From Cylindrospermum sp. NIES-4074 (GTDB lineage Bacteria > Cyanobacteriota > Cyanobacteriia > Cyanobacteriales > Nostocaceae), in assembly GCA_003994795.1 (NCBI GenBank), contig AP018269.1:1429346-1493345 (forward strand): a DNA stretch of 64,000 nt, read 5' to 3'. Positions 1-64,000 of this stretch are shown piece by piece. A model generated the notes under the pieces. It made no database searches and was not told where the DNA came from. It saw nothing but the letters and a program-made list of their open reading frames with translations. The position numbers and the translations under genes were made by a program. Every line of letters starts with the position of its first letter. The stretch's first letter is position 1.

Positions 1-417
1 ACATTCCGCACTGCTAACCAACGCCGGAATATGATTTTGGAGGCACAAATGCGGGTGTATTTGATGCGTGATGAAATAACCGCAGAAGGGCAATTTATGC
101 GGCGAATTTACGATCTTAAACTTCTGAGGAACCAGACGCCTAGCTTTACCTTAAGCTGGTCAGTGATGCATGTGATAGATGAGTCTAGTCCGCTCTACGG
201 GATGACGCCAGAGTCACTCATCCAGACAAATACTATGCTCATAGCTTCGGTTAGTGGTATTGATGAGACAGTTGCCCAGGTTGTCCATGCCCGTCATAGC
301 TATGGTACTGATGATATTTTATGGAACAACCAGTTCGTCGATATTATCCACCAAACACCGGATGGACATCGCTATATTGACTACCAACACTTTCACGATG
401 TTTTGCCTCTAGATTAG
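1..417 (+). CDS. Inward-rectifier K+ channel (Kir/KirBac type), C-terminal part
   Basis: This is the 3' end of a gene that begins before the window. The frame is open from base 1, and the ten codons before the first in-window ATG read TFRTANQRRN, followed by ILEAQMRVYLMRDE. That is the characteristic start of the cytoplasmic immunoglobulin-like domain of Kir channels (FR.AN.R.N.I.EA). The remaining 138 residues cover most of that domain (SWSVMHVIDESSPLYGMTPESL, then a GxDE segment). This part forms the cytoplasmic pore vestibule and ligand-sensing region. The pore helices and selectivity filter lie upstream, out of view. The protein should act in the plasma membrane as a K+ channel. The family call is firm; the transported ion and gating ligand are inferred from the family. 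Confidence 0.85.
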   Translation, partial: TFRTANQRRNMILEAQMRVYLMRDEITAEGQFMRRIYDLKLLRNQTPSFTLSWSVMHVIDESSPLYGMTPESLIQTNTMLIASVSGIDETVAQVVHARHSYGTDDILWNNQFVDIIHQTPDGHRYIDYQHFHDVLPLD

Positions 418-602
418 TCAGTTGTCAGAGGTGGTTGTATCGGTTTAACGACAACTCGACCATTTTCGACCACAGTGCAATTTTTCACCGCACTTTGGCT
501 GTGGTTGACTGGGGCATCTTGGCACTGGTTTTGTTGGGAGATGTTTTGCTCTTGTTGTTGGCTAAGGATAACTACACAACAAGGGCCGTTTGCGAAGGTC
601 AT
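414..602 (-). CDS. Possible small hypothetical protein (62 aa), convergent with the channel gene
   Basis: A short minus-strand ORF whose stop overlaps the last bases of the channel gene. The product is Gln/Asn-rich in its middle and ends NCTVVENGRVVVKPIQPPLTTD, which reads like real protein. An overlapping plus-strand ORF uses a TTG start and mirrors the Q-rich stretch as Leu, so it is less credible. No ribosome binding site precedes the ATG, and an in-frame stop lies about 80 bases upstream. I do not recognise the family. It may be a remnant or a chance ORF. Confidence 0.25.
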   Translation of the reverse strand: MTFANGPCCVVILSQQQEQNISQQNQCQDAPVNHSQSAVKNCTVVENGRVVVKPIQPPLTTD

Positions 603-722
603 ATGAAATACTTTGCGCTCTATCTTAATTATCGCTCTAGGGAAGGTTTTGCGATCGCCAAGATAACGTTACCTTTGATTTAGCGTTCGCATCAGACATC
701 GCCCCAATTTTGCCTAATTGTC

Positions 723-2384
723 ATGAAAAAACTGCTGAAATACCTGAGTTTAGGGCTACTATCTACGGTTTTGACTGCGACTCCCGGACTGGGTGCGGAA
801 CGCATTAGCTTCTTTTACCCTCCCTTCGGGGAATTTTCTTTGTCTGCTGAGTCTTTGGAACTCTTCGCCAAAGAAGGCAAAATCAATAGTGAACTGGCAT
901 TTTATGCTCAACGCGCCACTCCCCAACAACTGGCGCAATTGCGGGATTTACTCCAGCAGCGCTTTAATGTCACTCCTACTTTGATGTCTCAGTTTACCTA
1001 TTCACCTATAGGGGAAGAGGTGGTACAACGTTTGGGAGAATTGGTGCTGACAGATTCTCGCCAAAATGGCTTTTTTGCCTTACGTGCAGCTTTGATTTTA
1101 GCAGCTGCCGACTCCCAAGGCTTGACGGTTGTCAATGTGCTGCGTAAGTATCCCTCCCCTACTGTGCGGCTGAACTTCGCGGAAGGAACACAGATAGTTA
1201 AGAATTTGACGGATTTGTTAAAAACTAGAGATGCAGTGGTGTCTTTTATTCAACAAGAGGCAAATTTACAAGCCGCTAATTCTCCCGTCGATTTTTCCCA
1301 ACAACCAGATTTACGCCTACCGGGAAAGATGCGCTTTCAAAAAACTAGCTTTACTTTCAATGATAGTCAACGCGATCGCCAATTGCCGGTGGATCTCTAT
1401 TTACCCCAAAGCCAGCCAGCACAATCTTCCTCTCCCTTTCCCCTGATTGTGATTTCTCATGGTGTGGCCTCAGACCGATTTGCGTTTATTTACTTAGCTC
1501 AACATCTCGCTTCCTATGGTTTTGCTGTTGCTGTCTTAGAACACCCAGGAAGTAACGCTGAACGCTTCCAGCGCTATTTTGCGGGTTTAGCAGGGTCGCC
1601 AGAATCAACGGAATTAATCAACCGACCGTTAGATGTTAAGTATGTACTTGATCAACTCCAGCAGCTAGAAAAATCAGATTCCCAGTTCCCAGGAAAAATT
1701 AACTTTCAGCAAGTTGGGGCGATCGGTCATTCTTTTGGCGGTTATACTGTGCTAAGTTTGGCAGGAGCAAACATCAACTTTCGGCAAATCCGCCGAGATT
1801 GTTTTCCCAATCGATCCTTAAATTTGTCGGTTTTGTTGCAGTGTCGCGCTATTGATTTACAACCCAGAACTTATCAGCTAAAAGATGATCGCATTCAAGC
1901 AGTTATAGCGATTAATCCTTTTGGTAGTTCCATTTTGAGTCAAAGCGGTGTGAGCCAAATTAAAGTGCCTGTGATGCTGGTGGGAGGTAGTCAAGATATT
2001 GTCACCCCGGTGATTCCTGAGCAAATTATCCCCTTCACTTGGCTTCCTAACCCCAACAAATATCTAGTTTTGATTGAAAACGCCACTCACTTTACTGCAC
2101 TTGCTGAACCACTTGCTAAGAATGATGTCTTACCGGTACCACCCGCTTTGCTAGGGCCAGACCGCAGGCCAGCGTATGCTTATCTCAATGCTTTGAGTTT
2201 AGCTTTTTTAGAAACCCATTTGCTCAACCGCCAGGAATATCGCTCTTATTTGCAACCATCCTACGCCCAATACATTAGTAAGCAGCCCCTTAATGTCAGC
2301 CTGATAAATTCGTTGACGACAGAGCAGTTGACTCAAGCATTAAATGGCACAAATCGCCAGTCATCTGCGCTAGTAAAACCTTAA
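723..2384 (+). CDS. Secreted alpha/beta hydrolase with N-terminal DUF1400 domain
   Basis: A 553-residue protein that begins with a signal peptide (MKKLLKYLSLGLLSTVLTA, cleavage near TPGLGA). Residues about 25-150 match the cyanobacterial DUF1400 module, which precedes a dienelactone-hydrolase-like alpha/beta hydrolase domain. The nucleophile elbow is GHSFGG with Ser337. The likely acid is in VGGSQDIVTP and the likely catalytic His in ENATHFTAL near the C-terminus. It is expected to hydrolyse an ester or lipid outside the cytoplasmic membrane; the substrate is unknown. The gene stands alone, convergent with the PEP-CTERM cluster. ATG at 723 directly precedes the signal peptide. Confidence 0.85.
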   Translation: MKKLLKYLSLGLLSTVLTATPGLGAERISFFYPPFGEFSLSAESLELFAKEGKINSELAFYAQRATPQQLAQLRDLLQQRFNVTPTLMSQFTYSPIGEEVVQRLGELVLTDSRQNGFFALRAALILAAADSQGLTVVNVLRKYPSPTVRLNFAEGTQIVKNLTDLLKTRDAVVSFIQQEANLQAANSPVDFSQQPDLRLPGKMRFQKTSFTFNDSQRDRQLPVDLYLPQSQPAQSSSPFPLIVISHGVASDRFAFIYLAQHLASYGFAVAVLEHPGSNAERFQRYFAGLAGSPESTELINRPLDVKYVLDQLQQLEKSDSQFPGKINFQQVGAIGHSFGGYTVLSLAGANINFRQIRRDCFPNRSLNLSVLLQCRAIDLQPRTYQLKDDRIQAVIAINPFGSSILSQSGVSQIKVPVMLVGGSQDIVTPVIPEQIIPFTWLPNPNKYLVLIENATHFTALAEPLAKNDVLPVPPALLGPDRRPAYAYLNALSLAFLETHLLNRQEYRSYLQPSYAQYISKQPLNVSLINSLTTEQLTQALNGTNRQSSALVKP

Positions 2385-2500
2385 TTTTGGTTATGTTTTG
2401 GGAATGCTAGGCGATTATCTACGGTAGGTTGCGACAAAGCATTTTGGGAGTTTTGAACAGACTCCCAACTGCCAGCAGTTCAACATTAAGTCATTAAAAC

Positions 2501-3187
2501 TTATGCTGATTGAGACGCCTTTCGCTTATGCCTGATCCACAAACTCATTGCACCAGCCAGTGCTGTCCCACCAAGGGAAAGGGGTTCGGGGACAAATACC
2601 GTCTTTTCGCCGAATGCTCTGTATGGTTCGGATATCTGAAAGGAACTAACATAAGTTTCTATTGGGTGATATTTCTCATAACCGTACTTAAATGTTCCAT
2701 AAATAGGAATATTTCCTGCGTATCCTTGCAGTCTATATAAGCTGAAGTTGGTGTAATAGGATTTTGAAAAATAAATACTAGTACCATTTGTTACCTCCGT
2801 ACCTATGTCTGGAGGGTAAAGTCCCTCAAAACGCCTGTAAAAATTAGTTATAACTTCACCATTAGCACTCAATATATCCACATTCCAATCTTCAAAAACA
2901 TTGTTAAAAAAACCTTCCGGATCAATCGGATCAAATGGTTTATCCACATTTGCGGTGAAAGTTCCACTAAAGGAACCGCCTCGCGCCAAAAGTCCTGTCT
3001 CCAAACCAGTACCAGTAAGATCCGAATAAACAGGATTGGGATAATCGTTAAAAAAAGTTCCAGAAATCTTGAATGTTTTCAAATTGGCAGCACTAGCAGG
3101 GGCGGTTCCTACCGCAGCTAGTACAACAAGTCCAAGTGTCGCAGTAGCAGCTGCCCAAAGGTTTCTCCACAGCATTAACTTAGTCAT
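2501..3187 (-). CDS. PEP-CTERM sorting domain protein, paralogue 1 of 3
   Basis: A 228-residue exported protein. The N-terminal signal segment (LWAAATATLGLVVLAAVGTAPASA) is followed by a beta-rich domain with ISGTFF, GGSFSGTFTA and FEDWNV motifs. The C-terminus carries a PEP-CTERM tail: VPEP, a hydrophobic helix, then basic RHKRK. In the established PEP-CTERM/exosortase model such proteins are exported, processed at the tail, and end up on the surface or in extracellular matrix. No exosortase is visible in this window. The first roughly 85 residues and the C-terminal third are nearly identical to paralogue 3, while the middle differs. Confidence 0.85.
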   Translation of the reverse strand: MTKLMLWRNLWAAATATLGLVVLAAVGTAPASAANLKTFKISGTFFNDYPNPVYSDLTGTGLETGLLARGGSFSGTFTANVDKPFDPIDPEGFFNNVFEDWNVDILSANGEVITNFYRRFEGLYPPDIGTEVTNGTSIYFSKSYYTNFSLYRLQGYAGNIPIYGTFKYGYEKYHPIETYVSSFQISEPYRAFGEKTVFVPEPLSLGGTALAGAMSLWIRHKRKASQSA

Positions 3188-3409
3188 AAGATGAGTATGG
3201 CTTGGTGTAATGAAGTTTACTATAGCACCTGTTTTTTTACTCTGGGCAGAGAAAATACAGAGACATAGATCAACTGCCGTAGGTTCTTTACCGCTCTGAA
3301 TCTGAGCATTTTGGGAGTAAAGCTATGCAGCGAACGCTCAACTTGCAACATACGCACCATCGCCACAATTCAGGCTTAACTGGCACAACAACGGTAGAGC
3401 TATGAAAAG

Positions 3410-4099
3410 TTATACCGATTGAGATGCCTTTTGCTTACGCTTCATCCACAAACCCATTGCACCAGCCAGCCCTGTACCAGCAAGGGAGAGGGGTTCGGGA
3501 ACCTTTTGGACACCGAATACCGTGTTTTCTCCTAACGGCTTGTAAGGTTCAGAAATCTGAAAGGAGCTAACATAGGTGTCTATCGAGACATATCTCGTGT
3601 TGGAGTATTGGAATACTCCATAGACCGGAATACTTCCTATGTATTGTGGGAGTTTATATAACCTGAAGAAACTATAATAATCGGAACTGAAAGAAATACC
3701 CTCTTGTGACGGATAACTTAAGTTTGAAAAGTCAAGACCTCCTGGAAAAGGCTGGTAAAATCTACGTACAGGTTCCCCATTAGGACTCACTACATTCACA
3801 TTCCAATCTTCAAAAACACCACCTAATATATCGTTGGGATTAAATGGTCTATCCGCATCTGCTGTAAAAGTTCCACTAAAGGAACCTCCTCTCGCCAAAA
3901 GTCCTCGCTCCAAACCAAAATTTGGATTAATATTCTCATAAACAGGATTCGGCTCACCAGTAAAAAAAGTTCCAGAAATAGTGAATGTTTTTACATTGGC
4001 AGCAGTAGCAGGGGCGGTTCCCACCGCAGCTAGTATAGCAACGCCAAGTGTCGCAGCAGTAGCTGCCTGAATGTTTTGCCACAGCATTAACTTAGGCAT
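3410..4099 (-). CDS. PEP-CTERM sorting domain protein, paralogue 2 of 3
   Basis: The middle and most divergent member of the tandem family. The start is placed at the ATG at 4099 (MPKLMLWQNIQAATAATLG), the position equivalent to the start of paralogue 1. The frame stays open 17 codons further upstream, but that stretch belongs to a 5' segment shared by all three copies. It has a signal peptide ending TAPATA, the shared ISGTFF and GGSFSGTFTADAD motifs, FEDWNVNV, and a tail with KVPEP, a hydrophobic helix and MKRKQK. Its function is probably surface or matrix, as for its neighbours; the ligand or polymer partner is unknown. Confidence 0.85.
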   Translation of the reverse strand: MPKLMLWQNIQAATAATLGVAILAAVGTAPATAANVKTFTISGTFFTGEPNPVYENINPNFGLERGLLARGGSFSGTFTADADRPFNPNDILGGVFEDWNVNVVSPNGEPVRRFYQPFPGGLDFSNLSYPSQEGISFSSDYYSFFRLYKLPQYIGSIPVYGVFQYSNTRYVSIDTYVSSFQISEPYKPLGENTVFGVQKVPEPLSLAGTGLAGAMGLWMKRKQKASQSV

Positions 4100-4348
4100 A
4101 AGATGAGTATGGTTTGGTGTAATAAAGTTTACTATAGTTAACTCTATCACCCGTTTTTTACTTTGGACAGAGAATAGATTAACGCCTGTAGATTCTTTAA
4201 TGCTTTCGGTCTAAGCATTTTGGCAGCAAAGCTATGCAGCGATCGCCTTACTCCCAACAGTTCTGAGTGCGATCATGCTATTGAGTTGGGTGCGATCGCC
4301 AAAATTCAGGCTTAACTGGCACAACAACAACGGTAGAGCCATTAAAAG

Positions 4349-5017
4349 TTATGCTGATTGAGACGCCTTACGTTTACGCCTGATCCACAAACCCATTGCA
4401 CCAGCCAGTGCTGTCCCACCAAGGGAAAGGGGTTCGGGGACAAATACCGTCTTTTCGCCGAATGCTCTGTATGGTTCGGATATTTGAAAGGAACTAACAT
4501 AAGTTTCTATTCGGCTATATTTCTCCTGAGCATAGCTAAATGTTCCATAAATAGGAATATTTTCCGCGTATCCTTGCAGTCTATTTAAGTTGAAGTTAAT
4601 ATAATAGTCTGAGAAAAGGATACCCTTCTGTAACTCAAGACCTACGTATGGGTAAAGTCCGCCAAGAACCTTGTGAAAATTATATATAACTTTACCCTTA
4701 GCACTCAATACATCCACATTCCAATCTTCAAAATTATTCTTAAAAATTGTCTGCTCGGTATCAAATGGTTTATCCACATCTGCGGTGAAAGTTCCACTAA
4801 AGGAACCGCCTCGCGCCAAAAGTCCTGTCTCCAAACCAGTACCAGTAAGATCCGAATAAACAGGATTGGGATAATCGTTAAAAAAAGTTCCAGAAATCTT
4901 GAATGTTTTCAAATTGGCAGCACTAGCAGGGGCGGTTCCTACCGCAGCTAGTACAACAAGTCCAAGTGTCGCAGTAGCAGCTGCCCAAAGGTTTCTCCAC
5001 AGCATTAACTTAGTCAT
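4349..5017 (-). CDS. PEP-CTERM sorting domain protein, paralogue 3 of 3
   Basis: This is a 222-residue protein if started at the ATG at 5017 (MTKLMLWRNLWAAATATLG), which is the same start as paralogue 1. The open frame runs back to 5149, but the extra 44 residues look like translated 5' sequence. The signal peptide, the ISGTFF and GGSFSGTFTADVDKPFD motifs, and the tail (VPEP, hydrophobic helix, RRKRK) are almost identical to paralogue 1. A central block of about 80 residues differs. This pattern suggests recent duplication or gene conversion. Confidence 0.85.
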   Translation of the reverse strand: MTKLMLWRNLWAAATATLGLVVLAAVGTAPASAANLKTFKISGTFFNDYPNPVYSDLTGTGLETGLLARGGSFSGTFTADVDKPFDTEQTIFKNNFEDWNVDVLSAKGKVIYNFHKVLGGLYPYVGLELQKGILFSDYYINFNLNRLQGYAENIPIYGTFSYAQEKYSRIETYVSSFQISEPYRAFGEKTVFVPEPLSLGGTALAGAMGLWIRRKRKASQSA

Positions 5018-5077
5018 AAGATGAGTATGGCTTGGTGTAATGAAGTTTACTATATCACCTGTTTTTTTACTCTGGAC
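5018..5077 (-). repeat. 5' leader segment shared by the three PEP-CTERM paralogues
   Basis: About 55-60 bases just upstream of this start (reading AAACTTCATTACACCAAGCC, then ATACTCATCTT and the ATG on the minus strand) recur upstream of paralogue 1 (3188-3243) and, slightly diverged, of paralogue 2 (4100-4140). The duplicated unit therefore included the upstream region, so the three genes may share expression control. No clear Shine-Dalgarno sequence is visible. Confidence 0.6.
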
Positions 5078-5282
5078 AAAGTAAAATACTGATAAAAAAT
5101 TAACGTCTACAGTTTCTTTCACACCGCAGGTAGTTATTAAAATCAACAAAATAAATTGTCCCGTAGGGCAACATACGCACCATCGCCCCCGAACAGGCGA
5201 GACGCTTGTTCTAGATTTGGGATATTTGTTAAGTTAGGACTCTCTAGCAACTTTGTTACAACCTAATGTTGCAGAATAATGT

Positions 5283-5324
5283 TAATAATCATAACAATAA
5301 TGTAAATTATTGTTATGATTATTA
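5283..5324. repeat. Perfect AT-rich inverted repeat, 19-bp arms, 4-base loop
   Basis: Bases 5283-5301 and 5306-5324 are exact reverse complements separated by GTAA. The arms contain only three C/G pairs. The element lies between the PEP-CTERM leader and the small gene at 5.5 kb. It could fold as a hairpin on either strand. No T-run follows, so a simple intrinsic terminator is not supported. Confidence 0.7.
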
Positions 5325-5495
5325 GTGCAAGACTAAGATATATTTTATTATGACAATTATTAGAAAAGCTAATAATGCTCGTTTTGTTGTTTGGCATGGA
5401 TTTCAGGTTGAGAAAACCTGCCAATGTCGAAAATGCCTCTGAAAATATGTGTTCAACTTCCAGCCTCAATTTTTTTAATAAAAGTAGCAAGACCA

Positions 5496-5792
5496 ATGAA
5501 TAAATATTTAATGAGAACCATAAAATATAAAGAGTGGAAGATTGACATATATCAGTGGTTTGCCAAAAGAAGATATGAAGTCATGTGCCACAGCCCAAGT
5601 GGCAACGACCTAGACTACTCAAAAATTTCTATGCGCTGTTGGTTCAAGGAAGAATTTGCTATTGATGAAGCTAAAGAATTTATCGACTTAATTACTAGTG
5701 AACAAAATGTTAATCTAATATCGATAGCGAATTGGGATTACTTTGAACCAGCCAACGTTAAGCAAGTTGATTTCTCCACAGTGAAAGTTTAA
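5496..5792 (+). CDS. Hypothetical protein, about 98 aa
   Basis: An unrecognised small protein. From the ATG at 5496 it reads MNKYLMRTIKYKEWKIDIYQ and later YEVMCHSPSG, MRCWFKEEFAIDEAKEFIDLI, an amphipathic pattern typical of a real soluble protein. The frame remains open to an ATG at 5424, giving 122 residues, and an alternative ATG lies at 5511. The extra N-terminus looks low-complexity, and no start has a good ribosome binding site, so the start is uncertain. It has no operon partner. It may belong to the small uncharacterised cyanobacterial proteins; no function is proposed. Confidence 0.5.
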   Translation: MNKYLMRTIKYKEWKIDIYQWFAKRRYEVMCHSPSGNDLDYSKISMRCWFKEEFAIDEAKEFIDLITSEQNVNLISIANWDYFEPANVKQVDFSTVKV

Positions 5793-6629
5793 ACGAACTT
5801 CTTGCTTCTTGCTTCAAGCCTCAACCATACAACAATGATGTGCAAAATATAACTTGCATAAATGGGATGGGCCGGACAGCCTATCCCATAACAGTCTTAG
5901 CCACAAATTACGCATTTTTGGAGTGTTACGTCCTCCGTCCTCCCGGTGGCGAAATTACCTATTTATTCTGTTCTTTGGCGTCTTACGTGTCTTAAGCCGC
6001 TAAATTAAATATTCTGCCAGTAGCATCAGAGAGCGATTGCCTACGGCACGGCAGGGCCCATACGTGTCAACTTAAGGTGAAGCCCTCGTAATGACGTGAT
6101 ATCAAACTTATTCAATTACCAACCAATCCCAAAGAACCCCACCCCGGCTTTGCTGACGCAAAACCTCCCCTCCCCTCGTGAGGGGAGGGGATTGAGGGGT
6201 GGGGTCAAACGTTTGTGGGACAACGGGTTGAGCTTAAGTTGATACCAATGGGCAGGGCCGAACGCCTCCGGGGGGCGGGTACGCGATGGCGCGAAGCGCC
6301 CGCTGGAAGCGATCGCCAGTATCTGCCGTATGTGAACATAACTGAGCAGTCAGTGATAATACAAACGTATTGGGTGTGAGGAAGTAGCATCTCCCTCATC
6401 TTCATACCATTTGCTGCTCAGGCTCTTATTCTCTGCCCTAAGTTAGTTATCAGCGTGATGGCAATGTGGGTTAATACCCCCAGGGTTCATTGCCCGGAGT
6501 CTTGCTTTGAGTAAATAGGATTAATGTAATGTTTTCATCTGTAGTTTCCTGTTTTATGTCTCCACTGGCTGTAGATAGATTTCAGAAACTTTTAGATACA
6601 TGGAGAACATTTTGTGAACATTAAAGACG
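5793..6629. other. Intergenic region with cyanobacterial repeats
   Basis: About 840 bases without a convincing gene. It contains the nested GC-rich palindrome at 6136-6205 and a REP-like block at about 6245-6320 (gggcgggtacgcgatggcg, then gcgatcgcc). The one longer minus ORF here (6205-6405) is built from repeat sequence and is not accepted as a gene. Confidence 0.6.
6136..6205. repeat. Nested GC-rich palindromic repeat element
   Basis: The outer arms are ACCCCACCCC (6136-6145) and GGGGTGGGGT (6196-6205). The inner hairpin has CCCCTCCCCT (6167-6176), loop CGTG, and AGGGGAGGGG (6181-6190). This architecture is typical of multicopy intergenic palindromes in Nostocales. No coding capacity. Confidence 0.75.
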
Positions 6630-6800
6630 ATGAGCGCGGCAGTGGCAGAATTAGCCTTAATGGTTGGGGGAATTCTCTTAATTTTGGAGAGTTTCACAAC
6701 ATCAGTACAAGCCATTTATTTAAAAAACCAATTTATATTGGCAATTTATGAAACACCTGATAAGATGAGTGGCTTACCTAGAGTAGATCAACTGTTCTAA
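6630..6800 (+). CDS. Possible small membrane protein (56 aa)
   Basis: A short ORF with ATG at 6630 and TAA at 6798-6800; an in-frame TGA lies just upstream. It reads MSAAVAELALMVGGILLILE followed by SFTTSVQAIYLKNQFILAIYE and ends GLPRVDQLF. Residues about 5-30 are hydrophobic enough for one membrane helix. It lies convergent with the chemotaxis kinase gene. No strong ribosome binding site is visible and I do not recognise it. It may be a real small protein or the remnant of a longer gene. Confidence 0.35.
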   Translation: MSAAVAELALMVGGILLILESFTTSVQAIYLKNQFILAIYETPDKMSGLPRVDQLF

Positions 6801-6852
6801 GTTGCTGAAGAGAAAAACTTTTGCACAAAGGCCCGATTAGCAATTCCTGTAT

Positions 6853-9798
6853 TTAACTAGATGACGATGTTCCGGCTACGGTAAAAATCAATTCCTCTAC
6901 GGTTCTCAGTAATTCTTGCTCGTTGTAAGGTTTAGAAAAGTAGGCTCCAGCCCCCAATTGCATAGCCATTTGCCGATGTTTATTACTGCTACGTGAGGTG
7001 AGCATTGCTACTGGGATATTTTTCAGATTCAGGTCTGACTTTACACGATCTAAAAAGCTATAACCATTGAGGCGAGGCATTTCAATATCGCAAATCACAG
7101 CCTGGACTTTCAACCCATTTTGAAGTTTTTCCCAGGCATCTTGACCGTCTTTAGCTTGTTCTACTTGATACCCTCCTTTTGTCAAAGTTAAAGCTAAGAA
7201 ACGCCGGACATTAATCGAGTCGTCTACAATTAAAATCGCGCCTTTTTGTTTAATAGGGGTTACTGGTGGTTTGTCATTCTGAGGTATAAGGAAAGCTGTC
7301 TGTAATCTGGCTAATGGTAATTGATTGCTTCTGAGGATGCGTTGATTATTGGCAATCCAAGAGGGTAATTCATTAGTATTCACTAGTGGCACGACTCGAC
7401 CATCGCCAAGAATTGTGCAGTTACTAAAACCATGAGGCAGAGGTATATTTCCCTCAACTTGCCGAATTGCGACTTCCTGTTCACCCCAACAACGGTCTAC
7501 TTGCACAGCCACTAGCTGATTATCACCTTTGACAATTAACACACTGTTAGCGTTAATTGCGGGTGAGGTTTCTAGTTCTGGGCTATCATAACGGGGACAA
7601 TTAAACTCAAAGTGGCCACTCAGGCGAATCAGTGGCAGCATGGTGTCTTGCCATCTGAGGAATTCGTTGCCACCCATTGAGACAACCCGCTCATTTTGCA
7701 GTAAGAAAATTTCTGTCACCACATCTGTGGGAAATGCCAACAACATGCGATCGCTTTCCACCAACAAAACTCGTGCTAATGAAAGTGTAAATGGTACTGA
7801 CAGGGTAAAGGTTGTACCCCTTCCTGGCTGGGTATCAACCTTAATATCACCCCGCACCAGATTCAGATTATTCCGCACCACATCCATCCCCACACCACGA
7901 CCAGATAGTGCTGTCACTTGGTCAGAGGTGGTAAATCCTGGTTCAAAAATTAGTGATACTATTTCTTCATCACTAGCACCAGCTAGCAAAGAAGTATCTA
8001 AGCCCATAGATAGGGCCCTAGCGCGAATTTTTTCGATCGCAATACCTTGACCGTCATCACGCATAGTAATAATTGTGCGATTAACGTGATGATGGGCTTT
8101 AATTTCAATTAATCCTTGTTCTGGTTTACCTATACTGCGACGAGTGGCAGCATCTTCAATGCCATGATCAAAAGCATTACGTAACAGATGCATTAAAGGT
8201 TCATTCAAAGCTTCCAAGATACTGCGTTCAATCAAGGTGTTACCACCTTCAATTTTAAGAATCACATTTTTGTTATATTCCACATTTAAGTCACGGATGG
8301 CTCTAGGAAACCGCTCGACTAAATCGGCAAAGGGGCGCATTCTGACTTGTGTGAGCTTGCGCTGTAATTGCTTGGATGTTTTATTCAGCTTTCTAGCAAT
8401 TTGATCTGTATCATCAACGCTGAGTTGAATATCAGTTGTCAGTTCTTCAACCTGCACAATAGTTTCTAGAACTTCTTGAGACAGCAAGTTTAATTCTTGA
8501 TGGGGCTGCTGTCCGTTGCCATTACCTTCAGTTTCCCCTAGTGTTGACACACCAGAAGAGACAACGGCTTGAGTAGGAATTTTCTTATAAGCTGTGCGTA
8601 GTTCTTGATTTTCGCGATCGAGAGCTTGCACTCGTTGATTCAAACTGCGAACGAGTTTGCGTAATCTTTCGAGTTGAGAGTTTAACCCATTCCGCTGGAT
8701 GAGCAGTTCCCCAAATAAATCATTAATTTGTTCTAGTTGCTTGCTGGGAACTCGGACTGTGTTTTCATGCTCTTTACCTACACTAATTGACTCATCTTTG
8801 CGATGGTTTAGATGTGGCTGATTTTCTTTGAAGGTGTCAGGTACAAAACCCAGATCCTCAATTTGATGATCTGTAATGCTGGCTTGGGAAACATCACCAG
8901 CATGATTTTCCTCAGGGAATGAGCTTTCCTCAATAGATATGATTTCTGTGGGGAGAATCGGCTCTGGGATATAGTTGGCTGGAGCGTAGACGCTTTGTGG
9001 CTTGTCGCTAGATATGGCTAAATTGCTAAATTCAATCTTTGTCGGTAGGCTATTCAGTTGATTTGTCAATACTAAAGCTTGCGATCGCCGCCATGCTTGC
9101 AAGGCTAACTGAGCAATTTCTAAAACCTGATTTGGGGTAGCAACTTCTAAGTGACGCCCTATTGACTCACAAAGCTGGGTAAAAGCTGGCAATTGCAGCA
9201 TTTCCCCCAAACCGCCTAACTCCGACGCCATAACGGCGACTTCTGCTTGCAAATAAGGTTCTTCTGCATCTGCTAACACCGATTCTAGGCGCTGCAAACA
9301 AGCTTCTACTTCGGTTTCAAACAACAGAGGTATGATATCTTGCCCATCTTCTGGTGATAGCATACTTGTGGCATCTTCTGGGGAGGGGTCGCCCAAGCGA
9401 TCGCGCAGTTCATCAAAAATGGGGTAACAAAAGGTTCCTAACCATGCCTCTTCTAAAACGTTCCCTTCTGAGAGTAATTCCACTATCTGACGTAGCCAAT
9501 CAACACCAGATAATAATAAACTTTGCAGTTGAGTATCAATTTTCAGAGAATTTCTCTGAGTTTTCAAGACTTTCAAAGAATCTTCTAAACGGTGAGCTAA
9601 ATCACTCAGCACCCGAAATCCCATCATCCCCGCACCACCTTTAATTGAATGAGCGGCTCGGAGTGCGGCATTGATTTTTTCTAAATCAATGCGGTTAATT
9701 GTGTCAACTTCCAGCAATACCGCTTCCAAGGTATTGAGATAATCAGTTGCTTCTTCCAGAAATTGCATCTGGATTTCTAATTCTTTGTCATTAGTCAT
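6853..9798 (-). CDS. hmpE: CheA-type hybrid histidine kinase of a pilus chemotaxis system (HmpE-like)
   Basis: A 981-residue CheA homologue. It has an N-terminal Hpt domain with phosphoacceptor His50 in AAHSIKGG, a variable linker, a P3 dimerisation helix region (about 360-500), and an HATPase domain (NEPLMHLLRNAFDHG N-box; GQGI and GRGVGMDVVR G-boxes). A CheW-like domain follows, then a C-terminal receiver domain (LIVDDS, Asp904 in ICDIEMPR, KPY lysine). It is the last gene of a five-gene minus-strand cluster in the order PATAN-REC, CheY, CheW, MCP, CheA, which is the order of the hmp locus that controls hormogonium gliding in Nostoc punctiforme. The kinase should autophosphorylate under MCP control and signal to type IV pilus motors. 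The family is certain. The hmp assignment rests on gene order and could be confused with a paralogous cluster. Confidence 0.85.
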   Translation of the reverse strand: MTNDKELEIQMQFLEEATDYLNTLEAVLLEVDTINRIDLEKINAALRAAHSIKGGAGMMGFRVLSDLAHRLEDSLKVLKTQRNSLKIDTQLQSLLLSGVDWLRQIVELLSEGNVLEEAWLGTFCYPIFDELRDRLGDPSPEDATSMLSPEDGQDIIPLLFETEVEACLQRLESVLADAEEPYLQAEVAVMASELGGLGEMLQLPAFTQLCESIGRHLEVATPNQVLEIAQLALQAWRRSQALVLTNQLNSLPTKIEFSNLAISSDKPQSVYAPANYIPEPILPTEIISIEESSFPEENHAGDVSQASITDHQIEDLGFVPDTFKENQPHLNHRKDESISVGKEHENTVRVPSKQLEQINDLFGELLIQRNGLNSQLERLRKLVRSLNQRVQALDRENQELRTAYKKIPTQAVVSSGVSTLGETEGNGNGQQPHQELNLLSQEVLETIVQVEELTTDIQLSVDDTDQIARKLNKTSKQLQRKLTQVRMRPFADLVERFPRAIRDLNVEYNKNVILKIEGGNTLIERSILEALNEPLMHLLRNAFDHGIEDAATRRSIGKPEQGLIEIKAHHHVNRTIITMRDDGQGIAIEKIRARALSMGLDTSLLAGASDEEIVSLIFEPGFTTSDQVTALSGRGVGMDVVRNNLNLVRGDIKVDTQPGRGTTFTLSVPFTLSLARVLLVESDRMLLAFPTDVVTEIFLLQNERVVSMGGNEFLRWQDTMLPLIRLSGHFEFNCPRYDSPELETSPAINANSVLIVKGDNQLVAVQVDRCWGEQEVAIRQVEGNIPLPHGFSNCTILGDGRVVPLVNTNELPSWIANNQRILRSNQLPLARLQTAFLIPQNDKPPVTPIKQKGAILIVDDSINVRRFLALTLTKGGYQVEQAKDGQDAWEKLQNGLKVQAVICDIEMPRLNGYSFLDRVKSDLNLKNIPVAMLTSRSSNKHRQMAMQLGAGAYFSKPYNEQELLRTVEELIFTVAGTSSSS

Positions 9799-10112
9799 TG
9801 GTCAAACAATTTTGGATTTTAGATTTTAGTGAGGCAGCGCGGTCTTGGGGGTTTCCCCCATGAGCGACTGCCGAACCCGAAGGGATTTTAGATTGACTCC
9901 AGCAATCAAGTGAGAAGTCATTTAATTTTAGATTTGGGATTTTAGATTGGTTTCACGTAGCTTGCTTCTCGCAGAGCGAGTATAAATTCAGGGGTTTGTA
10001 ACCCTTTTTAAATTTTGGATTTTGAATCTTCAATCCCAAATCCAAAATTTAAAATCTTAAATTCGGCCATTGGTCATTAGCAAATAAAAAACGACTAAAA
10101 CAAATGACTTAT
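9799..10112. other. Repeat-rich spacer between the chemotaxis kinase and MCP genes
   Basis: About 310 bases with no gene. It carries several copies of the phrase gattttagatt / atttgggattttaga and a short block containing gggggtttcccccatgagcgactgccgaa, typical Nostocales intergenic repeats. The spacer interrupts an otherwise compact operon, so kinase expression could be uncoupled from the upstream genes. No terminator with a T-run is evident. Confidence 0.5.
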
Positions 10113-12395
10113 TTAATTGACTTTAAATGTACCGACAGTTTCTTGTAATTCTTGGGAAATCTCGACAGTTTGTTGCAGAGATTGGGAAACTTGGCGGGAA
10201 GAATCGCTGGTGCGTTGTGAGACTGCGGCAATATCTTTCATTAATTGGCTAACAGTTTGGGATGTTTGCACCTGAGATGCAGTAGCAGTGGAAATCGACT
10301 GCACCAAAGAGTCAATTTGTCGTGATACATCTAAAATTTGACTGAGACTTTGTTTGGCATCTTCGACAATTTGGGTACCTGCAACTACTTGGGCAGTTCC
10401 CACTTCCATTGCTTGCACAACTTCGCTGGTTTCTCGTTGAATATTTTCGACAATTTCTTCAATTTCCTGAGTTGCTGCGGCGCTGCGGGCTGCTAATTCG
10501 CCTACTTCTTCAGCAACTACGGCAAATCCTTGTCCTTCTTCCCCTGCACGCACTGCTTCCATACCGGCGTTGATGGCTAACAAGTTGGTTTGCATAGCAA
10601 TTTGGTTAATTAAAGACACCACGCGAGAAATTTGTTGGGAAGATTCTCCCAAACGCCTAACTTTTTTGGTGGTTTCACCAACGGTTTCCCGCAAAGACAG
10701 GATGTTTTGCACTGTTAAATCCATTGCTTGTCCGCTGTTGGTGGCGGTTTGGGCTGCATGGTTGGCGATCGCAGCTGCTTTTTGTGCGCTTTCGGCTACG
10801 GCTTGGATGGAAGTGGTCATTTGGTCAACTGCATCTAAGGTGCGGTTGATTTCGCTGGCTTGGGTGAGGGCGTCTTCTGCTAGCTGACGGATGGCGCTTT
10901 CATTAGAACCGATCGCCAAATTAACTTGGGTAGCAGTATGTTTAACTTGGGTAACAATCCCCCGCAGACTTTCGACAATTGAGTTAAAAAAGTCGGCGAC
11001 GATACCAATTTCCCCGGCTGTGACATCAGCACGTACCGTTAAATCGCCCCTAGCAGCACTTTCTACATTGTTGAGCAATTCTAAAAGTTGCTGGTGTCCT
11101 TCCTGCTGTAAGTCTGTGTGTATGGCAGCCCTGGCTCGTTTTACCTCTACCTGCTCTTTAACTAAATCTTGCAAGTTCTCCGCCAACTGGTTAATATTGG
11201 CCTTGTCATCTTCTTTTCTGATCTCCAAGGTCGTATTGCGTTTTGCTAACGCTGCATTGGCTTTGAGAATTGGCTCAATGGTGCGTTTGGTTAACCAAGT
11301 GGCGATCGCACCCACAATAATTGCTGTTAATCCTGTACCAATGGCGATGAACCACAATAATTGTCTTTGAGGTGCAAATACAATTGTGCTATCTGTAGAC
11401 AGAAGTATTTGCCAATTGAGATCCGGTAATCCTGCTAATTTTGTGGCTGGTACATAGCTCACCAATTGTGGTTTTTGATTACCTTTTCCGACATTGGCAA
11501 AAGTCTCAACCTGTTTTGCCGTTAGCAGATTAGCTAAATTAGGAAACTCAAATTTTGCTTCTTTACCTAATAATTCTTTTTCTGGACTAAGAAAAACTTT
11601 GCCAGAACCGTCAAGTAAATAGTATTTATTACCATTAGCAGCATAGTTTTTCAACACTTCTGCTAAAGATGTTGTCGGCATCTGCGCCCTGGCTACAGCC
11701 ACAGTTTTGCCCGTAACCACATCTTTCACAGGTGCAGCTATGTAAATATTTACTACCCCTGTACTTTTTACGGTTTCTGGTTCACTGATGATAGCAGCAT
11801 CCCGCCGGAGAACCTCTTTAAAATAATTGCGATTTCTATCTTTACCCACAGGTTCCCCTGTCGATTGGAGAATCACTTTACCATCTAGATCAAAGACAGC
11901 AACATTGTTATAAGCTTTGTAAGCTGCAACCATACTATCTAGAACAGCTTGCTTTTGTTCAAGACTTGTGCTTTCGCTAACTTTGGCATTTGTCAAAAAT
12001 GGTAAATTAGAGAGAACCTGAATATCTCCATAGCGTCCCAACATAAACCGATTAACGTTGTCAGTTAAGCTGAGGGCTGCTGTTTCTAAGCTGCTGGTGG
12101 CTGCTGTTTGCCCTTGGGTAACTTGCTGAGTAATGGCTTTACTGGTAAAATAATAAGCGATCGCCCCAATACCCAAAGTAGGGAGTGTGGAGAATGCGAT
12201 CGCCAAAATTGTCGCCTTTCTAACCAAGCCAAATCTCTGGACATAGGGAACTGCATGACTCACACGATAATTTTCAGCAGTTTCTTGAGTAGGCTTTGGT
12301 ATTTCGACTATAGGATCAGCAACCTTTACCGATGAAATTAGCGAACCCTCTTTTTGAGCATCACTACTCTTAGTAATGTCAGCTTTATTAAACAT
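10113..12395 (-). CDS. hmpD: Methyl-accepting chemotaxis protein with extracytoplasmic sensor (HmpD-like)
   Basis: A transmembrane chemoreceptor of 760 residues when started at the ATG at 12395. That start has a purine-rich CAGGGGGAAT ribosome site and begins [10 protein letters not shown]. An upstream ATG at 12428 adds 11 residues without such a site. Domains in order: cytoplasmic tail, TM1 (about 60-83, [21 protein letters not shown]), a dCache-like ligand-binding region, TM2 (about 345-368), two HAMP-like segments ([10 protein letters not shown] and [15 protein letters not shown]), and a coiled-coil signalling domain. The tip reads [20 protein letters not shown] followed by [16 protein letters not shown]. 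It should couple through CheW to the CheA-like kinase next to it. The ligand is unknown. Confidence 0.85.
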
Positions 12396-12455
12396 AAAGT
12401 AATTCCCCCTGAAGATTAAGAACACCAAAAAAATACTTTAATTTTTTTGTAAAAT

Positions 12456-12953
12456 CTAATTACTGTGGAGAACAGAAGATTGTACAATTGCCTCCGCATC
12501 TAATACCAACAATATTTCCTGTTTTTGCACAACACAGCCACGTAAATAAGGCACTAAGCTAGATGTCACTTGTCCAATAGGAGAACAAACATCATCAGCC
12601 ATAAACTTAGTTGTACCTTTAATATCTTGCACCACCAAACCTAAAACCTGCGATTCTACTCGAATAACGATAACATTATACTGTCGGAGTCGATTATCTA
12701 AAGATTCTAAATTCAGCATTCTCGGCAAATCAATTACCCAAATTATCCGACTACGCCAATTCATTAACCCTAAAATGCAAGCCGGCATATTGGGCATCGA
12801 AGTGACAGATTCCACAGGAACAATAATTGCTTCTTGGCTATGCTTAATCGATAACACAGCCGCAGTCTGATGATTCAAGTAAAACTTAAGATAGCCATCT
12901 CCTAAGTTATTTTGGGCAGGTTGATCAGGAATTATAATTTTTGCACTAGTCAT
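12456..12953 (-). CDS. hmpC: CheW-like adaptor protein (HmpC-like)
   Basis: A 165-residue protein with a single CheW/SH3-like fold. It shows YLKFYLN at the start of the domain, VPVESVTSMPNMPACILGLMNWRS (the conserved P.....G..N.RG region, with the usual Gly after Arg replaced) and VIDLPRML, then a C-terminal LVPYLRGCVVQKQEILLVLD segment. It should bridge the MCP and the CheA-like kinase. It lies 4 bases downstream of the CheY gene and 60 bases before the MCP gene on the same strand, consistent with one transcript. Confidence 0.85.
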   Translation of the reverse strand: MTSAKIIIPDQPAQNNLGDGYLKFYLNHQTAAVLSIKHSQEAIIVPVESVTSMPNMPACILGLMNWRSRIIWVIDLPRMLNLESLDNRLRQYNVIVIRVESQVLGLVVQDIKGTTKFMADDVCSPIGQVTSSLVPYLRGCVVQKQEILLVLDAEAIVQSSVLHSN

Positions 12954-12957
12954 GATT

Positions 12958-13335
12958 TCAAACCACTACTAATTTAATAGTACGTAGGAGTTGTTCACGG
13001 GTGTAAGGTTTAGTTATATAAGCATTAGCACCTTGACGTATCGCCCAGAAACGGTCTATTTCCTGATTTTTGCAACTACAAATGACAATTGGCACATTTT
13101 CAGTAATTGGATTTCTTTTCAGGGAACGACACAACTCAAAGCCACTCATTTCTGGCATGACTAAATCAGTAACAATTACATCTGTTTTTTGCAAAGCAGC
13201 TTTTTCTAAAGCTTCCTTTGCACCATTAGCTTTAATTACGTTGTAACCACTTTCTTGAAGATAATGGTTCATTAGTTCCAATTCGCTAGGGGAATCTTCA
13301 ACAATGAGAATTGTGCCAAGCAAAGTCAGACTCAC
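12958..13335 (-). CDS. hmpB: CheY/PilH-like single-domain response regulator (HmpB-like)
   Basis: A stand-alone receiver domain of 125 residues: acidic pair in ILIVEDSPSE, phosphoacceptor Asp57 in VIVTDLVMPEM, Ser in VICSCK and Lys in YITKPY. The start codon is GTG at 13335 with a GAGGAG ribosome site eight bases upstream. There is no output domain, so it is expected to act by protein contact, probably at the type IV pilus apparatus. The adjacent CheW gene begins 4 bases after its stop. Confidence 0.85.
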   Translation of the reverse strand: MSLTLLGTILIVEDSPSELELMNHYLQESGYNVIKANGAKEALEKAALQKTDVIVTDLVMPEMSGFELCRSLKRNPITENVPIVICSCKNQEIDRFWAIRQGANAYITKPYTREQLLRTIKLVVV

Positions 13336-13393
13336 TAATAAATCTCCTCAAAAAATAAATTGGGTTTATTTTGCTCTGTTAACAATTCCTAAA

Positions 13394-14425
13394 TTAACCA
13401 ACGTGTTTAAACACCATTTTTAACAAATCTGATTGTGTAAACGGCTTAGTTAAATAGCCTGATGACCTCACAATCTTAGCCTTAGCCTTATCAATAAATC
13501 CGGTTCTGCCAGTTACCATGATGATGGGTGTATGCTTAAAAGCCGAATGTCTCCGCAATAAAGAACACAGTTCATAACCATCTAAACTTGGCATTTCCAC
13601 ATCTAGCAAAATTAAATCTGGCTTACTCCGCATAATTTGCATCAAAGCTTTTACAGGATCGTTAATCATGACAACTGAAAATGTGCTGTCATCCAAAAAG
13701 TGTTTGATGGAATTTAAGACTGTTTGACTATCATCAATGCAGGCAATTGTATAGAGACTTTTACGAACAGGTAGTTGAGCCGTTATATTATTCCTCGGCT
13801 CAATAGGAATAAAATTACTTTTTGGTAATTTTGGCACAGTCCCAGGCAGAACTTGCGAACCACCCACAGATGGTATTGATGACTGGATATTTTGCCGATT
13901 TCTTAACCGCTTTTGACAATATTCAACTATTAACCGCAAATCCAAATGGCAGAACTTTGGCAGTTCATTCAAAGAGTTATCAGGATTAAACTCATAGTTC
14001 CCTTCTTTTAAGGAAAGAAAAGACTCTAGCACTTCTTTTGCTAATTCGTCTATCAGCATTGCCGCTTGTGGAGGAGTGATGTATTCCTGATCCACCAACC
14101 AACAAATAGCTTGATAATCTGCGTATGGTATTGACTGATTTTCATTTTTCGCTTCAAACATCAGCCGCATCTGAACGCGTGTGGCGTTATCGAGACTGGG
14201 AAAATGCTGATTTAAGCGCCGCAGGTGACTGTCAAGCCGCTCAAACAGTTTATCTGAATAGGAGGCATAAGTTAGTTTACCGTCCTCTAGATAGATTGAC
14301 CAAGAAACTGTCCCGGTAAATACGCTTAGACAACCTGTGGTACGCCGACTAGTCAGTTGTGCCAACAGAGATAGCGGATGTAGTTTCTGAAACAACCTGT
14401 AGCTACCTATAGGAGTTGTGCTCAT
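13394..14425 (-). CDS. hmpA: PatA-type response regulator: PATAN (DUF4388) plus receiver domain (HmpA-like)
   Basis: A 343-residue protein. Residues 1-115 match the PATAN/DUF4388 domain (LHPLSLLAQLTSRRTTGCLSV, then WSIYLEDGKLTYASYSD), followed by a helical region and a C-terminal receiver domain (IACIDDSQ, Asp in LILLDVEMPSLDGYEL, Thr in VTGR, Lys in LTKPF). PatA itself, of this architecture, affects heterocyst patterning in Anabaena. Copies at the head of pilus chemotaxis clusters act as PilG-like outputs. This is the first gene of the five-gene cluster, so its upstream region should hold the main promoter. Confidence 0.85.
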   Translation of the reverse strand: MSTTPIGSYRLFQKLHPLSLLAQLTSRRTTGCLSVFTGTVSWSIYLEDGKLTYASYSDKLFERLDSHLRRLNQHFPSLDNATRVQMRLMFEAKNENQSIPYADYQAICWLVDQEYITPPQAAMLIDELAKEVLESFLSLKEGNYEFNPDNSLNELPKFCHLDLRLIVEYCQKRLRNRQNIQSSIPSVGGSQVLPGTVPKLPKSNFIPIEPRNNITAQLPVRKSLYTIACIDDSQTVLNSIKHFLDDSTFSVVMINDPVKALMQIMRSKPDLILLDVEMPSLDGYELCSLLRRHSAFKHTPIIMVTGRTGFIDKAKAKIVRSSGYLTKPFTQSDLLKMVFKHVG

Positions 14426-15052
14426 TGTGCTTTTACTTCAGCTAAATTTAATACGTGTAAGCTAAGTTTGTGCAGCAGCTCTTCCATAATTTAAATCAAA
14501 CATCAGATATCGGATCTTTTGTAGCATAAAACACAAGATTTTGCGCCTAATTTTGTAGTGAAACTCAACAGTAGCAGCATCATTAAAAAATTAGCAAATC
14601 TCTGTCAACTCCTCATTTCTTGTTGATTACGTCACTTTTACTGTGATTATTAACCGTTTTTGGGGAATTAATACCGAGTTGCAGTCGGATATACAATTTG
14701 TCATCTTGAGTCAAGTTTCGCTAAGAATGACACGTTTAAACGCAATTTAGTACAGGCAAAAAAACGTAACATTAGATAAAGTTACTCTTCATTAAGTAAG
14801 GTTGAATTGACTACCGTAATAATACGGTTTTGATATCCAAAATTGAATTTAGTCTATTCAGTAGTTATATTGATAAAATTAGGTTAGTTAAATTTTCAGT
14901 AAAGAAGATAAACGCTTGTGGAATGAAAGCCAAGTTAGCTGCACCACAAGCGTTTTGAGCTTTTATACCCAACCAAGTTGACACAATATTAAATGTATAT
15001 AAAAATACTAATACACTGCTGTCTAAGTTCTGGGTAAAAAGCGGGGCAAGTT
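14426..15052. other. Upstream region of the chemotaxis cluster, no gene seen
   Basis: About 630 AT-rich bases between the divergent PATAN-REC gene and the small ORF at 15.05 kb. I see no ORF, RNA gene or clear promoter consensus. By position it should hold the promoter of the chemotaxis operon. Confidence 0.4.
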
Positions 15053-15349
15053 ATGGTTTACAAAAGGGTACATGCTAACAGTTCATCCTGGAACCCCCCA
15101 AAAGAGGCGAGTAAGGGTAAATTCAAACAAAGCTCTTTTGGTATCCAGCCTAAATCTGAACTGTCAAGGAAAGTTATCATGGATTGGATAGAAAAGGCTT
15201 TGAATCAAAATCGTGGTCTTCCAGAAACCCATGAACCCAGTTGGAATACTTTCTTTATTAGTGCAGTGCGTGCGCGGATTTTTGATGAAAAACATATTTC
15301 GGATAGATCAACATTTTGGGAAAACCCCGAAGCAGTTTTTCAGATATAA
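15053..15349 (+). CDS. Hypothetical 98-aa protein, possibly a truncated gene
   Basis: An unrecognised product. Its N-terminal 40 residues (SSSWNPPKEASKG, then FGIQPKSE) recall the polar leader of cyanobacterial proteins that carry a DUF4157-type (eCIS-associated) domain after such a leader. The expected domain is absent. Instead there is a short MDWIEKALNQ segment and then SWNTFFISAVRARIFDE. The resemblance is by eye and weak. It sits next to a truncated phosphoesterase, so the locus may be gene debris left by a rearrangement. Confidence 0.4.
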   Translation: MVYKRVHANSSSWNPPKEASKGKFKQSSFGIQPKSELSRKVIMDWIEKALNQNRGLPETHEPSWNTFFISAVRARIFDEKHISDRSTFWENPEAVFQI

Positions 15350-15499
15350 TCTAGAACAAAACTGGAGATTGAAAAACAGTGCTGAATGATTGCGGTACAA
15401 CCAAACTTTTTCCTCTTCAACACAAGAAAATGGTCTGTTAGTGTGCTCTAAAATATTTTTATGCCCAAAATGAGTATCTCCAGCAAACCAAATCATCAT
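15308..15499 (-). pseudogene. Truncated calcineurin-like metallophosphoesterase (5' fragment)
   Basis: The first 29 codons read MMIWFAGDTHFGHKNILEHT then NRPFSCVEE. This matches the start of small metallophosphoesterases, where D.HFGH supplies metal ligands. After that the homology stops abruptly, replaced by unrelated residues (EKVWLYRNHSALFF) to a stop at 15308, which overlaps the neighbouring ORF. The other metal-binding motifs (GD..D, GNHD, GH) are missing, so the product cannot be a working enzyme. Confidence 0.6.
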
Positions 15500-15695
15500 T
15501 AGAGGCAGTTTTGAAACTACTATAAAGTATTCGGTTGTGGCTGGTAAGATTAATTACATTGAGAAATTTTTTCTAGGCGATCGCTAATTCTGAGTCTGCC
15601 TACACTTAGTTTCTCATGCACTCATACAAAATTGATACCAAAAACTATAATGTTTTGGTATCAATCTCAGCCTAGAGGCTGCAATTATTTAAGAA

Positions 15696-15777
15696 TGCGG
15701 ATGAAAGGACTTGAACCTTCACTCCTTTCGGAACTAGAACCTAAATCTAGCGCGTCTGCCAATTCCGCCACATCCGC
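15696..15777 (-). tRNA. tRNA-Leu (anticodon UAG)
   Basis: Read on the minus strand, the acceptor stem GCGGATG (15777-15771) pairs with CATCCGC before discriminator A at 15696. The D-arm contains GGCGGAATTGGCAGACGC. The anticodon stem CTAGA/TCTAG encloses the loop TTTAGGT, giving anticodon TAG. A long variable arm typical of class II tRNA-Leu follows, then the T-arm GTTCAAGTC. The length is 82 bases. No CCA is encoded, so it must be added after transcription. Confidence 0.95.
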
Positions 15778-15909
15778 ATCAGTTAACTATAATAGCATAA
15801 CATATTGTTTATGGGAATAGTCAAATTGACTAAAAATTAAGTCGGTTAGGCTGGGGATTTGGGGAAGGTTAAAAGTATGGATTTGCCCTTACCCCATCAG
15901 CGGTTAACT

Positions 15910-17097
15910 CTACATCACAGCCACACGGGGTAAACGATGCTTGAACCCGCAGAGAATTTCCCAAGAAATTGTACCTAATTGATTTGCCCAATCTTCAGCT
16001 GAAATGTGTTCTTCTCCCTGTTCCCCCAGTAAGGTGACTATTTCCCCTTCTTGGATGTCGGGAATAGAACTCACATCCAGCATCAACTGATCCATCGTGA
16101 TTGTCCCGATCTGGGGGACACGCCGATCGCGAATTAACACCTCCATTTTATGGGAAAGTTGCCGTGGAACGCCATCGGCATAACCAATACCCACAACAGC
16201 GAGACGCATTTCTCGTGGGGCGATAAACTGATGACCATAGCTTACACCAGTTCCTGCGCCTATGGTTTTCACCTGGGTAACTCGTGCTTTGAGTTGTAAA
16301 ACGGGACGAAGTTTAATCGTATTTTGTAAATGGGTGGCTGGGTATAGTCCATAAACGGCTAAACCAACGCGCACAATATCGTAGTGTAATGCTGAATCTG
16401 CGAGGGTAGCGGCTGAGTTAGCTAAGTGCAAGCAAGGTGGGGTGATTCCTTTGGCTTTGATTTTGGCGATCGCTTCCTCAAATCGTCTATGCTGTTCTTC
16501 CATAACTGTAGGATCAGCACTGTCTGCCGTTGCCAAGTGGGAATATATACTGGCAATAGCAAGATGCGGTAAGCTTGACACCAATTGCACAAACTCACTT
16601 GCTTCCTGCCAGTTAGTCCCCAACCTAGACATTCCCGTGTCCAATTTGATGTGTACTGGTACAGGGGAACCACAGTTAATGGTTTCTAAGGTATTGGAAA
16701 AAACTAAAGCTTGTTTAGGGCTGCATAGTGTAGGCTGAAGTTTCCAATGTGCGATCGCATGAATTTGCTCTGGGGAATTGATTGCGCCTAAAATTAAAAT
16801 TGGTGCTTTAATGCCACCTTCCCGTAATTGAATCCCTTCGGGAACCGTAGCAACTCCTAACCAACTCGCTCCCGCTTCCAATACTGTTTTAGCAACTGTT
16901 ACCGCCCCATGTCCGTAAGCATCAGCTTTGACTACTGCCATCAGCTGAGTGCTAGGCGATAACAACTTTAGCAGCTGCTTTACATTATACGATAACGCCC
17001 CTAAGTCAATTTCTACCCAAGCGCGTTGGGAAAACCAAGCGTAGGTATCACACTCCTGACTATCAGCAAAACTTGGGGTTTGTTTATGACTTAACAT
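15910..17097 (-). CDS. alr: Alanine racemase
   Basis: A PLP-dependent enzyme that interconverts L- and D-alanine for peptidoglycan precursors. The start is set at ATG 17097 because AAGGAG lies eight bases upstream; the frame runs nine codons further to 17124. The product is 395 residues. Lys57 in VVKADAYGHG binds PLP, and the catalytic Tyr from the other subunit is in GAGTGVSYGHQF. The TIM barrel and C-terminal beta domain are complete (GYADGVPR, GTITMDQLM, GEQG...SAEDWA). It is convergent in position with the tRNA gene and not in an obvious operon. Confidence 0.95.
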   Translation of the reverse strand: MLSHKQTPSFADSQECDTYAWFSQRAWVEIDLGALSYNVKQLLKLLSPSTQLMAVVKADAYGHGAVTVAKTVLEAGASWLGVATVPEGIQLREGGIKAPILILGAINSPEQIHAIAHWKLQPTLCSPKQALVFSNTLETINCGSPVPVHIKLDTGMSRLGTNWQEASEFVQLVSSLPHLAIASIYSHLATADSADPTVMEEQHRRFEEAIAKIKAKGITPPCLHLANSAATLADSALHYDIVRVGLAVYGLYPATHLQNTIKLRPVLQLKARVTQVKTIGAGTGVSYGHQFIAPREMRLAVVGIGYADGVPRQLSHKMEVLIRDRRVPQIGTITMDQLMLDVSSIPDIQEGEIVTLLGEQGEEHISAEDWANQLGTISWEILCGFKHRLPRVAVM

Positions 17098-17798
17098 TGC
17101 ACTTACTCCTTCACACCACTGCAAGGCTTCCAGATTATCTATTGATTCTGAGTCTGATTTACACCCCTCAAAGTCATATCAATTTAATCAGGAAGTTTAC
17201 CTTTTATCCGGGAGTTTGTACAAGATAACAGTGTGAGCAATATTAGTGTGTCCGCATATCATCTGGCAGAAATTCAACTCAACTTAATAGCCGCTTACGA
17301 AATTGCCACTGGACTCTGAAGTTATTTAAGTTAGTTCTTCCTTATCGACCTCATTATAACAAATTTAAAATCAAATGTCAACCCTCAAATTCTCCTTTAT
17401 TCCGCTTTTTAGATTTTTTTAGGTGTTTTTGCGCGAATTTAGCCGAAAAACTTATTTACAGCCGTTTTCAGTTAAATAAACTACATACTCTTCATTCAAA
17501 ACCATGTAGAGACGTTACGTGCAACGTTTGTAATCTATTAATGAAATTGCTGTAATATTTTATACGTTATTATTTACATAATACTTCAGTCATATATTCA
17601 TGCTGTACTAGCAAAGCATATATAACAAGTAGAAAAAAGGGAGGAGAATATTTAATTAGACAAAGGGGAATATTTCTCTTGCTTCTGAAATCCTGGTTCC
17701 TGGCAGCAAATTATAACGAAAGTATAAATTATTCTCATCTTCCAAGAAAAGTAGAGATGTGTTAAAATACGTAAAACTAATACCTTGAGCGCAGATTC
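17098..17798. other. Intergenic region upstream of alr and the HNH gene
   Basis: About 700 AT-rich bases between divergent genes. It holds a degenerate copy (17505-17532, tgtagagacgttacgtgcaa...) of a palindrome family also seen at 20325-20351 and 49831-49860. A -10-like TTAAAATAC lies about 35 bases before the HNH start. No gene was seen. Confidence 0.5.
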
Positions 17799-18296
17799 AT
17801 GGGGAAGGTTTTAGTCTTAAACGCCTCTTACGAACCGCTCAACATAACTAGCTGGCGACGTGCCGCTGTTTTGTTGATTAAAGGCAAGGCAGAACGTATA
17901 GAACATAATGGTAAATTCCTTTACACGGAATTCCCACTGCCAACCGTCATCCGGTTGCGCCATTATGTCCGCGTTCCATACAAGGAAATTCCTCTTACTC
18001 GCCGAAATATATTGCATCGTGACGGTCACACTTGTCAATACTGTGGTTACACAGGAGATGAGTTGACCCTAGATCATGTAATTCCGCGATCGCGTGGAGG
18101 GGGCGATTCCTGGGAGAATATTGTAACAGCTTGTGTCCGTTGCAATGTCAAAAAAGGGAGTCGCACACCGCATGAAGCACATATGCCATTGCGACATCCT
18201 CCCCGCCAACCTTACAGTAGCCTCTATTTTGAGGTCAGCAAACAACTTAAGAGTGGACTACACCAAGAGTGGCAAAAATATGTTATAGGACTTTGA
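17799..18296 (+). CDS. HNH endonuclease family protein
   Basis: A 165-residue protein widely conserved in cyanobacteria. The N-terminal half begins MGKVLVLNASYEPLNITSWRR and contains no named domain. The C-terminal half is an HNH module with zinc-binding CQYCG and CVRCN pairs and the ββα motif LDHVIPRSRGG...WENIV. It should bind and cut nucleic acid with a metal cofactor. The stand-alone housekeeping-like context and the lack of a methylase partner argue against a restriction enzyme. The biological role is not established. Confidence 0.85.
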   Translation: MGKVLVLNASYEPLNITSWRRAAVLLIKGKAERIEHNGKFLYTEFPLPTVIRLRHYVRVPYKEIPLTRRNILHRDGHTCQYCGYTGDELTLDHVIPRSRGGGDSWENIVTACVRCNVKKGSRTPHEAHMPLRHPPRQPYSSLYFEVSKQLKSGLHQEWQKYVIGL

Positions 18297-19000
18297 CATT
18301 ATTTATCAATAAATTATAGAAACGCAGACGAGTCTTCACCGTAGAGAGATTCCTAATTGACCTTGGTCACGAAGGACTATCACGAGAGGGAGGATAAATT
18401 TGGCGTTGGGAAAAGCTAGTGTACAGCTTGTTTTGGGTATCCCCGTAACAACTGGTAGGCTAGTATACTAAAATTCCCCAAGGTTAATATACTCACTATT
18501 CCACTGTGCCTTACGGTAGTGGGAAATTAATATTGTGCTGTTTAAAATGATCACAAAGCCAGTCGCAATTGTGCCATTTTGGGGAAAAATAATTGTTAAT
18601 TGCTCATTATTCACAAATATGGGAGTATTAACTTCAAAAAGCTGCGTAATCAAGGATTAAGTGTGAGGCATGGACTCGAAATTATACTCCAAACTGGGTA
18701 AAACTTCAAGGTTAACAATCAGCTTTTAAGAAAAATCTGCTTATTTGTCAAAACCTAGAAGACGAGCATAAAAAATTATGTAACCAAATACCTTGGTATT
18801 GGATTCTCATCCCCACATGGGTTCTAGTCAGACATAGCAGATTGCTGACCGATGCTATAGACAAAAAATAGACCGACTTAGGTAGTGCCACGACTCTAGA
18901 TTTTTGCGAAGATCATCATGTGTGGCTAAATCAGTGCATCACTGGTTGGAGTATGTCTGAGCGAAATAAAACTAGCCTCACACTTAGAAAAGAGTTCCCT
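18297..19000. other. Intergenic region, no supported gene
   Basis: About 700 bases between the HNH and DHH genes. A 61-codon minus ORF at 18468-18653 has no family features or ribosome site and was not accepted. I see no RNA gene. Confidence 0.4.
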
Positions 19001-20284
19001 ATGTACTTGAATTCTCCTGTCACTCAATTTGAAAGTTTGTCATTGATTACAGACCCAAACCCAGAGGAAGCGGAAATAGACAAAGAGCCAATTGACGTTC
19101 CACAGCTTAACCGACCTTCCTTACCCCCAGCAACCGGTGATGGCGGTATCTACCTAGCTCAACGGGGCAATTCCCTTGCAAATCAGAAGTCAGAAGAGTT
19201 ACAAAAAACCCTGCTAGGACATCGCCATGAGCGTCAGTTAGTGATCTTACAAGACTTTCCTGACCCAGATGCGCTCTCTTGTGCTTGGGCTTACCAGCTA
19301 ATTGCCCAGCAATACGATATCAAATGCGAAATCATTTATGCTGGGACTTTAAGCCACCAAGAGAATATTGCTTTAGTTAAGCTTACTACTTTACCTGCTC
19401 AACGCTGGACACTGCAAACCCTGAAAAGTAAAGATTTGTCATCTTACCAAGGATTTATCTTAATTGATAACCAAGGAACAACTTCTCAGCTACTACCAAC
19501 GGTGCAACAGGCAGGAATTCCCCTGGTGGCTGTAATTGACCATCATAGTTTACAAACGGAATTGAAGTCGGAGTTTGTCGATGTCCGTCCTTATGTGCGA
19601 GCAACGGCAACGATTTTTACCCAGTATTTACAGACGGGGATACTAAAGTTAGATAGCAGCATCAATCAACACGTTAAATGTGCCACGGCCTTGATGCACG
19701 GCTTGCGATCGGATACAAATCGGCTAATGCAAGCGCAAGAGGAAGATTTTATGGCCGCTGCGTATCTCAGCCGATTTTATGATGCTCAACTGCTCAACGC
19801 CATTTTACAGGCAAATCGTTCTAAGCGGGTGATGGATGTAATTGAGCGATCGCTCAAAAATCGCATCGTCCAAAATAACTTTTCCATTGCTGGGGTTGGT
19901 TACTTACGCTACGACGACCGAGACGCCATCCCCCAAGCGGCTGATTTTCTCGTTACCGAAGAAAACGTTCACACCGCTGTAGTTTATGGCATAGTTCACG
20001 ATGAAGATGATGAACTAGAAGTCGTGATTGGTTCTTTGAGAACCACCAAACTCACCCTAGACCCCGATGAATTTATTAAAGAAGCTTTTGGGCAAGATAG
20101 CACAGGGCGCTTTTTTGGTGGTGGGAGGACAGGTGCCGGCGGTTTTGAAATTCCAATGGGTTTCTTATCTGGGGGTAACGAAAATTCTTCCTATGCAAAA
20201 ATTAAATGGGAAGTTTTCGATTCGCAAATTAAGCAAAAGTTGCTGAGGTTGGTTAATCCTAGAGATAACCCAATTCAGTCTTAG
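19001..20284 (+). CDS. DHH/DHHA1 family phosphoesterase
   Basis: A 427-residue protein from ATG 19001, which is preceded by AAAAGAG; the frame is open to 18920, giving 27 more residues. After a variable 80-residue leader come the DHH motifs: DFPDPDALSCAWA, ILIDNQG and the signature IDHH. The DHHA1 substrate-binding domain is near the C-terminus with GRFFGGGRTGAGGFEIP. Relatives (NrnA, RecJ-like) hydrolyse short oligonucleotides, pAp or cyclic dinucleotide products with Mn2+. The exact substrate here is not determinable. Confidence 0.85.
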   Translation: MYLNSPVTQFESLSLITDPNPEEAEIDKEPIDVPQLNRPSLPPATGDGGIYLAQRGNSLANQKSEELQKTLLGHRHERQLVILQDFPDPDALSCAWAYQLIAQQYDIKCEIIYAGTLSHQENIALVKLTTLPAQRWTLQTLKSKDLSSYQGFILIDNQGTTSQLLPTVQQAGIPLVAVIDHHSLQTELKSEFVDVRPYVRATATIFTQYLQTGILKLDSSINQHVKCATALMHGLRSDTNRLMQAQEEDFMAAAYLSRFYDAQLLNAILQANRSKRVMDVIERSLKNRIVQNNFSIAGVGYLRYDDRDAIPQAADFLVTEENVHTAVVYGIVHDEDDELEVVIGSLRTTKLTLDPDEFIKEAFGQDSTGRFFGGGRTGAGGFEIPMGFLSGGNENSSYAKIKWEVFDSQIKQKLLRLVNPRDNPIQS

Positions 20285-20324
20285 GGAAGATGAGAGAGAA
20301 TTCCTAACTTGCGCTGGGGTTAAA

Positions 20325-20351
20325 GTAGAGACGTTAATGCAACGTCTCTAC
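20325..20351. repeat. Copy of the GTAGAGACGTT palindrome family
   Basis: The arms GTAGAGACGTT and AACGTCTCTAC are exact reverse complements around a 5-base centre. Related copies occur at 17505-17532 (degenerate) and 49831-49860 (perfect). It lies 40 bases past the DHH gene, where it could act as a terminator-like hairpin. Confidence 0.7.
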
Positions 20352-20382
20352 CAAGGTTTAAGCAAGGAATAGCGGGAAAGCC

Positions 20383-20853
20383 ATGAAGACTAGAAAACTG
20401 CAAATGTTACAAAGTTTGTATGAGCAAGATTTTCATGCTTGGGTAGAGCAAACCGCAGAACTTTTAAAATCCCATCAGTGGGAGACACTGGATTTAGAAA
20501 ATTTAATTGAGGAAGTGGTGGACTCGGGTAAGAGTCAACAGCGTGCGTTGCAAAGTGCGTTGCGGTTGGTGCTGTTGCATTTGCTGGAATGGAAGTATCA
20601 ACCCGCATGTCGTAGCCACAGTTGGCAAGTAACCATTACCCGTGAGCGACTAAATTTAGATGAATTATTGGCAGAAAGTCCCAGCTTGCGACGTTTTTTA
20701 ACTGATGCCGATTGGATAAATGCCACGTATCAAAGGGCACGACGAGAAGCAATGGTAGAAACTAGTTTATCAGAGGATCATTTTGCGATCGCTTGTCCTT
20801 TCTCTGTCGATGAGATTTTAGACTTAGATTTTTATCCTAATGCTGAGGAATAA
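20383..20853 (+). CDS. DUF29 family protein
   Basis: A 156-residue helical protein matching the cyanobacterial DUF29 family: LYEQDFHAWVEQTAELLKS near the start, LDLENLIEEVVDSGKSQQRA, LLHLLEWKYQP, and a C-terminal FPYS-like SVDEILDLDFYP. DUF29 proteins are multicopy in Nostocales and have no established biochemical role; some resemble small accessory or toxin-antitoxin-like families. The gene is monocistronic, with a repeat before it and 180 bases after it. Confidence 0.8.
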   Translation: MKTRKLQMLQSLYEQDFHAWVEQTAELLKSHQWETLDLENLIEEVVDSGKSQQRALQSALRLVLLHLLEWKYQPACRSHSWQVTITRERLNLDELLAESPSLRRFLTDADWINATYQRARREAMVETSLSEDHFAIACPFSVDEILDLDFYPNAEE

Positions 20854-21036
20854 TTGTAAGTTTATCCCATGTGCGATCGCACAAAAACCTTAGTGTGCAA
20901 AATAACCTTTATATTATAGGCGTGATTCCCAAGCTCTGACCTCTTGTAGACATGGGTTCCTATAGAATTGCTACATATGTAAAACTTATTTACAATAGTA
21001 TAATGTGGATATTATCTAGAAAAATTCTGTCATGTT

Positions 21037-21363
21037 ATGAATTCAGGTATTGAATCTAGTAACCAACAGTTAAACAGAAACCGAGTAGTTTTACTTGATA
21101 AAGCACAAATAGCACTTGATGCTTTACAGACTAGAGATCAAGAAAAGGTTATTTATGCTATCAATTGCCTAGAACAATTTCCTGATTGTTCACTGCTTAA
21201 AATTAACAAAATCAAATCTATTCCCAATTATTTTATTGCGCGAGCAGGTGTAAAATATAGAATTATTTTTAAATTTCAAGATAGAGAAGTAACTATTGTC
21301 GATATAGTCAATCACGACCGTCTTGAGAGATTATATGGCTCATTAAAAATGGATAGGATATGA
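21037..21363 (+). CDS. RelE/ParE superfamily toxin-like protein
   Basis: A 108-residue protein. The core LDKAQIALDALQTRDQEKVI, then PNYFIARAGVKYRIIFKFQD and VTIVDIVNHDRLERLY, follows the RelE/ParE pattern: two N-terminal helices, then a beta sheet with the YRIIF and DIV strands. Relatives cut ribosome-bound mRNA or poison gyrase. No antitoxin gene lies upstream. Instead its stop overlaps the start of the next gene by four bases (ATGA), so the two are translationally coupled. It may act as a regulator or partner of that nuclease-like protein rather than as a classical toxin. Confidence 0.65.
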   Translation: MNSGIESSNQQLNRNRVVLLDKAQIALDALQTRDQEKVIYAINCLEQFPDCSLLKINKIKSIPNYFIARAGVKYRIIFKFQDREVTIVDIVNHDRLERLYGSLKMDRI

Positions 21364-22040
21364 AAGGTCTAGATCCCTTTAGTTTAGACCTTAAACAGTG
21401 TCTACTAGAACTTGATGAATTTGATAAGTTACTGCTTAATAGTGAGCTACAAGAAAGTAGAGATATACTACCATTCTTTAAGAACAGACTACATTTATCT
21501 GCATTTATTGGTTCTTACGTTCCAGATTTAGTTAGATGCAACCAAATCAAACATGAATTTACCTTTTTTGGTGACTTTCGTGCTGATTTAGTTGTGGGAG
21601 ATTCTGTAAACAATACTTACTGTTTTATTGAATTTGAAGATGCTACTAAAGACAGTATATTTGTAAATAAAGGAAGAAGTACATCAGATTGGTCACCTAG
21701 ATTTGAACATGGGTTCAGTCAAATCATTGATTGCTTTTGGAAGATTGATGATTTTAAGAACACGACCTTATCCCGCTCTATTTTTGAAAGTGAAAATATA
21801 GAATTTTACGGCATTCTTATTATAGGTAGAGATGCTTTTATCTCTCCTCTTGATAAAGCTAGATTGAAATGGCGTTTAAATAAAGTTTTAGTAGACTCAC
21901 GCAAAGTGATTTGCATAACATTTGACCAATTAGCCAGAGATATTAGAGATAGACTTTCACTGTATCCACTGATTTATGAAGCAGAATCAGAGGCTGAAAG
22001 AACTATTTCCCCAGATGAGAGCGATCGCACATCACTTTAG
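21360..22040 (+). CDS. Shedu-like (DUF4263) PD-(D/E)XK nuclease family protein
   Basis: A 226-residue protein. Residues about 45-170 resemble the Shedu/SduA nuclease core: LSAFIGSYVPDLVRCNQIKH, FGDFRADLVVGDS with Asp76, YCFIEFEDA with Glu91 and Glu93 where the canonical motif has E-x-K, then SPRFEHGFSQIIDCFW and FYGILIIGR. Shedu is an established single-gene anti-phage nuclease with a DUF4263 core. The E-x-E variation at the lysine position may alter catalysis. The gene overlaps the RelE-like gene upstream by four bases. The family call is by motif recognition only. Confidence 0.6.
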   Translation: MKGLDPFSLDLKQCLLELDEFDKLLLNSELQESRDILPFFKNRLHLSAFIGSYVPDLVRCNQIKHEFTFFGDFRADLVVGDSVNNTYCFIEFEDATKDSIFVNKGRSTSDWSPRFEHGFSQIIDCFWKIDDFKNTTLSRSIFESENIEFYGILIIGRDAFISPLDKARLKWRLNKVLVDSRKVICITFDQLARDIRDRLSLYPLIYEAESEAERTISPDESDRTSL

Positions 22041-22103
22041 CTTAGGTTAGCATCAATGACACTTTCCAAGCCTACAATTATTTTTAGGTATTTAGTCCGC
22101 GTT

Positions 22104-22125
22104 CGCGTAGCGTTCCGCAGGAAAG
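22104..22125. repeat. 22-bp dispersed repeat, copy 1
   Basis: A 22-base block starting cgcgtagcgttccgcagg is identical to bases 37720-37741. Both lie in intergenic DNA rich in short palindromes. It is part of a REP-like family common in Nostocales spacers. Confidence 0.65.
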
Positions 22126-22184
22126 GCGGACTTCGTTTTTGTAGCCGCGACTTCTAGTCGCCAGGGTGAGGAAATAAAATAACT

Positions 22185-22679
22185 ATGGAACTATATCTCA
22201 TTCGTCATGGCATCGCCGAAGACAGAGAAGCTGGTATAAAAGATGAAGACCGAAAACTCACCAAAGAAGGTCGGCAAAAAACAGAGAAAATTGCCCAGCG
22301 ACTCGTTACACTAGATTTACACTTTGATTTAATAATTACTAGTCCCTTAGTCCGGGCCCAGCAAACAGCAGAAATCCTTATCGGCGCTGGACTCAGTTCG
22401 CAGTTGGAACAATCCAGCCATCTTAGTCCTGAAGGTAATATTAACAATTGGCTGGCAGAATGGCTAGAACCAAGAAAATATCCCCAAAAAACCCAACTAG
22501 CGCTGGTGGGACATGAGCCTAATTTGAGCAATTGGGCAGAAATTCTCCTTTGGGGAGAAGCCAAAGAGCGTCTAGTCCTGAAAAAAGCAGGTATGATTGG
22601 GATAAAACTACCAGAAATAGGCTCTCCTTGGGGTCGTAGTCATATGTTCTGGTTGACACCACCCAAGTACCTGCTATAA
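22185..22679 (+). CDS. sixA: Phosphohistidine phosphatase SixA-like
   Basis: A 164-residue histidine phosphatase. It has the RHG motif at its N-terminus (LIRHGIAEDREAG), ITSPLVRAQQTAEIL, and the second catalytic His in VGHEPNLSNW. SixA-type enzymes remove phosphate from phosphohistidine in histidine-phosphotransfer domains or PTS proteins. In a cyanobacterium rich in hybrid kinases its target may be an Hpt domain, but that is inference. The ATG at 22185 starts directly at the conserved MELYLIRHG. Confidence 0.85.
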   Translation: MELYLIRHGIAEDREAGIKDEDRKLTKEGRQKTEKIAQRLVTLDLHFDLIITSPLVRAQQTAEILIGAGLSSQLEQSSHLSPEGNINNWLAEWLEPRKYPQKTQLALVGHEPNLSNWAEILLWGEAKERLVLKKAGMIGIKLPEIGSPWGRSHMFWLTPPKYLL

Positions 22680-22791
22680 CAGTTTTTCAACCTTTCCCAA
22701 AGAATTGTTGTTAGATCGGCTACTGTTATAGCGAAAATAATTTCTGGTAAGTTAGCGTGATCAGATATTTCAAAAAGCAGATGGTGTTGCC

Positions 22792-23928
22792 ATGACGGTG
22801 TGCGAATTCAGGCCTGGTTTAGAAGGCATTCCCGCAGCCCAATCGAGTATCAGCCATGTTGATGGGCAAAAGGGAATACTAGAATATCGTGGCATACGGA
22901 TTGAGGAATTAGCAGAAAAAAGTACATTTCTGGAAACTGCTTATCTCTTAATCTGGGGAGAACTGCCAACAAAAGAAGAACTGGATGGGTTTGAGCATGA
23001 AGTTCGCTACCATAGGCGGATAAAATACCGCATCCGGGACATGATGAAATGCTTTCCAGAAAGCGGTCACCCAATGGATGCGCTACAAGCCTCTGCTGCG
23101 GCACTAGGTTTGTTTTATTCGCGCCGGGATTTACATAACCCCGTTTACATTCGGGATGCTGTGGTGCGCCTAGTGGCGACGATTCCCACAATGGTAGCGG
23201 CATTTCAGTTGATGCGGCAAGGTAATGACCCTGTAAAACCCCGTGATGACTTAGATTATTCCGCCAATTTCTTGTATATGCTCAACGAGAAAGAACCTGA
23301 CCCGTTGGCAGCGCGGATTTTTGACATCTGCTTGATACTTCACGTCGAGCACACAATGAATGCTTCTACCTTCAGCGCTAGGGTGACAGCTTCCACTTTA
23401 ACCGACCCCTACGCGGTGGTTGCTAGTGCAGTGGGTACTTTGGGCGGGCCGCTACATGGTGGCGCTAATGAAGAAGTAATTCAGATGTTAGAAGAAATTG
23501 GCTCTGTGGACAATGTGCGCCCCTATGTAGATGATCTTCTGCAACGCAAAGCGAAGATTATGGGTTTTGGGCATCGTGTCTACAAAGTAAAAGATCCTAG
23601 AGCCACCATCTTACAAACTTTAGCCGAACAGTTGTTTGAGAAGTTTGGCTACGACAAATACTATGAGATTGCCCTAGAGATGGAACGGGTAGTTGAGGAA
23701 AAACTCGGTGGCAAAGGGATTTATCCCAATGTTGACTTTTATTCAGGTTTGGTGTATAGGAAAATGGGGATTCCCACAGACTTGTTTACACCAGTTTTTG
23801 CGATCGCCCGTGTTGCTGGTTGGTTAGCTCACTGGAAAGAACAACTGGCAGAAAACCGGATTTTCCGTCCTACCCAAGTTTACAACGGTCGCCACGAAGC
23901 TCCTTATATTCCCATTGAGCAGCGTTAA
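22792..23928 (+). CDS. gltA: Citrate synthase
   Basis: A 378-residue type II-like citrate synthase, which condenses oxaloacetate with acetyl-CoA at the entry of the incomplete or branched cyanobacterial TCA cycle. Conserved segments are GIPAAQSSISHVDG, ILEYRGIRIEELA, LILHVEHTMNAS (catalytic His), GTLGGPLHGGANE, GFGHRVYKVKDPRA (second His) and NVDFYSGLVY (catalytic Asp). The length fits the short bacterial form without the NADH-binding N-terminus. ATG at 22792 follows a spacer of about 110 bases after sixA. Confidence 0.95.
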   Translation: MTVCEFRPGLEGIPAAQSSISHVDGQKGILEYRGIRIEELAEKSTFLETAYLLIWGELPTKEELDGFEHEVRYHRRIKYRIRDMMKCFPESGHPMDALQASAAALGLFYSRRDLHNPVYIRDAVVRLVATIPTMVAAFQLMRQGNDPVKPRDDLDYSANFLYMLNEKEPDPLAARIFDICLILHVEHTMNASTFSARVTASTLTDPYAVVASAVGTLGGPLHGGANEEVIQMLEEIGSVDNVRPYVDDLLQRKAKIMGFGHRVYKVKDPRATILQTLAEQLFEKFGYDKYYEIALEMERVVEEKLGGKGIYPNVDFYSGLVYRKMGIPTDLFTPVFAIARVAGWLAHWKEQLAENRIFRPTQVYNGRHEAPYIPIEQR

Positions 23929-24048
23929 CTGGCAGTTTGACTTTCAGTTGTACTAGCCTTCAGTTCTGGGAAATCAGAAAATTGGGATCAGGTAGACAAC
24001 CGTTGCCAAACTGGAAGCGGCTACTTTGTCTTGCTTGAATTGGGGATT

Positions 24049-24095
24049 GGGTAATGGGTAATTGGTAATGGGTAATTGGTAATGGGTAATTGGTA
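24049..24095. repeat. Tandem repeat, unit gggtaattggtaat
   Basis: Just over three copies of a 14-base unit built from two related heptamers (gggtaat, tggtaat). The same heptamer family appears, partly inverted, at 25527-25600 between ndhA and ndhI. Confidence 0.8.
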
Positions 24096-24114
24096 TTATC
24101 CCCTTTGCTCCCCA

Positions 24115-24162
24115 CAACGCCAGTCGCCTCAAGTCGGGAAACCCGCCCACGGCGCTGGCTCC
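24115..24162. repeat. 48-bp dispersed repeat, copy 1
   Basis: The 48-base block (caacgccagtcgcctcaagt ... ggcgctggctcc) is identical base for base to 54345-54392, 30 kb away. The ends gccagtcgcc and ggcgctggc are near-complementary, so it can fold as a hairpin. A REP-like mobile or palindromic repeat is likely. Confidence 0.85.
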
Positions 24163-24407
24163 CCCACACCCTACACCCCACACCCTACACTGGCTGATTA
24201 GCTAATCTCAATCCAAACCATAAGTAGAAGTTGTCATCTCGCTTCAAGGGCAAAAACCATCCAAGGATATACTAGGCATGGGAATTGGCAACAAATCTAC
24301 AACCAGGCATCATCTCAGCAGAGATTATCAACGGGTGAAGAAAGCAGGTATTAATTCAACTAATAGTTGTATCTCACCATGACTCGATGACTTAAAGAGC
24401 ACCAAAA

Positions 24408-25526
24408 ATGAATTCAGGAATTGACCTCCAAGGAACTTTTATTGAATCCCTCAGGGATTTAGGAATACCACCAGGGGCAGCCAAAGCCATTTGGATGCCA
24501 TTACCAATGATACTGATGCTGATTGCGGCAACGGTTGGGGTACTAGTCTCCACCTGGCTAGAGCGGAAAATTTCCGCCGCCGCACAGCAGCGGATTGGTC
24601 CAGAATACATGGGGCCTTTTGGGTTGCTGGTGCCTGTAGCAGATGGTCTGAAGCTGGTATTTAAGGAAGATATCGTACCAGCCAATTCAGATGCCTTTCT
24701 GTTTACCCTCGGCCCAATTCTTGTTGTAATTCCGGTATTTCTGTCTTTTTTGATTGTCCCCTTTGGACAGAATATCGTCATTAGCAATGTGGGAATGGGG
24801 GTATTCTTGTGGATTGCGTTATCTAGCATTCAGCCGATTGGCTTGCTGATGGCTGGCTATGCATCCAATAACAAATACTCCCTTTTAGGCGGTTTGCGAG
24901 CAGCAGCACAGTCTATTAGTTACGAAATTCCGTTGGCGCTGAGTGTATTGGCGATCGTCATGATGTCTAACAGCCTCAGCACTGTTGATATTGTCAATCA
25001 GCAATCTGGCTACGGCATCCTGGGCTGGAACATTTGGCGGCAACCAGTCGGTTTCCTCATCTTTTGGATCGCCGTCCTTGCGGAATGCGAACGCTTGCCC
25101 TTTGACCTACCAGAAGCTGAAGAAGAACTAGTAGCAGGGTATCAGACCGAATACACAGGGATGAAATTCGGTTTGTTCTACTTAGGTTCCTACGTTAACT
25201 TAATCCTTTCTTCCCTGCTAGTAGCAATTTTGTATCTAGGCGGTTGGGATTTTCCCCTTCCCATCAACCTAATAGCTAATTTGCTGGGAGTAAGTGAAGC
25301 AAATCCTGTGTTGCAGATAGTGGCTGCTTCATTGGGTATCACCATGACCATACTCAAAGCCTACTTCCTAGTGTTTCTTGCCATCCTGTTGCGCTGGACA
25401 GTGCCACGGGTGCGGATTGACCAATTGCTAGATTTAGGATGGAAGTTCTTGTTACCACTTGGTTTGGTTAATCTTCTATTAACCGCAGCCCTGAAACTAG
25501 CTTTTCCCGTCGCCTTTGGCGGCTAA
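24408..25526 (+). CDS. ndhA: NAD(P)H-quinone oxidoreductase subunit 1 (NDH-1 subunit A)
   Basis: A 372-residue, eight-helix membrane subunit of the photosynthetic NDH-1 complex in thylakoid membranes, homologous to complex I NuoH/ND1. Diagnostic segments are [43 protein letters not shown] and [14 protein letters not shown]. It helps form the quinone-binding site and proton channel entry. It is first in the conserved cyanobacterial set ndhA-ndhI-ndhG-ndhE. Confidence 0.97.
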
Positions 25527-25600
25527 TGGGTGATGGGTAATAGGTAATGGGTAATAGTTTTTACCAATTACCAATTACCAATTACCAATTATCAATCATC
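25527..25600. repeat. Heptamer repeats between ndhA and ndhI
   Basis: gggtgat/gggtaat units on the left face four taccaat/ccaatta units on the right, which are the reverse complement of the same heptamer family. The spacer could fold into a hairpin in the ndh transcript. The open frame of ndhI runs into this repeat, which is why its upstream ATG is not used here. Confidence 0.75.
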
Positions 25601-25630
25601 TGTCACCTAAAAGGAGTAGAGACACAAACA

Positions 25631-26215
25631 ATGCTAAAGTTCCTGAAACAAGTTGGTGATTACGCCAAAGAAGCAGTGCAAGCTGGTCGTTATATTGGTC
25701 AGGGGCTGTCCGTCACCTTCGACCATATGCGGCGGCGTCCAGTTACAGTACAGTACCCTTACGAAAAACTGATTCCTGGCGAACGGTTTCGCGGTAGGAT
25801 TCACTTTGAATTTGATAAGTGCATCGCCTGCGAAGTCTGTGTACGCGTTTGTCCGATTAATCTACCTGTAGTTGATTGGGAATTCGACAAAGCCAGCAAG
25901 AAGAAGAAACTCAACCACTACAGCATCGACTTTGGAGTTTGTATCTTCTGCGGTAATTGCGTGGAATATTGCCCGACTAACTGTTTATCGATGACAGAAG
26001 AATACGAGCTTGCCACTTACGATCGCCACGAATTGAACTATGACAACGTAGCACTGGGTCGTTTGCCTTATAAAGTAACAGATGATCCAATGGTGACGCC
26101 ACTACGCGAACTGGTTTACCTACCCAAGGGCGTATTCGATCCCCATGACTTACCTGCGGATGCTCCTCGTGGCGGTTCACGGCCAGAAGATTTACTGGAA
26201 CCGACAGAAAAATAA
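25631..26215 (+). CDS. ndhI: NAD(P)H-quinone oxidoreductase subunit I
   Basis: A 194-residue peripheral-arm subunit with two [4Fe-4S] clusters. The ligands are [12 protein letters not shown] and [12 protein letters not shown], the expected 8Fe ferredoxin arrangement. It passes electrons (from ferredoxin in photosynthetic NDH-1) toward plastoquinone. The start is taken at ATG 25631 ([20 protein letters not shown]), the family start. An upstream ATG at 25547 lies within repeat sequence and would add 28 non-homologous residues. The C-terminal tail is acidic and proline-rich. Confidence 0.96.
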
Positions 26216-26237
26216 ATGTCAACAGTCAAGTGTCAAA

Positions 26238-26286
26238 CCAATGACCAATGACCAATGACCAATGACCAATGACCAATGACCAATGA
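26238..26286. repeat. Seven perfect tandem copies of ccaatga
   Basis: Exactly seven uninterrupted 7-base units between ndhI and ndhG, ending 15 bases before the ndhG GTG start. Such short tandemly repeated repetitive (STRR) sequences are a known feature of heterocystous cyanobacteria. The copy number may vary between strains. Confidence 0.95.
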
Positions 26287-26301
26287 CAGAGGACAAAAAA
26301 A

Positions 26302-26910
26302 GTGAATCTAGCGGAAGGAGTACAAGTTGTTTCCTTGGGCGTACTGAGTGTAATGATGATTGGGGCAGCCCTTGGCGTGGTGCTGTTCTCCAACATCGTT
26401 TATTCCGCCTTTTTATTGGGGGGCGTATTCATCAGCATGGCGGGAATTTACCTGTTGCTAAATGGTGATTTTGTGGCAACAGCACAAGTGCTGATTTATG
26501 TTGGCGCAGTTAACGTGCTGATTTTGTTTGCCATTATGTTGGTCAACAAGAGGCAGCCTTTTACAACCTTGCCCACAGCTTGGGTACGGACTGCAATCAC
26601 CGCTGTAGTGAGTCTAGGACTGTTTGCCCTATTGAGTACAATGGTGCTGGCCACGCCTTGGGCTTACTCCACTGCTCCGGCAACTCGCGAAAGTTCTATA
26701 GTTTTAATTGGTGAGCATTTCTTCACTGATTTTTTACTACCCTTTGAACTGGCTTCCGTTTTGTTGCTGATAGCGATGGTGGGAGCGATTATTTTGGCAC
26801 GTCGCGAATATTTGCCATCTGATATACAGCAAACTGTTTTGACTTTGCCAGAACGCCCCAGAGAACTAGTCTCAGCAGGTAGCAGCACTGGCTCAAGTGA
26901 TGATAAATAA
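26302..26910 (+). CDS. ndhG: NAD(P)H-quinone oxidoreductase subunit 6 (NDH-1 subunit G)
   Basis: A 202-residue membrane subunit (NuoJ/ND6 family) with five predicted helices. Conserved segments are FSNIVYSAFLLGGVFISMAGIY, QVLIYVGAVNVLILFAIMLV and ASVLLLIAMVGAIILARRE. The start is GTG at 26302, giving VNLAEGVQVVSLGV as in the family. It follows the seven-copy heptamer repeat and precedes ndhE in the operon. Confidence 0.95.
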   Translation: MNLAEGVQVVSLGVLSVMMIGAALGVVLFSNIVYSAFLLGGVFISMAGIYLLLNGDFVATAQVLIYVGAVNVLILFAIMLVNKRQPFTTLPTAWVRTAITAVVSLGLFALLSTMVLATPWAYSTAPATRESSIVLIGEHFFTDFLLPFELASVLLLIAMVGAIILARREYLPSDIQQTVLTLPERPRELVSAGSSTGSSDDK

Positions 26911-27021
26911 CGACTGACCCTTCGTCGGGTTCTTCAGTCACTCATGGGGGAAACCCCCTTCGCCCTTGGCGTCTCCCAGGGGGAGAACACAGCGCTGACT
27001 CACAACAAACAACTGACAATT

Positions 27022-27327
27022 ATGCAACTCCAGTACTTTTTATTACTAGCAGCAGCTTTATTCTGCATTGGCATCTATGGCTTAATTACCAGCCGCAACG
27101 CTGTACGGGTGCTGATGTCAATTGAGTTGTTGCTAAATGCTGTTAATCTGAATTTAATGGCATTTTCCAACTTCCTCGACTCAACATTAATTAAGGGTCA
27201 GGTTTTCACCGTTTTTGTGATCACCGTGGCAGCTGCCGAGGCGGCGGTGGGTTTAGCGATCGTGCTTGCCATTTATCGCAACCGTGATACCGTCGATATG
27301 GAGCAATTCAATCTCCTGAAATGGTAA
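27022..27327 (+). CDS. ndhE: NAD(P)H-quinone oxidoreductase subunit 4L (NDH-1 subunit E)
   Basis: A 101-residue, three-helix membrane subunit (NuoK/ND4L). It reads [37 protein letters not shown] with the conserved membrane Glu, and [18 protein letters not shown] with the second Glu. The start is set at ATG 27022; the frame extends back to 26944 through sequence with no family match. It contributes to proton translocation in NDH-1. Confidence 0.95.
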
Positions 27328-27333
27328 CTGTGC

Positions 27334-28254
27334 GTGCAACTCAAGCAGGTAATTATTGCTTATAAAGCACGAGATTCCCAGAGTAAACGCTGGGCAGAAC
27401 TCTGTGCTAAACAACTAGAAAACCGTGACTGCCAAGTGTTGATGGGGCCTAGCGGGCCCAAGGATAACCCTTATCCGGTTTTCTTGGCATCTGCAACTCA
27501 ACCAATAGACCTAGCTTTAGTACTTGGTGGTGACGGTACTGTTTTAACTGGTGCCAGACAGTTAGCCCCAGCTGGTATCCCCATTCTGGGAGTGAATGTG
27601 GGAGGACATCTGGGGTTTTTAACTGAATCTGTAGATGAGTTTGAGGATACAGAAAAAGTTTGGGATCGGCTGCTGGAGGATCGCTATGCTATTCAACGGC
27701 GGATGATGTTACAGGCGGCAGTGTATGAAGGTCACGGGTCTAATATAGAACCAGTAACTGAACGCTACCTCGCTTTGAATGAATTTTGTATCAAACCCGC
27801 TTCTGCTGACCGAATGATTACCTCAATTCTAGAAATGGAAATTGACGGTGAGGTAGTTGATCAATATGTAGGTGACGGGTTGATTATTGCCACTCCCACA
27901 GGTTCCACGGGTTACACCGTCTCTGCCAATGGCCCCATTATGCACGATGGTATGGAGGCGATTACCATCACTCCCATTTGTCCGATGAGTCTTTCCAGTC
28001 GTCCTCTCGTCTTACCCCCTGGTTCCGTGGTCAGCATTTGGCCTTTGGGGGATTATGATTTAAGTACCAAATTGTGGATGGATGGGGTGTTATCTACTTC
28101 GATTTGGCCTGGACACCGCGTTGATGTGCGGATGGCTGATTGTCGAGCTAAGTTTATTATTTTGCGGGAGAACAATTCATATTATCAGACGCTGCGAGAG
28201 AAGTTGCTCTGGGCTGGTACGAGGGTTCGCTACAACAACAATCACCGAAATTGA
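27334..28254 (+). CDS. nadK: NAD kinase
   Basis: A 306-residue enzyme that phosphorylates NAD to NADP. Signature motifs are LGGDGTVLTGARQLAPAGIP and GVNVGGHLGFLTE, then TPTGSTGYTVSANGP. The start is GTG at 27334, only six bases after ndhE, so it is probably co-transcribed with the ndh genes. This makes functional sense, since NADP(H) supply and NDH-1 electron flow are linked. A terminator hairpin follows at 28296. Cyanobacteria usually carry two NAD kinases; which of the two this is cannot be told here. Confidence 0.95.
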   Translation: MQLKQVIIAYKARDSQSKRWAELCAKQLENRDCQVLMGPSGPKDNPYPVFLASATQPIDLALVLGGDGTVLTGARQLAPAGIPILGVNVGGHLGFLTESVDEFEDTEKVWDRLLEDRYAIQRRMMLQAAVYEGHGSNIEPVTERYLALNEFCIKPASADRMITSILEMEIDGEVVDQYVGDGLIIATPTGSTGYTVSANGPIMHDGMEAITITPICPMSLSSRPLVLPPGSVVSIWPLGDYDLSTKLWMDGVLSTSIWPGHRVDVRMADCRAKFIILRENNSYYQTLREKLLWAGTRVRYNNNHRN

Positions 28255-28295
28255 TTTAGGTGTCTTCAGCTTGTCTGTAAACGCAAAATTATTTC

Positions 28296-28324
28296 AGCCC
28301 CCGAATGCATCCGGGGGCTTTTTA
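28296..28324 (+). terminator. Intrinsic terminator after nadK
   Basis: An 8-bp GC-rich stem AGCCCCCG / CGGGGGCT with loop AATGCATC is followed by TTTTT, 41 bases past the nadK stop. It should end the ndhAIGE-nadK transcript. Confidence 0.9.
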
Positions 28325-28621
28325 ACCCTATTTTGACGCTAACCAAAGTATCTGGATAGAGCATTTTGTATCTTATTACCAGATTTTTCCTGCCAGTCAT
28401 GTCCATAATAAAAACACCCTATCTCTGATCCGCTTCAGTTAGCCATGTTAATCTCACAAATATTATCCCCATAGAGTTTAGACAAATTACATATTTACAA
28501 ACTTCACAAAAGAGTTTTGTATATGTTATCGAAAAATACTCAAATAGGGCTGCGCCATATTCTAGTATATGGTCTACTTTGTATTAACTAAATTCTATGA
28601 GGATATCTCATAAATCCGAAG

Positions 28622-29395
28622 ATGGAAATTTCTTATCACCACATCAACTACCCACAGAGTCCTCCTGATTTCCCAGTACAGCAGACTGAAAAATATATTC
28701 TCAGGCTTGCTTCAACTCAAGAAGAATTAGAATCGATTTTTCGCTTACGCTTTGAAGTTTTTAATCTGGAACTAGGTTTAGGATTTTCTAATTCTCATCT
28801 TACCCAGATGGATAGAGACAAGTTTGATGAGGTGTGCCATCATTTAATACTTATTGCTAAACATACTGGGAAAACGATTGGCACTTATCGGATGCAAACC
28901 TATAAAATGGCTATGGAAGGGTTAGGCTTCGATGCTGCTGATATATTTAATCTTCATAACATTCCTGATTCTGTGCTTCAGGCATCAGTGGAAGTTGGCT
29001 GTGCATGTATAGCTAAAGAACACCGCAACAGTCAAACGCTTTTATTACTCTGGGAGGGGTTAGCAAATTATCTTATTTGGAGTAAAAATCAATATTTTAT
29101 TGGTTGTGCGTCATTACTAACACAATGTTCTTGGGAAGCTGCCTGTGCTTATGATTATTTTCAGCAGAATGACTTGATGCATCCCAATATTTTAGTTTAT
29201 CCATATTCAGAATATTGTCTAGAATTACCCCAAGGGTGTACTGATTCTTGTAATGTAGAAATTCCTAAGATTTTACAGGCATATTTAAGCATTGGAGCTA
29301 AAATATGCAGTCTTCCAGCTATTGATCGGCAGTTTAAAACTATTGATTTTTTAATTATATCTAATATCAAGAACCTTGCTAGATGGCATTACTAA
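28622..29395 (+). CDS. GNAT-fold N-acyltransferase (OlsB-like/Acetyltransf_5 family)
   Basis: A 257-residue protein. The region LRLASTQEELESIFRLRFEV followed by FNLELGLGFSN, FDEVCHHLILIAK, and KTIGTYRMQT matches the family that includes ornithine lipid acyltransferases and the acyltransferases linked with PEP-CTERM/exosortase systems. It should move an acyl group from ACP or CoA to an amine, but neither substrate can be named. PEP-CTERM substrates do occur in this window, without an adjacent exosortase. The flanks are AT-rich spacers and the gene is monocistronic. Confidence 0.7.
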   Translation: MEISYHHINYPQSPPDFPVQQTEKYILRLASTQEELESIFRLRFEVFNLELGLGFSNSHLTQMDRDKFDEVCHHLILIAKHTGKTIGTYRMQTYKMAMEGLGFDAADIFNLHNIPDSVLQASVEVGCACIAKEHRNSQTLLLLWEGLANYLIWSKNQYFIGCASLLTQCSWEAACAYDYFQQNDLMHPNILVYPYSEYCLELPQGCTDSCNVEIPKILQAYLSIGAKICSLPAIDRQFKTIDFLIISNIKNLARWHY

Positions 29396-29769
29396 AAATC
29401 AACCAATTTTGATTGACAAGATGCAACAGAAACAGTCTGCTTGATTAGCATAATCTCTCTAGTTCAATATCAACTTAGTAAGTTTGAATTTAAATTCGTT
29501 CCTAGACTATTGCAAATTTAACTCTTAATTACTAAATTGGCACTTGTAAAACTTTATCTAAATATCTAACAAAACTGGATGATATTTAGCTCAAGCTTGA
29601 TGATGGTAAAGTATTTATGGCTAACGTACCAAATCAACTAATTTTAAATATACAATTGGCGATCGCCTCAGGCGGGCGGGTACGCCATCGCTATGCGGGT
29701 GCTGTTGCACTTCATCTAGTATAGTTCACCTAGTTATGTAATTTTAGACACTTTTCAATCAACTTACAT
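29396..29769. other. Intergenic region with a HIP1/REP block
   Basis: About 370 AT-rich bases. A GC-rich insert at about 29658-29710 (ggcgatcgcctcaggcgggc, then gggtacgccatcgc) resembles the REP block at 6.25 kb. No gene was seen. Confidence 0.5.
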
Positions 29770-31410
29770 ATGCGGCATCTCACACTCGTTCCGAGTTGGT
29801 TGCGGTTCTTAATAATTGTCTTGTTGGTAGTGGGTACATTTTTTCGCTTTTTTAACCTTGGTGGCAAAGTTTACTGGCACGATGAGATTTATACATCATT
29901 GCGAATTTCTGGTTACACAGCAGCTGAGGTAAAACAACGAATATTTAATGAACGCATAATTTCTCAAGAGAGTTTTGCCAAGTTCCAGCGTCCTCATCTG
30001 GAAAAGGGACTAGGTGACACAATTAATTCTTTAGCAATCGAAGACCCACAGCAACCACCACTTTATTACATCATCACCAGATTTTGGGTAGGAATTTTTG
30101 GTAACTCAGTGACAGCAATCAGAAGTTTGTCTGCTGTTATCAGTTTGCTAGCTTTCCCCTGTGTATATTGGCTATGCCGAGAATTATTTAATGTGCCGTT
30201 ATCTGTGCCATTTTTAGCGATCGCACTAATGGCAGTTTCACCCATTCACCTGGCTCTTGCTCAGGAAGCGCAAGCATATATCATCTGGTTGGTTACTATC
30301 TTACTATGTAGTGCATCACTGCTGCGAGCTATGCGGCTGGAATCAGAAGATAAAGATGCAACACGCATTGTTGCCTGGGGGATTTATGCAGTAATGTTAG
30401 CAATTAGTCTCTATACATTTTTGCTAAGTGTATTTGTGGCAGTTGCTCATGGAATTTATGTAATTACCATTGCTAGATTGCGGTTTACCAAAACAGTCAG
30501 AGCTTATTTGCTTGCATCTTTGACAGGATTTTTGATATTCGCACCTTGGATGCTGATTATAATAGCTAATTTTTGGCAATTTGACAGTTCTACATCTTCG
30601 ATAAATATCCAGTTACCTTTGGGGATTTTAATCCAATCTTGGCTCATGCAGGTAAACCGGATATTTTTTGATTTAAACTTTGGTTTTGAAAACCCTATTA
30701 GCTATTTAATTACGCCGATTTTTTTAATCTTAGTTGGATATGCTATTTATTTTCTTTGTCTTACAACTAATTTTAGAGTTTGGTTTTTTATCGTTATCTT
30801 GATTGCAGTACCAGCATTAGCGCTGATGTTGACATATTTAATTTTTAGGGGAATAAATTCACGTTCCGAATGGTACTTAATACCTTCTTATTTAGGCGTA
30901 GAATTAGCTGTGGCTTACCTACTAGCCACCCAGCTATATAATGGCAGTTATTCCCGTAGGGTAATCTGGCAAACAATTTTAGCACTGGTAATTATTTGTG
31001 GACTGATTTCTTATAGGGTGAGTTGTCAGTCAGAGACTTGGTGGAATAAGGTTATTAGCTACAGCAATCCAAAAGTTGCTAAAATCATTAATCAAGCTGC
31101 TCGTCCGCTGGTAATTAGTGATGGGTCTGGCATTAATTATGGCAATATTTTTTCCCTAAGTTATCTTGTTGAACCAAAAGTAAAATTTCAGTTAGTGAAA
31201 CAGCAAGTTATTCCTCAAATCCCTAATGGATTTAGCGATATATTTTTATTCAATCCTTCTGAATCTTGGCGTCAAGCAATAAAAGCAAAGTATCAGTCAA
31301 AAACTATTATTATTTATGGTGACAAACATTACTTAGTTTGGAAATTAATACAACCACGCATCTTGTGGCAACGTGCGCTCCCACGCCGAAAAAAAATCCT
31401 CAGTGGTTAA
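29770..31410 (+). CDS. Membrane glycosyltransferase, GT39/ArnT-like (GT-C fold)
   Basis: A 546-residue polytopic membrane protein with about 11-12 helices. Soon after the first helix comes YWHDEIYTSLRIS, containing the acidic motif of GT-C enzymes in the first extracytoplasmic loop. EDPQQPPLYYIITRFWV is a second conserved loop element, and ALAQEAQAYIIW resembles the third conserved element. Such enzymes use polyprenyl-phosphate sugars to glycosylate proteins or lipids outside the membrane. The acceptor is unknown. ATG at 29770 immediately precedes the first helix. Confidence 0.75.
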   Translation: MRHLTLVPSWLRFLIIVLLVVGTFFRFFNLGGKVYWHDEIYTSLRISGYTAAEVKQRIFNERIISQESFAKFQRPHLEKGLGDTINSLAIEDPQQPPLYYIITRFWVGIFGNSVTAIRSLSAVISLLAFPCVYWLCRELFNVPLSVPFLAIALMAVSPIHLALAQEAQAYIIWLVTILLCSASLLRAMRLESEDKDATRIVAWGIYAVMLAISLYTFLLSVFVAVAHGIYVITIARLRFTKTVRAYLLASLTGFLIFAPWMLIIIANFWQFDSSTSSINIQLPLGILIQSWLMQVNRIFFDLNFGFENPISYLITPIFLILVGYAIYFLCLTTNFRVWFFIVILIAVPALALMLTYLIFRGINSRSEWYLIPSYLGVELAVAYLLATQLYNGSYSRRVIWQTILALVIICGLISYRVSCQSETWWNKVISYSNPKVAKIINQAARPLVISDGSGINYGNIFSLSYLVEPKVKFQLVKQQVIPQIPNGFSDIFLFNPSESWRQAIKAKYQSKTIIIYGDKHYLVWKLIQPRILWQRALPRRKKILSG

Positions 31411-31644
31411 TGTTGTGGTGTGAACTTATCTGGACTTGATGCATACTCACAACCCAATTTTTCAGCCAAATAAGTCATTTACAGATCCTAAAATTTATTA
31501 TTAACTATTTAGTTAGGTGAATTATTAAATTTAATTAAAAATAACGCGAATCTTTATTAAGCAAATTCTCAGCTTAAATTAATTCTGCTGATAGCGTCAG
31601 GCTTTAAATTATCCTTAGACATATATTTGAGGTTGCCAAAGCTT

Positions 31645-32100
31645 ATGAAGTTCCAGCATTTAGTCATTCTGGGTATCACCGCTGTTTTAACAATAGCCTG
31701 TACAAAAGAAGTAAGCTTAAATACCGTGGCTGACAAGACCCCATCTGCAAAAGCTGTAGCGTCTCCAGTTGTAGGTTCTGGAAGCTTTAAGGCTGCGGAA
31801 CACCCTACACAGGGAAAAGTCAGCATTGTTACTGAACAGGGGAAACGCTACTTAAAGTTTGATGAGAATTTTAAAACTGATAATGGCCCCGACGTATTTG
31901 TAATTTTGTATCGTTCTGATGCTCCACCACAATATGGTATTAAAAAGCAAGATTACGTGAGCATTGCTCGCTTACAAAAAATCAGGGGTTCTCAACGCTA
32001 TGCGCTACCTGAAAATGTAAAGTTGGCAGATTTTCGCTCTGTGGCTATATGGTGCCGCAAATTCAATGCTACCTTTGGTTATGCTTCCTTACCAGGGTAG
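31645..32100 (+). CDS. DM13-domain lipoprotein
   Basis: A 151-residue exported lipoprotein. The signal peptide MKFQHLVILGITAVLTIACT contains a lipobox (TIAC). After a Ser/Ala-rich linker, residues about 50-150 form a DM13 domain (GSGSFKAAEHPTQGKVSIV, then KTDNGPDVFVILYRS, and AIWCRKFNATFGYA with the conserved Cys). DM13 domains are proposed electron-transfer modules. The start is ATG 31645; a TTG six codons upstream is possible but less likely. It precedes a membrane protein and a sensor kinase, suggesting a redox- or envelope-sensing unit. Confidence 0.8.
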   Translation: MKFQHLVILGITAVLTIACTKEVSLNTVADKTPSAKAVASPVVGSGSFKAAEHPTQGKVSIVTEQGKRYLKFDENFKTDNGPDVFVILYRSDAPPQYGIKKQDYVSIARLQKIRGSQRYALPENVKLADFRSVAIWCRKFNATFGYASLPG

Positions 32101-32186
32101 TTCTACAATTAATTTGGTAAGTTGATTTTTAATAATCTCAATAATTACCTAATAACAATCATTTAGCAATTAGTGCCAGGGATTAT

Positions 32187-32906
32187 ATGCAATTAGCAGA
32201 TTTTCTAAAACTTTTTCATCCAGTGATTGCTGTTATTTTCGTGTTTCCCTTTATCGGTACGGTGGTCAACTTTGCCTGGCAAACACGCCAACGTCGATTG
32301 CAAAATTTAGCTGGGGGTAAGAGCAAAATTCCTCCAGTGGTGGGTACAGAACATAAACGATTAGGTGAATGGCTAACAGGTGCTGTTGTCGGCGTAACTT
32401 TACTAGGTTTAGCATACCCAATTGGCAAGAATATTATTAATAAGCAATTGGTAAATAAAGAACCTTTTCAAGTTATTTTCATCTTGTTAATGTTTGCGGC
32501 AAGCATCGCTTCTTTAGTTTTACTTTATCGGGCAAAACCGTGGAGATGGCGGGCAGCTTTTGCCACTTTAACTGGTGCTGCTTTGGTGATAATTGGCTGT
32601 CAGGATGGAGTATATCGCCTCACAAATCAGTGGTATTGGTCGCATTACTATATTGGTATTACTGCATCACTGCTGATGATTTTTTCCGTAGCAATTATTC
32701 AAGATATTTATCAAGATAAGTCTAATAGGTGGCGCACCATCCATGTAATTCTCAATTGCATTGCTTTATTACTATTTATTGGACAAGGGTTGACAGGAAC
32801 ACGAGATTTATTAGAAATACCCCTGAGTTGGCAAGAATCCTATGTCTATCAATGTGATTTTGCTAATAAAACTTGTTCGACACCAAACCCCCAAACACCA
32901 AAGTGA
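32187..32906 (+). CDS. DUF4079 membrane protein
   Basis: A 239-residue protein with about six hydrophobic helices (FHPVIAVIFVFPFIGTVVNFA, LTGAVVGVTLLGLAYPIG, VIFILLMFAASIASLVLLY and others) and conserved His residues, matching DUF4079, which resembles cytochrome b561-type proteins. Heme binding is inference. It ends in a GTGA overlap with the histidine kinase gene that follows, so the two are probably translated together. Confidence 0.75.
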   Translation: MQLADFLKLFHPVIAVIFVFPFIGTVVNFAWQTRQRRLQNLAGGKSKIPPVVGTEHKRLGEWLTGAVVGVTLLGLAYPIGKNIINKQLVNKEPFQVIFILLMFAASIASLVLLYRAKPWRWRAAFATLTGAALVIIGCQDGVYRLTNQWYWSHYYIGITASLLMIFSVAIIQDIYQDKSNRWRTIHVILNCIALLLFIGQGLTGTRDLLEIPLSWQESYVYQCDFANKTCSTPNPQTPK

Positions 32907-34321
32907 AACAAATCAGCAAAATTTGGCGGAGAATTGATCCTTTTTCGTTAAGAGTGCGTTTAACGATTAGCATTGCCGTAATTTCAGCTTTGGGACTAGG
33001 TAGTTTCGCTATCTGGACAAGCTGGAAAATGCAGCAAATTTTAATTAGTAGTCATAAGTATAATATCGAAAAAATTGCCGATCGCCTACCGCGTGATGTG
33101 CAACTTTATAGTGAAATGATGCCATCAGAAACTGGTTTGCAGAAGGCGATTAATAACTTGACAACTAGTGATACTTTTTTATGGGTAAAGAGTCCCAATA
33201 ATCAAATTCTGGCAAAATCTAACAATTGGCATCTGCTATCTGAGTCAACATCCGTTGAGTTAATGTCTCTTACGGAGATGTCGGTTAAACCCCAAGTGGG
33301 TAAAGTAAGTCAACGCTATTTTGTTTTGTGCGGTGCTGCATTAACTACACAAGGTAAGGTGTTGGGGAAGCTGTTTGTAGTGCAGGATGTTACTCGCGAA
33401 CATCTGATTTTTATGGAAATAGTGCGGAGTTTGGCGATCGCCAGTTTTGTGTTAATTATAGTCATTTCCGTGGCGATCGCGTTTTATGTCCACCGTTCTC
33501 TGCAACCCCTGCGTCAGTTAAGCCAAATGACTGCTGTAATTTCCATAGCAGATTTAGGAGAAGCGCAACTGTATCTAGATAACGCACCTAGCGAAGTTAA
33601 AGAATTAGCGCAAACTTTTAATATGATGTTATCCCGCCTTTCCCAATCTTGGGAGCAAGAGCGGCAATTTGTCAGTAATGTCTCCCACGAATTACGCACA
33701 CCTTTAACTATAGTAAATGGATATTTACAAAGTGTTTTACGACGGCAGAATAACTTAACAGCTACTCAACAAGAAGCTTTAGAAACTGCTGCTTCAGAAG
33801 CCGATCGCACCATCCGCCTTTTACAAGATTTGCTGGATTTAGCAAGGGCAGATAGTGGTTATTTGCCCTTACGGATGGAATTTTGCGTACTTAATGATGT
33901 AGTTGCAGAAGTTGTGAGTATGGCACAAAATTATAGTGATCGTACTATCATAATTGATTCAATAAGTCAGCCAATTGAGGTGAAAGCAGACTACAACCGC
34001 CTTAAGCAGGTGTTACTGAATTTGATTAATAATGCTGTTAAATATTCTGATGCAAATACACCTATAACTGTCAAGTTAACTCAGCAAGGTGAAGAGGCAA
34101 CTATTCAAGTTTGTGATCAAGGTTATGGTATTCCTTTACAACATCAATCAAGAATTTTTGAGCGTTTTTACCGTGTAGATGAAGCGCGAACTGCTTCTAC
34201 TGGGGGTTGTGGCTTGGGATTATCGATTGTGAAGACGCTGGTTGAGGGGATGGGGGGTAGTGTGAGTGTGCGATCGCGTTTGGGTGAAGGGAGTGTGTTT
34301 ACCATTACTTTGCCTGTGTAA
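32903..34321 (+). CDS. Membrane sensor histidine kinase
   Basis: A 472-residue kinase if started at GTG 32903, which overlaps the upstream stop as GTGA; an in-frame TTG at 32873 is the alternative. Architecture: TM1 (ISIAVISALGLGSFAIWTSW), a periplasmic sensor of about 130 residues, TM2 (LAIASFVLIIVISVAIAFYV), HAMP, HisKA with the phosphoacceptor in VSHELRTPL, and HATPase with NLINNAVKYS, CDQGYGIP, FERFYR and GLGLSIVK. The DM13 lipoprotein and DUF4079 protein upstream may feed it a redox or envelope signal. A response regulator gene follows 1.4 kb downstream and is a plausible but unproven partner. Confidence 0.9.
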   Translation: MKQISKIWRRIDPFSLRVRLTISIAVISALGLGSFAIWTSWKMQQILISSHKYNIEKIADRLPRDVQLYSEMMPSETGLQKAINNLTTSDTFLWVKSPNNQILAKSNNWHLLSESTSVELMSLTEMSVKPQVGKVSQRYFVLCGAALTTQGKVLGKLFVVQDVTREHLIFMEIVRSLAIASFVLIIVISVAIAFYVHRSLQPLRQLSQMTAVISIADLGEAQLYLDNAPSEVKELAQTFNMMLSRLSQSWEQERQFVSNVSHELRTPLTIVNGYLQSVLRRQNNLTATQQEALETAASEADRTIRLLQDLLDLARADSGYLPLRMEFCVLNDVVAEVVSMAQNYSDRTIIIDSISQPIEVKADYNRLKQVLLNLINNAVKYSDANTPITVKLTQQGEEATIQVCDQGYGIPLQHQSRIFERFYRVDEARTASTGGCGLGLSIVKTLVEGMGGSVSVRSRLGEGSVFTITLPV

Positions 34322-34482
34322 TCTAGGTTTGAGGGGGGAAGAGGGGAGGTGGGGGAAAGGGAGGTTTATTACTTGTGAGGCTCTTTTTACCTAAAGAGAT
34401 TGTAAACCGCAGCAGTCTGCACTCCAGATATTTCTTGCGCTTTTTTCTCATGTCCATCACGAATATAAATTATCTTACCAAA

Positions 34483-34528
34483 GAAAAAAGAGTGGATAAT
34501 GGTGGCTGTTACACCACATTATCCACTC
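34483..34528 (-). terminator. Intrinsic terminator of the 71-aa gene
   Basis: On the minus strand a stem of at least 12 bp (GAGTGGATAATG with its complement, 34490-34528) is followed by CTTTTTTCTTT. It lies about 50 bases past the stop of the small gene at 34582 and supports that gene being transcribed. Confidence 0.8.
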
Positions 34529-34581
34529 GCAATTTACTGAATTAGATACAGATTATTTCCACAACGAACAAACCCCACCAA

Positions 34582-34797
34582 TTAGCGGGACTCAGTACCC
34601 TGATTAGGACTACCGGCTACAGAATCTTCTCCTGGTGCTTCTGGTGTTGCAGTTGGTTTGGCATTACTTTTTTCAGCATTGCCGGTTTTGCGAATATCCT
34701 CTTGCAGAGGGGTTTGATAACCACCAGATGCAGTTGGTGTACTCTCTTGGGTATCGGATTCTTGTTCTTCAGTTTTAGGATGTAATTCTTCGTTCAT
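34582..34797 (-). CDS. Small hydrophilic, probably disordered protein (71 aa)
   Basis: The product is rich in Glu, Ser, Thr, Pro and Gly, with no hydrophobic segment (MNEELHPKTEEQESDTQEST, later GGYQTPLQEDIRKTGNAEKS). This composition suggests an intrinsically disordered protein, perhaps stress-related. A good intrinsic terminator follows on the same strand, which supports a real transcript. I do not recognise a named family. Confidence 0.6.
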   Translation of the reverse strand: MNEELHPKTEEQESDTQESTPTASGGYQTPLQEDIRKTGNAEKSNAKPTATPEAPGEDSVAGSPNQGTESR

Positions 34798-35289
34798 GAT
34801 TGCACTCTATAATTTAATCTGAGACTAATTCTAAGAAGTTGGAGAGGGCAATTTCATCTATCTAGAAACTAGTTATAGTTGATTTATTTCTCTGTCGTAA
34901 GTATTATTTATAGCTTTTCTCTTGTGAATACAACATTGGGTAGAAGCAGGAAATTTTTGTGCTTTCAGGAAGTTCCAAGTGGGCTATTTAAGTGTAATTA
35001 GTCAGCTAAAAATGATTTTTGTTACCCTCTAGCAGGGTTTTCCGCAGTCCTGCCCCTGGGAGGAGGTAATGCAGAAAAGGCGATGCCGCTGAAAGCGATC
35101 GCCAAAACCAATTCCCCTCAATTCCGGGCGGCAAAGTGTATTTAAGATGCGCCGAACAACAACCCATACAGCCAAAACCGAGAAAAAATCACTGCATAAA
35201 ACCATCTAAACCCACCGTATAAAGCTATAGAGATTCAAATTCAATCAACCTCAGCACATTTGAAAATCTTAATTATGAGGTGAGTAATC
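34798..35289. other. Intergenic region with a REP-like block
   Basis: About 490 bases between divergent genes. A GC-richer block at about 35032-35105 (gcagggttttccgcagtcct, then gccgctgaaagcgatcgcc) is repeat-like. GAGGTGA at 35276-35282 is the ribosome site of the next gene. No other gene was seen. Confidence 0.5.
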
Positions 35290-35577
35290 ATGACAGACGT
35301 TATTCGATTTTTGTTACACGCTGACATCCTCTATCCAGTCCGCCAAAAATTGGCAGCCATAGAAATTCATAACCCCAAACTCGCTCATTTTTTGTGTAAA
35401 GCTATTCCTGCCCAATGTCCCTTTGAGAGAGACTTGATAGTATTTGGTTACAAGTTATTTCACATTCCACCAATGTGTAAATTAAATCCCCTTTACGAGC
35501 AAGTAGTGAGCCTCCGTTTCAAAGCGCTTTGCTATCTTGCTGATGAATGTGGCGAAGACGTGACCGCATATTGTTAA
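35290..35577 (+). CDS. Mo-dependent nitrogenase-like small protein
   Basis: A 95-residue protein matching the family annotated as Mo-dependent nitrogenase C-terminal-like: LLHADILYPVRQKLAAIEIH, AHFLCKAIPAQCPFERDL, FHIPPMCKLNPLYEQVVSLR, FKALCYLADECGED. Several Cys residues are conserved. The family name comes from domain annotation; it is not a nitrogenase structural subunit, and its role is unproven. It is common in heterocystous cyanobacteria. A strong GAGGTGA ribosome site sits eight bases before the ATG. Confidence 0.75.
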   Translation: MTDVIRFLLHADILYPVRQKLAAIEIHNPKLAHFLCKAIPAQCPFERDLIVFGYKLFHIPPMCKLNPLYEQVVSLRFKALCYLADECGEDVTAYC

Positions 35578-35768
35578 TAACTAGTTAAATCGTCCACTGA
35601 TGCAGCAATTTTAGGTATTTGCAGACTTACGCTTGTTACTTACTCAGCTTTATACTAAGCTAGCGTAGATCTAATTAAATGTCTGGCTATTGAGTAGCTA
35701 GCACATTCTAAAAAGTTCCCAGTCTGTGTTATTACCTACTATCCCTTGCTGAAATCCTTAACATCATC

Positions 35769-36449
35769 ATGACGCACATCTTACTGGTTGAAGATGAAGT
35801 CAAATTGGCTCGATTTGTAGAGTTAGAACTGAATTATGAAGGCTATCAAGTCAGCGTCGCCTACGATGGATTAACCGCACTCACCGCAGCACGGGAGTTG
35901 CATCCAGATTTAGTAATTTTAGACTGGATGCTACCTGGTGTATCAGGATTGGAAATTTGCCGCCGCCTACGTAGTACGGGTGATAAAGTGCCGATAATTT
36001 TATTAACCGCCAAAGACGAAGTAGGCGATCGCGTTGCAGGCTTAGATGCTGGTGCTGATGATTATGTGGTCAAACCCTTTAGCGTTGAGGAATTATTAGC
36101 CAGAGTCCGGGCCCACCTGCGAAGAAATCAGGAAATCGACACCGCAGATATCTTAGAATTTGCCGACCTGAGTTTAAATCGACGCACGCGGGAAGTCCAT
36201 CGGGGCCAACGGTTGATTGACTTAACCGCCAAGGAATTTGATTTACTGGAATATTTACTCGCCCATCCGCGACAGGTGATTACACGCGATCGCATTTTAG
36301 AAGAAGTTTGGGGTTACGACTTCATGGGTGATTCCAACATTATAGAAGTTTACATTCGCTACCTACGCCTAAAACTCGAAGCCAATAGCGAAAAGCGCCT
36401 CCTGCAAACAGTGCGTGGTGTTGGCTACGTCTTGCGCGATTATGCCTGA
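35769..36449 (+). CDS. OmpR/PhoB-family response regulator
   Basis: A 226-residue transcription factor. The receiver domain has the LLVEDE acidic pair, phosphoacceptor Asp in [16 protein letters not shown] and VVKPF. The winged-helix output domain (about 130-225) contains [25 protein letters not shown] and VRGVGYVLR. It probably pairs with the sensor kinase 1.4 kb upstream or with an unlinked kinase. It resembles the ManR-type subgroup by eye, but I do not assign a symbol. A strong hairpin follows the gene. Confidence 0.88.
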
Positions 36450-36536
36450 TCATAGTGCTTCTGCTTTTGTGCCATAACCGCTGTAAAAATAGCCCCCTTC
36501 CCTCATAGGAAAGGAGGTTGGGGATTAGGTCTTTTA

Positions 36537-36577
36537 AAACCCCCAAAAACTCGTTTTTTGCCTGTTTTTGGGGGTTT
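36537..36577 (+). terminator. Terminator-like hairpin after the response regulator
   Basis: Arms of 14 bp (AAACCCCCAAAAAC and its complement) enclose a 13-base loop, 90 bases past the stop. The downstream side lacks a long T-run, so termination efficiency is uncertain. Confidence 0.6.
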
Positions 36578-36643
36578 CGCTCCTCTCAGCCAAAATTCAG
36601 CCAATTGTATTAGGATGCAGAAAGCTAACTCTACCCAACTGCA

Positions 36644-37612
36644 ATGACATATTTAGAAACAGCGGCGCAGTTCTACCACGAAGTTGCCCAAACACCACAA
36701 GTAGGACTTTGCTGTGTCCAAAGTACACCCCTGCAATTACCAGGATTAAAAATTCCCTTATCCATGCAGGAAATGAACTATGGCTGCGGCACCACCGTTC
36801 ATCCCACAGAACTCTTCAACCAACCCACCGTGCTATATGTCGGCGTCGGCGGTGGCTTAGAAGCATTGCAATTTGCTTACTTTTCCCGCCGTCCAGCTGC
36901 TGTAATTGCCATTGAGCCAGTTGGGGCGATGATAGAAGCCGCCACCCGCAACCTAAAAATTGCCGCTCAAGAAAACCCCTGGTTTGACACCAGTTTTGTT
37001 GAAATTCGTTCTGGGGACGCCTTTAATTTACCCGTTGCTGATGCTTCTGTGGATATAGTGGCGCAGAATTGCCTTTTTAATATCTTTGAACCAGAAGATT
37101 TAACCCGTGCTTTAAAAGAAGCATATCGGGTATTAAAACCAGGCGGACGCTTACAGATGAGTGACCCAATTGCGACACATCCTATTCCTGCACATTTACA
37201 ACAAGATCAGCAGCTACGCGCCATGTGTTTATCAGGCGCACTCACATATCAAGAATATACTCAACGTATTATCCAAGCTGGCTTTGGTCAAGTTGAAATT
37301 CGCGCCCGTCGTCCTTACCGTTTGCTAGATACCCAGACTTATCATCTAGAAGAAAATTTACTTTTAGAAAGTCTTGATTCTGTTTCCTTCAAAGTCCCCA
37401 TCCCTGAAGATGGTGCTTGTATTTTCACGGGAAAAACAGCAATTTATGCTGGTACAGAACCATTTTTTGATGACTCAGCCGGACATCTACTCCAGCGTGG
37501 TATTCCCGCCGCAGTATGTGATAAAACCGCTGCTAAACTGGCAATTTTAAAACCAGGAGAAATCATCGTTACCGATTCCACCTGGCACTATGACGGCGGT
37601 GGTTGCTGTTAA
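36644..37612 (+). CDS. arsM: Arsenosugar-pathway arsenite methyltransferase ArsM
   Basis: A 322-residue SAM-dependent methyltransferase. The SAM site is LYVGVGGGLEALQFA with acidic AIEPVGAM, and the catalytic Cys-rich elements are GLCCVQS (Cys23-24) and MNYGCGTT. A C-terminal extension ends in DGGGCC. This long form, directly followed by the ArsS radical SAM gene, is the cyanobacterial arsenosugar-synthesis pair. ArsM methylates arsenite to dimethylarsenite. The spacing to arsS is 305 bases and filled with repeats, so co-transcription is likely but not certain. Confidence 0.85.
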   Translation: MTYLETAAQFYHEVAQTPQVGLCCVQSTPLQLPGLKIPLSMQEMNYGCGTTVHPTELFNQPTVLYVGVGGGLEALQFAYFSRRPAAVIAIEPVGAMIEAATRNLKIAAQENPWFDTSFVEIRSGDAFNLPVADASVDIVAQNCLFNIFEPEDLTRALKEAYRVLKPGGRLQMSDPIATHPIPAHLQQDQQLRAMCLSGALTYQEYTQRIIQAGFGQVEIRARRPYRLLDTQTYHLEENLLLESLDSVSFKVPIPEDGACIFTGKTAIYAGTEPFFDDSAGHLLQRGIPAAVCDKTAAKLAILKPGEIIVTDSTWHYDGGGCC

Positions 37613-37917
37613 AAACGTAAGCATTCAGCTATCAGCGGTCAGCAGTCAGCGTTCGACGCTCGCTCACGCCGTAAGCGCAAAGCGCAGGCTTGTCTGCGAC
37701 ACGCTCCGCGAACCGCCAACGCGTAGCGTTCCGCAGGAAAGTCTAAAACAGAGTTCTAGACTGAGTTTAATAGTTTTTCTCAAGGGATAATTACACCAAA
37801 AACAATTAGTAATCTCTCTGTCATAATGCTCAGAAATTCTTGAAGATTGCTGATAGCTGACGGCTGAATGCTTACTTAAAAGCGCCCAATTTTACTTGAT
37901 GACATCAGGAATCAATC
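37613..37917. repeat. Repeat block between arsM and arsS
   Basis: About 300 bases. It contains agctatcagcggtcagcagtcagc-type short repeats, several small palindromes (gcgtaagcgcaaagcgc, then acgctccgcgaacc), and at 37720-37741 the second copy of a 22-bp repeat found at 22104-22125. The cagctatcag/ctgatagctg arms (about 37626 and 37850) could pair. No gene. Confidence 0.6.
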
Positions 37918-38904
37918 ATGTTGCAAACAGCAATCACACCTTTCTCTAACAAATTAACTTCCCCTTTGACAAAAAGAGGAATTAGTGTTTTACAAATTAA
38001 TCTGGGTAAACGCTGTAACCTTGCCTGCACACATTGCCATGTAGAAGCCGGGCCAAAACGGACAGAAGAACTTTCTCCAGAAATTTGTGAACAATTGATT
38101 ACTCTAATTCACAAATTCCCAGAAATTCAAATTGTGGATTTGACTGGTGGCGCACCAGAAATGAATTATGGATTTAAGCAACTGGTAGCGGCAGCAAAAG
38201 CCACGGGTAAACAAGTAATTGTCCGGTCTAATTTGACGATTTATTTTGTAGAGGGATTTGGTGATTTACCAGAATCCTTTGCCAAAAACCAAATTCGAGT
38301 TGTGGCTTCCCTACCCTGTTACTTAGCCGATAATGTTGATAAAATGCGGGGTACTGGTGTTTTTGATGAGTCAATTAAAGCTTTGCAATGGCTTAACCAA
38401 CTTGGCTATGGAAAAGACCCAAGTTTAATTGTGGACTTGGTATTTAATCCACAATTACCCAGCAGTGAGAAATTTTCTTTAGCCCCTGAACAGACTAACC
38501 TAGAACGAGATTACAAAGTGTTCTTAAAAGAACATTTTGGCATAGTGTTTAACAACCTGTTCACCATCACCAACCTACCCGTTGGCAGAACTAAGCTGCA
38601 TTTAGAAAGGAAAAAACTTTACGCTAGCTATTTGCAGTTTTTAGAGTCAAAATTTAATGCTAATACAATTGAGCATTTAATGTGCCGTGATGAACTTTCA
38701 ATTGATTATCTAGGCAATGTCTATGATTGTGACTTTAACCAAATGATGAATTTGCCTGCAAAAACTGCCAATGGTGAAACCTTAACGGTTACTAAGTTGC
38801 TAGAAGCTGACAGTTTAGATTTGATTAGTGAAGTGCAAACTGCTGCCTATTGTTATGGTTGTACTGCTGGTTGTGGTTCTAGTTGTGGTGGTGCTTTGGT
38901 GTAA
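37918..38904 (+). CDS. arsS: Arsenosugar biosynthesis radical SAM protein ArsS
   Basis: A 328-residue radical SAM enzyme. The cluster motif is CNLACTHC (Cys33, 37, 40), followed by HVEAGP, LTGGAPEMNYGF and the SPASM-like C-terminal Cys set (CDFNQMMN; CYGCTAGCGSSCGG). ArsS transfers the 5'-deoxyadenosyl group to dimethylarsenite to give an arsenosugar precursor. Its position next to arsM supports the assignment. This is a detoxification route known in cyanobacteria. Confidence 0.88.
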   Translation: MLQTAITPFSNKLTSPLTKRGISVLQINLGKRCNLACTHCHVEAGPKRTEELSPEICEQLITLIHKFPEIQIVDLTGGAPEMNYGFKQLVAAAKATGKQVIVRSNLTIYFVEGFGDLPESFAKNQIRVVASLPCYLADNVDKMRGTGVFDESIKALQWLNQLGYGKDPSLIVDLVFNPQLPSSEKFSLAPEQTNLERDYKVFLKEHFGIVFNNLFTITNLPVGRTKLHLERKKLYASYLQFLESKFNANTIEHLMCRDELSIDYLGNVYDCDFNQMMNLPAKTANGETLTVTKLLEADSLDLISEVQTAAYCYGCTAGCGSSCGGALV

Positions 38905-39052
38905 ACTTTCTTAAAGTATGCAGACTGTTGTATTTTCTCTTCATCCCTACACCCTAGTTTTAGTCAAGGAATTTTTGATTGATTAAAAAAGTATTTATGT
39001 CATCAAAAAACCACTATGTAACAAAAGTTATGGCTTTTGAATTGTAAATAGT

Positions 39053-39140
39053 CAGATGGGTTTATGATGATGTGAGTTAAGTCTCCTCACACCACACCAA
39101 AAAGCCGTGGATTTTTGTTAATTTCCACGGTTTTTATTTT
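39053..39140 (+). ncRNA. Small RNA candidate A, Yfr1/Yfr2-type motif
   Basis: The segment contains CTCCTCACACCACACC in a presumably unpaired region, directly followed by a terminator: CCGTGG (39105-39110), loop, CCACGG (39125-39130), TTTTTATTTTTT. The CUCCUCACAC element is the ultraconserved hallmark of abundant cyanobacterial Yfr1/Yfr2-type small RNAs. The 5' end is placed roughly at the common sequence start near 39053. Which of the two families applies is not settled. Confidence 0.65.
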
Positions 39141-39304
39141 TTGATTAGAGATAATAACGTTAAGCATAGCCAAAGGGAATAGAATTCCCACACGAGTTAC
39201 TACACTGTGGGTTCTCCGTCCGCGCTGAAGCGCTAAGTTACACCCATCATCTTGAAAAAAATTCCGTTACCAAAACTGTTACGAGAGCATGGCTTCTGGG
39301 CTGT

Positions 39305-39381
39305 TGCTTTATCATCATATATAGTTAAGCTCCTCACACCACACTAAAAGCCGTGAAACTCTGGGTTTCGCGGTTTTTTTT
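39305..39381 (+). ncRNA. Small RNA candidate B, Yfr1/Yfr2-type motif
   Basis: A second copy 250 bases downstream: agttaagCTCCTCACACCACAC, then aaaagCCGTGAAAC / GTTTCGCGG (9-bp stem with one G-T pair) and eight T. It shares with copy A the pattern atcat-agttaag-CTCCTCACACCACAC-aaaaGCCGTG, while the terminator stems differ in sequence but keep pairing, which indicates selection for structure. The 5' end is approximate. Confidence 0.65.
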
Positions 39382-39425
39382 CGTTTGTACAGTGACTAAT
39401 TCAGGACTTACGCAACCGGCATGGC

Positions 39426-39497
39426 TTTGTAGGGTGCGTCAGATTCGATAATTCGGTAAAAATCAACAGATTTCCGGCATCTGACGCACCCTACAAA
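39426..39497. repeat. Inverted-repeat element, 19-bp perfect arms
   Basis: TTTGTAGGGTGCGTCAGAT (39426-39444) and its exact complement (39479-39497) flank 34 bases. It is preceded by tcaggacttacgcaa, a phrase common at the ends of small Nostoc mobile elements. It resembles a MITE-like unit; a looser relative lies at 46756-46815. Confidence 0.75.
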
Positions 39498-39981
39498 AGA
39501 TATTGAGAATTATTTGTCGTCGAATTGCCGCAACAACCTCTCAAACTGGCAGAGTTTGACAAAAAGCCGCGCTAGAAGCGCTGTGTCAGTGGCTGCGATT
39601 TCTTTTTGGGGCGATCGTGTGCATAACAATTAAGGGATAATCTGAAAAATTATACTAAATAAGTATCAATGCTATAATCGTGACACCCATTTCAATTTCT
39701 ACATAGATGTAGTTGATTATATTGGCAGAAAATCTACGGTTGCAGGGTATGTTCTTTTTCCAGCGGTTCTAGATGCTGTTTAATTTAGTGTAAGCAGGTG
39801 GACTGGAGATAACCAAAATGTGTAACGATATGTAAAGTCGTCTCAATGCCTTTTCTTGGTTGAGTTTGAGCCATTTTACCAAACGAAATATATTTTGATT
39901 TTCCCCCACCTATCTACTTAATTGCTGATATTGAAACCATTCAAATTATTATTTTATTAGTTTAAGTTAATAGTCAAATTT

Positions 39982-40758
39982 ATGAGTCGAGCTAATACTA
40001 ACAAACATGAGAATTATGAAATTCTTAATCTAATTGGATATGGTTTAGCTAAATTTGATATAGATTTTGTTAGAGAATTTAGTTTTAAAACTAAGCAAGA
40101 ATTTTTTCTTTATCTTGTAAACATCGGTGTTGCTAAAACTGTAGGAACAATAAAAAATAGACAAGATTTATTTGATCCTTTTTTTGATAACGCAAGAAAA
40201 GGATGGTGGCAAAAGGGAAATACATATATTCATCGAAAAATACTAATTGATTCCCTTTTTGGTTCAGAAAATTATAAATCTTATGCAAATATTATCAAAC
40301 TCTACTTGGATAAGAAAATCAGTAGTATAAACACTATAGATACAAAATCTATAAGCCCTATTTTAAAGAGCAAATTTAAGCAATTACAAGATACTGGGAA
40401 AGCAGCAGAACTGTTTTTTATAAAAAACTATCAAAGTATCCAGGAATTTAAAGATGGTTTTTTAGAAGATGCCCGAACTTTTGGAGATGGTTACGATTTT
40501 CAAATAGATGTTTCCCAAAAAGTATTTTTAGCTGAAATAAAAGGCATTAAATCTAATTATGGTAGTGTAAGATTAACAAATAATGAATTCTTGAAAGCGC
40601 AGGAATATAGAAAGGATTATGCTCTTGTCGTAGTAAGTAGTTTGCAAAATGTTCCAAAATTCAGTATTATTTTTGATCCTGTAAGCAATATGAATTTTAC
40701 AAGAGACATTATATTACAAAGACAAATCACTTTTAATTCTAAATCTCTTACTTGGTGA
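39982..40758 (+). CDS. Orphan PD-(D/E)XK-like protein (DUF3883-type domain)
   Basis: A 258-residue protein with markedly AT-rich coding sequence compared with its neighbours. The C-terminal half shows GKAAELFFIKNY, FGDGYDFQIDVSQKVFLAEIKG with Asp172, Glu185 and Lys187 spaced as a PD-(D/E)XK active site, and VRLTNNEFLKAQEYRKDYALVVV. This pattern is typical of DUF3883/NO VEIN-type nuclease-like domains found in restriction and defence genes. The N-terminal half (about 1-130) is helical and basic, perhaps DNA-binding. No methyltransferase is adjacent. Function inferred only. Confidence 0.6.
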   Translation: MSRANTNKHENYEILNLIGYGLAKFDIDFVREFSFKTKQEFFLYLVNIGVAKTVGTIKNRQDLFDPFFDNARKGWWQKGNTYIHRKILIDSLFGSENYKSYANIIKLYLDKKISSINTIDTKSISPILKSKFKQLQDTGKAAELFFIKNYQSIQEFKDGFLEDARTFGDGYDFQIDVSQKVFLAEIKGIKSNYGSVRLTNNEFLKAQEYRKDYALVVVSSLQNVPKFSIIFDPVSNMNFTRDIILQRQITFNSKSLTW

Positions 40759-40852
40759 TCTAATTGCTGTACAAGGCTTTATCAAATGACATTTATTTGT
40801 CACTGTAAAATTTTTAGGATTCTAGCATTAATAAAACTGCCTGATGTAAAGA

Positions 40853-41539
40853 TTACTCTTTTACCCCAACTGTCTTATTTCCCCGGCTCAAATCACGTCT
40901 ACGCAACTTCACTAAAACTCTAACTCGCCGCTTAAATGCTTCAAAATCTTCATCGCTCAATTTAGTTTTTTGCCATACTGGACGCTGCATCAATCTCTCA
41001 GTCCATTCATTTAGCTGAGGATAATCACGAAGGTTTACACCCAAATTAGGTAAGGAAAGCACAGCAATACCAGCAACGATATCTCCTAAGGTTAACTGTG
41101 TACTACCAAAGTAAGGAGAATTGCCTAATAACTCTGTGAAAAATTTCAAGATTTTATCAATATGCTGCTGCGCTTGGGTGAATTGCGGTGAGTCTTCACT
41201 TTCATAAATTAGTGAAATTATTTGAGGAAATAATTCATTTGCGGTCAGCATTTGCACCATTCTAACTGTGGCTAATGACTGACTTTCTTTAGGCAACAGT
41301 GCAGGATTGGGGTATTTACTTTCTAAATAATCTAGAATTGCTAGAGATTCTACCAGTCGAAACCCATCATCTACCACAACCGGAATGTGATGAAAAGGAT
41401 TAATCTCTAAAAACTCCGGTTGTAATTGGTCACCATCTAAATTTAGTATAATTGGTTCAAAAGGAATCTCCTTTTCTAGTAAGGTTATCCAGACGCGACG
41501 AGCATTAGGCGACAAAGGATTATAGTAGAATTTCAGCAT
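40853..41539 (-). CDS. Glutathione S-transferase family protein
   Basis: A 228-residue protein with an N-terminal thioredoxin fold (LKFYYNPLSPNARRVWITLL, then HHIPVVVDDGFRLVESLAIL with the conserved cis-Pro and Glu-Ser glutathione contacts) and a C-terminal helical domain (LTLGDIVAGIAVLSLPNLG). It probably conjugates glutathione to electrophiles. A 14-bp TetR-type operator lies about 30 bases upstream of its start (41568-41581), matching sites before the thioesterase and TetR genes. Confidence 0.9.
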   Translation of the reverse strand: MLKFYYNPLSPNARRVWITLLEKEIPFEPIILNLDGDQLQPEFLEINPFHHIPVVVDDGFRLVESLAILDYLESKYPNPALLPKESQSLATVRMVQMLTANELFPQIISLIYESEDSPQFTQAQQHIDKILKFFTELLGNSPYFGSTQLTLGDIVAGIAVLSLPNLGVNLRDYPQLNEWTERLMQRPVWQKTKLSDEDFEAFKRRVRVLVKLRRRDLSRGNKTVGVKE

Positions 41540-41567
41540 GGGTAATTAATCCTCAAGTTAGTTAAAC

Positions 41568-41581
41568 AGACCAAACGGTTT
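41568..41581. promoter_or_regulatory. Predicted TetR operator upstream of the GST gene
   Basis: AGACCAAACGGTTT, an imperfect dyad with core ACC-N4-GGT. It is almost identical to 42068-42081 and to the inverse of 43211-43223. Confidence 0.75.
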
Positions 41582-41598
41582 GTGAATCTACAAAAAAA

Positions 41599-42042
41599 TT
41601 AGCTTTTAGGGAACTTCAATTGATACTCTGCATATTTATTATGTAATTCTGCGGCAATGGGAACAGGGCGACCATTTTCTAAACTGACAAATGCACCTTT
41701 TTGTGTAGCGAGTGCTGCTACCTCGTTGTTAGATAAAATTTCTGCTTCCACAGTCCACTTTAAGCGCCCTAAACCACTAGCCCATAAACGTCCAATTACT
41801 TTGTCAACCAGCTTAATAGGTCTTTTATATTGTATTTCTGTAGCTGCTAAAACAGGTACACATCCTTGCTCAATTTGTTTATCAAGTTGCAAGTGTTCAT
41901 CTAAAAACTTGAGGCGTAAATCCTCTAGCCATCTAATATAAACAATATTGCTGACAATACCTGCAAAATCAATGTCGTATGTCCTAACAGGTATTACAAG
42001 CTCTACTTCTAATGGTCTGTATAAGTTATTTGTTGCTAGCAT
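41599..42042 (-). CDS. Acyl-CoA thioesterase, 4HBT hotdog-fold family
   Basis: A 147-residue hotdog protein. VRTYDIDFAGIVSNIVYIRW carries the 4HBT catalytic Asp region (the Y.DTD..G.VYH.NY pattern, with substitutions), followed by AATEIQYKRPIKL and a strand-rich C-terminus. It should hydrolyse an acyl-CoA or acyl-ACP thioester; the substrate is unknown. An operator-like site lies about 25 bases upstream of the start. It is grouped with GST, tautomerase and TetR genes on one strand. Confidence 0.85.
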   Translation of the reverse strand: MLATNNLYRPLEVELVIPVRTYDIDFAGIVSNIVYIRWLEDLRLKFLDEHLQLDKQIEQGCVPVLAATEIQYKRPIKLVDKVIGRLWASGLGRLKWTVEAEILSNNEVAALATQKGAFVSLENGRPVPIAAELHNKYAEYQLKFPKS

Positions 42043-42067
42043 GATTACTCCTCTTAATTCAAAAATA

Positions 42068-42081
42068 AGACCAATCGGTTT
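42068..42081. promoter_or_regulatory. Predicted TetR operator upstream of the thioesterase gene
   Basis: AGACCAATCGGTTT, differing from the 41568 site by one base. The dyad core is ACC-N4-GGT. Confidence 0.75.
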
Positions 42082-42228
42082 GTTGATTCACAGAAAAATC
42101 ACCTGACTTTTGCAAAAATACTGGGTTTTTAGTTTATGACCACAAATAACTTATCACATCATCTGTGTTCATCTGTGGTTTAATTTTCATAAAATTTGCT
42201 TTTGCTATCTTGCATAATATATCCAAAC

Positions 42229-42618
42229 TTAGACTTCTATTTTGTAGTTTAATTGCAACTCATCACCAGGTAAACCCCTAATTCCCCAATTGGCTTTAGG
42301 CGTTTCAAAAATAGTGATTTCAATATCATATATAGGAATTTTAAACTGGGCGTTAATCTGTTGAATTAGCAGTCGAATCAGTTGTTTTTTTGTTTCTACT
42401 GAGCGTCCCTCAAACATACTAATTTCGATTATTAGATAATTGTCTGTTCGATCAGATGGATAATAGAAATTAGTTTTATCTAACGGAAATAAGCGATGAA
42501 ATCGTTTATCAGGGCTAATTTGTAAAACCTTAACCAAAGAGGCATGGATAACATTTGATAACTCTGATTTGATGGGGTTTAGTTTATCTGCTAAACCATA
42601 TACCTTAATTTGTACCAT
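42229..42618 (-). CDS. Tautomerase-family protein lacking the N-terminal proline
   Basis: A 129-residue protein of the 4-oxalocrotonate tautomerase superfamily (larger, Tautomerase_2-like), with YLIIEISMFEGRSVETKKQL and the C-terminal ETPKANWGIRGLPGDEL. Family enzymes use Pro1, exposed after removal of Met. Here the second residue is Val (MVQIKVYGL), so the catalytic base is absent or the start differs. No in-frame alternative with Pro is apparent. Its start overlaps the end of the TetR gene by 14 bases, so it is the first gene after the regulator in the same transcript. Confidence 0.75.
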   Translation of the reverse strand: MVQIKVYGLADKLNPIKSELSNVIHASLVKVLQISPDKRFHRLFPLDKTNFYYPSDRTDNYLIIEISMFEGRSVETKKQLIRLLIQQINAQFKIPIYDIEITIFETPKANWGIRGLPGDELQLNYKIEV

Positions 42619-43198
42619 AACTTTTTATGTAAATATTTAAATGATTAACTGCCCTTTGCATATGAATTGCATCACCATATAGCTTACTCATCATTAAGGC
42701 TCCTTCTAGAGTGGCAATCATGATAGTAGCGACTTCATCAGCATCAACTCCAGAGCGAATTTCACCTTTATCAATTCCTTTTTCAATAATTAAACAAATC
42801 AAGCGACGCCAAGAATTCATTCCTTGTTGAGTGCGTTCTCGCAAAATGGGATGAGTATCATCACTTTCCACCGCAGTATTTAATAGTGGACATCCTCCCT
42901 TTATGGGTGGGTTGTCTACAAAGTTGCGAAATACTTCAATGATTCCTAAAAGGCGTTCAACTGCATGGCGCTTGGTTCGCAATACTGCTTTAGTATGCTG
43001 ACTGACACAAGCAACTGCAAAGTCAAAAGCTTGTAGTGCGAGTTCGTCTTTGTTTTTGAAGTGATTATAAATTCCTCCTTTCTGCAATCCAGTAACCCGC
43101 ATGATGTCTGCAATGGATGAGCCGGCATATCCCTGTTGGTTAAACAGTTCGGCTGCTTGTTGGAGAATTCTGGTTTTTGTTTCTTCGCCTTTAGACAT
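42605..43198 (-). CDS. TetR/AcrR-family transcriptional regulator
   Basis: A 197-residue repressor. The N-terminal helix-turn-helix is KTRILQQAAELFNQQGYAGS followed by SIADIMRVTGLQKGGIYNHF and FKNKDELALQAF. The C-terminal ligand domain resembles the AcrR/NemR-like group that responds to electrophiles, with Cys residues in ACVSQ and GGCPLL. A GACCGTTTGGTCT site lies 13 bases upstream of its own start, indicating autoregulation. Matching sites precede the GST and thioesterase genes, so the set forms a small regulon. Confidence 0.88.
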   Translation of the reverse strand: MSKGEETKTRILQQAAELFNQQGYAGSSIADIMRVTGLQKGGIYNHFKNKDELALQAFDFAVACVSQHTKAVLRTKRHAVERLLGIIEVFRNFVDNPPIKGGCPLLNTAVESDDTHPILRERTQQGMNSWRRLICLIIEKGIDKGEIRSGVDADEVATIMIATLEGALMMSKLYGDAIHMQRAVNHLNIYIKSYGTN

Positions 43199-43210
43199 TA
43201 ATGTGTTTCC

Positions 43211-43223
43211 GACCGTTTGGTCT
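43211..43223. promoter_or_regulatory. Predicted TetR operator upstream of the tetR gene
   Basis: GACCGTTTGGTCT. The outer GACC/GGTC arms are perfect inverted repeats around a 4-base centre. The reverse complement AGACCAAACGGTC matches the two downstream sites. Confidence 0.8.
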
Positions 43224-43305
43224 ATTTGAGAATAACATGATCAATAATTTACAGTCAATTGTTTGGTAATGGGCAGGCGAGACGCCTACCCTACGGGTAA
43301 GATTA

Positions 43306-44460
43306 TTAAGCGGAGAGGGTTAAAATTTGTTCAACGGTTTGTGGGTTAACGTCTTTGTGTTCGCCTAAAGCGACAAAACCGCGCTTTTCAAAGCGGTCAA
43401 TAATTACGGGAATGGTATCTAGTCCAACGCCATAGTCAGATAAGCGGGTGCGTACACCTACAGACTCGAAGAAATTACGAGTTTTAGCGATCGCCAAATT
43501 TACTCGTTCTTCTTCATCACCTTCTACAATACCCCAAACCCTTTCACCATATTGTAAAAGCTTTTGCCATTTGCGATCGCGTTTAATCGAGAGGGTACTA
43601 GGTAGCACCACCGCCAAAGTTTGAGCATGATCTAAACCATGCAGCGCTGTCAACTCATGGCCAATCATGTGGGTTGTCCAATCTTGGGGTACACCTGCAC
43701 CAATTAAACCGTTGAGTGCTAAGGTTGCAGACCACACCAAATTTGCTCTTGCATCATAATCTTGAGGATTAGCTAGAGTTTTCGGCCCTTCTTCAATCAG
43801 GGTTTTCAGAATTGATTCCGCCAGCCGGTCTTGCAGAGGTGCATTTGCTGGATATGTCAAATACTGTTCCATCACATGGGTGTAAGCATCGACAATGCCG
43901 TTGCTAATTTGCCGAGGGGGTAGAGAGTAAGTCGTCTCCGGGTCAAGAACAGAAAAGCGAGGAAACACCAAGGGACTAGTGAAAAATAATTTTTCTTGGG
44001 TTTCCCACTTGGTAACAACTGAGCCTGTATTCATTTCCGAACCGGTGGCTGGTAAGGTCAACACTGCACCGAAAGGTACAGCCGCAGTCACAGGTGCGCC
44101 TTTTGCCAAAATATCCCAAGGATCGCCTTTAAAGGGAACCGCAGCCGCAATAAATTTAGTCCCATCCACAACGGAACCACCACCCACAGCCAATATAAAA
44201 TCGATACTTTCTTTCCGTATCAACTCCACAGCTTTCAACAGGGTTTCTAGATGGGGGTTGGGTTCAATACCGCCAAACTCAAATACATTACGTCCAGCTA
44301 ATGCCGCTTTCACTTGGTCATAAACGCCGTTGGTTTTGATGCTACCGCCGCCGTAGGTGATGAGAATTTTGGCTTCTGCGGGGATTTCTGCGGCAATATT
44401 GGCGATTTGACCTTTACCAAACAGGATCTTAACTGGGTTGTAAAAAACGAAGTTTTCCAT
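43306..44460 (-). CDS. Iron-containing alcohol dehydrogenase (YqhD/BDH-like)
   Basis: A 384-residue group III alcohol dehydrogenase, probably NADPH-dependent aldehyde reductase. The nucleotide-binding segment is ITYGGGSIKTNGVYDQV and DFILAVGGGSVVDGTKFIA. Metal ligands are in VDAYTHVMEQYL and MIGHELTALHGLDHAQTLAV. YqhD-type enzymes reduce toxic short-chain aldehydes, which fits the neighbouring electrophile-response genes, though the operator motif was not found directly upstream. ATG at 44460 begins MENFVFYNPVKILFGKGQI, as in the family. Confidence 0.92.
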   Translation of the reverse strand: MENFVFYNPVKILFGKGQIANIAAEIPAEAKILITYGGGSIKTNGVYDQVKAALAGRNVFEFGGIEPNPHLETLLKAVELIRKESIDFILAVGGGSVVDGTKFIAAAVPFKGDPWDILAKGAPVTAAVPFGAVLTLPATGSEMNTGSVVTKWETQEKLFFTSPLVFPRFSVLDPETTYSLPPRQISNGIVDAYTHVMEQYLTYPANAPLQDRLAESILKTLIEEGPKTLANPQDYDARANLVWSATLALNGLIGAGVPQDWTTHMIGHELTALHGLDHAQTLAVVLPSTLSIKRDRKWQKLLQYGERVWGIVEGDEEERVNLAIAKTRNFFESVGVRTRLSDYGVGLDTIPVIIDRFEKRGFVALGEHKDVNPQTVEQILTLSA

Positions 44461-44624
44461 GATTTAGTTACACAAGGGTATGAGTTTTCGCCTTGAGTAT
44501 TTTAATCATTTTTTCGTTGATGGGGGAAAAATGCCGTTAAACCCAGGCTGGTAATGATGTTGTGGGGTGGTGTTTTTGGCAAAGAGACTACCCTAACGAA
44601 AATTGCCAATTGACGAAAGCCTGA

Positions 44625-45188
44625 TTAAACAAACAATCTACCCACCACACAACTAAAACCAGGCAACAAAGGCGAGGTAATTTCATCACTAGCAAACAAC
44701 GTCACTGCTAATACTAAAGTTGCCTTTTCCCTGCGGTAGACTTCAATTTGTTGTAAGCGCCAATCAACAATCCAATATTCTTGAACGCCTCTAGATGCGT
44801 AAAGTTTAAGTTTTACTTCTTTATCTCGGCGTTCATTGTCCGCACCAGCAGAAAGTACTTCAACTACTAATTCTGGCGCACCTGTCAAATGTCCTTCATC
44901 GTCTAGCAAAATACCCAAGCGATGATTACTTATCCAAACCACATCAGGAATTACGTTATCAGCATCTGTAAATATGACCCCTGGAGTAGTTACAACTTCG
45001 CCCAACCTTGTTGATAATGACCAATCATCAAGTGCGCTAGCAATTCTGGTACAAGCTTTTTGATGCTGCCAATGTGGTGCTCTAGTCACAAATAATTCTC
45101 CATCAATTATCTCATAACGGTTGCCGTTATCTGGCAACAGTTCTAGGTCTGCGGTTGTCCAGCGCACTCCTTCGTATGTCTGGCTCAT
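44625..45188 (-). CDS. Uma2 family (DUF820) putative endonuclease
   Basis: A 187-residue protein with the PD-(D/E)XK-derived DUF820 fold. It shows RYEIIDGELFVTRAPHWQHQ, NVIPDVVWIS (Asp), APELVVEVLS (Glu) and KLKLYASRGVQEYWIVDW. The family is multicopy in cyanobacteria and is annotated as a nuclease, with no firmly known biological role. It lies downstream of the sbtA-sbtB pair on the same strand, with about 40 bases between. Confidence 0.88.
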   Translation of the reverse strand: MSQTYEGVRWTTADLELLPDNGNRYEIIDGELFVTRAPHWQHQKACTRIASALDDWSLSTRLGEVVTTPGVIFTDADNVIPDVVWISNHRLGILLDDEGHLTGAPELVVEVLSAGADNERRDKEVKLKLYASRGVQEYWIVDWRLQQIEVYRREKATLVLAVTLFASDEITSPLLPGFSCVVGRLFV

Positions 45189-45228
45189 ACAGCCTCCTGT
45201 TGGGTGATATTAATATTTTAGAATCTAT

Positions 45229-45537
45229 TTAACCAACACACTTGGTTATTTCTAGTTCCATCGCATCAGAAATAAAACCAGTCCCACCAAATTTATTGAG
45301 AATTTGTCTAACATTTACCTCCACCAGCGGTAATTTTTCCGGAGGAAAGAAAGCGATAATGTAAACGTTGTCTAACATGGTCATGGCTAAATCATCGCCC
45401 AAGCTTCCCCTGCTACCTTTGCCAGCTACATCTTTAATAACTGTATGTCCGGGTACGCCTGCTTTGTCTAAAGCTTCTAAAATCTTGCCGAGTTCAACGT
45501 AATTAGCAAAGATTTCTATTCGTTTGACTAACTGCAT
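45229..45537 (-). CDS. sbtB: SbtB, PII-like regulator of the bicarbonate transporter
   Basis: A 102-residue PII-like signalling protein. The start is ATG 45537 (MQLVKRIEIFANYVELGKIL); the longer frame to 45591 overlaps sbtA and is not expected. It contains the T-loop region (KDVAGKGSRGSLGDD) and VYIIAFFPPEKLPLV. SbtB trimers bind cAMP and adenine nucleotides and control SbtA. The C-terminus ends MELEITKCVG, so the CGPxGC R-loop reported in some SbtB proteins is absent. It begins 4 bases after the sbtA stop. Confidence 0.9.
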   Translation of the reverse strand: MQLVKRIEIFANYVELGKILEALDKAGVPGHTVIKDVAGKGSRGSLGDDLAMTMLDNVYIIAFFPPEKLPLVEVNVRQILNKFGGTGFISDAMELEITKCVG

Positions 45538-45541
45538 AATT

Positions 45542-46513
45542 TCATGTCCAAAATATATTAATGCCATATAAATACAATGGTATGCCCACAATGATATTAA
45601 AGGGGAATGTCACTGCTAAAGCGGTGGAAATATACAAACTAGGATTGGCTTCAGGAACAGTTAGCCGCATAGCTGCGGGAACCGCGATGTAAGAAGCACT
45701 GGCACACAACACAGCAAATAAGAGAGCATCCCCCTGAGACATACCAATAATTTTAGCGATCGCCAGTGCAATACCTGCGTTGAGGATTGGGATTAGTATG
45801 GCAAACAAGATCAGGAAAACACCAGCTTTTTGCAAATCCTTGATTCTTTTAGCCGCTAGCAGTCCCATATCTAACAAAAAGAAAGTGAGAACCCCATAAA
45901 ACATATCCTGGGTAAAGGGTTTCAACACCGTCCAGCCATGTTCCCCAGTCAGGATTCCCATAATCAGACTACCAATTAGCAGAAACACAGAACCGTTCAG
46001 GAACGCTTCTCGTAAAACTTCAGACCACACAAATTCCCGCTTACCCTGTTCAGCCGTGAATACATTCACCAAGATCAAACCCACAATAATCGCTGGAGAT
46101 TCCATCAACGCTAGGGCTGCTACCATGTAGCCATCAAAGGCTATACCTAGTTGTGTGAGGAAAGAACTAGCCGTAATAAAGGTAACGGCGCTGATTGAAC
46201 CATAGGTTGAGGCGATCGCAGCTGCATTATAGTCGTCAAGTTTGACTCTCAGAATAAAGAATGTATAAACTGGAACAATACATGCCATAAACATAGCTGC
46301 CACAAGGGTGAGGATAACTTCCTGACTGACGCCACTTTTGACCAGTTCCACACCACCCTTAAACCCGATAGCGAATAGCAAATAAAGCGAAAACAACTTG
46401 GGAAGAGGTGGGGGAATTTCCAAATCCGACTTCAGGAAAACCGCCAGCATCCCCAGAAAAAAAGCCAAAACAGGTGGATTCAAGATGTTAGACACCACCA
46501 AACTGACATCCAT
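45542..46513 (-). CDS. sbtA: SbtA, sodium-dependent bicarbonate transporter
   Basis: A 323-residue membrane protein with about ten helices in two inverted halves, which imports HCO3- with Na+ for the CO2-concentrating mechanism. It reads MDVSLVVSNILNPPVLAFFL, YLLFAIGFKGGVEL, AIASTYGSISAVTFITASSF and VLCASASYIAVPAAMRL. The start is ATG 46513, with GAGGAG eight bases upstream; a GTG three codons earlier is less likely. It is followed by sbtB, as in other cyanobacteria. Confidence 0.95.
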   Translation of the reverse strand: MDVSLVVSNILNPPVLAFFLGMLAVFLKSDLEIPPPLPKLFSLYLLFAIGFKGGVELVKSGVSQEVILTLVAAMFMACIVPVYTFFILRVKLDDYNAAAIASTYGSISAVTFITASSFLTQLGIAFDGYMVAALALMESPAIIVGLILVNVFTAEQGKREFVWSEVLREAFLNGSVFLLIGSLIMGILTGEHGWTVLKPFTQDMFYGVLTFFLLDMGLLAAKRIKDLQKAGVFLILFAILIPILNAGIALAIAKIIGMSQGDALLFAVLCASASYIAVPAAMRLTVPEANPSLYISTALAVTFPFNIIVGIPLYLYGINIFWT

Positions 46514-46608
46514 TTCCACCACTCCTCATAACTAGTAATCCTTAATAAGTGTAGGGTAATATTGGCACAAGCTATAAATCAAAAGGATTTGTGGAGTCTG
46601 CTTCAATA

Positions 46609-46698
46609 AGTAAAAATCCCTCAGTGACGAACTAAGGGATTTGTTCTGGAACGCAAATCTATCAATACAAGTGTACTATACAGGGAAAACTTTGTACA
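46609..46698 (-). ncRNA. Small RNA candidate C with conserved promoter and terminator
   Basis: On the minus strand, GTACAAAG at a -35-like position, a 17-base gap and TACACT as -10 are followed by a segment with TGCGTTCC and then the terminator AAATCCCT...AGGGATTT with TTTTA (46614-46642 plus tail). Every part recurs in the same order at 48637-48735. The expected transcript is about 55 bases from near 46663. No ORF of useful size. Confidence 0.5.
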
Positions 46699-46755
46699 CA
46701 AAAAATCCCATACTTCCAACATCTTGCACCAGTTATTGAATGCCAATTTTTGTAG

Positions 46756-46815
46756 GGTGGGCAATGCTTTTATTGCCATGAAACCCCGATTCTTGCGTCA
46801 CGGGCATTGCCCACC
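46756..46815. repeat. Inverted-repeat element, 12-bp arms
   Basis: GGTGGGCAATGC (46756-46767) and GCATTGCCCACC (46804-46815) enclose 36 bases. It is preceded by tttttgtag, as in the 39426 element, so the two may be related MITE-like units. Confidence 0.7.
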
Positions 46816-47657
46816 TTTGGGTTAATTAAAAATGGTGCAAGATATCAGTTTAGACGACTTTGGCTATTAGACTCAGAATTCATTCTGAGGCGCTTGCTTC
46901 AAGCACGGCTAAATCCTGGTCAAATTTTTAACTGTCAAATTTTTAACTGCTGTCCTAGTAAGGTATAGGCATTTATTCTTCCCCTACAGCCTACAGCCTA
47001 TAGCCTACACCTTGTTTTTCATCAAAAGAGCGATTTCCTGTGCCGATGTCTCCAGTGTGATTTCCCTTAATGAATATTTAACGTTGGCTAATCTTTTGGC
47101 AATAGTGAATTAACGGATAAGCTTAAATTTATTGTAAAGATGATATTTTAATTTAGTAAATTTACTAAAAACTTTGCGCTGTCAGCATTGTGAATAATCA
47201 ATATTTTTACATATAAGAGGCAACTGCAACCCTTACTTGGATAAATAGTCAAGTGCTGATCTGACCTATTTAAAAATTTCATCATAAATTTATATTAACT
47301 ATGATTTTCTCAATATAGAAGATTAGCTTATATGTTGAGAGCTACCCTCATAGATCCTCTGGATTCCAGAGTGGCAATAACTCAGTTAAAGTCTTTTGAG
47401 TCAAGGGTTACAAGCTTTTTCATGAGAAATATCAAAAATCAAGTTCTGCTTTCAGTATAAACTTTGAAGCGCAGTTGGCTTAACTTATATGGGATCATCT
47501 ATTTCTCTCTTAAGTAATGAACGATATTTTTTATGTTAAATATCTTTGACTTCTAAGTTATTTTGGTTATACTTCATTTAGCTATTCAGCACTAGTTTTG
47601 TCAAACTCGCACGCAGTGTGTTTCTTTATCGGTTATTCAGCAGGGAGCAAATAGTTA
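46816..47657. other. Upstream region of the PEP-CTERM gene, no gene seen
   Basis: About 840 AT-rich bases. A short ccctacagcctacagcctatagcctac repeat lies near 46982-47007. AGGGAG at 47642-47647 is a ribosome site for the next gene. I found no ORF or RNA. Confidence 0.5.
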
Positions 47658-48437
47658 ATGCAAGTAAATTCATTAGCAACCAAGTTAGGTGGTGCAGTTT
47701 TTAGCAGCAGTTTAGCAGCAGTTTTCATCGGTTTAAGTGGAGCAAGTGCTTCCGCCGCTCAAATCACAATTAGAAGCACAGGTTCATTATCAGGAACAAT
47801 TGAGCTTCCCAGCATTAACCCCAATTTCAATCAAAGCACTACCCGTATTGATACGGATAGCACTGGGACTTATTTCCGAAATGGAGTTCCTATATATACT
47901 TCAGACTATGTGAAGTCAAGAGAAAACGCAGATGGCAGTGAGAGTTACTTTGTTGACTTTAAAGGCATTCCTTTTGTTTCCTTAGATGGCATCCTGAGTT
48001 CGCCGGTTCTCTCTGGTGGTCAGTTGACATCCTATAACTACCAGGGAAATCCAGGTTTGCCTGGAGTCAAATTTCAAGGAGTAGTTCAGGATGAATTTAA
48101 TCTCACAAGAGCCTCATACACTGGTTTTGTCACTGACCCCAGCACCGGAAAGCTGTATCAGGGAACTTTTCAGGTGAGTGGCTTTGGGCCGCGATATAGC
48201 GCTAGCCGGGGTGGTGAAACTCCCACAGTATTTGATTTCCAGTCTGATATCCCTGGCTCACCCACTATAAAATCCTTACTCTTGAATAACGCTCAATTGA
48301 CGAGATTGACAATCAGAGTAGATGAGGCAGATGAAGTTCCTGTACCAGAACCTATGACTATAGGCGGTAGTTTAGTTGCAGGTGTTTTGGGTTTGATGAT
48401 GAAGCGGAAGTCTGCAAAATTGTCCAAGCAGCAGTAA
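47658..48437 (+). CDS. PEP-CTERM sorting domain protein, unrelated to the 2.5-5 kb family
   Basis: A 259-residue exported protein. The signal peptide ends GASASA. The body is beta-rich (RSTGSLSGTIELPSIN, YQGTFQVSGFG) and ends with VPVPEP, a hydrophobic helix (GGSLVAGVLGLMM) and KRKSAKLSK, the PEP-CTERM signature. The body does not resemble the three tandem paralogues. It is likely surface-bound or secreted after exosortase processing. AGGGAG lies ten bases before the ATG. The gene is flanked by two related minus-strand small RNA candidates. Confidence 0.85.
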   Translation: MQVNSLATKLGGAVFSSSLAAVFIGLSGASASAAQITIRSTGSLSGTIELPSINPNFNQSTTRIDTDSTGTYFRNGVPIYTSDYVKSRENADGSESYFVDFKGIPFVSLDGILSSPVLSGGQLTSYNYQGNPGLPGVKFQGVVQDEFNLTRASYTGFVTDPSTGKLYQGTFQVSGFGPRYSASRGGETPTVFDFQSDIPGSPTIKSLLLNNAQLTRLTIRVDEADEVPVPEPMTIGGSLVAGVLGLMMKRKSAKLSKQQ

Positions 48438-48529
48438 ATTTTTAGGTGGCATGGCAAAATAGAAACATGAGTTAGGCTTTCTGTGCCCCTTTCCCTGACT
48501 GGGTTTGAGATGATATATGTCAAAAATAA

Positions 48530-48558
48530 AAATCCCTCGGTTCATCACTGGGGGATTT
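48530..48558. terminator. Hairpin AAATCCC/GGGATTT downstream of the PEP-CTERM gene
   Basis: The stem AAATCCC/GGGATTT is followed on the minus strand by TTATTTTTG. It is close in sequence to the terminators of small RNA candidates C and D, but lacks their upstream promoter block. It may terminate the PEP-CTERM transcript or back up the candidate D terminator. Confidence 0.5.
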
Positions 48559-48636
48559 ATTTCGAGTATATGTAGTTACTGTTGGAGAAAAAAGTGCGAC
48601 GGCGTACCCACCAGAGGCGATGGTGCCTATGTTGCC

Positions 48637-48735
48637 AACAAAAATCCCTCAATGGCAAGTTGAGGGATTTACTCCGGAACGCATAATGAAAGCAATCTTA
48701 AATACAATTGTACCATACGATAGTAACTTTGTACT
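48637..48735 (-). ncRNA. Small RNA candidate D, paralogue of candidate C
   Basis: The minus strand reads AGTACAAAGTT, 17 bases, TACAAT (a -35/-10 pair), then TGCGTTCCGGA and an 11-bp perfect terminator stem AAATCCCTCAA/TTGAGGGATTT with loop CTTGCCA and TTTTTG. The promoter, TGCGTTCC box and terminator match candidate C at 46609-46698, while the intervening bases differ. The expected transcript is about 60-65 bases from near 48700. Confidence 0.55.
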
Positions 48736-48780
48736 AAAACTTGGTTTCTACTGTAAGACCTCATCAAAATAGAGAAAAAA

Positions 48781-48824
48781 CCTCTGCGAACCTTTGCGTT
48801 TACCTCTGCGAACCTCTGCGTTTA
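48781..48824. repeat. Two tandem copies of a 22-base unit (cctctgcgaacctctgcgtt)
   Basis: Two near-identical copies sit about 30 bases upstream of the ribokinase gene. This phrase is a common intergenic repeat in Nostocales. Confidence 0.7.
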
Positions 48825-48855
48825 AAATCTCAAATCCATCCTTGTAGAACTTAAT

Positions 48856-49791
48856 ATGAGTATTATCGTTTTCGGCAGCATCAACATAGATTTAGTAGCC
48901 ACAGCCCCCCGCTTACCAGTCGCAGGTGAAACCCTGCTAGGTGACGACTTTTTTAAAGTACCAGGAGGCAAAGGTGCAAATCAAGCAGTAGCATTAGCGC
49001 GGTTAGGAATTCCTACGCAAATTGTGGGGCGTGTTGGTGCAGATAGTTTTGGTGAAGAACTTATTAAAAATTTGCAAGCATCTGGCGTAAAAACTGATAA
49101 TATCTTCATTGATGAAACTGTGAGTTCTGGAGTTGCCATTATCAACGTAGATCATCATGGTGAAAATCAAATCGTTGTTGTTCCCGGTGCAAATGGTCGG
49201 GTTAATCAAGAAGATATAGAACGATTATCTCATTTATTACCAGAAGCAACAGCAATACTTTTACAACTAGAAATTCCTATAGCTACGGTGGTAGCTGCTG
49301 CCCAAGCGGCACACAATGCCAATATAACAGTAATTCTTGACCCCGCACCAGCACAATCTCATTTACCAGATGAACTTTATCCGTTAGTGGATATTATCAC
49401 GCCAAACGAAGTGGAGGCAGGACAATTAGTAGGCTTTGCGGTAGATGGAGAAGAAACAGCAGCAAAAGCAACTGCCGTTTTATTGCAAAAAGGAGTGAAA
49501 TGTGCAGTTATAAAATTGGGAGCTAAAGGTGTTTACTGTGCCACTGCTGAAGAAAGTTTCTTTATACCTGCATTCCCAGTTCATGCAGTTGACACAGTTG
49601 CCGCTGGTGACGCTTTTAATGGTGGTTTAGCAGCAGCAGTTACAGCAGGACTTTCTTTACATCAAGCAGTGATTTGGGGTGCAGCAGCAGGTGCTTTAGC
49701 AACCACAAAACGAGGCGCACAAACTTCCCTACCCGATAAATTTACTTTTGAAAGATTCCTTCAGCAACAAGGCGTGATTAAAGATGATTAA
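48856..49791 (+). CDS. rbsK: Ribokinase
   Basis: A 311-residue PfkB-family sugar kinase. It has the N-terminal signature VPGGKGANQAVALARLG, GRVGADSFGEEL, and the C-terminal catalytic DTVAAGDAFNGGLAAA with the Asp base and anion hole. It phosphorylates ribose at O5. The neighbours are a cytosine deaminase and a nucleoside hydrolase, so the ribose probably comes from nucleoside cleavage rather than uptake. It is convergent with the deaminase gene across a perfect palindrome. Confidence 0.9.
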   Translation: MSIIVFGSINIDLVATAPRLPVAGETLLGDDFFKVPGGKGANQAVALARLGIPTQIVGRVGADSFGEELIKNLQASGVKTDNIFIDETVSSGVAIINVDHHGENQIVVVPGANGRVNQEDIERLSHLLPEATAILLQLEIPIATVVAAAQAAHNANITVILDPAPAQSHLPDELYPLVDIITPNEVEAGQLVGFAVDGEETAAKATAVLLQKGVKCAVIKLGAKGVYCATAEESFFIPAFPVHAVDTVAAGDAFNGGLAAAVTAGLSLHQAVIWGAAAGALATTKRGAQTSLPDKFTFERFLQQQGVIKDD

Positions 49792-49830
49792 TAAAGTAAT
49801 TTCAGCAATTTACATTTTAAAAAACCACAA

Positions 49831-49860
49831 TGTAGAGACGTTTCATGAAACGTCTCTACA
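49831..49860. terminator. Perfect 30-base palindrome between convergent genes
   Basis: The 15-base half TGTAGAGACGTTTCA is followed immediately by its exact reverse complement. It sits between the ends of rbsK (+) and the deaminase (-) and could terminate both. It belongs to the same family as 20325-20351 and 17505-17532. Confidence 0.7.
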
Positions 49861-49867
49861 TAATAAT

Positions 49868-50299
49868 TTACTTACCAATATCCTCATTCCATAGTTCTGG
49901 TTTCTCTGTAATAAATTCACTCATCATCTGTTCGCATTCATCAAGATTGAGATCAATGACTTCCACACCATGAGATACCATAAACTCTTTAGCACCGGGA
50001 AAAGTTCTAGATTCTCCAGCAATCACCTTTTTAATGCCAAATTGTACCACTGCCCCAGCGCACAAATAGCACGGCATTAAGGTTGAATAGAGTGTTGTAC
50101 CTCTATAGTTGCCAACTCTACCAGCATTGCGGAGACAATCAATTTCGGCGTGGGTGACAGGATCAGCGTCTTGTACACGTTTATTATGTCCTCTGCCGAG
50201 AATTTTGCCATCCTTCACAAGAATGGAACCAATAGGAATTCCCCCTTCTTGTCTACCTTGTTTTGCTTCTAGAATTGCAGCTTGCATAAATTCGTCCAT
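49868..50299 (-). CDS. Cytosine deaminase (yeast FCY1-like, zinc-dependent)
   Basis: A 143-residue protein of the cytidine/deoxycytidylate deaminase fold. The zinc ligands and proton shuttle are His50-Ala-Glu52 (PVTHAEIDCL) and Cys77/Cys80 (MPCYLCAGA). The sequence aligns by eye along its whole length with yeast cytosine deaminase, including EGGIPIGSILVKDG, GRGHNKRVQ and the C-terminal ITEKPELWNEDIGK. It should convert cytosine to uracil. It diverges from the nucleoside hydrolase gene with 17 bases between starts, so their promoters overlap. Confidence 0.85.
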   Translation of the reverse strand: MDEFMQAAILEAKQGRQEGGIPIGSILVKDGKILGRGHNKRVQDADPVTHAEIDCLRNAGRVGNYRGTTLYSTLMPCYLCAGAVVQFGIKKVIAGESRTFPGAKEFMVSHGVEVIDLNLDECEQMMSEFITEKPELWNEDIGK

Positions 50300-50316
50300 T
50301 TGTTAATACTCCTGAT

Positions 50317-51240
50317 ATGTCAAAACAACTCGTATTAATGGATCATGATGGCGGTGTAGATGATTATCTCGCAACTATGCTGCTGTTGACGATGGATCAT
50401 ATTGAACTTCTCGGCGTTGTTGCTACTCCAGCCGATTGTTATATCAAAGCATCTGTTAGCGCTACACGTAAAATCCTCGATTTAATGGGATTTTCTCATA
50501 TCCCGGTGGCAGAAAGCACTGTGCGCGGAATTAATCCTTTCCCCCGTCTCTACCGTCGTGATTCGTTGATTGTTGATCATCTCCCTATTCTTAATCAAAA
50601 TGAATTCATTAACACGTCTTTGGTTGCGGAAACAGGTCAAGATTTTATGGTGCGGGTGTTACGGGAAGCATCTGCACCAGTAACCTTGATGGTGACAGGG
50701 CCGTTGACAACGGTAGCGGTGGCTTTAGAAAAAGCGCCAGAAATTGCGACAAAGATTCAAAAGATTGTCTGGATGGGGGGTGCTTTGAATGTCCCTGGTA
50801 ATGTAGAAAAAAGTCTGGAAGCAGGACAAGATGGTTCTGCTGAATGGAATGTTTATTGGGATGCAATTTCAGCAGCACAGGTATGGGAAACGGAAATTGA
50901 AATTATTATGTGTCCTTTGGATTTAACTAATAATGTGCCAGTGACATCAGATTTAGTAAGACAAATGGGGAGACAACGTAATTACCCTATTTCGGATTTA
51001 GCGGGACAATGTTATGCGTTAGTTATTCCTCAAGATTATTATTTTTGGGATGTGCTAGCAACGGCTTATTTGGGACATCCAGAATTTTATCAATTACGTG
51101 AATGGGAAACAGAAATTATCACCACAGGTTTAAGTCAAGGACGTACTAAATTAGTGGACGGTGGTCGAAAAATTCAGGCAATGGATCAGGTTGACAAAAC
51201 GGCTTTTTACGCTTATGTTTTGCGTCAATTTGCACGGTAA
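50317..51240 (+). CDS. Inosine-uridine preferring nucleoside hydrolase family protein
   Basis: A 307-residue nucleoside N-ribohydrolase. The Ca2+-binding signature near the N-terminus is DHDGGVDD (residues 9-16; DTDPG.DD in most relatives), then VTGPLTTVAVALEKAPEI, VWMGGALNVPGN and EWNVYWDAISA. It splits nucleosides into base and ribose. Together with the adjacent cytosine deaminase and ribokinase it could salvage both products. Base preference cannot be told from sequence. Confidence 0.88.
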   Translation: MSKQLVLMDHDGGVDDYLATMLLLTMDHIELLGVVATPADCYIKASVSATRKILDLMGFSHIPVAESTVRGINPFPRLYRRDSLIVDHLPILNQNEFINTSLVAETGQDFMVRVLREASAPVTLMVTGPLTTVAVALEKAPEIATKIQKIVWMGGALNVPGNVEKSLEAGQDGSAEWNVYWDAISAAQVWETEIEIIMCPLDLTNNVPVTSDLVRQMGRQRNYPISDLAGQCYALVIPQDYYFWDVLATAYLGHPEFYQLREWETEIITTGLSQGRTKLVDGGRKIQAMDQVDKTAFYAYVLRQFAR

Positions 51241-51367
51241 TAATCTGTTGTTTTTGTAATAACGCACGGGCGGGCAAGATGCCCACCCCACAATAATTAC
51301 AGTAAACATAGATAATTCATCTGTGTTTATCTGTGTTTATCTGTGGTTCCCTTTTCCTAACATTATT

Positions 51368-51916
51368 CTATTTCAGGAAATTTAAACCTAAGAAAATAGC
51401 AGCTACTGTACCAGCTACAGAAATTTCGCCTTGAGCAATTTTATCTAATACTGATTCTAGGGGAACTAACACGACTTCAATTTCTTCTGTAATGTCTAGG
51501 TTTTGCTCTCCAGCTTTGCTCACATTCTCAGCGAGAAATAAATGTATTTGATTGGTATCTTTGCTTGGTTTGTCGTAAATTGTGCCTATTTGTTGCAAAT
51601 TTTGGCAAATATAACCAGTTTCTTCTGCTAGTTCTCTAATTGCTGCTATTTCGGCACTTTCTTTTGTAGGATCGAAGCTTCCCGCAGGCAGTTCTAAGAA
51701 AAATTCTCCTACCGCGTGTCTATATTGCCGGACAAAAATGATCTCTTGATTGCTGGTGATAGGTAAAATTAGGGCAACATCTGGTTTAATACTGACAAAA
51801 TAATCATCTATAATTTTACCATTGGGTAACTCTATTTCATCTTGCCTTACCTGACACCAGTGATGATCTAACACCATTTTTGATTTGAGAATTTTCCATT
51901 TTTTTAAGTTATTCAT
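51368..51916 (-). CDS. Nudix hydrolase, ADP-ribose pyrophosphatase type
   Basis: A 182-residue protein. The Nudix box is GSFDPTKESAEIAAIRELAE followed by ETGYI: the E-x7-REL-x-EE-x-G core is intact, but the first Gly is one residue further away than in the consensus. ELPAGS before it and FVRQYRHAVGEF are typical of ADP-ribose pyrophosphatases, which give AMP and ribose-5-phosphate. The proximity to ribokinase and nucleoside hydrolase fits ribose recycling, though they are not in one operon. Confidence 0.88.
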   Translation of the reverse strand: MNNLKKWKILKSKMVLDHHWCQVRQDEIELPNGKIIDDYFVSIKPDVALILPITSNQEIIFVRQYRHAVGEFFLELPAGSFDPTKESAEIAAIRELAEETGYICQNLQQIGTIYDKPSKDTNQIHLFLAENVSKAGEQNLDITEEIEVVLVPLESVLDKIAQGEISVAGTVAAIFLGLNFLK

Positions 51917-52056
51917 AGATTAAGTAGCAAATAAAATTTTGTATAAAAATTCGGGCAATTAATATGGTGAATCTAAAAAAGTATAACAGATGCATCCAAT
52001 CATCTAAAATTTAAAACTACACTGTTCTTCGCCTTAGCTCAATATTCAGCATAATT

Positions 52057-53109
52057 ATGCAAATAGAAGTAACGCTATTTACAGTAAATAAACGGTTTCC
52101 ATTGACAATTAGTCGGGGTACAACGGCACAGACGACAAATGTATGGGTAAAAATTTCTCAAGATGGCATCGAAGGCTGGGGGGAAGCATCGCCCTTTGGT
52201 GTGGGCAACCATAGGCAATCAACTGATACAATTAGAGACGCCTTGCAGCAAGTCATACCTCTGTTGCACGGATTCAGCCCAAGGCATTGGCAGCAAATTG
52301 AGCAAATGCTGGCACAAAAAGACGTGCCTTCGTCTGTTAGGGCGGCGCTAGATATGGCGATGCATGACTGGCAGGGTAAGTTGGTGGGGTTGCCACTGTG
52401 GCAAATCTGGGGACTTGATCGCCAATCGATCGCCCCAACTTCGGTGACAATCGGGATTAATTCACCAGCAGGGGCAGCGGCTAGGGCGCGGGATTGGTTG
52501 CAATTTATGGATGTTGGGCTTTTTAAGGTGAAGTTAGGTTCTCCGGCAGGTATAGATAGCGATCGCCAAATGCTATTAGCAGTCAAAGCCGAAGCACCAG
52601 GAAAAGAGTTATTTGTGGATGCAAACGGGGGTTGGAGTTTGGAAGACGCCATAGAGATGTGCGCTTGGCTGGCTGATATCGGTGTTAAGTATGTTGAACA
52701 GCCTCTACCAAGAGGTCAAGAAACCGGTTTAGAAAAACTCAAGCAGCATTCGCCTCTACCTATTTTTGTAGATGAAAGTTGCTTTAATAGCTCTGATATT
52801 CCCCATCTAGCAAACTATGTGGATGGCATCAATATCAAGCTGATGAAATCCGGGGGTTTAAGTGAGGCCATGCGGATGGTACACACAGCACGGGCACATA
52901 ATTTGCAAGTGATGTTTGGCTGCTATTCTGACAGTTCCTTAGCGAATACAGCAGCAGCACATCTGGCACCATTAGCAGATTATTTAGATTTAGACAGTCA
53001 CCTTAACTTAATCGATGACCCTTTTATAGGTGCATCGGTGCAAGAAGGGCGAGTTTTGCCAACCGATTTACCAGGTTTGGGGGTGCAATATAGTGCGTCT
53101 GCCGCTTAA
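52057..53109 (+). CDS. Enolase-superfamily dipeptide / N-acyl-amino-acid epimerase (DgcA-like)
   Basis: A 350-residue enzyme of the muconate lactonising subgroup. The catalytic Lys lies in LFKVKLGS. Metal ligands are in FVDANGGW, VEQPLP and FVDESCF, and the second Lys in INIKLMKSGGL. L-Ala-D/L-Glu epimerases have this pattern. The next gene, overlapping by 17 bases, is a DgcN/DUF1611 homologue. In Pseudoalteromonas the DgcN-DgcA pair acetylates D-glutamate and epimerises N-acetyl-D-glutamate, so either role is possible here. Confidence 0.88.
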   Translation: MQIEVTLFTVNKRFPLTISRGTTAQTTNVWVKISQDGIEGWGEASPFGVGNHRQSTDTIRDALQQVIPLLHGFSPRHWQQIEQMLAQKDVPSSVRAALDMAMHDWQGKLVGLPLWQIWGLDRQSIAPTSVTIGINSPAGAAARARDWLQFMDVGLFKVKLGSPAGIDSDRQMLLAVKAEAPGKELFVDANGGWSLEDAIEMCAWLADIGVKYVEQPLPRGQETGLEKLKQHSPLPIFVDESCFNSSDIPHLANYVDGINIKLMKSGGLSEAMRMVHTARAHNLQVMFGCYSDSSLANTAAAHLAPLADYLDLDSHLNLIDDPFIGASVQEGRVLPTDLPGLGVQYSASAA

Positions 53110-54139
53110 TCAAAGAATAGCCGTCCTGCTGCATGAAGGCGTCAGTGGGAGTCAAGGGAAAACAGGGTTATCACTTTTACGCTACAGTGATGCTCCGATT
53201 GTTGTAGTCATTGATCGTGAGTCTGCGGGCAAATCTTTGCCAGAATTAACAGGTCTCAAGCGTGATGTGCCTATTGTGGCATCTGTAGCCGCAGCGCTGG
53301 AGTATAAACCAGAAGTTTTGGTAATTGGCATTGCCCCCAAAGGTGGTGCTGTACCAGATGATTATTGGCCTGAACTCAAAGGCGCTCTCGAAGCGGGGAT
53401 GTCTTTGGTGAACGGGTTACACACTCCTTTAGCAAATATACCAGATTTAAATGTACTGCTGAAACCAGGGCAATTAATTTGGGATGTGCGGAAAGAACCG
53501 CCTAATTTAGAAGTTGCTAGCGGGATGGCCCGGACTCTCCCTTGTCGGCGGGTGTTGACTGTGGGAACTGATATGGCGATCGGTAAAATGTCAGCTAGTT
53601 TAGAAATGCATTGGGCATCAAAATTGCGGAGTTGGCGTTCTAAGTTTATAGCCACCGGTCAAACTGGTTTGATGTTAGAAGGGGATGGGGTGGCTTTGGA
53701 TGCCGTGCGGGTGGATTTTGCTGCCGGTGCGGTGGAACAAGCTGTCATGCGCTTTGGGAAAAACTACGACATCTTGCATATTGAAGGACAGGGTTCACTT
53801 TTACATCCTGGTTCAACTGCAACTCTTCCCCTAATTCGTGGTTCTCAACCAACTCAACTGGTATTAGTTCATAAAGCGGGACAAGTTCATATACGTAATT
53901 ATCCTCATGTACTAATTCCCCCGTTACCAGAGGTAATTCGGCTGTATGAAACTGTTGCTAGTGGTGTGGGAGCCTTTGCACCTGTGTCTGTGGTGGGTGT
54001 AGCTTTGAATACTAAAGATTTGAATGAGGAAAAGGCGAGGGAAGCGATCGCACAAACTACAGCCGAAACAGGGCGACCATGCACCGATCCAGTGCGTTTT
54101 GGTGCTGGGGTGTTGTTGGATGCGGTTATGCGAAGTTAG
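53093..54139 (+). CDS. DUF1611 protein, DgcN-like D-glutamate N-acetyltransferase
   Basis: A 348-residue protein if started at GTG 53093 (VRLPLNQRIAVLLHEGVSGS), which overlaps the epimerase stop by 17 bases; the frame runs to an ATG at 53030 with no family match before the GTG. A Rossmann-like N-terminal domain is followed by a P-loop-like VGTDMAIGKMSASLEM and ILHIEGQGSLLHPGS. The family includes DgcN, which acetylates D-glutamate. Paired with the epimerase it suggests turnover of D-Glu or peptidoglycan-derived amino acids. The activity is inferred from the pairing. Confidence 0.85.
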   Translation: MRLPLNQRIAVLLHEGVSGSQGKTGLSLLRYSDAPIVVVIDRESAGKSLPELTGLKRDVPIVASVAAALEYKPEVLVIGIAPKGGAVPDDYWPELKGALEAGMSLVNGLHTPLANIPDLNVLLKPGQLIWDVRKEPPNLEVASGMARTLPCRRVLTVGTDMAIGKMSASLEMHWASKLRSWRSKFIATGQTGLMLEGDGVALDAVRVDFAAGAVEQAVMRFGKNYDILHIEGQGSLLHPGSTATLPLIRGSQPTQLVLVHKAGQVHIRNYPHVLIPPLPEVIRLYETVASGVGAFAPVSVVGVALNTKDLNEEKAREAIAQTTAETGRPCTDPVRFGAGVLLDAVMRS

Positions 54140-54344
54140 AGATCAAGTTTAATGGCGCTAAAATAAGTTTAATAACTCGCTGGCAACAGTGAGTTATTAA
54201 CTACCCCTGCGATCATCCCTTCCTAATTATCGTGGAAGATTTCAAGAATCACAATTTATTGATTATGTGACATATAGCAACCTTCTCGGTGGTTAGGACG
54301 GTGTTGATTCCTCAAAGCCTTGAAGTAACTAGGTTTATACTCAG

Positions 54345-54392
54345 CAACGCCAGTCGCCTCAAGTCGGGAAACCCGCCCACGGCGCTGGCTCC
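54345..54392. repeat. 48-bp dispersed repeat, copy 2
   Basis: Identical over 48 bases to 24115-24162, in the same orientation. It lies just before the 3' end of the AAA ATPase gene. Confidence 0.85.
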
Positions 54393-54399
54393 TCAGCAC

Positions 54400-56013
54400 T
54401 CAGCACTTTGCTATAACCAAACTTTCCAAAAAGCCTACTTCCACAGCAGATGCAAGTTTACCACCACCTTCTTCTAATAGCATCAGATACTTTTGCAACA
54501 AGGATTGCATTTTGGGAGTACGATATTGAGGAACAATTTGAGCTAAAGCTTGGCACCAGTGAGCTTCCGTGGGTAAGTAACCAAATCCAGCCAAATAAAT
54601 TGCTTCTTTAACTAGCTTATCTAGCTCCGCTCCCGAAAAACCTCTAGTTTTTTCCACCAAGAAACTCACAGTTTGTGAAGGAAGAGAGGGTAGTTTATAG
54701 GCTTGAGCGCGTTTTTGAAGAATTTCATCACGCTCTTTTGTATTAGGTGGCATGATAATGAAAATTTCATCAAATCTGCCAGCACGAAAAAGTTCTGGAG
54801 GCAGTACAGTTCTATCATTAGAAGTGGCAATGAAAAAGATAGGAAATTCATGGTCATTCAGCCAGGATAGAAAAGTGCCAAACTGGCGTGTACTGACTCC
54901 AGAACTATCACCACCTACTCCAGCAAAAGCTTTTTCAATCTCATCCATAAATAAAATATTGGGTGCTGAAGCTTCAATTGCTCGTAAGGCTTGAAATGTG
55001 TTACTTTCTGATTCACCTACCCATTTCGATTGCAAGCGTGATATTTCAAAGTTGATTTGCGGTACCCGCCATTCTTGAGCTATAGCTCTGGCAATAAAAG
55101 TCTTGCCACACCCAGGAAAGCCTTCTAGTAAAATGGCACGGGGACGCATTACTGGATTATTATCTTGCTCAAACCACTGCTGACGGTTCTGAACCCAAGT
55201 TTTAACATTTTCTAGTCCACCAACTTCTGATAATTCTTGACCTTGAGGGGAAAAATATTCTAAAACTCCAGTTTTACGAATTTCTTGCTTCTTAATTTCT
55301 AAAAGTAATTGTCCAGCTTCCTGGGGTCTTGACCATAAGTTTCTCGCATTGATTAATCTTGCCGTTTGCACCGCCGCTTGTAAGGGCATTCCTTGAGCTT
55401 GTTCAGATAATTTTCTGGCTTCCTCTGAGCTAATTCCTGTTTTCTCGCTCACAACACTAAAGACATCTTGATAAAGCTCTTCACCAATAGGCAATGGTAA
55501 ATCTTGAATATGAACGTTGTTCCGGAGGATTGCAGGAATTGACCAATCTAAACCCACGACAATCAATGTTATTCTTGGGCGTGGTTGTTTTTCTTCAATC
55601 GCAATCACTAATTCTTTAAGTTTACGAGCAGTGGAATGGCAATTAGGCTCTATCAGTGTTGACCAATCTGGCAGAATATAAGTGTATTGACTATCTGGAT
55701 TTTTGCCAGCTTGGTCTTGCAATCGCTTTTGCAAGAAGTTGAGAGCTTGCACTAAGGGGTCAGCGTTAGGTTCAGGAGCAGAACCTGTACTTTGCCAAGT
55801 ATCTTCCCCCGCTAGTCTCTGAAAACCGTCGATACTGCTCCACCTTGCTAGTTCACCACTTTTAATGTTTAAATTGCCAATGAGGCATTGATGAGCGGCG
55901 ATCGCACAATTTACAGCCCGACTTTCTTCTGAAGAACGGAGAAAAATCAATGGATATCGTGATTTCAACAGGTCTTGCAGTTCCCGTTGACACTTATCAT
56001 AGGGTAGTTCCAT
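54400..56013 (-). CDS. AAA+ ATPase, Ycf46-like
   Basis: A 537-residue protein. Residues 1-245 form a degenerate Ycf46-type N-terminal domain (CQRELQDLLKSRYPLIFLRS, then IVVGLDWSIPAIL). The AAA+ module follows: Walker A GFPGCGKT (298-305), Walker B ILFMDEIEKAF (Asp357-Glu358), sensor IATSND, and Arg fingers in FRAGRFDEIF. The lid domain follows (GFSGAELDKLVKEAIYLAG). Ycf46 proteins are stand-alone cyanobacterial/plastid ATPases linked to inorganic carbon responses. Here the gene ends a minus-strand cluster with vWA and GTPase genes, 24 bases after the small proline-rich gene, which suggests a remodelling role in that system. Confidence 0.85.
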   Translation of the reverse strand: MELPYDKCQRELQDLLKSRYPLIFLRSSEESRAVNCAIAAHQCLIGNLNIKSGELARWSSIDGFQRLAGEDTWQSTGSAPEPNADPLVQALNFLQKRLQDQAGKNPDSQYTYILPDWSTLIEPNCHSTARKLKELVIAIEEKQPRPRITLIVVGLDWSIPAILRNNVHIQDLPLPIGEELYQDVFSVVSEKTGISSEEARKLSEQAQGMPLQAAVQTARLINARNLWSRPQEAGQLLLEIKKQEIRKTGVLEYFSPQGQELSEVGGLENVKTWVQNRQQWFEQDNNPVMRPRAILLEGFPGCGKTFIARAIAQEWRVPQINFEISRLQSKWVGESESNTFQALRAIEASAPNILFMDEIEKAFAGVGGDSSGVSTRQFGTFLSWLNDHEFPIFFIATSNDRTVLPPELFRAGRFDEIFIIMPPNTKERDEILQKRAQAYKLPSLPSQTVSFLVEKTRGFSGAELDKLVKEAIYLAGFGYLPTEAHWCQALAQIVPQYRTPKMQSLLQKYLMLLEEGGGKLASAVEVGFLESLVIAKC

Positions 56014-56037
56014 ATCGAAGTATAAAGTAAACTCAAA

Positions 56038-56538
56038 CTAACTATCAAAATCATCAAATTTGTTACCTTTACGCCGCTTTTCTATAATAATTTCTGTCCC
56101 TGATTTCTCCTCAGCAGTTGGTTTAGCAGGGGTACTTTCTGAACTCGGATGACGCAAAGGTGGCTTCGACGCTGGGAAGGGTTTCGACGGTGGTGCAGGA
56201 AAGGTATTACTTTGAATTTGAGTGGGTGTTGATGTTGGTTCGGCGGTGGTAATTGGGGAAGTAACAAAAGTTCCTGTCGGTAAGTCTACAGTTACAGTTG
56301 TGCGGCGTAAATTTTGTTTAATATCCTCAGTCCACTCATAAATAATCCGTTTTAATTGAATATCACTGACTTGACGCACCGTTTTCGTTTGTATGCTTTC
56401 CCGCAGACATGACTTATGATCTTCTATGGCAAAATAGTCTTCGGGATATCTCGTTTCAGCAACTGTAAGATTGACAGAATAGGAGATTTCTTTATTCCCT
56501 GCATTGGGGATTTTGACTACAAGAGTGTATTCTGGCAT
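56038..56538 (-). CDS. Small protein with proline-rich tail, cluster member
   Basis: A 166-residue protein of unknown family. Residues 1-90 are a compact alpha/beta domain (MPEYTLVVKIPNAGNKEISY and IIYEWTEDIKQNLRRTTVTV). Residues 91-140 are Pro/Ser/Thr-rich and presumably disordered. The C-terminus is charged (EIIIEKRRKGNKFDDFDS). It lies 10 bases after the vWA gene and 24 bases before the AAA+ gene, so it is probably translated from the same transcript. It could be an adaptor between the AAA+ ATPase and other members; this is inference from position. Confidence 0.7.
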   Translation of the reverse strand: MPEYTLVVKIPNAGNKEISYSVNLTVAETRYPEDYFAIEDHKSCLRESIQTKTVRQVSDIQLKRIIYEWTEDIKQNLRRTTVTVDLPTGTFVTSPITTAEPTSTPTQIQSNTFPAPPSKPFPASKPPLRHPSSESTPAKPTAEEKSGTEIIIEKRRKGNKFDDFDS

Positions 56539-56548
56539 TTTTACATCC

Positions 56549-57904
56549 TTAAGGATTTAAATTCTGTTCGGCTTGTTTTTTTAATTTCTGACTCCACTGC
56601 CAAAAAAGAAATATTGCTGCAAAACCGAGTATCGTTGTCAGTAAGAGTATGCCAAAGCGTTCTCCTAAAGACAGTTTAGTGTATTGAAAATTAGAAATCC
56701 GAATATTTTCTGGTGCAGAAATAACATCCTTCAACTCACGAGAGGGAGAATTCACTTGCACTCTTGTCTGATGACTGGTTCCCGGTGCCGCTCCTGGCTG
56801 TCGGTATACTAACTCATATTCTCGTAAGGTTGTCAGAAAAGCTGTCAAACTTTTAGCTACCTCATCAGCATTAGCAGAAAGTTTATAAATCCCACCTGTA
56901 GCTGTAGCAATTCCTTCCATCTGACTCTCATCAATTATAAATGCCCTGATATCTTGGTTTGGTAAACGACAATATCGACTTATATTACTTGGTGTTAGCT
57001 GATCATTAGGAATAAATAAAGAACATTGAGCGCGATCGCGTAAACTGCGTAAAGACTCTCCATATCCTAATGTATGAACTGTTACTTTAGGAGGTTGTTG
57101 GAGAAAACGCTGTAAATTTTGCAATTGCTCACTGTTGCTGTTATCATAACCATCTGTCAGCAGAATTACAGCTAGTCGTGGCTTGGGAGTATCTTCAGAA
57201 TTGACATTACTCACTGCCTGTGCATATTGATTTTGCAAATAATTTGTGGCAGCTTCCAGAGGTTGAGATAAATTAGTTGAGGCACAAACTGGGATATACG
57301 ATAATTCGCTAAGTTTGCTGTTTAATTGTTCGTCTTTGAGTTCATAAAAAGGAGAATTTTGAGCAATATTTTCTTTGTCAACTTCATACAAATAATTGCA
57401 TTGCTTACCACCTGAAAACCCAAAGGGAACTAGGGCTATTTTCATAGGGACTTTATCATTTTTAGCCTGTTGAGTAAATTTATTAACAGCTTTAATTGCT
57501 CCCTTAAGTTTCTCACTTCCTCCAGAGTCATATTGTCTCATACTGCCACTCATATCTAGGAGAATGGCGACATAAACAGGGTCAGTTTGAGATTGTTTTT
57601 CTGGGGGAATTAAATCAAATTTAATAGTAGAACGGTCTACAGATTTTTTATTGCTATCCGTAGTTAGAATTTGAAAGTCTCGCTGATTCAAGCCTTGAAT
57701 AGGTACGTTGCCATCGTCAATAACTCTAACTCTTAAAGTGATGAGATCACCATCGCTAATATGCCGATAGATATCTACAGTACTGGCTATGGCGGGAAAT
57801 GGTAATAAGCTAAAGAAAGCGGCGATCGCACTTAATCTAAGCTTGGGGGTCGAGAAATCGGTCATAGAACACAAAGCGGTAATATTTGTCTTCATTTCCG
57901 GCAT
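56549..57904 (-). CDS. Exported von Willebrand factor A domain protein with C-terminal membrane anchor
   Basis: A vWA protein of up to 451 residues. The first 40 residues include a signal-like segment (KLRLSAIAAFFSLLPFPAIA). The most likely start may be the internal ATG at 57865, 13 codons in. The MIDAS is complete: DMSGS (Asp117, Ser119, Ser121), SYIPVCASTNLSQPL (Thr region) and LLTDGYDNSN. A helix near the C-terminus (FGILLLTTILGFAAIFLFWQ) anchors it, leaving a short cytoplasmic tail. The vWA domain thus faces the periplasm. Its 5' end overlaps the FHA-like gene, indicating tight coupling. Confidence 0.85.
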   Translation of the reverse strand: MPEMKTNITALCSMTDFSTPKLRLSAIAAFFSLLPFPAIASTVDIYRHISDGDLITLRVRVIDDGNVPIQGLNQRDFQILTTDSNKKSVDRSTIKFDLIPPEKQSQTDPVYVAILLDMSGSMRQYDSGGSEKLKGAIKAVNKFTQQAKNDKVPMKIALVPFGFSGGKQCNYLYEVDKENIAQNSPFYELKDEQLNSKLSELSYIPVCASTNLSQPLEAATNYLQNQYAQAVSNVNSEDTPKPRLAVILLTDGYDNSNSEQLQNLQRFLQQPPKVTVHTLGYGESLRSLRDRAQCSLFIPNDQLTPSNISRYCRLPNQDIRAFIIDESQMEGIATATGGIYKLSANADEVAKSLTAFLTTLREYELVYRQPGAAPGTSHQTRVQVNSPSRELKDVISAPENIRISNFQYTKLSLGERFGILLLTTILGFAAIFLFWQWSQKLKKQAEQNLNP

Positions 57905-58883
57905 GATAGAAAGTTAAAATTTGGTTGTGCCTCAAAGGAGTTGATCTGGCATTTTGCAGGAGCAGCCTTGACTGAATTTGCACTTTTTTCTCAGCAAGAC
58001 AAGCGAGAGTGACATGGCGATTTTTAATTTCAAAGGATGCAGCTTTTTCAGGAATATCAGGAATATAAATATCTGCATCTAAAGAGGAACCGATAATAAT
58101 TGGTTTTGTTGTAGCCGCAGGTAATTGAATTGATAAACCCTCTTCAATGAACTCATAGTGATCTCCCGTCACAAATTGCAGATCAGGGTTGTTCAGCCGG
58201 GGATGAAGGCGATCGCTATCATCATAGTTAGGATCTACAGCCTCAAAGCCCTCACCAGCCCTGAGAGCGACTTGGTAAGTGGGAGAAGTCGCAAAACTCA
58301 AGGAAAGACCCAGAGAAAGTCCCAAAATCATGAATCCCAACGGGTCTTTGTATCTCTCCAATCCACTAATTCGGAGGATAACCTCCACTAAAATCGCCGC
58401 CACAAATCCCGCTCCCACCCCAAACACGGTTGCTCTTTGAATGCGCTCAATAGCCTTGCGGGTTCCCCCCTCAATACTCCGCAGACGCCAGCTGACACCC
58501 TCACCCAGACCGATAAACAGACCCACAAGACTCCAACAGATAATCCTCACCAACCAAGCAGGAGCACCAGTTTGGTAGAGTATCCAAGTTAAACAAGCAG
58601 CGATTAACCCCGCCACAGTCCCTATTCCCAATGCTGCCCATAAATAGCGCGGTAACACTCTTCTATTAGATTTGTAGCGTGTGGGATTACTCAAAAATAT
58701 TTCTGTCGTTACCATCGCCGCAGCCAGACAAGCGGCTACAATAGGGAGCAAAATAAAATCTGGATTGAAGGGTAGGGACTTAGCACCAAAAATTTTAGCC
58801 ATATCAATCAAAAGGATTTGGCTGAAACTCCAACCAATTAAGGCACAGACAATGCCGGATGTGGTGTAAAAGTAAAATCTCAT
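57837..58883 (-). CDS. Multi-pass membrane protein with C-terminal FHA-like domain
   Basis: A 348-residue protein. Residues 1-195 contain about six hydrophobic helices (IVCALIGWSFSQILLIDMA, ILLPIVAACLAAAMVTTEIF, VARLI-type helix ICWSLVGLFIGLGEG and others). Residues about 235-345 form a soluble beta domain: KPIIIGSSLDADIYIPD, KAASFEIKNRHVTLACL, TPLRHNQILTFY. The order (IG.s...Di.i.D, ..H..l, L..n..i.f) is FHA-like, although the usual GR and SxxH residues are partly replaced. FHA domains bind phosphothreonine. It lies between the split membrane protein and the vWA gene. Confidence 0.7.
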   Translation of the reverse strand: MRFYFYTTSGIVCALIGWSFSQILLIDMAKIFGAKSLPFNPDFILLPIVAACLAAAMVTTEIFLSNPTRYKSNRRVLPRYLWAALGIGTVAGLIAACLTWILYQTGAPAWLVRIICWSLVGLFIGLGEGVSWRLRSIEGGTRKAIERIQRATVFGVGAGFVAAILVEVILRISGLERYKDPLGFMILGLSLGLSLSFATSPTYQVALRAGEGFEAVDPNYDDSDRLHPRLNNPDLQFVTGDHYEFIEEGLSIQLPAATTKPIIIGSSLDADIYIPDIPEKAASFEIKNRHVTLACLAEKKVQIQSRLLLQNARSTPLRHNQILTFYHAGNEDKYYRFVFYDRFLDPQA

Positions 58884-58958
58884 TTTTTATTTAGGGATTA
58901 TCAGCGTTATTTCCGACAGTTTTCATAGTCTAGAATAATTTCTTTTTTACACTCCTGA

Positions 58959-60359
58959 TCAATTAGGTTTCTCTTTAGCTAAAACTCGATTTGAACAGCT
59001 AAGAAAAACAGAATTGTCATTATAAAGATTAACATTTTTGTTTTGACAATTTTTTAGATTTTGAATGTCTTGTTTAATTTGCTGATTATCTTTACTCTGT
59101 TCAAAGCTTATGTGTAAAAACTCAGCCGCTATAATTACTTGCCTATCTACAAATTGCGGAGATTGGGTGAGAGCTTGCCAAGTTTTAGCATCTACAACTC
59201 TATTAGTTTTCAGATTATTTGTGTTTTGAATTTGTTCAATAGCATCTATAGTATTTTGATCAAACTGCCCGTTAATTTGAACATTATAGTTGTCTTGAGT
59301 TTTTAATACTGTTTGGACGATTTTTATCTCTTCAGGTGAACTACCTTGTTTGATTGGCTTTTTACCTAAACTATTGGATTTTAATGATAGTTTTGGGACA
59401 AATTCATTTTTGATAAAACCATATATCTCATCATACCTCTCAGGTTTTTCATATCTTGAATCGTTAAGGTAATTTATCAGGCTTTTCATGTCCTCCTTAA
59501 TATGATTCTTTGCCTCTTGATTCTTTTCCCAGAGTTGAAAATCTTCTGAGAAATCGCGCTTGGTTGTTTCTCTATTTTCATTAGCATTAGATTGGGGTGG
59601 TAGCGACTTAGAAAATGGAGGTAATATTCCATTCCTCAATGCCAACAAGCCAAGAATAGCAACGATGATAAATAGACAGCTAATTCCACCTATCAAAAAA
59701 AAAGGGCGGTCTAATTGCGGTCGAAGCCAATTTTTTTCTTTAAATTTTCTCTCATTGCACCTAAGATGAATAATTTCCAAGTCAGCAAGACCGTATATCT
59801 TCGCTGGTACTCTACCATCACTCAATTGATAGAAAAAAGCTGATAAAGTATGATTTTGTGCCTTGATCATTAATTCGGCTAAAGCTTTATATTCTGGCCT
59901 TTTATACTGTGCTTGCGGATTATTAGGAAGGTCATGGTGCTGGACAATTACTAATAATTCTTGATAAAAATCATCACCTCCTTCATCTTCATCCCTCCTA
60001 GTTAGTTGAAAAACAATTTGCTTTAAATATTTCCTAAAGTAGTGAGACCATATACTTCTTGGACTCAGAAATAGCTTTTGAATAGTAGGAGATTCAGAAT
60101 GACTGAGCGATCTATACTTAAGTAGAAGTTTTGATATTTCTTTTAAAATACAGTATTCTAACTGAGTTTCAACTTGTTTGTTTGTCCTGTTTGAGCAAAT
60201 TTTTAGTAGAGAAAATTGAACATTTAGAGCAGCAGTTTTGTTGCCACTACTATAGTTTTTAAACTCAGAGAACCAATTAATTACTTGCTCATACCCTAAA
60301 ATAGTCAGCAATGCCCAATATCTAGCTACAGAATCGTTAGGTGGATCAGTATTTAGCAT
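58959..60359 (-). CDS. 3' part of a frameshifted large membrane protein (peptidoglycan-binding-like domain)
   Basis: Its 466 residues contain an N-terminal helical region, one membrane helix (about 221-243, FLIGGISCLFIIVAILGLLA) and a peptidoglycan-binding-1-like domain (about 333-400: IKIVQTVLKTQDNYNVQING, FDQNTIDAIEQIQNTNNLKT). The ATG at 60359 is probably only an internal Met. The same frame is open upstream through PSFWSNLRLCLLTSARNVDD into the 33-bp repeat array, where it joins the frame of the 5' ORF if a 5-base duplication is removed. The intact gene would span 58959-61654. Confidence 0.75.
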   Translation of the reverse strand: MLNTDPPNDSVARYWALLTILGYEQVINWFSEFKNYSSGNKTAALNVQFSLLKICSNRTNKQVETQLEYCILKEISKLLLKYRSLSHSESPTIQKLFLSPRSIWSHYFRKYLKQIVFQLTRRDEDEGGDDFYQELLVIVQHHDLPNNPQAQYKRPEYKALAELMIKAQNHTLSAFFYQLSDGRVPAKIYGLADLEIIHLRCNERKFKEKNWLRPQLDRPFFLIGGISCLFIIVAILGLLALRNGILPPFSKSLPPQSNANENRETTKRDFSEDFQLWEKNQEAKNHIKEDMKSLINYLNDSRYEKPERYDEIYGFIKNEFVPKLSLKSNSLGKKPIKQGSSPEEIKIVQTVLKTQDNYNVQINGQFDQNTIDAIEQIQNTNNLKTNRVVDAKTWQALTQSPQFVDRQVIIAAEFLHISFEQSKDNQQIKQDIQNLKNCQNKNVNLYNDNSVFLSCSNRVLAKEKPN

Positions 60360-60484
60360 TTTTAGGTCAACAACTTGTTCCCATTCCCAAGCCCACTTAT
60401 TGCTAATACTTTGTTCTAAATAATCAGCAAGTCTTACCAGATTTTGGTCATCAACGTTTCTAGCACTGGTTAATAAGCAAAGTC

Positions 60485-61654
60485 TCAGGTTACTCCAAAA
60501 ACTAGGATTTGCTCGTCCAGGATGTCTTGTACCAGTAGCACCAGGTTGTTGATATTGTCCTGTACCAGTAGCACCAGGTTGTTGATATTGTCCTGTAACA
60601 GTAGCACCAGGTTGTTGATATTGTTCTGTAACAGTACAGTAGCACCAGGTTGTTGATATTGTTCTGTAGCAGTAGCACCAGGTTGTTGATATTGTCCTGT
60701 AACATTAGCACCAGGTTGTTGATATTGTTCTGTACTAGTAGCACCAGGTTGTTGATATTGTTCTGTACTAGTAGCACCAGGTTGTTGATATTGTTCTGTA
60801 CCAGTAGAAGGAGCTAATTCCCCTAGTTGAAGTACACTGTGGCTCCGCTGCCTATTAGTATTCAGGTAATTAACCTCTTCCCCTTGGTTTTGAGATTGTA
60901 TAGAAGTAGTTTGAGGGATAGGTATTAACTGTTTGAGTTTACTTTTGACATCTTCAGATATGTATTTATAGGCTGTGTCATCAGCACAATAAATCAGTGT
61001 TAGGTTATAACTGGCTGATTTTTCTAGCAAGCGCACATTCCAAGCCCAAGCTACGGGAGTGTTAGCATATTTTTGATGTAGATGTAGAGCTAATGCATGA
61101 AGTACCCGACGTTGGCATTTATCTTTACAGACATAGGGAAAAAATTTGACTTCAGTTATAAATTTTTCTAGTTGTTGAGGTTGAAGATATGCCTCAAACC
61201 TCTTTATAGGGTAGTAGTATTGAGGAAGATAGTTAAGGCTAGTCTGTGTACTTTGTTCAAATTCAAACTTAGGTTCTCCTTGATTTATCCACCACTCTAA
61301 TAATGTACCAACACCATCCATATCTTTAATAATTCTTTTTAGCCAAAAATATCGATAAGCAACTAGATTACGGTTGCCTTTATCATCGAATTCCCGTGTA
61401 GCTACTGCTAAAACAGAATAGTCGTCTATCTCTTTGGCAATCAGAGCGTGTTCTCCATCCGCTGGAGGATAATTATCATTGATCCGAAATTCTCCTTGGT
61501 TAACAGCCTGTTTAATTTGTTCAGGTATGGGAAATTCAGATTCACCAACTTCTTTGCCAAACCCACCAGAAACCCATCTGCCATCTTTCTTAGAAGTATC
61601 GATTAACTGTCTAGAAAACTCATGCACATAATAATCAGAATTTGGGTATGTCAT
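60485..61654 (-). CDS. 5' part of the same frameshifted protein, with QYQQPGA repeats
   Basis: Its 389 residues begin MTYPNSDYYVHEFSRQLIDT. The first roughly 270 residues are a soluble domain I do not recognise (ALIAKEIDDYSVLAVATREF, YRYFWLKRII, VLHALALHLHQKY). By position beside the GTPases it may be a GTPase-associated domain. Then come 11-residue repeats (TEQYQQPGATS). At 60631-60640 the sequence ACAGTACAGT shifts the frame; after it the ORF reads the repeats as NINNLVLL and stops at 60485. The last roughly 50 residues are therefore artefactual relative to the ancestral frame. The start is 12 bases after the upstream GTPase gene. Confidence 0.75.
   Translation of the reverse strand: MTYPNSDYYVHEFSRQLIDTSKKDGRWVSGGFGKEVGESEFPIPEQIKQAVNQGEFRINDNYPPADGEHALIAKEIDDYSVLAVATREFDDKGNRNLVAYRYFWLKRIIKDMDGVGTLLEWWINQGEPKFEFEQSTQTSLNYLPQYYYPIKRFEAYLQPQQLEKFITEVKFFPYVCKDKCQRRVLHALALHLHQKYANTPVAWAWNVRLLEKSASYNLTLIYCADDTAYKYISEDVKSKLKQLIPIPQTTSIQSQNQGEEVNYLNTNRQRSHSVLQLGELAPSTGTEQYQQPGATSTEQYQQPGATSTEQYQQPGANVTGQYQQPGATATEQYQQPGATVLLQNNINNLVLLLQDNINNLVLLVQDNINNLVLLVQDILDEQILVFGVT
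60541..60809 (-). repeat. Array of eight 33-bp coding repeats, one carrying a 5-bp duplication
   Basis: The units, on the plus strand ccaggttgttgatattg...tagca, are 33 bases each, except the third (60607-60644), which is 38 bases because ACAGT is duplicated. Units 1, 2 and 4-7 keep the 11-codon frame; unit 8 is the degenerate edge. The repeat encodes QYQQPGA plus four variable residues. Confidence 0.95.
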
Positions 61655-61666
61655 TGCTGTTTACTC

Positions 61667-62557
61667 CTATAAATCTCTTAATCTCTGGTCATCTTTACCT
61701 GTGTGCAACCAATAAATAGGGGCAACTAAACCAAAGGGTCGCCAAACTGAGGTGTTATCAATTACGGCATAAGTCCCGCCACTCTCTCTTGATTGCACTT
61801 TAACATTAGGTGTAGCTGGACTCCCTTTCATCCCGAATGCTGAACAAAAAAAGTAATTCATTGGACAACGCCAAGTTTTAGACCATTTGTTCAGGGTTTC
61901 TTTGGTTTTAGGGAATCTGCGATTGGTAAACTTTTGGATGTCGTAACGATGAATCCAAACTTGAGCTTGTTCTGCTTTGGAAAAGACAACAGCTATGCGG
62001 TATTGTCTCAAATTTTTGTTTCTACCTATTAGACGTACATTTAATTCTGTTTGTAATGTGGCAAAAGCTTGAGCATAATGGTTATCTTCTCTAGAAGTAC
62101 CATCTACTAACAACAACAGACCCGAAGAATCAGCGCAGTCATCTAAGTAGTCGCTGAGATTAATTCCTGAAGAGCCACCACGTAAGTCTTTAATAATTTC
62201 GCCTGAATATTCCCGACAAGATACTTGAAACCTTAAGTTGTTGCCGATATTTCCAATCTGGAATGCTGGTTTAAGTTCAATTAATAATGTATACAAAGGC
62301 AAGCTATGCACATCTTCATCAGGTCTTGTGGGAGCCATAGACAAGCCATTTTCGAGGATGTCTTGTGCTATGGCAATTAGTCTGCCAGATTCATCGTCAA
62401 ACGGATTAACTGACTGAATGGGGCTATCAAGTTTGGCATTAGGCCAACGGGCTAAGGAGGCCATAAATGTAGTTTTGCCAGAACTTTGGGGGCCAATAAT
62501 TCTAATGTCAGGATTGCCTGGTAAGTCTCGTGGTATTCTTCTAAAGGCGTTGATCAT
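61667..62557 (-). CDS. P-loop GTPase-like protein, third of three
   Basis: A 296-residue TRAFAC-like NTPase. Walker A/G1 is GPQSSGKT (22-29). The G3 position reads REYSG (115-119), with Glu where DxxG is usual. The G4 position is VVFSKAE (Ser193-Glu196) in place of NKxD. LLLLVDGTSRED follows a beta strand. The sequence parallels the gene upstream (SGRLIAIAQDIL, WRPFGLVAPIYWLHTGKDDQ at the end), so the two are paralogues. Its start overlaps the end of that gene by 17 bases. Nucleotide specificity is uncertain because G4 is altered. Confidence 0.75.
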   Translation of the reverse strand: MINAFRRIPRDLPGNPDIRIIGPQSSGKTTFMASLARWPNAKLDSPIQSVNPFDDESGRLIAIAQDILENGLSMAPTRPDEDVHSLPLYTLLIELKPAFQIGNIGNNLRFQVSCREYSGEIIKDLRGGSSGINLSDYLDDCADSSGLLLLVDGTSREDNHYAQAFATLQTELNVRLIGRNKNLRQYRIAVVFSKAEQAQVWIHRYDIQKFTNRRFPKTKETLNKWSKTWRCPMNYFFCSAFGMKGSPATPNVKVQSRESGGTYAVIDNTSVWRPFGLVAPIYWLHTGKDDQRLRDL

Positions 62558-63425
62558 GGAGATTTTTACCTGTACTCAACCAATAAATTGGAGAAATCAG
62601 CCCAAAAGGATGCCATTGGTTAGGACTCCTTAGAAAGGCATTATGGTCTGCTGAACTACCATCATCAGGAATGTAGCGATTGGGACGTGGGTCAAAATCG
62701 TCTGTGCGATCGCTTAATACTCCAAAGGATGAACAGGCAAAAAATCTTAATCTGTTAGTCCGGGGTGGAAATGTCTTATTCAGAAACTGATAAGTTTTTG
62801 GCAATCTGACTTTGAATAAGTCTTCTTCTGGTTCTAGACGACCAGGCCAGATTTCGCCGCGTTCACACTTTGACATGACAACTGCAATTCGCAAGTTTTT
62901 AATTTCTGGATTAACCTGTTCCCTGTCAGAAATTTCTTGGCTAAGTTTTTCAAATGCTGGTAGATAAAGGCGAGTATCTTGACCTGGTTCCCAGTCAGTT
63001 AGCATTACCATCCAGCTTTGAGCAACAAATAGGTCTTCAATAAACGGGATAATTTCATACGACTTATGTTCAGTGGATAAATCTTCAAATATTTTGCCAG
63101 CAAAATCTCTCGTTGTTAGCTCAATTTCTGTACCAGATAAACCTTTAAAAGTGGGGATTTTGATGCGGAAATAGTAATAGGGGATGTTGTCTACATCTCC
63201 TTTTAGTGTCCCCGCTAATTTAGCTCCTTTTTTGATAATATCTTCTGCCATTCGCGCTAATCTTCCTGTCTCTGAACCTCTATCGTAACTAATAGTTAAA
63301 CCAGGTAATTGGCTTTCTAGCTCTTTTTGGTGCGGAAAATAAGCGAGGGTGGCTAAATAGGTGGTTTTGCCAGAAGAACGCGGGCCTATGATCCGAATTT
63401 CTGTTGTTTGAGGATGATGAGCCAT
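62541..63425 (-). CDS. P-loop GTPase-like protein, second of three
   Basis: A 294-residue paralogue of the next gene. G1 is GPRSSGKT (14-21), G3 RDFAG (Asp107-Gly110) and G4-like VVMSKCE (Ser185-Glu188). The tail WHPFGLISPIYWLSTGKN is shared with the downstream paralogue. There is no membrane segment. ATG at 63425 lies one base after the TAA of the upstream gene. Together with its neighbours it probably forms hetero-oligomeric switches, but no partner is proven. Confidence 0.75.
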   Translation of the reverse strand: MAHHPQTTEIRIIGPRSSGKTTYLATLAYFPHQKELESQLPGLTISYDRGSETGRLARMAEDIIKKGAKLAGTLKGDVDNIPYYYFRIKIPTFKGLSGTEIELTTRDFAGKIFEDLSTEHKSYEIIPFIEDLFVAQSWMVMLTDWEPGQDTRLYLPAFEKLSQEISDREQVNPEIKNLRIAVVMSKCERGEIWPGRLEPEEDLFKVRLPKTYQFLNKTFPPRTNRLRFFACSSFGVLSDRTDDFDPRPNRYIPDDGSSADHNAFLRSPNQWHPFGLISPIYWLSTGKNLHDQRL

Positions 63426-63426
63426 G

Positions 63427-64000
63427 TTAGTTATGATGGTGTGAAGCCAGATAAATCCAGGGAAGTTCTAATAAATGAGGATTGTCGGTTGAAGTGATAA
63501 AAAATTGTAAGGCGGTGGCGTAAGGACGGGAATTATATTCCTGAATTATTTTATCAGCGCTTGTAAAATAGGTTCTGCGGACATATTTGTTATATTCAAA
63601 GAATGGAGATTCTTTGGAATTTTTATATTTCCATTTATTACCTTCTTGTTGAATGTCACAAAACGTATCTGCTTTGTGAATACAAATCAGTAGATGTTGG
63701 GCGTTGGCGCAATTATCTTTGAAGAAATCTAGCCAGTATTTGAATCGATTTACCCAGGCTTGATTGGATGGTAATTCATCTACATCAATGCGACCATCCA
63801 ATCGGTTTGGGTTAACTCTGTCACCATTTGGGGGAAGCAGCAAAATCACTCCTGTACTTTGACTGATTTGTTGTTTGATATCCTGCCAAGCAGTTGCATT
63901 GTCTTTCTGCCATTCTCGGTTAGAAAATGCTTCGCCTGGGGTGTCTATCCACAACAGCTGAATTTGCCTTTCACCAGATGGTAGGTCTACATTGATTAAC
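63427..64000 (-). CDS. P-loop GTPase-like protein, first of three (partial, continues past the window)
   Basis: The open frame continues to the window edge as LINVDLPSGERQIQLL then WIDTPGEAFSNREWQ, so the internal TTG at 63954 is not the start. WIDTPGE is a good G3 (DxPG), LLICIHKADTF is G4-like (HKAD), and the end is YATALQFFITSTDNPHLLEL. G1 lies beyond the window. It differs from the two downstream GTPases and looks like the more canonical member. The last 191 codons including the stop are visible. Confidence 0.75.
   Translation of the reverse strand, partial: LINVDLPSGERQIQLLWIDTPGEAFSNREWQKDNATAWQDIKQQISQSTGVILLLPPNGDRVNPNRLDGRIDVDELPSNQAWVNRFKYWLDFFKDNCANAQHLLICIHKADTFCDIQQEGNKWKYKNSKESPFFEYNKYVRRTYFTSADKIIQEYNSRPYATALQFFITSTDNPHLLELPWIYLASHHHN

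Follow-up and report, generated by a model that had tools for sequence, protein, structure and literature searches.

A cyanobacterial three-GTPase operon as a putative envelope-spanning variant of the DO-GTPase systems

The DO-GTPase/GAP1 systems, described by Kaur et al. 2020 (eLife, PMC7159879), are the known systems closest to the operon reported here. According to the relevant parts of that paper, conflict roles and a membrane-proximal site are predicted for the DO-GTPase systems, two paralogous GTPases are found in 38% of the published DO-GTPase/GAP1 systems, and GTPase-centric systems are nearly completely absent from cyanobacteria. In addition, gammaproteobacterial psp operons can hold a DO-GTPase that is predicted, in the section of the source treating these operons, to act in membrane stress (PMC11237479).

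We examined a stretch of 64,000 nucleotides (the window) from Cylindrospermum sp. NIES-4074. The minus-strand genes at 54400–64000 form one operon (Table 1), which continues beyond the window end with the rest of GTPa, the radical SAM gene, and then the helical-protein gene. The operon order is helical protein, radical SAM enzyme, GTPa, GTPb, GTPc, GAPx, FHAtm, vWA protein, small protein, and an AAA+ ATPase that we take to be Ycf46-like. The genes overlap or are separated by at most 75 bases, except in the split GAPx gene, whose two ORFs lie 125 bases apart. A first-pass annotation, made from the letters of the window alone, had described such a same-strand run, and its ORFs were found at the positions in Table 1. 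It had also failed to recognise the exact composition, and we likewise did not find this composition in the open-licence texts searched; no paper joining Ycf46 with a radical SAM enzyme and a GTPase in an operon was found in the full-text, open-licence literature, where the name DO-GTPase appears in two papers.

Table 1 Positions of the operon features within the window
Feature	Position	Strand	Description
GTPa	63427..64000, on to ~64185 outside the window	-	small Ras/Roc-like P-loop GTPase; radical SAM and helical-protein genes further upstream
GTPb	62541..63425	-	DO-GTPase-like P-loop GTPase
GTPc	61667..62557	-	DO-GTPase2-like GTPase
GAPx first half	60485..61654	-	N-terminal domain, then a linker of tandem repeats in which the frame breaks
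33-bp tandem repeat	60528..60807	-	8.3 copies; contains the frameshift
GAPx second half	58959..60359	-	middle domain, a single TM segment, PG_binding_1 at the C-terminus
FHAtm	57837..58883	-	six TM helices and C-terminal FHA-fold domain
vWA protein	56549..57904	-	signal-like segment at the N-terminus, vWA domain (DxSGSM motif), TM at the C-terminus; reading frame overlaps that of FHAtm
Small protein	56038..56538	-	N-terminal part common to type I and type II systems
Ycf46-like AAA+ ATPase	54400..56013	-	last operon gene; type I output

Several resemblances to the DO-GTPase/GAP1 systems, as these are portrayed in Kaur et al. (PMC7159879), were found. One is the pairing of DO-GTPases with a conserved acidic residue after DxxG. 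Another is that a dedicated multidomain protein with a C-terminal TM segment lies directly downstream. The last is that vWA, kinase, and PP2C neighbours occur in one theme, in a mobile and membrane-proximal setting; the mobile neighbourhood is reflected in the sparse occurrence of the operon, in plasmid carriage of one of its two forms (type II), and in the lack of the other (type I) at the same site in two close relatives. Unlike the systems in that paper, the present operon has a cyanobacterial host, a third, Ras-like GTPase, a 6-TM FHA-fold protein, and a radical SAM/AAA+ output, and it has no GAP1-N2, GASH, or FNIII match; neither GASH nor FNIII was matched by Pfam at E ≤ 1 in the genes of the window or those upstream of it. 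Since GAP1, GASH, and FNIII were undetected, the operon is regarded as a variant of the DO-GTPase/GAP1 systems and not as a member of them. The first-pass annotation had compared the mixture of NTPase switches, vWA, and membrane parts with predicted conflict systems. The DO-GTPase Pfam matches agree with this comparison, and the cluster, as judged from its sequences, appears to resemble predicted bacterial immune systems.

The synteny, motif, repeat, and distance counts below come from the best 80 of the 123 loci found in the genome collection; 14 loci (L031–L044), some of which represent the same genomes as the 80, were kept apart from these counts, and minimum lengths were applied to the motif counts. 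All three proteins that had been called GTPase-like carry intact G motifs. In the relatives of GTPa, G1, G3, and G4 were found in 63 of 64, 63 of 64, and 59 of 64 sequences, respectively, and in those of GTPb, G1, [DE][YF]xG[EK], and [SNT]KC[ED] were found in 71, 68, and 66 of 71, the window GTPb having K at the last position of the second motif. The corresponding [DE][YF]xGE is present in 77 of 80 GTPc proteins. Against Pfam, the window GTPb scores 15.4 bits with DO-GTPase (under the cut-off of 27), and the window GTPc scores 27.6 bits with DO-GTPase2 (cut-off 27), being the only window protein of the pair to pass. The DO-GTPase1 and DO-GTPase2 models each match 24/24 of the GTPb and GTPc proteins at E ≤ 0.1 (best 2e-9 and 8e-10), and the best match among PDB sequences is SRP receptor beta (E 8e-4). 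On these profile matches, which are mostly weak, GTPb and GTPc are assigned to the DO-GTPase group. Both occur together in 75 of the 80 loci; GTPc occurs without GTPb in five (L081, L083, L114, L146, and L148), of which L114 is a short contig. When one GTPc relative was compared with 50,697 phage records, no match at E ≤ 1e-3 was obtained, and on this comparison a phage origin was set aside; the result weighs neither for nor against defence.

The order of the genes recurs in tens of cyanobacterial loci from many families, and the grouping is far beyond chance; conservation of the neighbourhood across cyanobacteria had been proposed as a check on the first-pass annotation. Among the 80 loci, many of which lie on cut contigs, GTPa-b-c is contiguous in 65, GTPb-c-GAPx in 67, and FHAtm-vWA in 44, and FHAtm and vWA directly follow GAPx in 42 of the 49 loci having at least 3 kb beyond GAPx. 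The distances of the six core proteins are correlated (r 0.90–0.95) in the 37 of 80 loci whose six core genes all fall within set length limits; simple joint inheritance would equally give such correlation. Alignments A1–A4 were built from the unnamed-genome loci (L031–L044) only, and the others from 73 of 78 listed relatives (A5), 44 of 44 listed relatives (A6), 10 of 11 relatives (A7), and the small proteins of 8 of 10 type I and 11 of 16 type II systems (A8), each with the window.

GAPx occupies the position of the GAP1 gene, directly downstream of the GTPases, and is the most divergent core protein, with a mean identity of 27.8% as against 44.6–50.4% for the others (37 loci); it is missing from 12 of the 80 loci, partly owing to cut contigs. 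As a GAP1 family member it is without sequence support: no GAP1 model appeared among the best 25 of 44 families for 74 N-terminal domains (E ≤ 1) or among the best 25 of 29 families for 15 proteins (E ≤ 0.5). This comparison was by Pfam models, and distant homology is possible. In none of 292 phylum genomes did PF20013 (GAP1-N2) exceed its cut-off, one sub-threshold match being found elsewhere, and six Streptomyces plasmid records, searched for a GAP1-N2 sequence to serve as a reference, contained none. The N-terminal domains had no match at E ≤ 1 among PDB sequences. The fold model of this domain (pLDDT 88, pTM 0.86) gave structural matches to TagF (E 0.038), FNIP2 of the folliculin complex (0.058), and GATOR1 (0.21–0.23), with nothing at E 0.001 and with fluorescent proteins making up most of the 50 matches listed. 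As a lead, the model suggests a longin-like domain. A T6SS link through TagF was set aside, as hhalign of 74 N-terminal domains with one TagF gave a probability of 0.1, beside the structural match at E 0.038.

The first-pass annotation had reported a large membrane protein with repeats here. The membrane protein and its repeat are real; the two ORFs (58959–60359 and 60485–61654) are a single gene, broken by a frameshift within the 33-bp tandem repeat at 60528–60807. In relatives, GAPx is one ORF of about 550–1170 aa among the longer copies. By the same criterion, a tandem repeat was found in the GAPx genes of 7 of the 80 relatives and the 33-bp unit of this strain in none, and the repeat was thus rejected as a phase-variable switch. 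Since GAPx is frameshifted, the system may not fully work in this strain. The window locus could even be a decaying copy in which the frameshift abolishes the system, a less likely reading that is compatible with the others: the frame break sits inside a repeat peculiar to this strain, yet it falls where a linker joins two domains, and the operon ORFs other than GAPx are open with their motifs kept. Tandem repeats are, moreover, prone to assembly error and reversible slippage, which also argues against decay.

FHAtm had been annotated as an FHA-like membrane protein. The fold stands: its AlphaFold model (pLDDT 90.8) has seven PDB matches with E ≤ 0.001, every one of them to the DgcB FHA protein (the best at E 3.9e-5, with a TM by target of 0.69), and an FHA fold of the C-terminal domain is supported by this prediction. 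What does not stand is the usual set of phosphopeptide-binding residues. FHA domains bind phosphothreonine through GR and SRxH patterns; among the FHAtm proteins, IGR was found in 1 of 47, SRxH in 0 of 47, and IGS instead in 45 of 47, so that by sequence the domain is degenerate and without the canonical residues. At E ≤ 1, the Pfam FHA model picks up 5 of 45 members (best 0.026), the window protein not being among them, and a scan of the genome contigs with the FHAtm protein alone gave no result. The vWA protein, annotated as exported, is predicted to be exported and membrane-anchored, with an intact MIDAS start (DxSGSM), a signal-like segment, and a C-terminal TM. Together with the TM segment at residues 221–239 of GAPx ORF 58959–60359, such sequence features and the FHAtm model make the proposed trans-envelope topology likely.

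Two alternative output modules occur among the loci. Type I, the window form, consists of the radical SAM enzyme, the helical protein, and the AAA+ ATPase, whereas type II consists of vWA, FHA, PP2C, and kinase proteins (vWA2-ZnFHA-PP2C-kinase). The types sit on two branches of the GTPase tree; in the GTPc tree, module type corresponds to one branch (100/98). That tree was built from length-limited rows (78 of 80, with the window added), and the group test was run without the 43 rows of neither type. The outputs are two modules that track the tree, not a freely swapped effector set. The annotated AAA+ ATPase is borne out by PF00004 (E 1.1e-26), and its Walker A, Walker B, and F[RK]xxR[FL] motifs are kept in 9/9 relatives. 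No consistent Pfam match was found among the 11 helical proteins, any one family occurring in at most 3.

Both modules recall other described systems. The type II module resembles the vWA-kinase-PP2C-FHA relay that we presume to be TerY-P-like, although such a module is missing from the window operon; similar stand-alone vWA/kinase/FHA/PP2C quartets were found in two Deinococcus plasmids examined. Two of the kinase relatives examined lie in T6SS clusters with FHA and PP2C genes or tagF, similar to the T6SS threonine-phosphorylation module (presumably PpkA/PppA/Fha/TagF); no T6SS sheath, tube, or baseplate genes were recognised in the window operon or in one type II locus scanned. IetAS combines the AAA+ ATPase IetA with a serine protease partner. 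The PADLOC IetA models match the AAA+ core of the window ATPase (E 6e-17); identity with IetAS was rejected, as this match is generic and no serine-protease match was obtained among the operon genes. AriA weakly matches GTPc (E 0.023).

A GTPc relative was found on 8 plasmid records (4 mobilizable, 2 conjugative, 2 non-mobilizable). The complete core was present in order in 5 of 5 plasmid neighbourhoods examined, all of type II, including that of Trichormus variabilis ATCC 29413 plasmid B; plasmid carriage was thus observed for type II, none of these five copies being of the window form, type I. In the 35.8-kb Trichormus plasmid B, the operon takes up about half of the plasmid, close to par genes, and in a Gloeothece plasmid its neighbours include a type IV secretion gene. 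These placements and the plasmid records would fit an operon that serves its plasmid or mobile element (surface or entry exclusion, plasmid upkeep) and not host defence, a reading that we consider improbable: the window copy is part of a contig of 6.85 Mb, and several others (L110, L113, and L142) come from records whose titles name a chromosome or a complete genome. In the five plasmid records examined, most operon genes are annotated as hypothetical proteins. The plasmid copies and type II itself go beyond the first-pass annotation, as do the frameshift in GAPx and the radical SAM and helical-protein genes outside the window. A 2007 kinase survey includes Ava_B0009, a TPR kinase (PMC2176072, in the portion concerned).

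Envelope-stress or cell-wall homeostasis is a serious rival, less probable than a conflict role and still credible, in which the GTPases and the AAA+ ATPase would answer wall or membrane damage in the PSP manner, with no conflict role. It is favoured by the peptidoglycan-binding domain of the window GAPx (PG_binding_1 in the C-terminal half, Pfam E 2e-7), by the presence, in one type II locus scanned, of an ARC6-like IMS protein (E 4e-21) and of a protein weakly matching SH3 (E 0.004), by genes annotated as serine hydrolases in three plasmid copies, and by the DO-GTPase of gammaproteobacterial psp operons, as far as that source describes it (PMC11237479). However, PG_binding_1 occurs in just 3 of 14 GAPx relatives, and the distribution is unusual for homeostasis genes in three respects: 28 of 386 phylum genomes are positive, the own genome counted and three of the 28 only at E 1e-7 to 1e-5; type II is carried on plasmids; and two genomes of the same genus have the same flanking genes without the type I operon between them.

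The reading that we favour, at close to even chances, is that this accessory cyanobacterial operon encodes a GTPase-switched, envelope-spanning signalling machine, whose most likely role would be the recognition of invaders or hostile contact. Against a conflict role, the core is well conserved, in contrast to typical hypervariable effectors, and no killing or nucleic-acid-attacking domain was recognised in the operon by the Pfam and PADLOC scans. In the proposed mechanism, a ligand or damage at the wall would be sensed by the vWA domain together with the GAPx C-terminal tail; the signal would pass through FHAtm and the N-terminal domain of GAPx to the GTPb-GTPc pair, with GTPa as a priming switch; and the GTP state would engage the output module. 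In type I, the small protein and the AAA+ ATPase would then act on a substrate, aided by the radical SAM enzyme and the helical protein, and in type II, the kinase/PP2C/FHA/vWA relay would be the output.

More tentatively, the loci may represent a class of immune or contact sensors that cross the envelope of cyanobacteria. Three GTPases and GAPx, as a fast-evolving receptor that reaches the wall, would here monitor the periplasm by way of the vWA and FHA-membrane pair, with one conserved core and two outputs (AAA+/radical SAM or kinase/phosphatase); the N-terminal domain of GAPx, whose strands and helices follow a longin-like order, would serve as a regulator of GTPases and have no detectable sequence kinship to GAP1. 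The operon is a cyanobacterial branch found in many families, differing in its third component and having two outputs, as against the near absence stated in the pertinent part of Kaur et al. (PMC7159879). Because named culture strains, Trichormus variabilis ATCC 29413 among them, carry type II on plasmids, the question of defence or envelope function in DO-GTPase systems is open to direct genetic test.

The minus-strand open reading frames (ORFs) that the first-pass annotation had read as a run of same-strand genes at 54400–64000 were confirmed, and the operon was found to extend past the window end, beyond GTPa, on a contig of 6.85 Mb (genome, 7.70 Mb in five contigs). The transcription order is helical protein, radical SAM protein, three GTPases (GTPa, GTPb and GTPc), GAPx (a one-pass membrane protein), FHAtm (a six-TM protein with a C-terminal FHA fold), vWA (an exported, membrane-anchored vWA protein), small protein and AAA+ protein. 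The six genes from GTPa to vWA are referred to as the core hereafter. The flanking genes, both on the plus strand, are one for a peptidase M48 and, at the opposite end, a 369-aa ORF. Core neighbours are separated by median gaps of −68 to 38 bases (best 80 of 123 loci; starts picked mechanically). The FHAtm and vWA frames overlap; 44 such pairs in relatives do so to a similar extent (median 68 bases; mechanical starts), which possibly points to translational coupling.

Feature positions in window numbering (those beyond the window end are approximate: L002 positions + 60654)
Feature	Position	Location	Description
Helical protein gene	~64749–65900	upstream of radical SAM gene	
Radical SAM protein gene	~64189–64752	upstream of GTPa	Fer4_12, E 8e-33
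GTPa	to ~64185		252 aa, minus strand
GAPx gene, first half	60485–61654		ORF
33-bp tandem repeat	60528–60807	inside GAPx gene	8.3 copies
GAPx gene, second half	58959–60359		ORF
FHAtm/vWA frame overlap	57837–57904		

The genome-collection scan gave 123 relatives, the best 80 of which, all with cyanobacterial titles, were kept for the locus counts; core genes were called by profile searches on the ORFs of these 80 loci, where many contigs end within the operon. The closest GTPc among them is that of Iningainema tapete (79–80% identity). GTPc relatives occur in 12 of 291 genomes of the class and, by profile search, in 28 of 386 of the phylum (3 of the 28 only at E 1e-7 to 1e-5), the own genome being counted in both. 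The neighbourhood conservation proposed earlier as a check was borne out: among the best 80 of 123 loci, GTPa-b-c are contiguous in 65, GTPb-c-GAPx in 67 and FHAtm-vWA in 44, and all six core genes are present in 43. Where 3 kb or more of sequence follows the last GAPx (49 loci), FHAtm and vWA come next in 42; the other seven are L143, where both lie on the opposite strand, Prochloron L149, and Okeania L128, L130, L133, L134 and L135. In these Okeania loci, GTPa-b-c-GAPx is followed by no FHAtm or vWA downstream, possibly a minimal form. GTPc occurs without GTPb in 5 of the best 80 of 123 loci (L081, L083, L114, L146 and L148); in L081 and L083, it is about 60% identical to that of the window, and neither GTPb nor GAPx is nearby. 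In 37 loci with all six core genes within set length limits, the core distance matrices correlate at 0.90–0.95 (0 of 999 permutations as high), which argues against an accidental neighbourhood, yet is expected of any operon inherited whole. Judged from these sequences, the core is a unit inherited together.

Mean pairwise identities in the same 37 loci are 47.9% for GTPa, 49.9% for GTPb, 49.2% for GTPc, 27.8% for GAPx, 50.4% for FHAtm and 44.6% for vWA. Of the 49 loci that continue for 3 kb or more past GAPx, 39 have a single copy of this gene, 7 have two and 3 have three. Being the fastest-changing component and at times multiplied, GAPx might resemble a sensor. A large repeat membrane protein had been annotated at this place; the two ORFs there are halves of one gene, which is a single ORF in relatives. 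Since the change in repeat length is not a multiple of three, the frame shifts within the 33-bp repeat, which was found only in this strain among the GAPx genes of 80 relatives (best 80 of 123); the break may be a sequencing error, slippage or decay. In the window, the only TM segment of GAPx lies in the second half of the protein. Among 72 GAPx proteins of at least 560 aa, a TM segment lies beyond residue 480 in 70 and before residue 300 in 6; with the segment so late, the C-terminal tail would be outside. The window tail matches PG_binding_1 (E 2e-7), which is present in 3 of 14 relatives. The strand and helix order of the modelled N-domain (pLDDT 88, pTM 0.86) resembles that of longin domains, whose eukaryotic members act on small GTPases. 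Its structure matches were weak (TagF, FNIP2 and GATOR1, amid many unrelated ones), and a comparison with one sequence profile (TagF) was negative.

In the GTPases, G1, G3-like and G4-like motifs are conserved. DO-GTPase1 and DO-GTPase2 match GTPb/GTPc in 24 of 24 cases at E ≤ 0.1 (best, 2e-9 and 8e-10), although among the window proteins GTPc alone passes the DO-GTPase cut-off, narrowly; GTPa matches Roc (12 of 12) and DO-GTPase1 (9 of 12) weakly (E ≤ 0.1). According to Kaur et al. (2020, PMC7159879), DO-GTPase systems combine GAP1 with either GASH or FNIII components, have predicted conflict roles and are nearly completely absent from cyanobacteria. The operon shares with them the pairing of GTPases and a third component with the same position and a TM; its type II form (see below) also shares kinase/PP2C/vWA neighbours. 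However, GAP1, GASH and FNIII are not detectable in it, and it adds a third GTPase and an FHA-fold membrane protein; it is thus a variant of these systems rather than a member.

The predicted structure of FHAtm (pLDDT 90.8) shows six long helices and, at the C-terminus, an FHA fold (best PDB match, DgcB FHA, E 3.9e-5). The even number of helices and the positively charged loops suggest that this domain is cytosolic. IGR is absent from 46 of 47 sequences and SRxH from all 47, so that the usual phosphopeptide binding is unlikely. All 43 vWA proteins carry DxSGSM; that of the window has a hydrophobic segment near each end, whereas by a simple hydropathy count 17 relatives have one such segment, 25 have two and 1 has three. 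Walker A and B are present in 9 of 9 AAA+ relatives, and the window's genome encodes four other long AAA+ relatives (32–35% identity). Ycf46-like AAA+ genes on smaller contigs of this genome lie at L166:7224-9964 (contig C4) and L167:5462-8493 (contig C3), each after small genes, which presumably resemble those for DUF1257/DUF2997 proteins.

Two sets of putative output genes accompany the core. Type I genes, as in the window (helical, radical SAM, small protein or AAA+), occur in 12 of the best 80 of 123 loci, and vWA_f with type II genes (small protein, vWA2, vWA3, ZnR-FHA or PP2C; a kinase also belongs to this type) in 23, the type II identities coming from Pfam on one locus; none of these 80 loci has both. 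Where upstream sequence suffices, the radical SAM and helical genes occur together in 9 of 10 type I loci, and neither occurs in any of 18 type II loci. In a GTPc tree of 79 proteins, each type falls on one side of a single branch (support 100/98); three Crocosphaera loci in the type I branch have no type I genes inside the fetched stretch. Both types have the N-terminal part of the small protein in common. At least three genomes (Dolichospermum ST_sed8, Anabaena FACHB-1237 and Dulcicalothrix desertica) have both types, which are therefore not simple substitutes. In L041 and L044 (the latter cut by a contig end), a lone DO-GTPase-like gene lies beside PP2C/kinase genes with no GAPx, and in L041 also beside vWA2/ZnFHA genes; this gene arrangement suggests a direct GTPase-kinase link. 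A type II-like vWA-kinase-FHA-PP2C quartet stands alone on two Deinococcus plasmids (L170:15004-20976 and L171:14998-20784). The type II kinase has proteobacterial relatives inside type VI secretion clusters (L187 and L188, the latter adjoining tagF), and a Leisingera plasmid (L189:11947-19892) carries kinase, FHA and PP2C genes with two dynamin-family genes, another GTPase/phospho-signalling combination.

Among 72,556 plasmid records, 8 carry a GTPc relative; these come from Trichormus, Tolypothrix, Microchaete, Gloeothece and Nostoc, and some are near-identical to one another. All five plasmid neighbourhoods read have the six core genes in order together with type II genes, and no type I copy was seen in them. 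On the Tolypothrix plasmid (L158:489-7326), the system adjoins MoxR, GUN4 and WD40 genes, reminiscent of MoxR-vWA conflict systems. In the window's genome, the 369-aa ORF and the M48 gene are 12.0 kb apart with the operon between them; the distance shrinks to 5.7 and 5.4 kb in two genomes of the same genus, where other genes fill the interval and the operon is absent apart from one 59-base edge match, and in a same-family genome the distance is 0.9 kb. The difference within the genus may reflect gain or loss of the operon.

The operon, whose parts, motifs, synteny and patchy distribution are established here, is tentatively favoured as a conflict system because it is rare, patchy, plasmid-borne in the type II form and NTPase-switched; confidence is reduced because every plasmid copy read is type II. 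A role in envelope homeostasis is a serious but less probable alternative, supported by the DO-GTPases of some psp operons, for which PMC11237479 gives a predicted membrane-stress role. In the proposed mechanism, vWA and the GAPx tail would sense at the cell wall, the GTPase pair would receive the signal by way of FHAtm and GAPx, and the AAA+/radical SAM or kinase output would then be released.
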